A DNA stretch of 35,263 bases from Alphaproteobacteria bacterium. GTDB lineage: Bacteria > Pseudomonadota > Alphaproteobacteria > UBA11222. Within the stretch, counting starts at the first letter, position 1, and every line of letters begins with the position of its first letter. The notes under the pieces were generated by a model. That model was given only the letters and a program-made list of their open reading frames with translations. It was not told the origin of the DNA and did not search any database. Below, one piece after another: positions 1 to 35,263 of the stretch. The position numbers and the translations under genes are program-made. The stretch lies in assembly GCA_023252275.1 (NCBI GenBank), contig JAHHGO010000005.1, forward strand, positions 1 to 35,263, written 5' to 3'.

Positions 1-9
1 CTCGGTCAT
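1..9 (-). CDS. Possible start of a truncated gene (first 3 codons only)
   Basis: Reading the minus strand toward the window edge, an ATG at position 9 begins M-T-E and then leaves the window. A good purine-rich ribosome binding site, GAGAGGTGA, lies at 29-21, 11 bases upstream. It would be the next gene downstream of the NDUFA9-like gene on the same strand. In several alphaproteobacteria that place is held by uppP (undecaprenyl-diphosphatase), but three codons cannot identify it. Confidence 0.3.
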
Positions 10-31
10 AGTGTACTGAATCACCTCTCAT

Positions 32-68
32 CGTCACGGCGAAGCGCCTGGTGCGTTTTGCCGTGACG
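32..68. repeat. Inverted repeat in a short intergenic space
   Basis: CGTCACGGC at 32-40 pairs perfectly with GCCGTGACG at 60-68, around a 19-base loop. It lies between the end of the NDUFA9-like gene and the putative next start codon on the minus strand. No T-run follows on either strand, so it is not a classic terminator. It may be an mRNA stabilising hairpin or a small dispersed palindrome. Confidence 0.4.
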
Positions 69-99
69 CCGGGCTGAGATTTGCGGCGCTCCAAAAAAC

Positions 100-963
100 C
101 TATTCCAGCTCCTTCAGCCCCAGCGCGCCCGCGGACACCACATTATCCACTTCCAGCAGCCGCACCTGATCCACCGTCAGTAGCGGTTTGGGCAGCAATT
201 GCAGCAGCGCGGCCTGAATGCGGGCGGCAAAAAACGGCAGCGGCAGCAATAACCGCCGCCGTCCGGTAACGGCCAGCACCAGTTCCATGATCTGCTTCAT
301 CGTATAAATCTGCGGCCCGCCCAGCTCATAAATCCTGCCATCGGTTGCGCTGTCATAAAGGACGCGCACAATGGCGTCCGCCACATCGCCGACATAGACC
401 GGCTGCATCTTTGTGTGGCCGCCCCCGATCAGCGGCAATGCCGGCAGCGCGCGCGCCAGCATGGCGAAACGGTTGAAAAAATCATCCTCCGGCCCGAATA
501 CCACCGAAGGCCGGATGATGGTGGCAGAGGGGAAATATTCGCGCACCGCGGCCTCGCCGGCGGCCTTGCTGCGCGCATAGGCCGAGTTTGACGCCGCATC
601 CGCGCCAATGGCGGAAACATGCACCAGCTTGCGCACCCCCGCGGCCTTTGCGGCGCGGGCAATCGCACCGGCCCCTTCGGCCTGTACCCGGGTAAATTTC
701 TGCGGCCCGCTTTCATACAGGATGCCTGTCAGATTGATCACCCGGTCGGCGTCGCGCATGGCCTGAATGATCGAGCTTTCATAGCGGATATTGGCCTGAA
801 CCGGCTCAATCTGGCCGACATCGCCCATCGGCTTGAGATAGCCCGCCAGATTGGGCTGGCGCACCGCCGCGCGCACCCGGGCGCCGCGTTTGGCCAATTT
901 GCGGATCACATGCCGGCCGATAAACCCGGAGCCGCCAAAAACCGTGATCAGTTCGTTCGCCAT
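100..963 (-). CDS. NDUFA9-like NAD(P)-binding protein (atypical extended SDR)
   Basis: The 287-residue protein belongs to the atypical short-chain dehydrogenases related to mitochondrial complex I subunit NDUFA9. The N-terminus has a Rossmann nucleotide-binding loop, GGSGFIG, at residues 10-16. The NLTGILYE stretch near residues 77-84 and Y129/K133 (YARSK) follow the family pattern. Family members are NAD(P)H-binding, and a role in quinone or complex I-related redox work or as a sugar-nucleotide-like oxidoreductase is inferred only. The protein stops at GLKELE shortly after the DNVVS motif. Relatives usually continue some 25-30 residues with a proline- and aromatic-rich tail, and neither alternative frame downstream restores one, so the C-terminus looks short. 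Start ATG at 963 fits the family N-terminus. Confidence 0.85.
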   Translation of the reverse strand: MANELITVFGGSGFIGRHVIRKLAKRGARVRAAVRQPNLAGYLKPMGDVGQIEPVQANIRYESSIIQAMRDADRVINLTGILYESGPQKFTRVQAEGAGAIARAAKAAGVRKLVHVSAIGADAASNSAYARSKAAGEAAVREYFPSATIIRPSVVFGPEDDFFNRFAMLARALPALPLIGGGHTKMQPVYVGDVADAIVRVLYDSATDGRIYELGGPQIYTMKQIMELVLAVTGRRRLLLPLPFFAARIQAALLQLLPKPLLTVDQVRLLEVDNVVSAGALGLKELE

Positions 964-1072
964 TCGCCAATCCTATCTTGATGCCCGTCGATTCAGCCCT
1001 TTTAACCCAAACAGGGCGCTCAGGCATAGCCCTGATTGGGCTGGGTTTTTCCGCAAGAGATGTAAATAATCT

Positions 1073-1101
1073 TTGACATTAGGGCCCTGCATGGCTACCT
1101 C
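1073..1101 (+). promoter_or_regulatory. Putative sigma-70-type promoter for tRNA-Leu
   Basis: TTGACA at 1073-1078 is followed by a 17-base spacer and a weak -10 element, TACCTC, at 1096-1101. This lies 25 bases before the first base of the tRNA, a sensible distance for a short 5' leader. The call rests on consensus matching only. Confidence 0.4.
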
Positions 1102-1126
1102 AACCCCCTGACTATCCTGCAGATGT

Positions 1127-1213
1127 GCCCAGGTGGCGGAATTGGTAGACGCACTAGCTTCAGGTGCTAGCGCTCGCAAGGGCGTGGAAGTTCGAGTCTT
1201 CTCCTGGGCACCA
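1127..1213 (+). tRNA. tRNA-Leu (anticodon CAG)
   Basis: A complete cloverleaf can be drawn. The acceptor stem GCCCAGG at 1127-1133 pairs with CCTGGGC at 1203-1209, followed by discriminator A1210 and an encoded CCA at 1211-1213. The D-arm contains the AATTGGTAGAC pattern. The anticodon stem CTAGC (1154-1158) pairs with GCTAG (1166-1170) around loop TTCAGGT, giving anticodon CAG at 1161-1163. A long variable arm, as expected for tRNA-Leu, precedes the T-loop TTCGAGT. It reads CUG, a heavily used leucine codon in this GC-rich genome. Confidence 0.97.
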
Positions 1214-1218
1214 TCCGC

Positions 1219-1238
1219 CTTCGCTAATTTTGGCGAAG
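1219..1238 (+). terminator. Hairpin downstream of tRNA-Leu, possible terminator
   Basis: CTTCGC at 1219-1224 pairs with GCGAAG at 1233-1238 around an 8-base AT-rich loop, just after the tRNA. Only a short ATTT follows, so termination is plausible but weakly supported. Confidence 0.3.
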
Positions 1239-1341
1239 CCAGAATTTAGCTGCGGCGCGACTGCGCCGTTGCGTGCGAAGCGGATGTCACGCCATAGTTC
1301 CGAGGGAACGGCAGCGGACTCCTGCTACGAGGATATTTGAA

Positions 1342-1953
1342 ATGAATGTTGATCTGCATATAGGCGATCTTCCCGATAATATTTCTTTCGGGAATTGCGT
1401 GGCCATCGACACCGAAACCATGGGGCTGAACCCGCATCGCGACCGGCTGTGTCTGGCGCAGCTTTCCGCGGGCGATGGCACGGCGCATCTGGTGCGCTTT
1501 GATATGGGCGCCTACAAGGCCCCCAATCTGTGCCGCCTGCTGGCCGACCCCAAAGTGGTCAAACTGTTTCATTTTGCCCGCTTTGATGTGGCGATGCTGA
1601 AACATTATCTGGGCGTGGACACGCGGCCCATCTATTGCACCAAGATCGCCTCCAGGCTGGTGCGCACCTATACCGACCGGCATGGCCTGCGCGATGTGGT
1701 CAAGGATCTGCTGGGGCATGAAGTTTCCAAACAGCAGCAAAGTTCCGACTGGGGCGATCCCAATCTGAACGAGGCGCAACTGAAATATGCCGCAGGCGAT
1801 GTGCTGCACCTGCATGCGCTAAAGGCGAAACTGGACGAGATGCTGGCCCGCGAAGGCCGCACCAATATCGCCAGGGCCTGTTTCGACTTTCTGCCTGTGC
1901 GGGCCGAACTGGACCTGATGGGCTGGGCCGACATGGATATTTTCTCGCATTAG
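1342..1953 (+). CDS. rnd: Ribonuclease D-type 3'-5' exonuclease (short form)
   Basis: This 203-residue protein is a DEDD-superfamily 3'-5' exoribonuclease consisting of the catalytic domain only. Full-length E. coli-type RNase D also carries HRDC domains; the short form is common in alphaproteobacteria. All three Exo motifs are visible: DTETMG with D23 and E25, HFARFD with D82, and YAAGD with Y149 and D153. These place two metal ions for hydrolysis of RNA 3' ends, as in tRNA maturation. The ATG at 1342 is chosen over an upstream in-frame ATG at 1273 because ACGAGGA lies just before it and the protein then starts like its relatives. It begins the conserved gene run leading to kdsD and the lpt genes. 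Confidence 0.92.
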   Translation: MNVDLHIGDLPDNISFGNCVAIDTETMGLNPHRDRLCLAQLSAGDGTAHLVRFDMGAYKAPNLCRLLADPKVVKLFHFARFDVAMLKHYLGVDTRPIYCTKIASRLVRTYTDRHGLRDVVKDLLGHEVSKQQQSSDWGDPNLNEAQLKYAAGDVLHLHALKAKLDEMLAREGRTNIARACFDFLPVRAELDLMGWADMDIFSH

Positions 1954-2006
1954 TGTATGATTCGGTCTGATCTGACCATACTCGCGGCGTCACCCGGCAG
2001 GGAGAG

Positions 2007-2040
2007 CCGGATATGAGCGTAAACCGGATATGAGCGTGAA
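2007..2040 (+). repeat. 17-bp tandem duplication over the kdsD start, creating a 6-codon leader ORF
   Basis: The 17-base unit CCGGATATGAGCGTAAA (2007-2023) is repeated at 2024-2040 with one change (A to G). Each copy carries an ATG. The first ATG (2013) opens a six-codon frame, M-S-V-N-R-I, whose TGA at 2031-2033 overlaps the second ATG (2030), which starts kdsD. The purine-rich GGGAGAG ribosome site at about 2000-2006 is well spaced for the first ATG but 23 bases or more from the second. Translation of kdsD may therefore rely on coupling through the ATGA overlap. Confidence 0.8.
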
Positions 2041-3043
2041 AAAGACTGCGCCTGAAAAAACACCCGAGCCCATCGCATCGCCCGAACTGGCCGCCGCGCG
2101 CCGGGTGCTGGAAACCGGCGCGAACGCCCTGCTGGCCATGGCGGAAAATCTGGATGGCGCGTTCATCGCGGCGCTCGACATTCTGCATCAGGTTAAAGGC
2201 CGGGTGATTGTCAGCGGCATGGGCAAAAGCGGCCATATTGCCCGCAAGATCGCCGCCACATTCGCGTCCACGGGTACGCCTGCGCAATTCATTCATCCCG
2301 CCGAGGCCAGCCACGGCGATCTGGGTATGATCACCCCGCTTGACGCCTGCCTGATGCTGTCCAATTCCGGTGAAACGCCGGAGCTGGGCGATATTATCAC
2401 GCATACGCGGCGCAACCGCATTCCGCTGATCGGCATGGCGCGCAATCCGGACAGCACCTTGCTGCGCGCGGCCGATGTGGCGCTGGTGCTGCCGCCCGCG
2501 CCCGAAGCCTGCCCGATGGGGCTGGCGCCCACCACATCCACCACCGCCTCGCTGGCGCTGGGCGATGCGCTGGCCGTGGCGCTGATGGAGCGCAAGGGAT
2601 TTTCCGCCGATGATTTCCGGCTGCTGCATCCGGGCGGCCAGATCGGCAAATCGCTGCTGCGGGTGGCGGACATTATGCATACGGGCGATGAATTGCCGCT
2701 GGCCCGGCTGGATATGCCGATGAGCGAGGTGCTGATTATCATGACCCAGCACCGTTTCGGCTGTGCCGGCATTACCGGCGATGATGGATCGCTGGCGGGG
2801 ATTATCACCGATGGCGATTTGCGCCGTCACACGCTGAATGGCGATCTGTTGCAGACAAATGCCGGACAGATCATGACCGCCAGTCCCAAAACCATTCATC
2901 AGGGCGCGCTGGCCGCCGAGGCGCTGGGCCTGATGGCGGGCAAGATCACCTGTCTGTTCGTGACCGCGCAGCCTTCCGGCAGGCCGCAGCCGCCCGTCGG
3001 CATTGTGCATATTCATGATTGCCTGCGCGCGGGCATTATCTGA
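2030..3043 (+). CDS. kdsD: Arabinose-5-phosphate isomerase (KpsF/GutQ family)
   Basis: The 337-residue protein interconverts D-ribulose 5-phosphate and D-arabinose 5-phosphate, the first committed step toward Kdo for the LPS inner core. A SIS sugar-isomerase domain occupies roughly residues 40-190, with the phosphosugar-binding signature SGMGKSG at 62-68 and SNSGET near 111-116. Two CBS repeats follow from about residue 215, starting near ADIMHTGDELPLA. The domain order and length are normal for KdsD. The stop overlaps the lptC start (TGATG at 3041-3045), so LPS precursor synthesis and LPS export are translationally linked here. A short duplicated leader lies at the start codon. Confidence 0.95.
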   Translation: MSVKKTAPEKTPEPIASPELAAARRVLETGANALLAMAENLDGAFIAALDILHQVKGRVIVSGMGKSGHIARKIAATFASTGTPAQFIHPAEASHGDLGMITPLDACLMLSNSGETPELGDIITHTRRNRIPLIGMARNPDSTLLRAADVALVLPPAPEACPMGLAPTTSTTASLALGDALAVALMERKGFSADDFRLLHPGGQIGKSLLRVADIMHTGDELPLARLDMPMSEVLIIMTQHRFGCAGITGDDGSLAGIITDGDLRRHTLNGDLLQTNAGQIMTASPKTIHQGALAAEALGLMAGKITCLFVTAQPSGRPQPPVGIVHIHDCLRAGII

Positions 3044-3735
3044 TGGCCGCAGCGGCGAATGTAAATGAACCGTCAGGCAAAGCCAGATATGGCGGCCATC
3101 CGGATTGGCGTCAGGCGCGCGCCCTTCCCGCCGGTGGCGAGGATCCGCGCCGCCGCCTGATCATGCGGCTGGTGAAATTTGTGCTGCCCGCCGTGGCGGC
3201 GTTTTTTCTGGCGCTGATGATTGTCTGGCCGCGCCTGTTTCACGAAGAAAGCAAATTCGAGCTGACCACATCTGAAATTTCCGCGGTGAAGGATGATCTG
3301 CGCATGAGCAGCCCGCACTTTACCGGCGTCAGTTCGGATAACCGCCCCTATCGGGTGATAGCCGAAGCCGCCGTGCAGGATATGAATGATCATGAACTGG
3401 TGCGGCTGGAAACTTTACAGGCCGATCTTTCCACGCGTGATGGTTCGTGGCTTTCGCTCAACGCCAAAGGCGGGTTGATGCATAATGGCCTGCAAACCCT
3501 GCAACTGGATGGGCAGATCGAGGTTTATTCGGATTTTGGCTATGCCTTTTATACCGAAAGCGCGCTGATCGATCTGAAGGCGGGCACCCTGAACGCCGAT
3601 CAGCCCGTGCGCCTGCAGGGGCCGATGGGACATTTGCGCGCCAGAACTTTGTATGCCAGCGATCATGGCCAATTGTTGCATTTTTCCGGTGATGTAAAGG
3701 TCGTCATCTTTCCGCGTTCCGGTGACGCCGGGTGA
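3043..3735 (+). CDS. lptC: LPS export protein LptC
   Basis: This 230-residue bitopic inner-membrane protein is the periplasmic adaptor that receives lipopolysaccharide from LptB2FG and passes it to LptA. The first 40 residues are cytosolic and Arg-rich, followed by one membrane anchor at about 43-63 (LVKFVLPAVAAFFLALMIVW). The rest is a beta-jellyroll LptC domain (for example GVSSDNRPYRVIAEAAVQD). I place the start at ATG 3043, overlapping the kdsD stop. An earlier in-frame ATG at 3019 would lie inside kdsD. The 3' end overlaps the GTG of lptA by three bases. Identification rests on the topology, the jellyroll pattern and the fixed lptC-lptA-lptB order. Confidence 0.92.
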   Translation: MAAAANVNEPSGKARYGGHPDWRQARALPAGGEDPRRRLIMRLVKFVLPAVAAFFLALMIVWPRLFHEESKFELTTSEISAVKDDLRMSSPHFTGVSSDNRPYRVIAEAAVQDMNDHELVRLETLQADLSTRDGSWLSLNAKGGLMHNGLQTLQLDGQIEVYSDFGYAFYTESALIDLKAGTLNADQPVRLQGPMGHLRARTLYASDHGQLLHFSGDVKVVIFPRSGDAG

Positions 3736-4271
3736 CGCGGGCCCGATCCATAAAATTCCGCTATGCGGCGCTTGGCATGATGCTGTTCGCGGCGCATGCG
3801 CCCGCATACGCCCAGCAGGCGGCGGGCATGAATTTCAAACATGATTCATCGCAGCCCATCGAGATCACCGCCGATGCGCTGGATGTGGCGCAGAGCGATC
3901 AGACGGCGATTTTTTCCGGCAATGTCATAGCCATTCAGGGGGAATTGCGGTTAGGATCGGATAATCTGCGGGTCTATTACCGCGGCGGAGCGGAACGCGC
4001 GGGATCGCAGGGCGCGATTTCAAAGCTGGATGCGATCGGCGCGGTGGCGATCAGCTCGCCCAGTGAAACCGCCACCAGCGAATGGGCGGTCTATGATGTC
4101 GATACCGCCCAGATTACGCTGGGCGGCAAGGTGGTTCTGACACGCGGCGAAAATGTGTTGCGGGGGGAGCAATTGGTGATGGATCTGGAAACGGGCAAAA
4201 GCCGGATTGTGGGCGAAAAGGGCAGCGGCGGGCGCGTCAAGGGCCTGTTCGTCCCGGCCAAAAAACCCTGA
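3732..4271 (+). CDS. lptA: LPS transport periplasmic protein LptA
   Basis: The 179-residue precursor has a signal peptide ending AYAQ (cleavage near residue 27-28) and one OstA/LptA beta-jellyroll domain. Typical patterns are PIEITADALDV, AIFSGNVIAIQG and ENVLRGEQLVMDLETGKSRI. LptA monomers stack into the bridge that carries LPS across the periplasm from LptC to LptD. The start is a GTG at 3732-3734 overlapping the lptC TGA. The next ATG (3777) would remove much of the signal peptide. The tail ends KGLFVPAKKP, Lys/Pro-rich as in many alphaproteobacterial LptA. Confidence 0.93.
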   Translation: MTRARSIKFRYAALGMMLFAAHAPAYAQQAAGMNFKHDSSQPIEITADALDVAQSDQTAIFSGNVIAIQGELRLGSDNLRVYYRGGAERAGSQGAISKLDAIGAVAISSPSETATSEWAVYDVDTAQITLGGKVVLTRGENVLRGEQLVMDLETGKSRIVGEKGSGGRVKGLFVPAKKP

Positions 4272-4287
4272 ACAATATGAGGATCTG

Positions 4288-5073
4288 ATGACGCAATTGA
4301 ACGAGCCGGCAACGGAAAATCAGGCCAGCGGCCCGCGTCTGGTGCTGGAAAATTCCGGATTGGTGGTCGACCGGATCGGCAAGGGCTTCAACAAGCGCCC
4401 CGTGGTGCGCGGCGTCAGCCTGAATTTGCAGCGCGGCGAAGTGGTTGGCCTGCTGGGCCCCAATGGGGCGGGCAAAACCACCTGCTTTTACATGATCACC
4501 GGCCTTATTCCCGTCGATTATGGCACGATCAGCCTGGATGGGCATGACATCACGCAATTGCCGATGTACCGGCGCGCGCGGCTGGGCATTGGCTATCTGC
4601 CGCAGGAAGCCTCGATCTTTCGCGGCCTGACGGTCGAGATGAATATCCGCGCCGTGGTCGAAATGGTCGAATCCGACGTGTCGCGGCGCGAGGCCATTGT
4701 GGATGATCTGCTGGCGGAATTTTCGATCACCCATCTGCGCCGCACGCCCGCGCTGGCCCTTTCGGGGGGCGAGCGCCGCCGGGTGGAAATCGCCCGCGCG
4801 TTGGCGACCCGACCGGCTTTCATGCTGCTGGACGAACCCTTTGCCGGCATTGACCCTATTGCAATTGGGGATATTCGGGAGCTGGTCGGCCATATCAAGG
4901 CGCGCGGCATCGGCGTATTAATCACCGATCATAATGTGCGCGAAACCCTTGATCTGATCGACCGCGCCTATATTATCCATGAGGGACAAGTACTTATGGA
5001 AGGCCGCCCGGATGAGATCGTCGGCAATGCCGATGTCAGGCGGGTTTATTTAGGGGATCGCTTCTCTCTTTAA
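4288..5073 (+). CDS. lptB: LPS export ABC transporter ATPase LptB
   Basis: The 261-residue cytoplasmic ABC ATPase powers extraction of LPS from the inner membrane through LptFG. Walker A is GPNGAGKTT (57-65), the Q-loop is at Q106, the signature LSGGE is at 158-162, Walker B MLLDEP ends at E183 and the H-loop is H215 (ITDHN). The start ATG at 4288 has AGGA four bases upstream. An upstream in-frame start at 4207 would lie inside lptA and lacks homology-like sequence. The N-terminal 20 residues before the ABC core are a small extension. lptF and lptG are not in this window, as is usual. Confidence 0.96.
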   Translation: MTQLNEPATENQASGPRLVLENSGLVVDRIGKGFNKRPVVRGVSLNLQRGEVVGLLGPNGAGKTTCFYMITGLIPVDYGTISLDGHDITQLPMYRRARLGIGYLPQEASIFRGLTVEMNIRAVVEMVESDVSRREAIVDDLLAEFSITHLRRTPALALSGGERRRVEIARALATRPAFMLLDEPFAGIDPIAIGDIRELVGHIKARGIGVLITDHNVRETLDLIDRAYIIHEGQVLMEGRPDEIVGNADVRRVYLGDRFSL

Positions 5074-5138
5074 CCTATTGAAACCATTCAGTGGTAATAT
5101 CAAGCAAGAATAATACCAGCAGGGTTCATGCGTACACA

Positions 5139-6665
5139 ATGGCACTTTCACCGCGACTAGATATAAGGCAAAGCCAGGGGTTGGTAATGACCCCGCAATT
5201 GCAGCAGGCGATCAAGCTGCTGCAAATGTCGAATTTCGAGCTTGAAGCCTATGTGGAAGGGGAACTGGAGCGCAATCCGCTGCTCGAACGGGAAGATTCC
5301 GTTCTCAAACCGGACAGCGCCGAACCCGCCCTTGCCGAACCCGCTGATCGCGATGCGCCGGAGGCCGATCTGTATCTGGGCGAGGACGCGCCGGTTCTCA
5401 GTGGCGCCGCCGACAGTCTGGATACGGATTACGACAATCTTTATGACGGCGACAGCGGCGCCGACCGGGCGCTGGCCGATCAAAGCGAGCCGCCCTTCAA
5501 TACCGACTGGAGCAGCGCGGGCGCCGGCGGCGGCAGCTTTCAGGAAAATGATTATAATCTGGAAGACCGCATTTCAGCCGATATCAGCCTGCGCGATCAT
5601 TTGCTGGGCCAGTTGCATCTCAGCCTGCGCGATCCGCGCCAGCGGCTGATCGGCGCGCAACTGATCGATAATCTGGATGAGGCGGGCTATCTTACCGAGG
5701 CCCCGGCGCGCATTGCCGCGCGCCACGGCGCCACGCCCGAAGAAGTTGAGGCCGTGCTTAAAATTCTGCAGGGATTTGATCCGGCGGGCGTCTGCGCGCG
5801 TTCGCTGGCCGAATGTCTGGAAATACAGTTGCGCGAGCGTAACCGGATGGACCCGGCCATGCAGGCGCTGCTGGAAAATCTGCCGCTGCTGGCGCGCCAT
5901 GACCGCGCGGCGCTGATGAAACTGTGCGGCGTCGATGCCGAAGACCTGACCGATATGATCGCTGAAATCAGGGCGCTGGATCCCAAACCCGGCCTTACAT
6001 TCGGTGGCGAACCGGCGCAGCCGATCGTGCCGGACGTGTTTGTGCGCAAGGCGCCGGATGGCGGCTGGATGGTGGAACTGAACAATGCCACCCTGCCGAA
6101 AGTGCTGATCAATACGCAATATTGCGCGCGGGTGGTGAAACAAAAAATCAATTCCCAGGATCGCGCCTATATTTCGGATTGCCTGAGCAATGCCAACTGG
6201 CTGGTCAAAAGTCTTGAACAGCGCGCCCGCACCATTCTGAAAGTATCGAGCGAACTGGTGCGTCAGCAGCAGGCCTTTTTCGAGCATGGCGTGGCGCATC
6301 TCAAACCGCTCAATCTGCGCGCTATTGCCGATGCGATTGAAATGCACGAATCCACTGTCAGCCGCGTGACCGCGAATAAATATATCGCCACGCATCGCGG
6401 CATTTATGACATGAAATATTTCTTCACCGCCTCGATTGCATCCAGCGAAGGCGGCGACGCGCATTCCGCCGAAGCGGTGCGCCACAAAATACGTACACTG
6501 ATCGATGCCGAACATCCCGCAAAAATCCTGTCCGATGACCGGCTGGTGGCATTGCTGCGCGAGCAGGGCATGGATATCGCCCGGCGCACAGTAGCGAAAT
6601 ATCGCGAGGCGCTGCGCATCCCCTCATCGGTCGAACGCCGCCGCGCGAAACGGATGACAGCTTAA
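5139..6665 (+). CDS. rpoN: RNA polymerase sigma-54 factor
   Basis: The 508-residue protein starting MALSPRLDIRQSQ is sigma-54, which binds -24/-12 promoters and needs AAA+ activators. Region I (residues 1-50) is Gln/Leu-rich (LVMTPQLQQAIKLLQMSN). An acidic low-complexity region II (about 55-130) is rich in D and A. The core-binding domain and helix-turn-helix follow (MHESTVSRVTANKY). The RpoN box ARRTVAKYRE is near residues 481-490. A GTG at 5091 gives 16 more residues, but ATG 5139 matches the family N-terminus. The gene follows lptB as in most alphaproteobacteria. A matching promoter lies upstream of glnK at 32.1 kb. Confidence 0.96.
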   Translation: MALSPRLDIRQSQGLVMTPQLQQAIKLLQMSNFELEAYVEGELERNPLLEREDSVLKPDSAEPALAEPADRDAPEADLYLGEDAPVLSGAADSLDTDYDNLYDGDSGADRALADQSEPPFNTDWSSAGAGGGSFQENDYNLEDRISADISLRDHLLGQLHLSLRDPRQRLIGAQLIDNLDEAGYLTEAPARIAARHGATPEEVEAVLKILQGFDPAGVCARSLAECLEIQLRERNRMDPAMQALLENLPLLARHDRAALMKLCGVDAEDLTDMIAEIRALDPKPGLTFGGEPAQPIVPDVFVRKAPDGGWMVELNNATLPKVLINTQYCARVVKQKINSQDRAYISDCLSNANWLVKSLEQRARTILKVSSELVRQQQAFFEHGVAHLKPLNLRAIADAIEMHESTVSRVTANKYIATHRGIYDMKYFFTASIASSEGGDAHSAEAVRHKIRTLIDAEHPAKILSDDRLVALLREQGMDIARRTVAKYREALRIPSSVERRRAKRMTA

Positions 6666-6753
6666 ATTCTTTATTGAATCAGATGCTTAGTCTGATATTT
6701 GCTTTTGCAGGTAAAACACGCTATCCGATGGGGGCCGGTGCGGGCGATTCCTG

Positions 6754-6772
6754 CCTGTTCGACAGGATTTTT
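6754..6772 (+). terminator. Probable Rho-independent terminator after rpoN
   Basis: CCTGT at 6754-6758 pairs with ACAGG at 6762-6766 across a TCG loop and is followed by ATTTTT. The stem is only five base pairs. It lies in the 173-base rpoN-ptsN space, where other alphaproteobacteria often carry hpf. No reading frame resembling HPF is present here. Confidence 0.5.
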
Positions 6773-6838
6773 ATAACAATAGCGCCGTTTCGAGATAAGT
6801 GGTTCGCCGTGACACGGGGTTGTTGAGGACACTAATCA

Positions 6839-7309
6839 ATGCCGCTTTCGGATATTCTCAAGCCTGAGGGGGTCATCGCCAGCCTGCGGGCGCGCGGCAA
6901 AAAGCAGGCCCTGCAGGAGCTGAGCGCCGCCGCCAGCAAATTGTGCGGATTTGACGCGCAACATATTCTGGATAAATTGCTGGCGCGCGAACGCCTGGGT
7001 ACAACCGGCGTCGGGCAGGGCATTGCCATTCCGCACGCCAAATTCGCCGAAGCCAAACAGGTCATGGGGCTGTTTGCGCGGCTGGAACAGCCGATAGATT
7101 TTGAATCCATCGATGACCGTCCGGTTGATCTGATTTTTCTGCTGATCGCGCCCGAGGATGGCGGCGCGGAACATCTGCGCACACTGGCCCGGGTTTCGCG
7201 TCTGTTGCGCAATCAGGAGCTTTGCGCAAAGCTGCGCGGCTCACAGGATCGCGCGGCGCTTTATGCGCTGCTGACGGAACCGTCGGCGTCATCCTCTTCC
7301 GCGGCGTAA
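6839..7309 (+). CDS. ptsN: PTS IIA-like nitrogen regulatory protein (EIIA-Ntr)
   Basis: The 156-residue protein is EIIA-Ntr, the terminal phosphoacceptor of the PtsP-NPr phosphorelay that links nitrogen status to potassium transport and other targets. The active-site histidine is H66 in GIAIPHAK. The flanking LGTTGVGQG and the LIFLLIAPED and LRTLARVSRLLRN stretches are typical. GAGGA at 6825-6829 precedes the ATG by 9 bases. Length and C-terminus are normal apart from a Ser/Ala-rich tail (PSASSSSAA). It ends the rpoN cluster and is followed by a palindromic repeat. Confidence 0.95.
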   Translation: MPLSDILKPEGVIASLRARGKKQALQELSAAASKLCGFDAQHILDKLLARERLGTTGVGQGIAIPHAKFAEAKQVMGLFARLEQPIDFESIDDRPVDLIFLLIAPEDGGAEHLRTLARVSRLLRNQELCAKLRGSQDRAALYALLTEPSASSSSAA

Positions 7310-7333
7310 GCCGTTTACTGAAATACCCATCTT

Positions 7334-7406
7334 GTCATCCTGAGCGAAGCGAAGGATCCCCATCCGTAGAATTCGGCGGGAGATGCTTCACTACGTTCAG
7401 CATGAC
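7334..7406. repeat. REP-like imperfect palindrome (CCTGAGCGAAGCGAAGGAT type)
   Basis: Arms of 25 bases at 7334-7358 and 7382-7406 are complementary apart from five mismatches and surround a short G/A-rich loop. The arm CCTGAGCGAAGCGAAGGAT resembles a family of short dispersed palindromes found in many bacterial genomes. It fills the space between convergent ptsN and the LLM oxidoreductase gene, and may act as a bidirectional terminator or be a non-autonomous mobile repeat. It shares the GAGCGAAGC core with the repeat at 14743-14838. Confidence 0.75.
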
Positions 7407-7420
7407 ATGGTGGTGCAGCC

Positions 7421-8335
7421 TTACGCCCTAGCCTTCAATTCGCTTTGCAGGAATTGCATCGTCAAATCCCTGTCGCCAACGCCCAGCAAAGTGCAATTCA
7501 GATCGGTAACGCCAATATCGCGTAACCGGCGGATAGCGGCGCTGATGTCTTTTTCCGATCCGACACAGGCAAAATCGGCGGGACCGGCGGCGCCTTCCAG
7601 ATCCAGCATGGCGCGGTAGGATTTGAGCGTGCCATACATTTTCAAACCCCGTTCCAGACGGTCGCGCACCGCATCCTTATCGGCGACCAGCGCGAAGGGC
7701 ATGCCCGCCACAATGCGCGGCGCGGGCTTGCCGGCTTCTTTCGCGGCCTTGCTGATTTTCGGGATGATGTGCGTTTCCAGCGTCTTCGGCCCGGTCATCC
7801 AGGTGATGGTGCCATCCGCATAGGTTCCCGCCAGCTTCAGCATCACATCGCCAAGCGCCGCCACCACAACGGACGCGCCCTTTGATTCGGCCACGGTGAT
7901 CATGGCGTTGGTCTTATAGAGCTCGCCCGCAAATTGAACTTTTTCATTGCGCAGCGCGGGCATCAGAATTTGCAGATATTCGCGCATATGGCGGGCGGGC
8001 CTGTCATAGGACATGCCCATTGCGCCTTCGATAACCGGCTGATGCGACAGGCCGATGCCCAGTGTGAAGCGCCCCTTGGAGGCGGCCTGCACGGTGGCGG
8101 CTTCCTGCGCCATGGTCAGCGGGTGGCGCGGATAGGTTGGCACCACCGCCGTACCCAGCTTTATGCGGCTGGTTTCACGCCCGATCAGCGCCATCGACAT
8201 CATGGCGTCGAGGCCGAACATGCTCGCGATCCATAGCGTGTCAAAGCCCATCTGCTCGATTTTTTTGGCCTGTTCGATCATGCCGTCAATGGTGCCTTCC
8301 GGCCCAATGCCCGCCGTATTAATGCCTATTTTCAT
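7421..8335 (-). CDS. LLM-class flavin-dependent oxidoreductase
   Basis: The 304-residue TIM-barrel protein belongs to the luciferase-like monooxygenase/F420-dependent reductase superfamily. It begins MKIGINTAGIGPEGT and has GFDTLWIASMFGLDAM, the strand-loop IKLGTAVVPTYPRHP and GRFTLGIGLSHQPVIE, all typical of the F420/FMN-binding barrel. The substrate is unknown. Whether the cofactor is F420 or FMN cannot be read from the sequence. Two adjacent ATGs exist. The one at 8335 has GGGAG seven bases upstream and is preferred; the one at 8338 overlaps the stop of the upstream gene. The gene is translationally coupled to the amidotransferase upstream. Confidence 0.88.
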   Translation of the reverse strand: MKIGINTAGIGPEGTIDGMIEQAKKIEQMGFDTLWIASMFGLDAMMSMALIGRETSRIKLGTAVVPTYPRHPLTMAQEAATVQAASKGRFTLGIGLSHQPVIEGAMGMSYDRPARHMREYLQILMPALRNEKVQFAGELYKTNAMITVAESKGASVVVAALGDVMLKLAGTYADGTITWMTGPKTLETHIIPKISKAAKEAGKPAPRIVAGMPFALVADKDAVRDRLERGLKMYGTLKSYRAMLDLEGAAGPADFACVGSEKDISAAIRRLRDIGVTDLNCTLLGVGDRDLTMQFLQSELKARA

Positions 8336-9132
8336 CATTTGACTCCCTTGCTGTTGATTTTGTGCCGGACCCAGGCCAGCATTGCCTTGCGGAAAGCCTG
8401 GAAAATTGCCGCATAGGCCGGGTTTTCGCCGGCCCGCCATTCCGGATGCCATTGTACACCAAGTGCAAAGCCGGGCGCATCGTCAATCGACACCGCCTCG
8501 ATAGTTCCGTCGGACGCGACGGCTTCAACGTGAAAGCCTTCAGCCAGCCGGTCAATGCCCTGATTATGCGATGAATTGACCCGAAAACGATCGGCGCCGA
8601 GAATGCGGGCAAGCCTGGTTTTCGCCAGCACCGTAATGTCATGCGCCGGGGCATAGCGCTCATCCGGCGAGGCGGCGGGTTTTTTCAGATGGCCATTAAT
8701 ATGATTATGGCGGCCGGGCACTTCCTGCACGAACGGGTGCAGCGTGCCGCCAAAGGCGACATTCATTTCCTGCATGCCGCGGCACACGGCCAGCAGCGGC
8801 ATGCCCTTGGCGACCGTGGCGCGGATCAGCGGCAGGCTGAGCGCATCGCGCTGCGGATCACCCACATTGCCGGCGCGCGGCGGCGGCCCGCCATATAATT
8901 CCGGCGCGACATTGGAAGGCGATCCGGGCAGAAAAATGCCATCGACGGCATCCAGAATATGCGCCAGTTCAAGCGGCCGGCGTGTTACCGGGACCAGCAG
9001 CGGCAGGGCGCCCGCAACATCGCGCACCGCATCAATATATTTTTCGCCCACGGCATGAAACGGCAGATCGCCGATCATTTTCAGATCGCAGGGAATACCC
9101 ACAATCAGCGGGCGTTTTTTGCTTCTGGTCAT
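8335..9132 (-). CDS. Gamma-glutamyl-GABA hydrolase-like class I glutamine amidotransferase
   Basis: The 265-residue protein is of the peptidase C26/PuuD type. The catalytic nucleophile is C117 in AVCRGMQE, and the His/Glu pair is H230 and E232 in VQWHPEW. The oxyanion-side motif FLPGSPSNVAP (67-77) is also typical. Family members hydrolyse gamma-glutamyl-GABA or related gamma-glutamyl amides in polyamine or amine catabolism. The exact substrate here is unknown. It is the first gene of a two-gene unit with the LLM oxidoreductase, sharing its TGA with that gene's upstream ATG. The pairing suggests one degradative pathway, which is inference. Confidence 0.9.
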   Translation of the reverse strand: MTRSKKRPLIVGIPCDLKMIGDLPFHAVGEKYIDAVRDVAGALPLLVPVTRRPLELAHILDAVDGIFLPGSPSNVAPELYGGPPPRAGNVGDPQRDALSLPLIRATVAKGMPLLAVCRGMQEMNVAFGGTLHPFVQEVPGRHNHINGHLKKPAASPDERYAPAHDITVLAKTRLARILGADRFRVNSSHNQGIDRLAEGFHVEAVASDGTIEAVSIDDAPGFALGVQWHPEWRAGENPAYAAIFQAFRKAMLAWVRHKINSKGVK

Positions 9133-9164
9133 GCGGTTACGTCAGCTTGGGTTGCGGCTGGAAA

Positions 9165-9833
9165 TCAGTTTCTATTCTGCGTTCCGGGCGCCGGATCAAG
9201 CAAGATGAATAATTTTGGATCAAGCGGCCCGGCGGCGCGGATATCGCTCAGCCCGATCTGTGTGGTGAGGCCCTGCGCATCGACCACCACCCATTGCCGC
9301 AATTCCACATCGCTGCCGCCCCGATCTGCAAAAATCAAGGTAACTTCGCCTTTTTCCGGCGCGCCCGGATCGCGCAGGCGCACCCGCAACAAGCCGGTGT
9401 CGCGTTTCACGCCAACCACTTCGTTTCCGGAACCAAGTTTGACCTTTTCCGCCAATATGGGGCTGAGCGGCGTCGAGCCGAGCGGATAGCGGTCAATCAT
9501 CGCATCAGCCCCTTCGCGCACAGCGACGGAGGTGCCATCGGCAACAATCAGCATGTCATCGGGCGGCGCATATTCAAACCGCATCCGCCCGGGCCTGTTC
9601 AGAAAAAATTGGCCGCGGCTGACATCGCCATCGGGCGCAATCTGCATGAAACCGGCCGACAGCCGGTCGAGCCGGTTGAGATAGCTATTGACCCGGTCCA
9701 GATCGGCGCGCTGCTGCGCATTCAGCCCGGCCAGCGCATTATTCTGCGAATGCGCCGGAATTTGCGCCGCCGCACCCAGCATGCAGACGAGCGGCAGCGC
9801 GAACAGTAAAACTTTGCGGACTGAAAAAATCAT
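9165..9833 (-). CDS. lolA: LolA-like outer-membrane lipoprotein carrier
   Basis: The 222-residue precursor has a signal peptide (about residues 1-29, ending IPAHS) and a LolA beta-half-barrel domain. The order of segments VNSYLNRLDRLSAGFMQI, GQFFLNRPGRMRFEYAPPD and DMLIVADGTSVAV is characteristic. LolA ferries lipoproteins released by LolCDE across the periplasm to the outer membrane. The downstream residues LRQWVVVDAQGLTTQIGLSDIR match the family C-terminal strand. It is a stand-alone gene between the amidotransferase and a secreted protein of unknown function on the same strand. Confidence 0.9.
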   Translation of the reverse strand: MIFSVRKVLLFALPLVCMLGAAAQIPAHSQNNALAGLNAQQRADLDRVNSYLNRLDRLSAGFMQIAPDGDVSRGQFFLNRPGRMRFEYAPPDDMLIVADGTSVAVREGADAMIDRYPLGSTPLSPILAEKVKLGSGNEVVGVKRDTGLLRVRLRDPGAPEKGEVTLIFADRGGSDVELRQWVVVDAQGLTTQIGLSDIRAAGPLDPKLFILLDPAPGTQNRN

Positions 9834-9897
9834 GCGGCAAATTAGCAGAAGCCAGGGTGATTGAATAATGCTTAGTTCGCATTATCTGGGGACCGGA

Positions 9898-10569
9898 TCA
9901 CCGGACTGCAATGGGCTGAACCGCGCTGACCGGCCGGTAGGCAATATGTTTGATCAGAAAATCACTGGAATCACTGGTGATCAGGCCCGGTTCAATCTCC
10001 GCCCCGGTTTCGGTTACATAGGGCGTGGCGAACAATTCCAGCCGGTCAAAGGGCTGTGGCGCCGCAATCCGTATCTGATGCGCGCCGCCCTTTTGTCCGG
10101 GCAGGAACAGGCCTTCACCGACCAGCGCGCCGCCGCGATAGGCCCGCCATCCGCCGCGTTCGTGATAGCTGACACCGCCCCATGCGCCTTCATCACGATG
10201 AAAATAATCCACATCAATATCGGTTTGCGTGACGGGCTGATCAAACTGGATAATGATCTGTTCGGAGCGGTTTTCTACCGGATCAAATCCAGTTTCCGCC
10301 TTGATGGCGGGCGCGCTGGCCTGTGCGCCCGCCGCACCGACGCCTTCGCGATGCCGGCCGACGGCCATAGCCGTCGGGGCGTCATCGCGCACATTTTTCG
10401 CCAACAGATGCAGCCCTGCGGGATCCTCTGATCTGCTATTGACCAGATCCACATCAACCCAGCCCGTTTCTTGCGCCACGATCAGGCCCGAAGACACTGA
10501 TTGTGCAAAAACCGGCTGCATGACGCCAGCCATCAACGAAACCATATATCCCAGAACGATCCGGAGCAT
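9898..10569 (-). CDS. Secreted protein of unknown function
   Basis: I do not recognise this 223-residue protein. A clear signal peptide ends PVFAQ (residue 23). The mature part is Gly/Asp-rich and beta-strand-like, with alternating hydrophobic segments (IIIQFDQPVTQTDIDVDYF, HQIRIAAPQPFDRLELFAT) and a closing SSDFLIKHIAYRP. This suggests a beta-sandwich or carbohydrate-binding-like fold, by pattern only. There are no cysteines in the mature part. It lies upstream of lolA with a 64-base space, so the two could be cotranscribed. GAGGCGG precedes the ATG. Confidence 0.75.
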   Translation of the reverse strand: MLRIVLGYMVSLMAGVMQPVFAQSVSSGLIVAQETGWVDVDLVNSRSEDPAGLHLLAKNVRDDAPTAMAVGRHREGVGAAGAQASAPAIKAETGFDPVENRSEQIIIQFDQPVTQTDIDVDYFHRDEGAWGGVSYHERGGWRAYRGGALVGEGLFLPGQKGGAHQIRIAAPQPFDRLELFATPYVTETGAEIEPGLITSDSSDFLIKHIAYRPVSAVQPIAVR

Positions 10570-10719
10570 TGGCCGCCTCTTCTTCGAAAGGTTAATATAT
10601 GGTTAATTTTTCCCTGTGACCGCATATCAGCATGGGAGCGCCCTTCCGATCAAGACGATTCCGATGGGCATGAATGGCGTGTTAGGATCGCGTCAAACTC
10701 ACAGAAGGGGAGCATGAAA

Positions 10720-11709
10720 ATGCGGGCGATGATGGTGCGCGAAAACAGTCTGGACATGTCGGTGATGCAACTGGAGGATGTAAATTTGCCGCCGCCCGGC
10801 GAAAAAGAGGTGCGGGTGCGCATTCGCGCCGCGTCCACCCAGTTTCCCGATATTCTGATGATCCAGAAAAAATATCAGTATCAGCCGCCGCTGCCCTATA
10901 TTCCGGGTACGGAGTTTGCGGGCGATGTGGTGGCGCTGGGCGAAGGCGTCACGCAGTGGAAAATCGGCGATGCCGTGGTGGCGGGCATGTTGTCTGGCGG
11001 CGGTTTCGCCGAAGAGGTGAATGCGCATGAAGGCGCATTGCGGCGCAAGCCGTCGCCATTAAGTTATGGTCAGGCCTGCTCGTTCCGTTCGGCCTATCTG
11101 ACCGCGCAAGTATCGCTGATCCGGCGCGGCGAATTACAGCCGGGCGAAACCCTGCTGGTGCATGGCGCTGCGGGCGGCGTGGGGCTGGCCGCCGTCGAAG
11201 TCGGCAAGATGCTGGGGGCCACTGTTATCGGCACCGGCAGCACCGATGCAAAACTGGCCGTGGTGCGCAAGTATGGCGCGGATCACGTGATCAATTATGG
11301 CGCGGATTTCAAACGGGGCTTTCGCGAAAAAGTGAAAGAGCTGACCGGCGGCAATGGCGCCGATGTGATTTATGACCCGGTGGGCGGCGATGTGTTTGAT
11401 GAATCAATCCGCTGCATCAATTGGGGCGGGCGGCTGCTGATTATCGGCTTTACCTCCGGGCGGATTCCTTCCGCGCCGGTAAACATGCCGCTGATCAAGG
11501 GATTTTCCATTGTCGGCGTGCGCGCCGGAGAATATGGCCGCAAGGACCCGCAAAAGGGCCGTGAGAATATCGCCATGGTTGATCAGTGGGCGGAGGAAGG
11601 CAAAATCAATCCCTATGTCTGCGCCGAAGTGCCGCTGGAACGCGCCCATGAGGCCCTGGCCATGATCCAGGACCGCACGGTTGTCGGGCGCGTCGTTGTG
11701 GTGATGTGA
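10720..11709 (+). CDS. NADPH:quinone oxidoreductase-like MDR enzyme
   Basis: The 329-residue protein is a zinc-independent medium-chain dehydrogenase/reductase. It has a GroES-like N-terminal half (PPLPYIPGTEFAGDVVALGEGV) and a Rossmann half with HGAAGGVGLAAVEVGK (NADPH loop) and GADHVINYGADF. The Cys and His zinc ligands of alcohol dehydrogenases are absent, as expected for quinone oxidoreductases. Two in-frame ATGs occur at 10714 and 10720. AGGGGAG at 10706-10712 is seven bases from the second, which I prefer; longer upstream frames lack homology-like sequence. It points toward the SDR array but is on the opposite strand and ends at a hairpin terminator. Confidence 0.9.
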   Translation: MRAMMVRENSLDMSVMQLEDVNLPPPGEKEVRVRIRAASTQFPDILMIQKKYQYQPPLPYIPGTEFAGDVVALGEGVTQWKIGDAVVAGMLSGGGFAEEVNAHEGALRRKPSPLSYGQACSFRSAYLTAQVSLIRRGELQPGETLLVHGAAGGVGLAAVEVGKMLGATVIGTGSTDAKLAVVRKYGADHVINYGADFKRGFREKVKELTGGNGADVIYDPVGGDVFDESIRCINWGGRLLIIGFTSGRIPSAPVNMPLIKGFSIVGVRAGEYGRKDPQKGRENIAMVDQWAEEGKINPYVCAEVPLERAHEALAMIQDRTVVGRVVVVM

Positions 11710-11719
11710 TAACGCGCGG

Positions 11720-11740
11720 GCGAAGCTGAAGCTTCGCTTT
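11720..11740 (+). terminator. Hairpin terminator after the MDR gene
   Basis: GCGAAGC (11720-11726) pairs perfectly with GCTTCGC (11731-11737) around a TGAA loop, then TTT. The T-run is short, so efficiency is uncertain. A second, REP-like palindrome follows immediately. Confidence 0.55.
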
Positions 11741-11801
11741 AGAGCGGCATGCGGTAAGATTGAATCACTTCTTATTCAATCTAACAGGATAAAATTGCTC
11801 T
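11741..11801. repeat. REP-like palindrome with nested stems
   Basis: The inner arms AGATTGAAT (11757-11765) and ATTCAATCT (11774-11782) are perfectly complementary. The outer arms AGAGC (11741-11745) and GCTCT (11797-11801) close a 61-base imperfect hairpin. The GATTGAATCA core next to GCTCT resembles dispersed intergenic repeats of alphaproteobacteria. It sits between the convergent MDR gene and SDR copy 1. Confidence 0.65.
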
Positions 11802-11844
11802 GGCCGGATGGAGGGGCGTGAATTTGATGCGCCCCCAAACCCTG

Positions 11845-12702
11845 TCAACCCGGCAGCAGGCCCGATTGCTTCACGCCTTTCAGCGACTTGCAATTCGCCG
11901 CCCAGTCATAGGCTTCTGTCAGGCGTTTGCAGCGGGTTTCGATCAGATGTTTCAGCCCCGGATCGGTGAAGATGTAAAGCTGATCGGCCTGCATGGCTTC
12001 CAGCACCAGATGCCCGACAATATCGGGATTGAGGCCCTGGGCCAGCATTTCCGCCGTTCTATCGCGCGGGTTCGGCGCGACAGAGCCGCCATATTGATCA
12101 GGCCGGTTGCGGCCCGAATTGCCGATATTGGTGGCGACCACGCCGGGGCACAGAACCGATGCGCCAATATTATCCTTGCGATGATCGGCCGCGAAGGTTT
12201 CCATCATGCCGACCACGGCGAATTTCGTGGCGTTGTACGGCCCAGCGCCGCGCAGGCCAACCATGCCCGCCATGGATGCGGTGCTGATCACATGCCCGCC
12301 CTCGCCATGCGCCAGGATCAGCGGCACAAACGCCTGCAACCCATAGACGACGCCCCACAGATTGACATCCACCACCCAGTTCCAGTTGCGGATGCTGCAG
12401 CTTTCACTATAGCCGCCCACGGCGACACCGGCATTATTGCTGATGACATGCACCTTGCCGAATGTGTCGACGGTTTTCTTGGCGGCGTTCTGCACCGATT
12501 CGAGCTTGGTGACATCGACCTGCACGCAGGCGGCCTCAAGCCCTTTGGCTTTCAGTTCATCCACCGCCTTTTGAGCGGGGGCCAGTTCAATATCGCCGAT
12601 CATGACCTTCATGCCCGCAGCGGCGAATGCGCGCGCCATGCCCAGGCCCATGCCGCTGGCGCCGCCGGTGATAAAGGCAACTTTTCCTTTTACGTCTTTC
12701 AT
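11845..12702 (-). CDS. SDR family oxidoreductase, tandem copy 1
   Basis: This 285-residue classical short-chain dehydrogenase is one of four adjacent paralogs. The cofactor motif TGGASGMG is at 12-19, NNAG at 89-92, N114, and catalytic S143, Y156 and K160 (YNATK) are all in place, so it should be active. The protein has an acidic D37 after beta-2 (IGDIE), which favours NAD+ over NADP+. The C-terminal 60 residues (DPGLKHLIETRCKRLTEAYDWAANC) are longer than in minimal SDRs and shared by all four copies. The substrate is unknown. A ribosome site is weak here, suggesting translation from an upstream-initiated transcript. Confidence 0.9.
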   Translation of the reverse strand: MKDVKGKVAFITGGASGMGLGMARAFAAAGMKVMIGDIELAPAQKAVDELKAKGLEAACVQVDVTKLESVQNAAKKTVDTFGKVHVISNNAGVAVGGYSESCSIRNWNWVVDVNLWGVVYGLQAFVPLILAHGEGGHVISTASMAGMVGLRGAGPYNATKFAVVGMMETFAADHRKDNIGASVLCPGVVATNIGNSGRNRPDQYGGSVAPNPRDRTAEMLAQGLNPDIVGHLVLEAMQADQLYIFTDPGLKHLIETRCKRLTEAYDWAANCKSLKGVKQSGLLPG

Positions 12703-12793
12703 TGTGTTTATGCCGTCCGCTGGTGCAGACGCCTCCCTTGGCTGAAGTGATGCGGGGCGTTTTCGCCGCCCCGCCTTATTATGAAGTTTTAAG

Positions 12794-13666
12794 CTATTTC
12801 GTCAGCAGACCGCCGGGTAGCGGACCGGCCTGTTTTTCACCTTTCAGCGCCTTGCAGTTCGCCGCCCAGTCATAACCCTGCAGAATGCGCTTGGTGCGGG
12901 TTTCGATAATGTGGCGCAGGCTGGGATCCGTGAAGATGTAGAACTGATTTTCCTGAATGGCTTCCAGCACCTGACGGCCTACCGCATCGGGATTCAGGCC
13001 CTTGGCCAGCTCTGTTGCCGAAATGCCCTTGTCGCTGGCCTTCGCCGCGCCGCCATACTCTTCCTGCCGGTTGCGGGTGGAGCTGGCGATATTGGTGGCG
13101 ACCAGGCCCGGACACAGCACCGAAGAGCTGATATTATCCTTGCGATGTTCCGCCGCAAAAGTTTCCATGATGCCGACCACTGCGAATTTCGTTGCATTAT
13201 ACGGCCCCGCGCCGCGCAGACCGGCCATGCCCGCCATCGACGCCGTGCTGGTCACATGACCGCCTTCGCCATGCGACAGGATCAGCGGCACAAAAGCCTG
13301 CAACCCGTGTACAACACCCCACAGATTGACATCCACCACCCAATGCCAGTTGCGCATGTCGCACGTTTCGCTCATGCCGAACACGCCGATACCGGCATTA
13401 TTGCTGATCAGATGCACCTTGCCGAAGGTGTCCACGGTCTTTTTGGCGGCGGCGTGCATTTGATCCAGCTTGGTCACATCGACCTGAAGCCATGCGGCCT
13501 CATAGCCTTTGCCGGTCAGTTCATCCGCCGCGCGCTTCGCGGGTTCGGCCTCAATATCGGCGACCATGACCTTCATGCCGGCGGCAGCGAAGGCGCGCGC
13601 CATGCCAAGACCCATGCCGCTGGCGCCGCCGGTGATGAACGCGACTTTTCCCTTTACGTCTTTCAT
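12794..13666 (-). CDS. SDR family oxidoreductase, tandem copy 2
   Basis: The 290-residue protein is very close to copy 1, especially in the first 35 residues (MKDVKGKVAFITGGASGMGL is identical). It keeps TGxxxGxG, NNAGIGVFG, the serine of TSTASMAG and the YNATK active site. It differs from copy 1 in the loop after TRNR (EEYGGAAKASDKGISATE) and ends PLPGGLLTK. I use the ATG at 13666, where the paralogs all begin and GGCGGGG precedes; a longer frame to 13741 is not shared. Copy 1 starts 91 bases downstream, so cotranscription is likely. Confidence 0.9.
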   Translation of the reverse strand: MKDVKGKVAFITGGASGMGLGMARAFAAAGMKVMVADIEAEPAKRAADELTGKGYEAAWLQVDVTKLDQMHAAAKKTVDTFGKVHLISNNAGIGVFGMSETCDMRNWHWVVDVNLWGVVHGLQAFVPLILSHGEGGHVTSTASMAGMAGLRGAGPYNATKFAVVGIMETFAAEHRKDNISSSVLCPGLVATNIASSTRNRQEEYGGAAKASDKGISATELAKGLNPDAVGRQVLEAIQENQFYIFTDPSLRHIIETRTKRILQGYDWAANCKALKGEKQAGPLPGGLLTK

Positions 13667-13793
13667 GCTGATTACCCCGCCTGCCTGCGCAAGCGCCTCC
13701 CTGTTCTGAGTGAAGCGGGGCTTGTTGTGCGCGCCCCGCAATTTTTATGTGCCGCCAGCTTTGCCTAACAACGGACGCGGGTCAAGCCGATTG

Positions 13794-14666
13794 CTATTCC
13801 GACATCATATTGGATGGCAGCGCGCCGGATTGTTTCTGGCCCGCCAGCGCCTTGCATTTATCGGCCCAGTCATAACCCGCCATCAAACGCCTGTGCCGCG
13901 ATTCGATCATCTTGCGCATGGTTGGATCGGTGAAAATATAGGGCTGATTGTCGATGATGGCTTCCAGCACCTGCTTGCCGACAATATCAGGATGCAGGCC
14001 CTGCGCCAGCACATCGGCGATGCGTTCTTTCGAGCTTGGCGGCGCCGCGCCGCCATAATCATCCTGGCGGTTACGGGTGGAGGTGGAAATATTGGTCGCC
14101 ACCGCGCCGGGGCACAGCACCGAAATGCCCAGATTGGTCTTGCGGTTTTCCGCCATCATGGTTTCCATGATGCCGACCACCGCGAATTTGGTGGCGTTGT
14201 ACGGACCCGCGCCGCTAAGCCCAACCATGCCCGCCATCGATGACGTGCTGACCACATGGCCGCCTTCGCCGTGCGACAGGATCAACGGCACAAAGGCCTG
14301 TAACCCATAGACAACGCCCCACAGATTGACATCCACCACCCATTCCCAATTTTTGAGATTGCAGGTTTCGCTTTTGCCGAACACGCCGATGCCGGCATTG
14401 TTGCTGAGCACATGCACTTTGCCGAATGTGTCGACGGTTTTTTTCGCCGCCGCCTGCATATCCGGCATTTTGGTGACATCCAGCCGCACGCAGGCCACGT
14501 CATAGCCTTTGGCCTTCAGCGCATCGGTTTCGCGCTGCAGGGGGCCGGCTTCAATATCGGCCAGCATCACTTTCATGCCCGCCTCTGCAAAGGCCCGCGC
14601 CATGCCAAGGCCCATGCCGCTGGCGGCGCCCGTGACAAACGCCACTTTTCCCTTTACGTCTTTCAT
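13794..14666 (-). CDS. SDR family oxidoreductase, tandem copy 3
   Basis: The 290-residue third paralog begins MKDVKGKVAFVTGAASGMGL and keeps the full set of SDR motifs: TGxxxGxG, NNAGIGVFGKSE, the serine of STSSMAGM and YNATK. It resembles copy 2 in NNAGIGVFG and copy 4 in METMMAENRKTNLGISVLCPGAVATNI, so parts of the array look mosaic. GGGAGA precedes the start. It lies 127 bases upstream of copy 2. Confidence 0.9.
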   Translation of the reverse strand: MKDVKGKVAFVTGAASGMGLGMARAFAEAGMKVMLADIEAGPLQRETDALKAKGYDVACVRLDVTKMPDMQAAAKKTVDTFGKVHVLSNNAGIGVFGKSETCNLKNWEWVVDVNLWGVVYGLQAFVPLILSHGEGGHVVSTSSMAGMVGLSGAGPYNATKFAVVGIMETMMAENRKTNLGISVLCPGAVATNISTSTRNRQDDYGGAAPPSSKERIADVLAQGLHPDIVGKQVLEAIIDNQPYIFTDPTMRKMIESRHRRLMAGYDWADKCKALAGQKQSGALPSNMMSE

Positions 14667-14742
14667 AATCTTATCTCCCGCTGATTACTCCGTTCACGGA
14701 GTTATGTGATTGTTGGTGATCATTGAATTGCAATCCATATGC

Positions 14743-14838
14743 CGTCATTACGAGCGAAGCGCGTCAATCCAGAGTCACAAGGCACGGCCTTGATTTGCCG
14801 CTCTGGATTGCCACGCCGCTTCGCTCCTCGCAATGACG
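14743..14838. repeat. REP-like palindrome (CGTCATTACGAGCGAAGC type) between SDR copies 3 and 4
   Basis: The outer arms CGTCATTACGAG and CTCGCAATGACG match with one mismatch. Inner arms CAATCCAGAG (14765-14774) and CTCTGGATTG (14811-14820) are perfect. The 96-base element can fold into one long interrupted hairpin. Its outer sequence is of the widely dispersed type GTCATTGCGAGNAGCGAAGC seen in many proteobacteria. It is the only such element inside the SDR array and lies where the paralogs diverge in spacing. Confidence 0.8.
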
Positions 14839-14864
14839 ATGAAAACATACATGCTTTAACTTGC

Positions 14865-15722
14865 CTATTTACGTTGCAGGCTGCCCTGCTTGGCGCCCGC
14901 CAGCGCATCGCAGCTATCGGCCCAGTCATAGCCCGACAGGATTTTGCGAAAGCGCGATTCAACCATCTTTCGCATATTGGGATCGGTGAAAATATAGGGC
15001 TGGTTTTTCAGAATGGCTTCCAGCACCTGCTTGCCGACCACATCGGGATGCAGGCCCTGGGCCAGCGCCTCATTGCTGATGTCCAGATCGCTGGGAACGG
15101 CCGCGCCGCCATATTCCTGCTGCCGGTTGCGGGTCGAGCTGCCGATATTGGTGGCCACCGCGCCCGGGCACAGCACCGAAACGCCGATATTGCTGTTGCG
15201 ATTTTCCGCCATCATGGTTTCCATCATGCCGACCACCGCAAATTTCGCCGCATTATAGGGGCCAAGATTGCGCACCCCATACATGCCCGCCATTGAGGCG
15301 GTGGCCATCACATGGCCTTCCTCGCCATGCGATCTGATCAACGGCATAAAGGCCTGCAAGCCATAGACAACGCCCCACAGATTGACATCGACGCACCAGC
15401 GCCAGTTGCGCATGTCGCAGGTTTCGGATTTGCCGCCGACGCCGACGCCCGCATTGTTGCACAGCACATGCACCTTGCCGAAGGTCTCGATGGTTTTTTT
15501 GGCGGCGTTGTGCAGCGCTTCTTCCTTGGTGACATCCACCTGCACACCGGCCACGTCATAGCCCTTGGCTTTCAGATCGGCGACCTGGGCCTGCAATGTC
15601 GTGTCCTCAATGTCGCTGAGCATCACCTTCATGCCCGCCGCGCCAAATGCGCGCGCCATGCCCAGGCCCATGCCGCTCGCCGCGCCTGTGATGAACGCCA
15701 CTTTTCCCTTTACGTCTTTCAT
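14865..15722 (-). CDS. SDR family oxidoreductase, tandem copy 4 (first of the array)
   Basis: The 285-residue protein is the promoter-proximal copy. Motifs: TGAASGMG at 12-19, NNAGVGVGGKSE, the serine of ATASMAGM, and YNAAK in place of YNATK, with the essential Tyr and Lys kept. It ends AGAKQGSLQRK, lacking the GxLP tail of the other three. GGAGGGAAG lies just before the ATG, the best ribosome site of the four. A palindromic repeat separates it from copy 3, possibly a partial transcription barrier. Confidence 0.9.
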   Translation of the reverse strand: MKDVKGKVAFITGAASGMGLGMARAFGAAGMKVMLSDIEDTTLQAQVADLKAKGYDVAGVQVDVTKEEALHNAAKKTIETFGKVHVLCNNAGVGVGGKSETCDMRNWRWCVDVNLWGVVYGLQAFMPLIRSHGEEGHVMATASMAGMYGVRNLGPYNAAKFAVVGMMETMMAENRNSNIGVSVLCPGAVATNIGSSTRNRQQEYGGAAVPSDLDISNEALAQGLHPDVVGKQVLEAILKNQPYIFTDPNMRKMVESRFRKILSGYDWADSCDALAGAKQGSLQRK

Positions 15723-15811
15723 GATCTTCCCTCCGGTTTATATTTTTATTACCCGAATGTTACCGCACCTCCGCCCCGAATTGACAGAAGAATCCGCAGC
15801 CCGGACCCATC

Positions 15812-15839
15812 TTGACAAGCCGCTCAATATACATACATT
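15812..15839 (+). promoter_or_regulatory. Putative promoter/operator of the brnTA locus
   Basis: TTGACA at 15812-15817 with a 16-base spacer leads to TACATT at 15834-15839. The predicted transcript start would fall at or next to the brnT ATG (15846), so the message may be leaderless. The stretch from 15826 to 15849 is AT-rich with three TACAT copies around a TGTACA palindrome, a plausible site for autoregulation by the ribbon-helix-helix antitoxin. Consensus matching only. Confidence 0.45.
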
Positions 15840-15845
15840 GTACAT

Positions 15846-16132
15846 ATGATTAAATTCGAATGGGATGTGCGCTAAGCTGCGTCAAACCTTAGAAAACATG
15901 GCGTTTCTTTTGAAGAAGCGCAATCCGTGTTTACGATGAATATGCCCTGCAATTTCTCGACGCGGAAAGCTCCGATACGGAAGACCGCTTCCTGCTGCTT
16001 GGCTTGAGCGACAGGATCAGAATGCTTATCGTATGCCACTGCGAACGTGGCGCAGGCTCAGTCATCCGCATCATTTCCGCCCGCAAGGCAACCCGGAATG
16101 AGCGGAAATATTATGAAGGTGCTTTGTCATGA
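15846..16132 (+). pseudogene. brnT: brnT toxin pseudogene (nonsense codon plus frameshift)
   Basis: The first frame reads M-I-K-F-E-W-D-V-R, then TAA (15873-15875), then continues in the same frame as AASNLRKHGVSFEEAQSVF. After the TTT at 15930-15932 the coding sense moves by one base (one T missing from a run) and reads YDEYALQFLDAESSDTEDR, on through RIISARKATRNERKYYEGALS, to a TGA at 16130-16132. Joined, the 95 residues have the BrnT RNase layout: FEWD, NLRKHGVSFEEA, EDRF and the closing RIISARxATxxER motif. BrnT inhibits translation by cutting RNA. Here it cannot be made full length. The TGA overlaps the brnA start as ATGA, as in working brnTA operons. Confidence 0.9.
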
Positions 16133-16392
16133 AAGATGAATATGATTTCTCTAAAATGAAAGCGCGCAAAAATCCGTATGCGTCAAAACTGAAAAAGCCC
16201 GTCACCATGCGCCTTGGCGAGGACGTGATTGGCTATTTCAAGGCCATGGCCGAGGATGCGGGCGTTCCCTATCAGAGCCTGATAAACCTGTATTTACGGG
16301 ATTGCGTGGCGCAGCAGCGCAGGCTGGATATTAGCTGGCCCCCAAAATTGCGGCACAGCGCGCCGGCGGGCAGGCAAAAAACCGTGCGCTGA
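16129..16392 (+). CDS. brnA: BrnA-type antitoxin (ribbon-helix-helix), orphaned
   Basis: The 87-residue protein matches BrnA. It starts MKDEYDFSKMKARKNPYASK, has the ribbon strand KKPVTMRLGEDVIGYFK, and the helices AEDAGVPYQSLINLYLRDC. BrnA binds BrnT and represses the operon as a ribbon-helix-helix DNA-binding protein. The gene looks intact, although the toxin gene just upstream is broken, so it is now an antitoxin without its partner. It ends 6 bases from the convergent fifth SDR gene. Confidence 0.88.
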   Translation: MKDEYDFSKMKARKNPYASKLKKPVTMRLGEDVIGYFKAMAEDAGVPYQSLINLYLRDCVAQQRRLDISWPPKLRHSAPAGRQKTVR

Positions 16393-16398
16393 TATATT

Positions 16399-17193
16399 TT
16401 ATCCGACCTTCGCCGCATGGCCGCCATCGATGGGCAGTACCGCGCCGGTGACGAAATTAGCCTCATCCGACGCCAGATAGAGCGCGCCATAAGCCACATC
16501 CCAGCCGGTGCCCATCTTGCCGCGCAACGGAACGATCCGGTCGCGCATGGCGCGCACCTCTTCGCGCGAAATGCCGCGCGCCTTGACATTGCCTTCGATC
16601 GCCATCGGCGTGTCCATCAGGCCGGGCATGATGACATTGCAGCGCACGCCATATTTGGCGTTGGTCATGGCAATGGACTGGGTCAGCTTGTTAACGCCCG
16701 CCTTGGAAATTTCATAGGCGGTGATGCCGCCGCTGGATACCGCCGCGGCGGATGAAATATTAATGATCGAGCCGGATTGCTGTTCGCGCATCACCGGGAT
16801 GACATGCTTGCAGGTCAGCCACATGGCTTTGAGATTGACCAGCATGATCTGATCATAGGCGTCTTCGGTTAGTTTGTGCGGCGGCGCATCGCCTGCGCCG
16901 ATGCCGACATTATTATGCAATATGTCGATGCGGCCCATTTTTTTCAGGGCCGCCTGCACCAGCGCCACATTGGCCGGCTCGCTGGTGATGTCACATTCAT
17001 ACGCGAAGGCGCTGCCGCCTTCCTGCACGATCATATCGACAGTGTCCTGCGCCGATTGCAGGCGTTTGTCCACGCACATCACCTGTGCGCCCTCACGGGC
17101 GAACAGGATGGCCGTTGCACGGCCATTGCCGATGGTTTCGCCCGGCGTTTGCCCGGCGCCAATGACAATGGCCTTCTTGCCGCTAAGGCGCAT
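16399..17193 (-). CDS. SDR family oxidoreductase with modified glycine loop
   Basis: The 264-residue protein is a short-chain dehydrogenase but not a close relative of the four-copy array. S148, Y160 and K164 (AYEISKAG) are present, and the C-terminus VTGAVLPIDGGHAA is typical of the FabG-like group. The cofactor loop reads GAGQTPGETIGNG (12-24) instead of TGxxxGxG, with about four extra residues, and NNVG (94-97) replaces NNAG. Such variants occur in a subset of SDRs annotated from catabolic clusters. The first CMD-like gene ends 3 bases downstream on the map, directly upstream in the transcript, so the two are probably cotranscribed. Confidence 0.88.
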   Translation of the reverse strand: MRLSGKKAIVIGAGQTPGETIGNGRATAILFAREGAQVMCVDKRLQSAQDTVDMIVQEGGSAFAYECDITSEPANVALVQAALKKMGRIDILHNNVGIGAGDAPPHKLTEDAYDQIMLVNLKAMWLTCKHVIPVMREQQSGSIINISSAAAVSSGGITAYEISKAGVNKLTQSIAMTNAKYGVRCNVIMPGLMDTPMAIEGNVKARGISREEVRAMRDRIVPLRGKMGTGWDVAYGALYLASDEANFVTGAVLPIDGGHAAKVG

Positions 17194-17195
17194 GA

Positions 17196-17864
17196 TCAGA
17201 ACCCTTTCACACCCTCATCCAGCTGCACGCCGAAGGATTTAAGCGCCATCGACACCAGATTATACTGTCCGACGGTGAACACCACATCCATCATCTGCTG
17301 GGTAGTGTAGGTTTTGGCCAGGGCGTTCCAGGTGGCGTCCGAAATCATGGCATCCTTGCGCAGTTCATCGGCGGCGCGGATCAGCAGTGCGTCATGCGCG
17401 CTCCAGCCCGGCGCCTCAGCGCCCAGCTTGATACGGGCGATTTCTTCATCCGTTAGCCCGACGCCTTTGCCGATAACGGCATGCTGACCCCATTCATATT
17501 CCGCCTGGCACAGCCAGCCGATACGCAGAATCAGAATTTCACGTTCGCGCGGCGGCAGCGTGTTGGTATCGCCCATCACATGATTGGACCATACGTTGAA
17601 TTTCTGGCGCGCCGCCTCATGCTGCGCCAGGGTGCCCAGCACATTATACGCCTTCAGCTTTGTGCCAAACATCATAGCGCCATCCTTGAAGGGGGCAAGT
17701 TCCTTTGCCTGCGCCTCGGTCCACTGGCTTTGCTCAAGCGGCGGGATGCGTGGCGTTGTGGGGTCGGGTGATTTATTTTTGGCGCTTTGGGCATGCGCAG
17801 GACTTGCAAGCAGCAATCCGAGCATAGCCATGCAGCCAAGGCTCATGGAAGATAGTTTGATCAT
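17196..17864 (-). CDS. Carboxymuconolactone decarboxylase-like protein, exported copy
   Basis: This 222-residue CMD-family protein carries a signal peptide (about 1-26, ending AHAQ), unlike its two neighbours. The core region NTLPPREREILILRIGWLC, EYEWGQH and GLTDEEIARIK is the CMD/AhpD-like all-helical fold. AhpD's CxxC is missing; only one Cys (IGWLC) stays, followed by the E-W-H pattern, so peroxidase activity of the AhpD type is unlikely. The reaction is unknown. Export to the periplasm is inferred from the signal peptide and is unusual for this family. It lies immediately upstream of the fifth SDR gene. Confidence 0.85.
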   Translation of the reverse strand: MIKLSSMSLGCMAMLGLLLASPAHAQSAKNKSPDPTTPRIPPLEQSQWTEAQAKELAPFKDGAMMFGTKLKAYNVLGTLAQHEAARQKFNVWSNHVMGDTNTLPPREREILILRIGWLCQAEYEWGQHAVIGKGVGLTDEEIARIKLGAEAPGWSAHDALLIRAADELRKDAMISDATWNALAKTYTTQQMMDVVFTVGQYNLVSMALKSFGVQLDEGVKGF

Positions 17865-17948
17865 TGCCTTCCTCCCTGAAAGACCGCTCCCTGACGGATT
17901 ACCCGTCTTGTTTTATCAAGTCACCCGCAAGCCCGCGGACCGCCTGCG

Positions 17949-18521
17949 CTAGAATCCTTTCACGCCTTCATCCAGTTGCACACCGAAACTGTTCAGGCAC
18001 ATGGACACCAGATTATACTGGCCGACGGTGAACACCACATCCATCAATTGCTGGGTGTTGTATGTCTTGGCCAGCCCGTTCCAGACGGCGTCCGAAATGC
18101 AGGCGTCCTTGTGCAGATCATCCGTGGCGCGGATCAGCAGCGCGTCATGTTCGCTCCAGCCCGGCGCGTCCGCGCCCAGCTTGATGCGGGCGATTTCCTC
18201 GTCGCTCAGGCCCACGGCGCGGCCAAACACCACATGCTGGCCCCATTCATATTCCGCCTCGCACAGCCAGCCGATGCGCAGGATCAGAATTTCGCGTTCG
18301 CGCGGGGGCAGCGTGTTCGTCGCGCCCATAATGTGATTGGCCCAGACGCCGAATTTTTTGTTGGCCTCGGGATGGCGCGACAGCGTGCCGAGCACATTAT
18401 AGACATGCATTCTGGCGCCGAACTGAGTGGTGCCGGCCTTGAGGGGGGCCAATGTCTTGGCCTGTTCCGGTGTCCATTCATTTTCGGCAAGCGGCGGAAT
18501 GCGCGGCTTTGACAGTTTCAT
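17949..18521 (-). CDS. Carboxymuconolactone decarboxylase-like protein, cytosolic copy A
   Basis: The 190-residue protein starts MKLSKPRIPPLAENEW and shares most of its length with both neighbours, including NTLPPREREILILRIGWLCE and AEYEWGQHVVFGRAVGLSDEEI. No signal peptide is present. The ATG at 18521 is preferred because GGGAGAG lies just upstream and the third copy begins with the same residues; the frame extends to 18548. It shares the conserved C-terminus (FGVQLDEGVKGF), so the three genes are clear tandem duplicates. Confidence 0.87.
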   Translation of the reverse strand: MKLSKPRIPPLAENEWTPEQAKTLAPLKAGTTQFGARMHVYNVLGTLSRHPEANKKFGVWANHIMGATNTLPPREREILILRIGWLCEAEYEWGQHVVFGRAVGLSDEEIARIKLGADAPGWSEHDALLIRATDDLHKDACISDAVWNGLAKTYNTQQLMDVVFTVGQYNLVSMCLNSFGVQLDEGVKGF

Positions 18522-18593
18522 GATGATGCTCTCCCCTTTGTCCTCCAATGCTTGTGCGCAGGAGGTTGTTTTTATTTCTTATAAGAGATCAGT

Positions 18594-18614
18594 CTGCCCT
18601 ATTTTGCAGGGCAG
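18594..18614. repeat. Stem-loop between CMD-like copies
   Basis: CTGCCCT (18594-18600) pairs perfectly with AGGGCAG (18608-18614) around a 7-base loop, in the 118-base space between two tandem minus-strand genes. There is no T-run in the direction of transcription. It could be an mRNA processing or stability hairpin. Confidence 0.4.
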
Positions 18615-18639
18615 GTGAAGACCCAATCCGCGCGGGTGA

Positions 18640-19209
18640 TCAGAAACCCTTCAGCCCTTCGTCCAGCTGCACGCCAAACGAATTCAGCACCATCGACACC
18701 AGATTATACTGGCCGACGGCAAACACCACATCCATCAGTTGCTGGGTATTGTAGGTTTTAGCGAGCCCGTTCCAGGTCGCGTCTGAAATGCAGGCGTCCT
18801 TGTGCAGCTCGTCGGCGGCGCGCAGCAGCAGTGCGTCATGTTCGCTCCAGCCGGGCGCGTCCGGCCCTTTCTTAATGCGCTCAATCTCGGCATCGCTCAG
18901 GCCGCAGGCGCGGCCTATGACCGCATGTTGCGCCCATTCATATTCCGCCTCGCACAGCCAGCCGATGCGCAGGATGAGAATTTCACGTTCGCGTGCGCCA
19001 ATCGTCGATGTGTCGCCCATGACATGAAACGCCCAGACATTGAATTTTTTGGCGGCAATCGGGTGATTGCCGAGCGTGCCCATCACATTGAACACCACCG
19101 CATTGCTGATGGCGCTTTTGCCTTTTTTGGCGGCCTCAAAACCGGGCCTTTGCTCTGCGCTCCACTGGCTTTCGGGCAGCGGCGGAATACGGGGTTTGGA
19201 CAGTTTCAT
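18640..19209 (-). CDS. Carboxymuconolactone decarboxylase-like protein, cytosolic copy B (first of three)
   Basis: The 189-residue promoter-proximal copy starts MKLSKPRIPPLPESQW. It keeps the shared core (AREREILILRIGWLCE, AEYEWAQHAVIGRACGLSDAEIERI), but the segment before it, GNHPIAAKKFNVWAFHVMGDTSTIG, differs from the NTLPP of the others. It ends FGVQLDEGLKGF. There is no signal peptide. It is divergent from the AbrB-type antitoxin gene, sharing a 146-base intergenic region. Confidence 0.87.
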   Translation of the reverse strand: MKLSKPRIPPLPESQWSAEQRPGFEAAKKGKSAISNAVVFNVMGTLGNHPIAAKKFNVWAFHVMGDTSTIGAREREILILRIGWLCEAEYEWAQHAVIGRACGLSDAEIERIKKGPDAPGWSEHDALLLRAADELHKDACISDATWNGLAKTYNTQQLMDVVFAVGQYNLVSMVLNSFGVQLDEGLKGF

Positions 19210-19303
19210 GTGGCGGGCTCCCTGCTGGTGGTTATTTGTTTGCCCGTACCTTGCCGCAAAAATGCGCCGCGCACAAAACTTATTGCCAAATCTAACTTGC
19301 CGC

Positions 19304-19343
19304 TTGCCTCCGGCGCATACCGTTCTTACATTAGTAATAATGT
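19304..19343 (+). promoter_or_regulatory. Putative promoter with operator palindrome for the AbrB-Doc pair
   Basis: TTGCCT (19304-19309) and TACATT (19327-19332) are 17 bases apart. A perfect inverted repeat, ACATTA-GTAA-TAATGT (19328-19343), covers the -10 element, a likely binding site for the AbrB-fold antitoxin. GGGAGG follows just before the ATG at 19356. Confidence 0.5.
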
Positions 19344-19355
19344 GGGAGGCGGCGC

Positions 19356-19583
19356 ATGATTGAACTGAAAGTGCGGAAATTTGGCAATTCGCTGGGCGTC
19401 ATCCTGCCGCGTGAGGCGATCGAGCGGATGCGCAGCGCCGATGGCGCGGCGCTGTTTCTGATTGAGGCCCCGGATGGCGGCTATTTGCTGAGCCCCTATG
19501 ATCCCGCATTTGCGGATAAAATGCGCAAGGCCGATGATATTGCCGGGCGCTATCGCAACGCGCTGCGCGGCCTGGATAAATGA
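19356..19583 (+). CDS. AbrB/MazE-type antitoxin
   Basis: The 75-residue protein has an N-terminal swapped-hairpin DNA-binding domain with KVRKFGNSLGVILPREAIERM, the hallmark of MazE/SpoVT-AbrB antitoxins. A short tail (DIAGRYRNALRGLDK) would contact the toxin. GGGAGG precedes the ATG. Its TGA overlaps the next ATG (ATGA at 19580-19583), so the pair is made together. AbrB-fold antitoxins are known with Doc-type toxins as well as MazF, and here the partner is Doc-like. Confidence 0.88.
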   Translation: MIELKVRKFGNSLGVILPREAIERMRSADGAALFLIEAPDGGYLLSPYDPAFADKMRKADDIAGRYRNALRGLDK

Positions 19584-19975
19584 TCGCGCCCCTATGGATC
19601 GGCGAAAGTGACGCGCTTGCGCTGCATGGCTGGCTGCAGGCCCGGCATGGCGGACAGGCCGGGCTGCGCGACGCCCAGTTGCTGCGCGCCATTTTGGAAC
19701 ATCCGAGGGCGCATTTCGCCTATGCCGGGGCGGCAGACATTGCTGAACTGGCCGCGGCCTATATGGCGGGGATTGTGCGCAACCGCCCCTTTACCGGGGG
19801 CAATGCGCGCGCCGGATTTATGATAGGCGCAGTGTTTCTGGAACTGAACGGGCTGCGCCTGACCGCGCCCGAGCTGGAGATGGCGCAAGCCCTTCTGGCG
19901 CTGGCCTCGGGCCGCCTGACCGAACTGGGTCTGACCGCGTTTTTAAGCGAAAATGTGGCGGCAATGCCTGAATAA
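19580..19975 (+). CDS. Doc-like (Fic family) protein with degenerate active site
   Basis: The 131-residue protein has the compact Doc helical fold: an N-terminal GLRDAQLLRAILEHPRAHFAY and a C-terminal APELEMAQALLALASGRLTE. Active Doc toxins phosphorylate EF-Tu using a motif like HPFxDGNKRT. Here residues 68-78 read NRPFTGGNARA: the catalytic His is Arg69, the Asp is Gly73 and the Lys is Ala76, while Gly74, Asn75 and Arg77 remain. The frame is otherwise open and full length. It is probably catalytically dead, or does something else, such as binding the antitoxin or nucleotide. It overlaps its AbrB-type partner by four bases. Confidence 0.88.
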   Translation: MIAPLWIGESDALALHGWLQARHGGQAGLRDAQLLRAILEHPRAHFAYAGAADIAELAAAYMAGIVRNRPFTGGNARAGFMIGAVFLELNGLRLTAPELEMAQALLALASGRLTELGLTAFLSENVAAMPE

Positions 19976-20134
19976 AACAAATTACTCCGCACATTTCCTT
20001 TTTTGCCTGGATTGCCGTCTTGCCTCAAAATCATCCTGGTCCAGGCAAGGTTTGCCGCAGCGTCCTTTTGGCAGCCCGGCACAAACCAATAAGCTATTGA
20101 TTTATCATATTATTAATCTGGCCTGAGGCTTGCG

Positions 20135-20140
20135 TATAAT
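20135..20140 (+). promoter_or_regulatory. Consensus -10 box abutting a start codon
   Basis: A perfect TATAAT lies at 20135-20140, only five bases before the ATG of the next gene (20146). No good -35 element and no Shine-Dalgarno sequence are seen. If used, the transcript would begin at or near the start codon and be leaderless. Confidence 0.4.
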
Positions 20141-20145
20141 CCCGC

Positions 20146-20979
20146 ATGTCGATTGATCCCCAGCTTCCGGTTCAGCCCGGCTACTATACGGGGCGCTATT
20201 ATGCGCTGCCCTTGCGGGGCCGGCTGACCCCCTATGAAGGCGGCAGTTTCAGCCCGGCGCCCGGCGCCGTGCCGGAGGGGGACGCCGAAACCGCGGAAAA
20301 AGCCAGGAAGAAAGGCGGCTTTTCGTTTGCGGGTTTCCTCGACATGATCAACCCGTTGCAACATATTCCGATTGTTTCAAGTCTGTACCGGCGGATTACG
20401 GGCGATGAAATCACCCCTGTGGGGCGCATTGCCGGGGATACGCTGTTTTTCGGGGTGATCGGGCTGGCCACGTCGCTGGTTAATACGGCGATTGAAAAGG
20501 TTACCGGCAAGGATGCGGGCGATCATGTCATGACCGCCCTGCTGGGCGAGACGGACGAGACCGGCGAAAACCCCGCCATGCTGGCAGATGCCGCGCTGGA
20601 TAAAGCCGCGCAGCCGGATGATGGCGTGAATAATGCGCTGGCCGCCACGGCGCAGCCGGAAATCTGGCGCGGCCGGGTGACGGTGATTCCTAAAGACGGA
20701 ATTGCGCCGCAAACGCTGGACGCCGCCACCCTGGATGCGCTGTCGCGCACCATCGGCGGGCCGGAAGCGCTGGCGCATCTGACGCCAAAGCCGGCTGCCC
20801 GCACAAGTAATAATAATAGTAATAACGCCCAGCCCGATACCCATCCGGGCAGGTCCGCCACCGCAATTGCCGGACCCGATGCCCAGGAACAGGCGGCGGC
20901 TGTCAGCTATAATGACGCGCTCATCCGGATGCAGCAGGGGCTTGAGCGCTATCAGGCTAATAAGCCAGCAGGGCAATAA
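20146..20979 (+). CDS. Conserved alphaproteobacterial protein of unknown function
   Basis: The 277-residue protein has a disordered, Pro/Gly-rich first 60 residues, then a conserved-looking block at 60-134 (FLDMINPLQHIPIVSSLYRR, GDEITPVGRIAGDTLFFGVI, EKVTGKDAGDHVMTALLG). I recall similar blocks in proteins of unknown function from Rhodospirillales-like bacteria. Residues about 95-115 are hydrophobic (membrane-associated or buried). The rest is low-complexity Ala/Asp/Pro sequence with an Asn-rich tract, SNNNSNN (residues 225-231). No function can be assigned. It is a single gene convergent with the GST gene, three bases apart. It may be translated from a leaderless message. Confidence 0.8.
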   Translation: MSIDPQLPVQPGYYTGRYYALPLRGRLTPYEGGSFSPAPGAVPEGDAETAEKARKKGGFSFAGFLDMINPLQHIPIVSSLYRRITGDEITPVGRIAGDTLFFGVIGLATSLVNTAIEKVTGKDAGDHVMTALLGETDETGENPAMLADAALDKAAQPDDGVNNALAATAQPEIWRGRVTVIPKDGIAPQTLDAATLDALSRTIGGPEALAHLTPKPAARTSNNNSNNAQPDTHPGRSATAIAGPDAQEQAAAVSYNDALIRMQQGLERYQANKPAGQ

Positions 20980-20982
20980 ACT

Positions 20983-21633
20983 TCAGCCCGTCCCATAGGC
21001 GTTCATCTGGGCGCGGGCGCCCTCAATCCATTTCCGCATGGCGGGCAGGTTCCAGACCGCCTCCATATAGGCGCGGCATTGCGCGTCAACGGGAACGTCA
21101 TAGGTCGTAAAACGGCTTACCACTGGCGCAAACATCGCATCGGCGATGCCGAAGGGGCCAAACAGAAACGGCCCGCCCGCGCCATATTGGCTTCTCGTAT
21201 CGCGCCAGATATGGCGCACCCGTTCAATATCACCCGCCACCCCCTCGGCCTCCAGCCCTTTTCCCGGATGGCGGCCAATAATATCCATCGGCAGATGGCT
21301 GCGCAGGGCCTGAAAACCCGAATGCATTTCCGCGCTGATCGACCGCGCCCGGGCGCGGGCGGCCACATCCCGGGGCCATAAATGCCTGTGGGGAAACAGT
21401 TCCGCCAGATATTCGGCAATGGCGAGGCTGTCCCATATCAGCAGGCCCTGATGTTTTAGCGCCGGCACCTTGGCTGAGGGCGAATGGGCCAATATCTGCT
21501 GGCGGGTATCGGGCTGGCGCAGGCGGATGCCCGCCTCATCAAAGCCGATGCCGGCCTGTGTCATCAGCAGCCAGGGCCGCAGCGACCAGGACGAATAATT
21601 TTTATCACCAATGACCAAAGTGAAATCCGGCAT
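20983..21633 (-). CDS. Glutathione S-transferase family protein
   Basis: The 216-residue protein has a thioredoxin-like N-terminal domain beginning LVIGDKNYSSWSLRPWLLM (Ser in NYSSWS likely activates glutathione), the cis-Pro region AKVPAL, and the glutathione gamma-glutamate site DSLAIAEYLAE. The helical C-terminal domain has GPFLFGPFGIADAMFAPV, the N-capping motif near residue 155-165. It belongs to the YfcF/maleylacetoacetate-isomerase-like bacterial GSTs. The substrate is unknown. It is divergent from hrcA. Confidence 0.92.
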   Translation of the reverse strand: MPDFTLVIGDKNYSSWSLRPWLLMTQAGIGFDEAGIRLRQPDTRQQILAHSPSAKVPALKHQGLLIWDSLAIAEYLAELFPHRHLWPRDVAARARARSISAEMHSGFQALRSHLPMDIIGRHPGKGLEAEGVAGDIERVRHIWRDTRSQYGAGGPFLFGPFGIADAMFAPVVSRFTTYDVPVDAQCRAYMEAVWNLPAMRKWIEGARAQMNAYGTG

Positions 21634-21709
21634 ATTGCCCTCCTTCGGGCGAGGTTCACCCCATATACGGAATGTACCTGCGTTATGATCTCTATGCTAT
21701 ATTGAAGCC

Positions 21710-22753
21710 ATGATTACGGAACTGAACGAACGTTCGCGGCAGATCTTCAGGGCATTGGTCGAAGCCTATCTGGCCGAGGGCGCGCCTGTCGGCTCCAAAA
21801 GCATTACCGCGCAATTGCCCACGCTGCTCAGCTCCGCCACCATCCGCAATGTGATGCGCGATCTGGAGGCGATGGGCCTGCTCTATTCGCCGCATACCAG
21901 CGCGGGCCGCATCCCGACGCAGACCGGCCTGCGCATGTTTGTCGATGGCCTGCTGGAAATCGGCAATGTAACCGAAACCGAAGCCCGCGAGATCGAGGCC
22001 ATGGCCAATGCGCATGGCTCCAAAATGGAAGATGTGCTGGCCGAAGCGACCAGCCGCCTGTCCGGGCTGGCGCGCTGCGCCGGGCTGGTGCTGTCGCCGA
22101 AACATGAACCGCAACTGAAACATATTGAATTTGTGCATATCGGCCCTGGTCAGGCGCTGACAGTCATTGTGGGGCAGGATGGCCAGGTTGAAAACCGCCT
22201 GATCACGGTGCCGCTGGGCATGACGGCAGGCGCGCTGCAACAGGCCGGCAATTATCTGAATGCAAGGCTGCTGGGCCGCACACTGGAAGAAGCGCGCCGC
22301 CAGATTTTACACGAGCTGGAAAGCAAAAGGCTGGAACTGGATGAGCTCAGCCGCAAGGTGGTCGAGGCCGGCCTTGCCGTCTGGGGCGGCGGGCATAATC
22401 GCATGGCGGGCGCCTCGCTGATTGTGCGCGGCCATTCCAATCTGCTCGATGATGTGAACGCGATTGAGGATCTGGAGCGCATTCGAAGCCTGTTTGAAGA
22501 TCTGGAAGGCCAGCAGGATCTGATCCAGCTGCTGGAGCTGGCCCGTAACGCCGATGGGGTGCGCATCTTTATCGGCTCGGAAAACAAGCTGTTCAGCCTG
22601 TCCGGATCGTCGCTGGTGCTATCGCCCTATCGCAACAAGAACGAACAAATTGTCGGCGTGATCGGGGTAATTGGCCCGACCCGGTTGAATTATGCCCGGA
22701 TTATCCCCATGGTTGATTATACCGCAAAAATTGTTGGGCAATTGTTGTCCTGA
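21710..22753 (+). CDS. hrcA: Heat-inducible transcription repressor HrcA
   Basis: The 347-residue repressor binds CIRCE operators and controls groESL in alphaproteobacteria. The winged-helix N-terminus has the family pattern VEAYLAEGAPVGSKSI and SSATIRNVMRDLEAMGLLYS (recognition helix), followed by HTSAGRIPT. The GAF-like and insertion domains follow, ending IGVIGPTRLNYARIIPMVDY. I see no CIRCE element (TTAGCACTC-N9-GAGTGCTAA) in this window, so its operator must be elsewhere. grpE follows after a 44-base gap. Confidence 0.97.
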   Translation: MITELNERSRQIFRALVEAYLAEGAPVGSKSITAQLPTLLSSATIRNVMRDLEAMGLLYSPHTSAGRIPTQTGLRMFVDGLLEIGNVTETEAREIEAMANAHGSKMEDVLAEATSRLSGLARCAGLVLSPKHEPQLKHIEFVHIGPGQALTVIVGQDGQVENRLITVPLGMTAGALQQAGNYLNARLLGRTLEEARRQILHELESKRLELDELSRKVVEAGLAVWGGGHNRMAGASLIVRGHSNLLDDVNAIEDLERIRSLFEDLEGQQDLIQLLELARNADGVRIFIGSENKLFSLSGSSLVLSPYRNKNEQIVGVIGVIGPTRLNYARIIPMVDYTAKIVGQLLS

Positions 22754-22797
22754 TCAGGCTCTGCTATAGAGCGCTGGATTAAATTAGTGGGATCAAG

Positions 22798-23394
22798 ATG
22801 AGCGACGTTGAAACGCCGTCCGGGGCCGGACCCGAGACCGAAAATATCGAAATTATTCAGGATGCGCCGCCGCCCGCGCCAGAGGAAATCATCGCCAGGC
22901 TGGAGGCCGAGGCGGCGGAGCTGAAGGATCAACTGCTGCGCGCTGTGGCCGAGGCGGAAAATGTCCGCCGCCGCGCCGCCAAGGAAAAGCTCGATGCCAG
23001 CAAATTCGCCATTTCCAGCCTGGCGCGCGACCTGCTGGCGGTGCCCGATACGCTGGATCGCGCGCTGGCCAGTATTGGCGAGGATATTCGGGGCCAGGAA
23101 GGGGTCGCCAGCCTGATAGAGGGTATGGAACTGACCCAGCGCCAGCTTTTGGGGGTATTTGAGCGTCATGGCATCAAGCCCATCAATCCGATGGGCGAGA
23201 AATTCGACCCCAATTTTCATCAGGCCATGTTCGAGGCGCCCGATACCGGCCAGCCCGATGGCACCATCGTGCAGATCCTGCAGGCCGGCTATGTCATTGG
23301 CGACCGGCTGCTGCGCCCCGCCATGGTGGGCGTAGCCAAGGGCGGCGGCCCGTCCACGACAATGCCGGGCAGCACTGTGGACACTTCCGCCTGA
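22798..23394 (+). CDS. grpE: GrpE, nucleotide exchange factor for DnaK
   Basis: The 198-residue protein releases ADP from DnaK. It has an acidic disordered N-terminus, a long coiled coil (about 30-90: AELKDQLLRAVAEAENVRRR), and the beta-wing with NPMGEKFDPNFHQAMFEAP and GTIVQILQAGYVIGDRLLRPAMV, the GrpE signature. It follows hrcA and precedes dnaK, which has its own promoter in the 239-base gap downstream. Confidence 0.97.
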   Translation: MSDVETPSGAGPETENIEIIQDAPPPAPEEIIARLEAEAAELKDQLLRAVAEAENVRRRAAKEKLDASKFAISSLARDLLAVPDTLDRALASIGEDIRGQEGVASLIEGMELTQRQLLGVFERHGIKPINPMGEKFDPNFHQAMFEAPDTGQPDGTIVQILQAGYVIGDRLLRPAMVGVAKGGGPSTTMPGSTVDTSA

Positions 23395-23464
23395 TGCCCC
23401 TTCCACTGTTCATGCAAAGCTTAATTTCAGGGCCAAATTTTTCATCGGGCGCCGCCCGGACGGG

Positions 23465-23492
23465 TTGCGGCCCGAAGCGGCGGTCCCTATAT
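23465..23492 (+). promoter_or_regulatory. Putative heat-shock (RpoH-type) promoter of dnaK
   Basis: GTTGCGG ends at 23470, with 14 bases before CCCTATAT at 23485-23492. This fits the alphaproteobacterial RpoH layout (CTTG..., spacer, CCCTATNT). Read as sigma-70 it would be TTGCGG-N17-TATATA. The likely start site is about 135 bases before the dnaK ATG. Match by eye only. Confidence 0.5.
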
Positions 23493-23633
23493 ACCCATCA
23501 CACAGCAGGGTCCGGGTTCGGGGCCGGCTGGGCATGCGTCATGACACGGGGTTATGAACGCTTAACCAAATATTAATGGGGGCCGGACGGGCGCCAAATG
23601 TGGCCCGGCAGGCTTGCCGCAGGAGTGACTAAA

Positions 23634-25538
<1,905 letters not shown>

Positions 25539-25548
25539 TCAATAAAAA

Positions 25549-25583
25549 CCGGCGCATGGGTTTTCCGTGCGCCGGATTTTTTT
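25549..25583 (+). terminator. Rho-independent terminator after dnaK
   Basis: CCGGCGCATGG (25549-25559) pairs with CCGTGCGCCGG (25565-25575), with one G-U wobble and a GTTTT loop. A run of seven T (25577-25583) follows. It separates dnaK from dnaJ, so dnaJ must rely on read-through or its own start. Confidence 0.93.
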
Positions 25584-25649
25584 GCGGGTGGCGCACACTC
25601 AACAGGCGTGAATTGTTAAATCAGGTGCGGATAACAAGGACGGGCGGGA

Positions 25650-26795
25650 ATGGCTAAACGCTGCTATTACGAAACCCTGGGGGTTGAACGGGGCGCCTCG
25701 CCTGAGATTATCAAAAAGGCCTATCGCAAGCTGGCCAAGGAACATCATCCCGATCAGAACCGGGAAAATGATCAGGCCGAAACGCGTTTCAAGGAAATCA
25801 CCAACGCCTATGATATTCTGAAAGACGATCAGAAGCGCGCCGCCTATGACCGTTTCGGTCACGCCGCATTCGAGAATGGCGGCCCGCGCGGCAATGGCGG
25901 CAATGGCGGCGATGGCTTCGGCTTTTCCGATCTATCCGACGTATTCAACGATCTGTTCGGCATGGGCGGCCGTCGCTCAGGCAACCGCACACGCGGCGCC
26001 GATCTGCGCTTCAATATGGAAATCAGCCTGAACGACGCCTATCACGGCAAGCAGGCCAGCATTAATGTGCCGTCATCGGTCAGTTGCGAGCCGTGTCATG
26101 GCAGCGGCGCTGAAGCCGGATCGCAGCCAACCATTTGCACGGGCTGCAATGGCGCGGGCAAGGTGCGCGCGCAGCAGGGGTTCTTTACGATTGAACGCAC
26201 CTGCCCTTCCTGCGGCGGACGCGGCCAGGTTATTAAAAACCCGTGCAAGGCATGCCGTGGCGCGGGCCGGGTGCAGAAAGAACGCACCCTGAATTTCGCG
26301 GTGCCGCGCGGCGTTGAAGAAGGCACCCGCATCCGCCTGTCCGGCGAAGGCGAGGCCGGCGTTCAGAGCGGGCCGGCGGGGGATCTTTATGTGTTTATTT
26401 CGGTGACGCCGCATCCGATTTTTCAGCGCGATGGCAATAATCTGTTCTGCCGCATTCCCATTTCCATGACCACCGCAGCATTGGGCGGCGAGATTGAAGT
26501 GCCCTCGATGGAGGGCGAACCCGCGCGCATTGCCATTCCCGAAGGCACGCAAAGCGGGCGTCAGTTCCGCCTTCGCGGCAAGGGCATGCCGCCGCTGCGC
26601 GGCGCTGGTTTTGGCGATCTGTTTATCGAAACCATGGTGGAAACGCCGGTGAGCCTGACCAAACGCCAAAAGGAATTGCTGCGCGAATTCGCCGAAGGCG
26701 GCAGCGAAAAAACCTCGCCCGAATCCAGCAGCTTCTTCGCGCGCATCAAGGATCTGTTCGCGGGCGCAGGAGCCGGAGACAAGGCCGAGGGATAG
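25650..26795 (+). CDS. dnaJ: Co-chaperone DnaJ (type I Hsp40)
   Basis: The 381-residue protein has a J domain (1-70) with HPD at 33-35, a Gly/Phe-rich linker (76-108), and a zinc-binding domain with four CxxCxGxG-like repeats (C146/C149, C163/C166, C185/C188, C199/C202). C-terminal substrate-binding domains follow with the RLSGEGEAG and [19 protein letters not shown] stretches. Full length and complete. It stimulates DnaK ATPase and delivers clients. It is the last core gene before the foreign-looking TIR locus. Confidence 0.97.
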
Positions 26796-26921
26796 GCGCT
26801 TCTCGTTTTCCGCACTGCTCTACCCAAAAATACGGGGGCAAGGTTCCTGTTATGTGCTTTTCTATTTGAATCGTGTATGGTGGCTTGGCCAGTCCGATTC
26901 GGGCACTATTAGGATTTTACC

Positions 26922-27359
26922 TTGACCGGAGAGCATCACGATCTTCCAAAGCACCTTGAGATGATCCAAGACGTTATCGAGCGTCATGCTCGATCATCGT
27001 TTCTTTTCAAGGGATGGTCCGTGACCATCGTAGCCGCTGTATTTCTGTTGGCCGCACGAGGGGCTTCGCCTTTTCTCACGATGGCGGCGGGACTGTTGCC
27101 GTCTTTCGCATTCTGGGGACTGGATGCCTATTACCTTATGCAGGAACGAATCTATCGTGCGCTTTACGATCATGTGCGCAAGAGTGAAACCAAGTCCGAT
27201 AATCGGTTCACCATGGATGCGCAATCCTGCAAGGCCGGTGTTTCGTCGTGGGCAAGCACACTTTTCTCGCCGTCTGTGTTTTGGTTCCATGCTCCCGTTG
27301 CGTTGCTTATCGTAGGAGCATTAACGTTTTTCTCCTTGGGGTGCAATCATGGCACGTAA
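26922..27359 (+). CDS. Small multi-pass membrane protein, putative effector of a TIR system
   Basis: I do not recognise a named family for this 145-residue protein. An N-terminal amphipathic helix (EMIQDVIERHARSSFLFK) leads to two close membrane segments at about 28-46 and 49-68. A charged cytosolic helix follows (YLMQERIYRALYDHVRKSE), then a third segment at about 119-140. The 2TM-plus-helix start recalls SLATT-type pore effectors, by layout only. The start is a TTG with AGGA seven bases upstream (26911-26914); an ATG at 26961 lacks a good ribosome site. Its stop lies inside the TIR gene (11-base overlap), so the two must be made together. It probably acts as the membrane-damaging or sensing partner of the TIR protein. 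Confidence 0.75.
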   Translation: MTGEHHDLPKHLEMIQDVIERHARSSFLFKGWSVTIVAAVFLLAARGASPFLTMAAGLLPSFAFWGLDAYYLMQERIYRALYDHVRKSETKSDNRFTMDAQSCKAGVSSWASTLFSPSVFWFHAPVALLIVGALTFFSLGCNHGT

Positions 27360-28110
27360 GGTATTTTTCAGCTTTCATTACGATGACGTCAGTCGCGCAA
27401 ACGTGGTTCGTAAATCTGACACCATCACACGGCAATACCAGATGGGCGCTCGTTTCTATGACAAGAGCCTTTGGGAGGATGCCAAAAAGCAGGGATCATT
27501 AGCTATTAAGAGGATGATCGATAATGCCCTTGAGGGTAGCTCGGTCACATGTGTTCTAATCGGCCAACAGACTTGGCAGCGCGAATGGGTTCGATACGAA
27601 ATTCTCAAAAGCATGGCGCGTGGGAATGGGATACTTGGCGTCAACATCCATGATGTAGGTTTCGATCCGGCGGATAAGCAATCAACACATTTCGGCCTAC
27701 TCGCACCGCAAACAAAACATAACGGGTTTTTAAGCCTCGGAACATCACAGTCGCGGAGTCCAACTCTCGGACTTCTCGCGTCTTCGCTAATTGATTCCGG
27801 AGTGCAAACGACGCTGGCACCTTTACCTGGCCCCAATCCGCTTCAATATCTTGGCTACACTATTGAGCGATCCCATGGTTTACTGACTAATTATGGCTCC
27901 GTTGTATTTCACGAAGTTGGGCCCAACAATCAATGGCAGCCAAGCCTTCACGTTAAACCTGAATTGCTAGGGAATCTCGGATACCTTTCAAGGCTAAAGG
28001 ATGCCGATAATTTGACCGGTCTGTTCCCGGTCTATGATTGGAAGCGCCAGAACGGTTTTCAAAACTTCCACATTTGGGTAGAGAATGCCGCAAAATACGT
28101 GGGACGCTGA
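27349..28110 (+). CDS. DUF1863/ThsB-type TIR protein with internal insertion
   Basis: The 253-residue protein opens with a DUF1863 TIR-like domain: KVFFSFHYDDVSRANVVRKS, then LWEDAKKQGSLAIKRMIDNAL, VTCVLIGQQTWQREWVRYEI and GNGILGVNIHDV (residues 4-105). The usual closing strand and helix of that domain, VYDWKRQNGFQNFHIWVENA, appear only near the C-terminus, so about 120 residues are inserted between. ThsB-like TIR proteins make NAD-derived signal molecules when phage infects, which activate a partner effector. That role is inferred here. It overlaps the membrane-protein gene by 11 bases. Base composition is clearly lower in G+C than the neighbours, indicating transfer. No ThsA (SIR2-SLOG), macro or caspase-like partner is nearby. 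Confidence 0.82.
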   Translation: MARKVFFSFHYDDVSRANVVRKSDTITRQYQMGARFYDKSLWEDAKKQGSLAIKRMIDNALEGSSVTCVLIGQQTWQREWVRYEILKSMARGNGILGVNIHDVGFDPADKQSTHFGLLAPQTKHNGFLSLGTSQSRSPTLGLLASSLIDSGVQTTLAPLPGPNPLQYLGYTIERSHGLLTNYGSVVFHEVGPNNQWQPSLHVKPELLGNLGYLSRLKDADNLTGLFPVYDWKRQNGFQNFHIWVENAAKYVGR

Positions 28111-28135
28111 TATTAATTGAAGTTATCCAAGAGTT

Positions 28136-28437
28136 TCAGGCAGCCTTCCCCCGCAAAAATTTCGCAAAGCTGATTTCATTCAGCCGCCCTGACGCAAGCG
28201 CGGCGACGGCCTGCGCGGCTTCGGGCTCCGGCGCCATCAGGCGCATTCCGTTCATTTTCATGAACAGCATGAACTCCGAAAGCTTCTGTCCGCGCAGCGC
28301 CGAAGCCTGATTCAGCAGCGCCTTGGTTTCAGCCGTGGCGGGGATTTGAATGGCTTCGTCCCGGCGCGGCGCTTTTTATCGGCCCCTGGCTTTGCAGCCT
28401 TGCTGGCAGTACGGCTGATTTTTTCTGTCACGGGCAT
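28136..28437 (-). pseudogene. Toxin-antitoxin remnant: DUF1778 antitoxin start joined to Doc toxin tail
   Basis: ATG at 28437, after AAAGGA, reads MPVTEKISRTASKAAKPGAD and on to DKKRRAG, then runs out of frame. One base later the other frame continues EAIQIPATAETKALLNQAS and ALRGQKLSEF, which is the core of a DUF1778 (TacA-like) antitoxin. It goes straight into MKMNGMRLMAPEPEAAQAVA, then ALASGRLNEISFAKFL, ending KAA and TGA (28138-28136). The latter part matches the C-terminus of Doc, including the intact Doc-like protein at 19580 (LRLTAPELEMAQALLALASG). A one-base loss in a G-run around 28358-28363 breaks the frame. The joint implies a deletion that fused two toxin-antitoxin genes. Confidence 0.75.
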
Positions 28438-28544
28438 GGCGCCATTCCTTTGCATGAGATGCGGAAGAATAGATGAATTGTAGCGACATTGTGAATACAT
28501 AAGGCTTATGCAGGAAGGGTGCGGGCCTGCCGCCGCGGGCCGCG

Positions 28545-29672
28545 CTAAAGCAGGTGGCCGCTTTTGTCGCGTTTGGTGTTGAGATAGAACCAGTTATGCG
28601 CATTGCTGGGGAAATGGTGCGGCACCCGCTCCACCACCCTTACGCCAAGCTGTTCCAGCCCGGAAACCTTTGAGGGATTATTGCTCATCAGCCGCACCTC
28701 GCTGAACCCAAGCAGGCGCAGCATACGGGCGGCGGGCAGGAAAATCCGTTCATCCGCTGAAAAGCCCAGCCGTTCATTGGCCTGATTAGTGTCAAAACCC
28801 TGATCCTGCAGGCCATAGGCGCGCAGCTTGTTGATCAGGCCGATACCGCGGCCTTCCTGGGCGAGATAGAGCAGCACGCCGCCGCCGGCCTCATTGATCT
28901 GCTTGATCGCGCCGCGCAATTGTTCGCCGCAATCGCATTTCAGCGATCCAATTAGATCGCCGGTAAAACATTCCGAATGCAGCCGCGCCAGCACCGGCTG
29001 ATGGCGGTCGGGATCGCCGATCAGAATGGCGAAATGCTCCAGCCCGCCATCCTTTGGCCGGAAGGCAATCAGCCGCGCCGCTTCCGCCCCGGCAAGCGGC
29101 ACACGCGCCCCCGCCACCTGTATCAGGGCGGTCGCCGCCGCGACATCATAGGACAGGACCGCCCCGGTGCGGACCTGAAGCAGATCCTGCGCCCGGGCCA
29201 GCGCCTCGCCCGACTGAGCATCCGGCGCGGCCACGGCAATGGCGGCGGGCAATAGATGCGCCAGCTTGGCAAGCTTGACCGCCGCCTGCCAGCCATCGCC
29301 CTGGGCGGCGCGCAGGGCGTTAAACGGCCCGCGCAGCGGAAATTCCAGATCCCGGGACGGATCGGCCAGGGCGCTGGCGGCCTCTGGCGTATCCCAGCCA
29401 CCCTTGCCGGTTTGCGGCAACAGCACCACTTCCGGCGTATAAAGCCGGATTTTAAGCGTTGCGGCGCGTTGATGCGTCAGGATCAGAACGGGTGCGGCCC
29501 CCGCCCAGCCGGTAATGGCCTGCACCGTTTCCGGCCGGGCAAGTTCGGCCGCAACCGCAAACAGGGCGGAACCATTGGCCTCGCGCAGAAGCACAGGCAG
29601 GCCGCGGCGAAAATCACCGATAGCCCGTTCGACCTGCACCAGCGGTGACAGACTAAATTGTTCCGTCGTCAT
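28545..29672 (-). CDS. ribA: GTP cyclohydrolase II (RibA) with degenerate RibB-like N-terminus
   Basis: The 375-residue enzyme opens GTP to start riboflavin synthesis. The C-terminal GCH II domain is intact: zinc ligands C235, C246 and C248 in HSECFTGDLIGSLKCDCGEQ, then YLAQEGRGIGL and the end MSNNPSKVSGLEQLGVRV. The N-terminal 200 residues follow the DHBP synthase (RibB) fold (DFRRGLPVLLREANGSALFAVAAELA) but lack its acidic DDEDRENEGD active-site motif. So only the RibA reaction is expected, and a separate ribB must exist. This layout is known in alphaproteobacteria. The gene lies beside the toxin-antitoxin remnant. Confidence 0.92.
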   Translation of the reverse strand: MTTEQFSLSPLVQVERAIGDFRRGLPVLLREANGSALFAVAAELARPETVQAITGWAGAAPVLILTHQRAATLKIRLYTPEVVLLPQTGKGGWDTPEAASALADPSRDLEFPLRGPFNALRAAQGDGWQAAVKLAKLAHLLPAAIAVAAPDAQSGEALARAQDLLQVRTGAVLSYDVAAATALIQVAGARVPLAGAEAARLIAFRPKDGGLEHFAILIGDPDRHQPVLARLHSECFTGDLIGSLKCDCGEQLRGAIKQINEAGGGVLLYLAQEGRGIGLINKLRAYGLQDQGFDTNQANERLGFSADERIFLPAARMLRLLGFSEVRLMSNNPSKVSGLEQLGVRVVERVPHHFPSNAHNWFYLNTKRDKSGHLL

Positions 29673-29838
29673 ATTCTGCTTTCACACAATTAAATATGCC
29701 CGAAAAGACGCGCATCTGTGACAAAATGCACATGGCGTGCTTCCCGGCAAGGCTTAAATGATCTGCTAACCATTGCACTGCGGGAATGATTGCGGCCAGC
29801 AGATGGCGGGTGGATTTTCCGCATCGGGAGGGCTATTG

Positions 29839-30570
29839 ATGCTTCAGGTTCAAATACAGGTTCATTCACGGACAATGCCGGTCAATATGCAAAAACGCCT
29901 GCTGATCGTAGATGATGATGTGATGCTGGGTGAGTCCCTTTCTGAGCAATTCGATTTGCAGGGCGAATTTTCGAGCCATCTGGTGCATTCCGCTGCGGAG
30001 GGACTGGACTGGATCCGCCAGGCGCCCGCCGATCTGGTGCTGATGGATGTCGGCCTGCCGGACATGGACGGGCGCGAAGCCTGCCGCCAGATGCGCGCCC
30101 AGGGCGTCAAATGCCCGATCATCATGCTGACCGGGGCGGATTCCGAAGCGGATACCATTTTAGGGCTTGAGTCCGGCGCCAATGATTATGTCACCAAACC
30201 ATTCCGTTATGGCGTGCTGCTGGCCCGGGTGCGGGCGCATCTGCGCCAGCATCAGCAGAGTGAAGACGCGGTTTTTAACATTGGCCCCTATATATTCAAG
30301 CCGTCCGCCAAATTGCTGGTGCATGAAACCGGCGGGCGAAAAATCCGCCTGACGGAAAAGGAAACCGCGATCCTGAAATTTCTGTATCGCGCCGGGAATC
30401 AGGCGACAGGGCGCGATGTGCTGCTGCATGAAGTCTGGGGTTATAATTCGGCCGTCACCACCCATACGCTGGAAACGCATATTTACCGCCTGCGCCAGAA
30501 GATCGAGGAAAACCCTTCCTGCGCGCTGCTGCTGATCACCGATCATGGCGGCTATAAGCTCTGTCCGTGA
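29839..30570 (+). CDS. OmpR-family two-component response regulator
   Basis: The 243-residue protein has a receiver domain with D25-D27 (IVDDD), phospho-acceptor D70 (LVLMDVGLPDMDG), T98 and K120 (YVTKPF). A C-terminal winged-helix DNA-binding domain follows (RLTEKETAILKFLYRAGNQ, VTTHTLETHIYRLRQKI). It is typical of alphaproteobacterial OmpR regulators. The ATG at 29839 is chosen because GGAGGG is six bases upstream. It adds 18 residues before the family's usual start (MQKRLLIVDDD). No histidine kinase is next to it, so the partner is unknown. It is followed by a hairpin with a T-rich tail. Confidence 0.9.
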   Translation: MLQVQIQVHSRTMPVNMQKRLLIVDDDVMLGESLSEQFDLQGEFSSHLVHSAAEGLDWIRQAPADLVLMDVGLPDMDGREACRQMRAQGVKCPIIMLTGADSEADTILGLESGANDYVTKPFRYGVLLARVRAHLRQHQQSEDAVFNIGPYIFKPSAKLLVHETGGRKIRLTEKETAILKFLYRAGNQATGRDVLLHEVWGYNSAVTTHTLETHIYRLRQKIEENPSCALLLITDHGGYKLCP

Positions 30571-30642
30571 GGGCTTCTTGAATTATGCTAATATCACACT
30601 CTAACAAACGAAACCGGATCTAGCCGGATATGAGGCTTTCCT

Positions 30643-30672
30643 TCAGACTGAAGTATGTCTGATATTTTATTT
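30643..30672 (+). terminator. Possible terminator after the response regulator
   Basis: TCAGAC (30643-30648) pairs with GTCTGA (30657-30662) around an 8-base loop, followed by TATTTTATTT. It lies between the response regulator and the convergent hydroxylase gene. Confidence 0.5.
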
Positions 30673-30709
30673 CAACATCCTGATGCGATACAATAGGAAG
30701 GGCTGACTT

Positions 30710-31963
30710 CTAAGTTAGCGGATTTCCGTTCAGCAGGCGCGGCAGGGTTCCCGCATCGCCCGCGGCATGACGCATGGCCAGGCGGCGCAGGGGGCCAATG
30801 CTTCCCGCCACACCCAGTCCGATGGTGCGCGCCAGACGCAATAATGGCAGATCATTGGAGAACAGCCTATTGAGCAGATCGGTGATCACTGACAGGCTGA
30901 CATTATCAAAGCGCCGCCACGCCTGATACCGCGCCAGCACAATGGCCGAACCGATATCGAGCCCCAGCCGGTGCGCATCGACCAGCACTTCAGCCAGCGC
31001 CGCCACATCGCGCAGCCCCAGATTAAGCCCCTGACCCGCAATCGGGTGAATGGTGTGCGCCGCATCGCCCGCCAGCACAAGACGATCAGCCACATAATCG
31101 CGCGCATGATGAAATGACAGCGGATAGATCCAGCGCGGTCCTTCGCTTTTGATCTCGCCCCATTGACTGCCGAAACGCGCGCGCAGCTCAATATCAAAAT
31201 CCGCCTGATCAAGCCGCCTCAGCGCCTGTGCGCGCGCCGTTGGTTCGGTCCATACCAGTGACGACCGGTTGCCGGTCATCGGCAAAATGGCGAACGGCCC
31301 GCCCGGCAGAAAATATTCATGCGCCAGCCCGCCATGCGGCAGATCATGATGCACCGTGGCGACAAGGCCGGACTGGCCATAATTCCAGCCGACACCTTTA
31401 ATACCCGCCATCTGCCGCAGCGGCGATTCCCTGCCATCCGCCGCCGCGCACAGACGCCCGCGCACATGGCCGCCATCCGCAAGCCGCACCGTGACGCCGC
31501 CGGGATCGGGCGCGTAGCCGGTCACAAGCGAAGCCGGGCGCAGCGAAACCATTTCCGCATGATCGCTCAGCGCCGCATATAGCGCCGCGCGCAAATGGCG
31601 GTTTTCAACAATATGGCCAAGCGGCTGACCCGCTATTTCCCCATCGCCTTCCAGATGATCAAAATGCAGCGACAGAGGCGACGGCCCGCGCCCAATGCGG
31701 CCATCGCTGACCAATATGTCATGAATGGGTTGCGCCCGATCGGCCAGCCGGGGCCACACCCCGAGCGCCGCCAGCAATCGCGTGGAGGCGCGGCCCAGCG
31801 CCGACACCCGGCCGTCAAATTCCGGCGCGAGGCTGGCGGCCTGTGGGGCCGCATCCAGCACACTAACCCGCAGCCCGGACATGCCCAAAGCCAGGGCGCA
31901 GGTCAGGCCAACCAGCCCGCCGCCGATAAGTATGATATCCGCATCAAATTGTGTTTTGACCAT
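30710..31963 (-). CDS. UbiH/UbiF/COQ6-family FAD-dependent hydroxylase
   Basis: The 417-residue flavoprotein belongs to the ubiquinone-biosynthesis monooxygenases that hydroxylate the polyprenyl-benzene ring using O2. It has the FAD loop IGGGLVGLTCALALG near the N-terminus, DGRVSALG, and the second FAD motif GDAAHTIHPIAGQGLNLGLRD. Which ring position it hydroxylates (UbiH, UbiF, UbiI, UbiL or UbiM type) cannot be read. Two ATGs are possible; the one at 31963 has AGG eight bases upstream and is preferred over 31969 (two bases). It is divergent from glnK. Confidence 0.9.
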   Translation of the reverse strand: MVKTQFDADIILIGGGLVGLTCALALGMSGLRVSVLDAAPQAASLAPEFDGRVSALGRASTRLLAALGVWPRLADRAQPIHDILVSDGRIGRGPSPLSLHFDHLEGDGEIAGQPLGHIVENRHLRAALYAALSDHAEMVSLRPASLVTGYAPDPGGVTVRLADGGHVRGRLCAAADGRESPLRQMAGIKGVGWNYGQSGLVATVHHDLPHGGLAHEYFLPGGPFAILPMTGNRSSLVWTEPTARAQALRRLDQADFDIELRARFGSQWGEIKSEGPRWIYPLSFHHARDYVADRLVLAGDAAHTIHPIAGQGLNLGLRDVAALAEVLVDAHRLGLDIGSAIVLARYQAWRRFDNVSLSVITDLLNRLFSNDLPLLRLARTIGLGVAGSIGPLRRLAMRHAAGDAGTLPRLLNGNPLT

Positions 31964-32103
31964 TTTCATTGCCTAAAAAATGAGCATATCGGCGAAAAAA
32001 CGATCAATGTTTTGCCACATTCCAGTCATTTCTTCCGAATACGCCTCTTTTTTTTTCCCTGAATCCCAAATGAATCAGACTGAAGGTGATGATCATCACA
32101 AAT

Positions 32104-32119
32104 CGGCACGCTTCTTGAA
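32104..32119 (+). promoter_or_regulatory. Sigma-54 (-24/-12) promoter of glnK-amtB
   Basis: CGGCACG-CTTC-TTGAA at 32104-32119 fits the consensus TGGCACG-N4-TTGCW with exact spacing and two mismatches (T to C at the first base, C to A at -12). It is 54 bases upstream of the glnK ATG. Sigma-54 with NtrC normally drives glnK-amtB under nitrogen limitation. I could not make out a clear NtrC enhancer in the 200-base intergenic space. Confidence 0.65.
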
Positions 32120-32158
32120 ATGACATTACGGTTACGCCACAGCAGGGACAATCCATGA

Positions 32159-32512
<354 letters not shown>

Positions 32513-32531
32513 GCGTTTCATGGAGAGCAAT

Positions 32532-33896
32532 ATGCAAAACCTCATAAAATATTCCCTACTGGCGATTGCCCTGGCTGTGGCTGGGCTTGGCTTTATTGAT
32601 CCTGCATTGGCGCAAGAGGCGGCCGAAGCAGCAGCGCCTGCGCCCGCCATCGACACTGGCGATACCGCATGGATGTTAACCTCCACCGCCCTTGTGCTGC
32701 TGATGACAATTCCCGGGCTGGCGCTGTTTTACGGCGGCATGGTGCGCAAAATGAATGTGCTGGCAACCGTCACGCAAAGCTTTGCCATCACCTGCCTGGT
32801 GGCGGTGCTGTGGGTGGTGTTTGGCTATAGCCTGGCCTTTGGCAATGGCACACCCTTTATCGGCGATATGGGCCGCTTCATGTTACAGGGCATGGACATG
32901 AGCGCGCCCTTTCTGCTGGGCGCGGGCATGGAAACCGGATCGGTGCAGTTCACCATTCCTGAAAGCGTCTTCATGATGTTCCAGATGACCTTCGCCATCA
33001 TCACACCCGCGCTGATTACCGGGGCGTTTGTCGATCGCATGAAATTTTCATCGCTGCTGCTGTTCACCACGCTGTGGCTGCTGATCGTCTATGCGCCTAT
33101 CGCGCATTGGGTCTGGCATCCGATGGGCGTGTTGTGGGGTGCGGGCGTGCTGGATTTCGCGGGCGGCACCGTCGTGCATATCAATGCCGGCGTGGCGGGC
33201 CTTGTGGCGGCAATTATTCTTGGCAAGCGGGCCGGTTATGGCGCGGGCGGCGGACATAATTTTGCGCCGCATAATCTGGTGCTGAGCCTGATCGGCGCAT
33301 CCCTGCTGTGGGTGGGCTGGTTTGGCTTTAATGCCGGATCGGCTGCCGCCGCCAATGGCCGCGCGGGCATGGCGATGACCGTCACCATGATTGCCGCGGC
33401 AGCTGCCGGCCTGTCCTGGCTGTTTACCGAATGGTCGCTGCGCGGCAAGCCCAGCGCGCTGGGCCTTATCTCGGGCTCGGTCGGCGGGCTGGTCGCCATT
33501 ACGCCGGCATCGGGTTTTGTCGATCCCGCCGGCGCGCTGATCATCGGCCTGGTTGCCGGTGTGATGTGTTATTGGGGCGCCACCTGGCTGAAGCGCGTGG
33601 GCGGCTATGACGACAGCCTGGACGTGTTCGGCGTGCATGGGGTTGGCGGTATCGTTGGCGCCTTGCTGACCGGCGTCTTTGCCATGAAAGGCATTGGCGG
33701 CGTATCCGGCCTGATCGAGGGTAATCCGGGCCAGGTCATGACCCAGATCATCGGCATTGCCTATACCATCGCCTGGTGCGCGCTGGCCACCGCCGGGATC
33801 CTGTATCTGATCAAATTCTCGATCGGATTGCGGGTCGAGCCCGAACAGGAACGCGATGGGCTGGATCTGTCGCTGCATGGTGAAACCGTATTGTAA
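32532..33896 (+). CDS. amtB: Ammonium transporter AmtB
   Basis: The 454-residue precursor has a cleavable-looking signal (ending ALAQ, about residue 32) and eleven expected membrane segments. The channel's twin histidines lie in the AHWVWHP region and in VFGVHGVGG. The opening PGLALFYGGMVRKMNVL and the C-terminal EPEQERDGLDLSLHGE tail, which GlnK senses, are family hallmarks. The ATG at 32532 is preferred over 32520 because GGAGAG lies just upstream of it. It follows glnK by 19 bases in one operon and ends at a strong terminator. Confidence 0.96.
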   Translation: MQNLIKYSLLAIALAVAGLGFIDPALAQEAAEAAAPAPAIDTGDTAWMLTSTALVLLMTIPGLALFYGGMVRKMNVLATVTQSFAITCLVAVLWVVFGYSLAFGNGTPFIGDMGRFMLQGMDMSAPFLLGAGMETGSVQFTIPESVFMMFQMTFAIITPALITGAFVDRMKFSSLLLFTTLWLLIVYAPIAHWVWHPMGVLWGAGVLDFAGGTVVHINAGVAGLVAAIILGKRAGYGAGGGHNFAPHNLVLSLIGASLLWVGWFGFNAGSAAAANGRAGMAMTVTMIAAAAAGLSWLFTEWSLRGKPSALGLISGSVGGLVAITPASGFVDPAGALIIGLVAGVMCYWGATWLKRVGGYDDSLDVFGVHGVGGIVGALLTGVFAMKGIGGVSGLIEGNPGQVMTQIIGIAYTIAWCALATAGILYLIKFSIGLRVEPEQERDGLDLSLHGETVL

Positions 33897-33932
33897 GCTT
33901 CTTTTATCTTCCTTCCTCCCCTTCCAACTGCT

Positions 33933-33964
33933 CCGGTCCGGCTTTTAGCCGGGCCGGATTTTTC
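33933..33964 (+). terminator. Rho-independent terminator after amtB
   Basis: CCGGTCCGGC (33933-33942) pairs with GCCGGGCCGG (33948-33957), with one G-U wobble and a TTTTA loop, followed by ATTTTTC. A clear end of the glnK-amtB operon. Confidence 0.9.
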
Positions 33965-34040
33965 TTGCCTTCGGAATAGCTTCCGCCACCCCCCCGATCT
34001 GGGATAGAGTCCCCCGAAATACATATTCGGGTGAGGAAGC

Positions 34041-35123
34041 ATGGCGGACGGCGCTAAAAACCCGGCTCGGGGCGCACATACAATGCCTGCGGCCGGCAAT
34101 GAAAATGATCAGACTGTAAAGACTGTCAATCTGGCGTTGCAGGGCGGCGGCGCGCATGGCGCATTTACCTGGGGCGTTCTGGACCGGCTGTGCGAGGAGC
34201 CGCGCCTTGCCATTGAAGGCATCAGCGCCACCAGCGCGGGCGCCATGAACGGCGCGGTGTTTGCATCGGGCCTGACCATAGGCGGGCGCGACGGCGCCCG
34301 CGGCGCGCTGGAAAAATACTGGCGGCGGGTTGCCGAGGCGGGTGAATTAAGCCCCTTGCAACCGGGAATTTTTGACAAAATATTCGGTTTTTCCCCGGAG
34401 CAGTCGCCGGCCTTTATGGCCTTTGATCTGATGACGCGGATTTTGTCGCCCTATCAGTTCAACCCGCTTAATCTGAATCCGCTGCGCGCCATCCTGCAGA
34501 AAAGTGTTGATTTCGACGCCCTGCGCAGCACCGCCTGTCCGGTGAAATTATTTCTGTCGGCCACCAATGTGCGCACCGGCAAGGTGAAACTGTTTGAAAA
34601 TCAGGAAATCACCCCCGATGCGGTGCTGGCGTCAAGCTGCCTGCCCTTTCTGTTTCAGGCCATTGAAATAGACGGCGAAGCCTATTGGGATGGCGGCTAT
34701 ATGGGCAATCCGGCGATCTTTCCGCTGATCTATGGCTGCAACAGCCATGATGTGGTGATCGTGCATATCAATCCGATCGAGCGCGCCAAGCTGCCGCGCA
34801 CCGCCAGCGAGATTATGAACCGCATCAATGAAATCAGTTTCAATTCATCGCTGATGCGCGAGATGCGCGCGGTCAGTTTCGTGACCAAACTGATCGATGA
34901 CGGCAAGCTGGACGACCCGTCATTCAGCCGCATGCTGATCCACGCCATTGCCGACGACGGCATGATGTGCAGCCTGGGCGTGGCCAGCAAGATGAGCACC
35001 GAATGGGAATTTCTGACCGGACTGCGCGATACCCGGCGGGCCTGCGCCGATGCCTGGATCACGCAGAATTTCGATCAGTTGGGAAACCGTTCCACGGTTG
35101 ATATAGGCGCTATGTATTTGTGA
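34041..35123 (+). CDS. Patatin-like phospholipase
   Basis: The 360-residue protein has the patatin serine-hydrolase fold: oxyanion loop LQGGGAHGAFTWGVLD (33-48), the nucleophile S65 in SATSAGAMNG and the catalytic D217 in WDGGYMGNP. The elbow reads A-x-S-x-G, where most family members have G-x-S-x-G. It hydrolyses acyl esters, probably phospholipids, and may act on the inner membrane or be exported by an unknown route. The first 25 residues before the fold are charged and Gly/Ala-rich, not a signal peptide. GAGGA is four bases upstream of the ATG at 34041. Confidence 0.9.
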   Translation: MADGAKNPARGAHTMPAAGNENDQTVKTVNLALQGGGAHGAFTWGVLDRLCEEPRLAIEGISATSAGAMNGAVFASGLTIGGRDGARGALEKYWRRVAEAGELSPLQPGIFDKIFGFSPEQSPAFMAFDLMTRILSPYQFNPLNLNPLRAILQKSVDFDALRSTACPVKLFLSATNVRTGKVKLFENQEITPDAVLASSCLPFLFQAIEIDGEAYWDGGYMGNPAIFPLIYGCNSHDVVIVHINPIERAKLPRTASEIMNRINEISFNSSLMREMRAVSFVTKLIDDGKLDDPSFSRMLIHAIADDGMMCSLGVASKMSTEWEFLTGLRDTRRACADAWITQNFDQLGNRSTVDIGAMYL

Positions 35124-35153
35124 GGAAATGCCAGATCGTTTCTGATCAGGTGG

Positions 35154-35190
35154 ATCCCCTCCCTGTCCCTACCCTTTGCAAGGGGAGGGA
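35154..35190. repeat. C/G-rich imperfect inverted repeat
   Basis: Short C-rich stretches (CCCCTCCC and CCCT) are answered by AGGGGAGGGA at 35181-35190 around a central TTTGCA. The pairing is imperfect. Together with the next repeat it appears to be a low-complexity intergenic element downstream of the phospholipase gene. Confidence 0.4.
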
Positions 35191-35237
35191 ACCCTGGATC
35201 TGCCTGCGGTAACAAACTGCAACTGCGCCGGGGTGCT

Positions 35238-35260
35238 CCCTCCCCCTGAAAGGGGGAGGG
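35238..35260. repeat. C/G-rich hairpin repeat
   Basis: CCCTCCCCCT (35238-35247) pairs perfectly with AGGGGGAGGG (35251-35260) around a GAA loop. This type of stem is a common dispersed intergenic element in alphaproteobacteria. Only three bases remain to the window edge. Confidence 0.7.
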
Positions 35261-35263
35261 CTG

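Follow-up and report, generated by a model that had tools for sequence, protein, structure and literature searches.

The stretch of DNA analysed here (the window; 35,263 nucleotides) comes from a draft genome of 2.96 Mb in 318 contigs that is 97% complete. Its minus strand carries a run of genes, from position 19209 down to 11845, in the order CMD3, CMD2, CMD1, SDR_E, SDR_D, SDR_C, SDR_B and SDR_A. The three tandem open reading frames resembling carboxymuconolactone decarboxylase (CMD), which a preliminary description had placed at 17196-19209, are all present. CMD3 (18640..19209; 189 aa) and CMD2 (17949..18521; 190 aa when counted from the ATG, the mechanical list of reading frames having begun at a TTG at 18548) lack a signal and share the start MKLSKPRIPPL; their orthologues in the congener G002 are 88% and 91% identical, respectively. 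CMD1 (17196..17864; 222 aa) has a predicted N-terminal export signal. The genes beside the three CMDs do encode short-chain dehydrogenases (SDRs), as was first supposed: the ATG of SDR_E (16399..17193) lies 2 bases past the CMD1 stop codon, and SDR_D (14865..15722), SDR_C (13794..14666), SDR_B (12794..13666; start placed at the ATG of MKDVKGK) and SDR_A (11845..12702) are paralogues on the same strand.

The place after SDR_A is taken by a gene on the opposite strand resembling zinc-type alcohol dehydrogenase/quinone oxidoreductase (10501-11709); in G002 (L099 6996-7994) and G005 (L102 6074-6967) SDR_A is followed by a gene that resembles the 3-hydroxyisobutyrate-dehydrogenase-like gene of a Pseudomonadales locus, L061, the L061 copy being the one on which Pfam was run. 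The gap between SDR_D and SDR_C (14690-14864) exceeds its G002 counterpart by about 150 bases, and the plus strand here encodes "MPSLRAKRVNPESQG...RSGLPRRFAPRNDDEN", which we take to resemble a known alphaproteobacterial palindromic repeat. On the plus strand at 19356-19975, a reading frame named by resemblance as an AbrB/MazE-like antitoxin (19356-19583) overlaps a gene for a Fic/Doc protein (PF02661, 46.6 bits). The Fic motif reads RPFTGGNAR in the window and HPFIDGNKR in the corresponding G002 copy (L099 247-636); with the His and the Asp of the motif gone, the window toxin may be inactive. Further along the plus strand (27349-28110) there is a ThsB-like TIR protein (PF08937, 83.4 bits; PADLOC ThsB, 4.7e-48) with about 150 additional residues beyond its TIR-like domain.

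CMD1 begins MIKLSSMSLGCMAMLGLLLASPAHAQSAKNKSPDPTTPRIPPL, that is, with a leader (MIKLSS...LASPAHA, followed by Q) and a linker ahead of PRIPPL. It is the only one of the three CMDs with these additions, in agreement with the preliminary description. The leader has the n-h-c layout of a Sec signal peptide: K3, the one positive side chain of the n-region, a hydrophobic stretch at about residues 9-20 (9-residue mean 2.54), and small residues at -3 and -1 in the pattern of signal peptidase I. The predicted signal peptide spans residues 1-25 (17790..17864, minus strand), with cleavage between AHA and QS, and the 12-residue linker spans residues 26-37 (QSAKNKSPDPTT; 17754..17789, minus strand) and is absent from CMD2 and CMD3 in the alignment. 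AlphaFold places the leader outside the fold, with block pLDDT values of 44, 47 and 53 for residues 1-30. Export would have been an artefact had the start codon been misplaced, a refutation that had been foreseen and that fails: a GGAGG ribosome-binding site (17871..17875, minus strand) lies 6 bases before the ATG, all in-frame start codons of CMD1 are before or inside the hydrophobic stretch, and no ATG, GTG or TTG occurs in frame between that stretch and PRIPPL, ahead of the enzyme fold. A lipoprotein or Tat leader was also rejected, since there is no RR and C11, which sits very near the start, is preceded by S-L-G, presumably not a lipobox. The first six mature residues, QSAKNK, include two lysines, and lysines early in the mature part can slow Sec export.

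Third-position GC content is lower in the leader than in the CMD1 core (0.54 versus 0.71), which leaves room for a recent addition of the leader. A second copy or donor of its DNA was not found in the same genome (next best E 2.35), nor was a donor of the peptide found across six genomes of the order (next best E 0.05). The leader may have been inserted after the first codons, because "MIKLS" of CMD1 is similar to "MKLSK" of CMD2 and CMD3, although five residues are too few to decide.

To score signals we used a home-made sum of hydrophobic core, -3/-1 residues and charges. It gave 4.34 for CMD1, 4.33 for LptA of the window, 5.16 for LolA, -1.42 for CMD2 and -1.93 for CMD3. The score is crude and serves as a guide only: UbiH, a flavoprotein, obtains 4.08 and SDR_A-D obtain 3.0-3.3. 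Only 3 in 5000 shuffles of the first 60 residues of CMD1 reached 4.3, as did 19 neighbouring reading frames in other loci (n=270; seven loci had no centred reading frame). An earlier scoring of family members took the aligned start only; when every upstream start was tried in 92 members of the CMD1-3 subfamily (distinct in their last 100 residues and matching with at least 120 bits), the two CMD1 entries scored 4.34 and the other 90 at most 2.31. CMD1 is counted twice in that set, once as a cut copy, and the set possibly includes CMD2 and CMD3 of the window and other cut copies.

CMD1 (35.0 bits) and CMD2 (31.3 bits) match PF02627 above the Pfam cut-off of 23, and CMD3 (20.3 bits) is plainly a homologue of CMD2 despite falling below it. 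No NCBIfam model matched CMD1-3 at E 0.001. The AlphaFold model of CMD1, built from a 51-row alignment, has a mean pLDDT of 88, with 172 of its 222 residues at 90 or above and the block at 61-70 at 76, and it adopts the all-helical CMD/AhpD fold: the best match (6k40) has Z 20.2 and rmsd 2.4 over 180 residues, followed by 2oyo (Z 20.1), the debrominase Bmp8 (6ohi; 17.8) and AhpD of M. tuberculosis (1knc; 11.5). Solved structures gave no hits when searched with the single sequence and 11 with a profile, their names being CMD/AhpD-like or uncharacterised.

In the profile alignment to 2gmy, the C-x-x-C-x3-H of that structure falls over A121-x-x-E124-x3-H128 of CMD1. The CxxC of AhpD had been said to be absent from all three window proteins and it is: CxxCxxxH occurs in none of 65 family sequences that include CMD1-3, and E[WFY]xxH occurs in all 65. 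This family set consists of CMD1-3 and 62 relatives, taken from 72 rows after removal of the window copies, of cores outside 170-200 aa and of rows with X. The absence of the motif rules out an AhpD-type peroxidase; with CxxC replaced by A121..E124 no thiol peroxidase chemistry is to be expected, and the sequences of CMD1-3 exclude thiol chemistry of the AhpD kind. We infer instead acid-base chemistry without a cofactor in the family copies. R108, E109, I112, R114, Y123, E124, W125, H128, D166, W179 and G199 are invariant across the 51 chosen rows of the alignment (near-copies and cut or N-holding rows excluded), and in columns that are at least 95% conserved among the 62 relatives CMD1 deviates only at N209, where the conserved residue is K. 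The low cysteine count of mature CMD1 (one, versus three in CMD2 and CMD3) was set aside, for one cysteine is found in 39 of the 65 sequences.

Within a conserved CMD-SDR operon, CMD1 arose by tandem duplication of CMD2. In G002 (L099) the order CMD3-CMD2-SDR_E-SDR_D-SDR_C-SDR_B-SDR_A is identical, at 88-95% protein identity, and CMD1 is missing; there 2 bases separate the CMD2 stop codon from the SDR_E start, and in the window it is CMD1 that occupies this slot, with a gap that is also 2 bases. CMD1 was not found in the five other genomes of the order that were examined, one of which (G003, placed in the genus of the window) is only 64% complete. The tree joins CMD2 with its G002 orthologue and places CMD1 as their sister (support 100/92 for the pair, 99/97 for the trio). 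The dS values for CMD1-CMD2 and for CMD2-G002 CMD2 are similar (0.69 and 0.67), so the duplication appears about as old as the species split; either CMD1 was lost in G002 or a faster branch is placed slightly wrongly in the tree. At the protein level the copies differ: dN is 0.169 for CMD1-CMD2 and 0.055 for CMD2-G002 CMD2, about threefold, with dN/dS of 0.24 and 0.08, and 33 sites are changed in CMD1 only, against 5 each in CMD2 and G002 CMD2. To judge from these rates CMD1 is under purifying selection yet diverging; its faster change could be relaxation, and its substrate may differ from that of CMD2, given 33 residues of its own and the raised dN at similar dS. G003, G004 and G005 each have, in addition to SDR_E, a single CMD, accompanied by SDR_D and SDR_A in G003 and by SDR_A only in G004 and G005; both gene families thus seem to have expanded in the window operon, to three CMDs and SDR_A-D (11845-15722).

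The pairing of CMD with SDR_E recurs without being universal. Among the 36 matches to SDR_E in a class sample of 385 genomes, the best 20 include 10 loci with a same-strand CMD of the CMD1-3 subfamily directly upstream; the window's own locus, one from a congener and one from a genome of the same family are among these 10. One further locus has a divergent CMD and one a distant CMD, and the 1.5-kb flanks examined at the other eight contain none. From the side of the CMD, SDR_E adjoins it in 11 of 57 loci in the genome collection, several of them on contigs that end early, and these include Myxococcota and a Lokiarchaeota bin. Other CMD loci have thioredoxin and chaperone genes (gammaproteobacteria) or amidohydrolase-like genes (Binatota), all named by resemblance. 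At L061, genes for CoA-transferase III, CMD, SDR_E, SDR_A and the 3-hydroxyisobutyrate-dehydrogenase-like protein form a run, near which a flavin monooxygenase, an amidohydrolase and a thiolase-like protein are encoded; at L102 the genes that come next are for an MFS transporter and an AMP-binding protein. The CMD-SDR operon is probably catabolic, and its SDRs probably act in the breakdown of ring compounds, a substrate class that we infer. The genome has nine hits for Rieske ring-hydroxylases, and isotope probing has linked the UBA11222 clade to biphenyl oxidation (PMC8630052); none of the present analyses connects CMD1 directly with a ring compound.

The expectation that CMD proteins are normally cytosolic holds for the CMD1-3 subfamily, in its 92 entries, but not for PF02627 at large. 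No leader was seen by eye in CMD relatives from five other genomes of the order, in the other rows of the 72-row family set, in 14 other matching genomes of a 398-genome phylum sample, or in the CMDs beside SDR_E at the best 20 loci of the class sample, the class and phylum samples covering matches above set limits. Of the CMDs found next to SDR_E, none but CMD1 has a leader, and among the sequences searched no other predicted-exported member of its subfamily was found. In the top 90 PF02627 hits of 150 genomes, to which three loci of the window's genome were added and which favour strong CMD domains, at least three have signals that are credible by eye: L228 (MKMAAASLLSLCLLAGPAAGQ), L180 (MRHLLVNACLTLAIVVTALPGVVCAQ) and L172, of twin-arginine type (MTLDRRTIIAGAATLPLATEGQA). 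This count is a matter of judgement, since L151 scores 4.53 and is unconvincing by eye while L172 scores only 2.62. Judged in this way, exported CMD proteins already exist as a kind in other PF02627 subfamilies. The window queries, SDRs included, had no match in the 2-3 kb loci around L172, L180 and L228. No title or abstract opening that we found describes an exported CMD of the CMD1 kind, which does not prove that none has been described, and a plasmid collection held 93 records with distant relatives, all less than 60% identical.

These observations are best accounted for, with a probability of roughly 0.55 for the explanation as a whole, by a duplicate of CMD2 that has gained a Sec-type leader and acts as a cofactor-free enzyme in the periplasm while its sisters stay in the cytosol. 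An enzyme of cytosolic type, CMD2, would have given rise to the tandem copy CMD1, which would then have acquired the signal peptide; CMD1 would be exported, cut after Ala25 and active in the periplasm. Export by means of this leader is in itself likely. The putative enzyme would use the CMD/AhpD fold for acid-base catalysis without a cofactor, with E109, Y123 and H128 in an arrangement like the AhpD proton relay and with Glu124, and might decarboxylate, hydrate, isomerise or open a compound of the lactone or keto-acid type. CMD2 and CMD3 would remain cytosolic, serving the SDRs of their own operon. With no CxxC there would be no need for a thiol partner, which would make leaving the cytosol feasible. 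Weighing against this explanation, only one genome shows the leader, and conservation therefore offers no proof of its importance. We put forward more tentatively, and as a doubtful extension, that a catabolic step has been split, exported CMD1 converting a lactone or keto acid before uptake and CMD2 and CMD3 carrying out the same chemistry inside and delivering the product to the SDRs. On this view the absence of CxxC would have enabled the move.

It is unlikely that CMD1 is exported for a different and unrelated job in the envelope, with, for example, a signalling lactone or an envelope compound as its substrate and no pathway being split. The 33 changes private to CMD1 and its threefold dN are what such a job would lead one to expect, but the active-site residues have been retained and CMD1 sits directly upstream of SDR_E in the slot that CMD2 fills in G002. 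That the leader is no working export signal, and that CMD1 remains in the cytosol or is retained in the inner membrane through an uncleaved anchor, seems more improbable still: the weak charge of the n-region, the early mature lysines, the score of 4.08 for UbiH and the confinement to one genome speak for it, and are set against a complete n-h-c layout with its AHA site, a score equal to that of LptA and a good ribosome-binding site.

Very little probability attaches to CMD1 being a decaying duplicate whose 5' end gained a random open stretch. Its absence from G002 and its faster protein change would fit with decay, but a dN/dS of 0.24, a frame with no stop and the retained active-site residues would not, and shuffles of its own N-terminus so rarely reach the signal score. 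Hardly credible at all is a leader created as a chimaera in the assembly; a draft in 318 contigs and the lower GC3 of the leader allow for one, but the frame is intact, the ribosome-binding site is in place and the leader DNA has no second copy in the genome.

If the duplicate of CMD2 is indeed exported, it represents a clean and fairly recent case of a change of compartment in which a leader was gained around a tandem duplication and for which controls are built in: leaderless sisters and a congener that lacks CMD1. A periplasmic catabolic step in the uncultured UBA11222 clade would likewise be indicated. CMD1 would then provide a handle on the CMD-SDR pair, which extends from Alphaproteobacteria to Myxococcota and whose CMD matches no NCBIfam model.

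The known systems that resemble CMD1 do so in different ways. Its model has its fold in common with AhpD and peroxidase-related structures (PDB 6k40, 2oyo, 2prr, 3c1l, 2gmy and 1knc). The AhpD relay consists of Glu118, Cys130, His132, Cys133 and His137, according to PMC3141380; E109, Y123 and H128 of CMD1 are spaced like Glu118, His132 and His137, with the same 19 residues from E109 to H128 as from Glu118 to His137, and the conserved Glu124 stands where AhpD has its second cysteine. The same paper describes gamma-CMD members without CxxC and notes that for carboxymuconolactone decarboxylase no active site had yet been determined. L172, L180 and L228 resemble CMD1, by eye, in that their CMD domain follows a Sec-like or Tat-like signal, and differ in belonging to other PF02627 subfamilies and in having QxxxH where CMD1 has ExxxH; in the 90 sampled hits CxxCxxxH occurs 43 times, ExxxH 40 times and QxxxH 7 times. 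Canonical PcaC, the gamma-carboxymuconolactone decarboxylase (TIGR02425; EC 4.1.1.44), was rejected as an identity for CMD1-3: no protein of the genome exceeds the TIGR02425 cut-off (best 90.7 versus 155.7) and none of its five matches to that model is from the window. PcaC and CMD1-3 share the PF02627 domain, the lack of CxxC and a Glu four residues ahead of a His, a pattern that the 40 ExxxH hits have too. CMD1-3 are longer than PcaC (189-222 aa versus a 123-position model), and they are further set apart by their SDR operon and, in CMD1, by the signal peptide.
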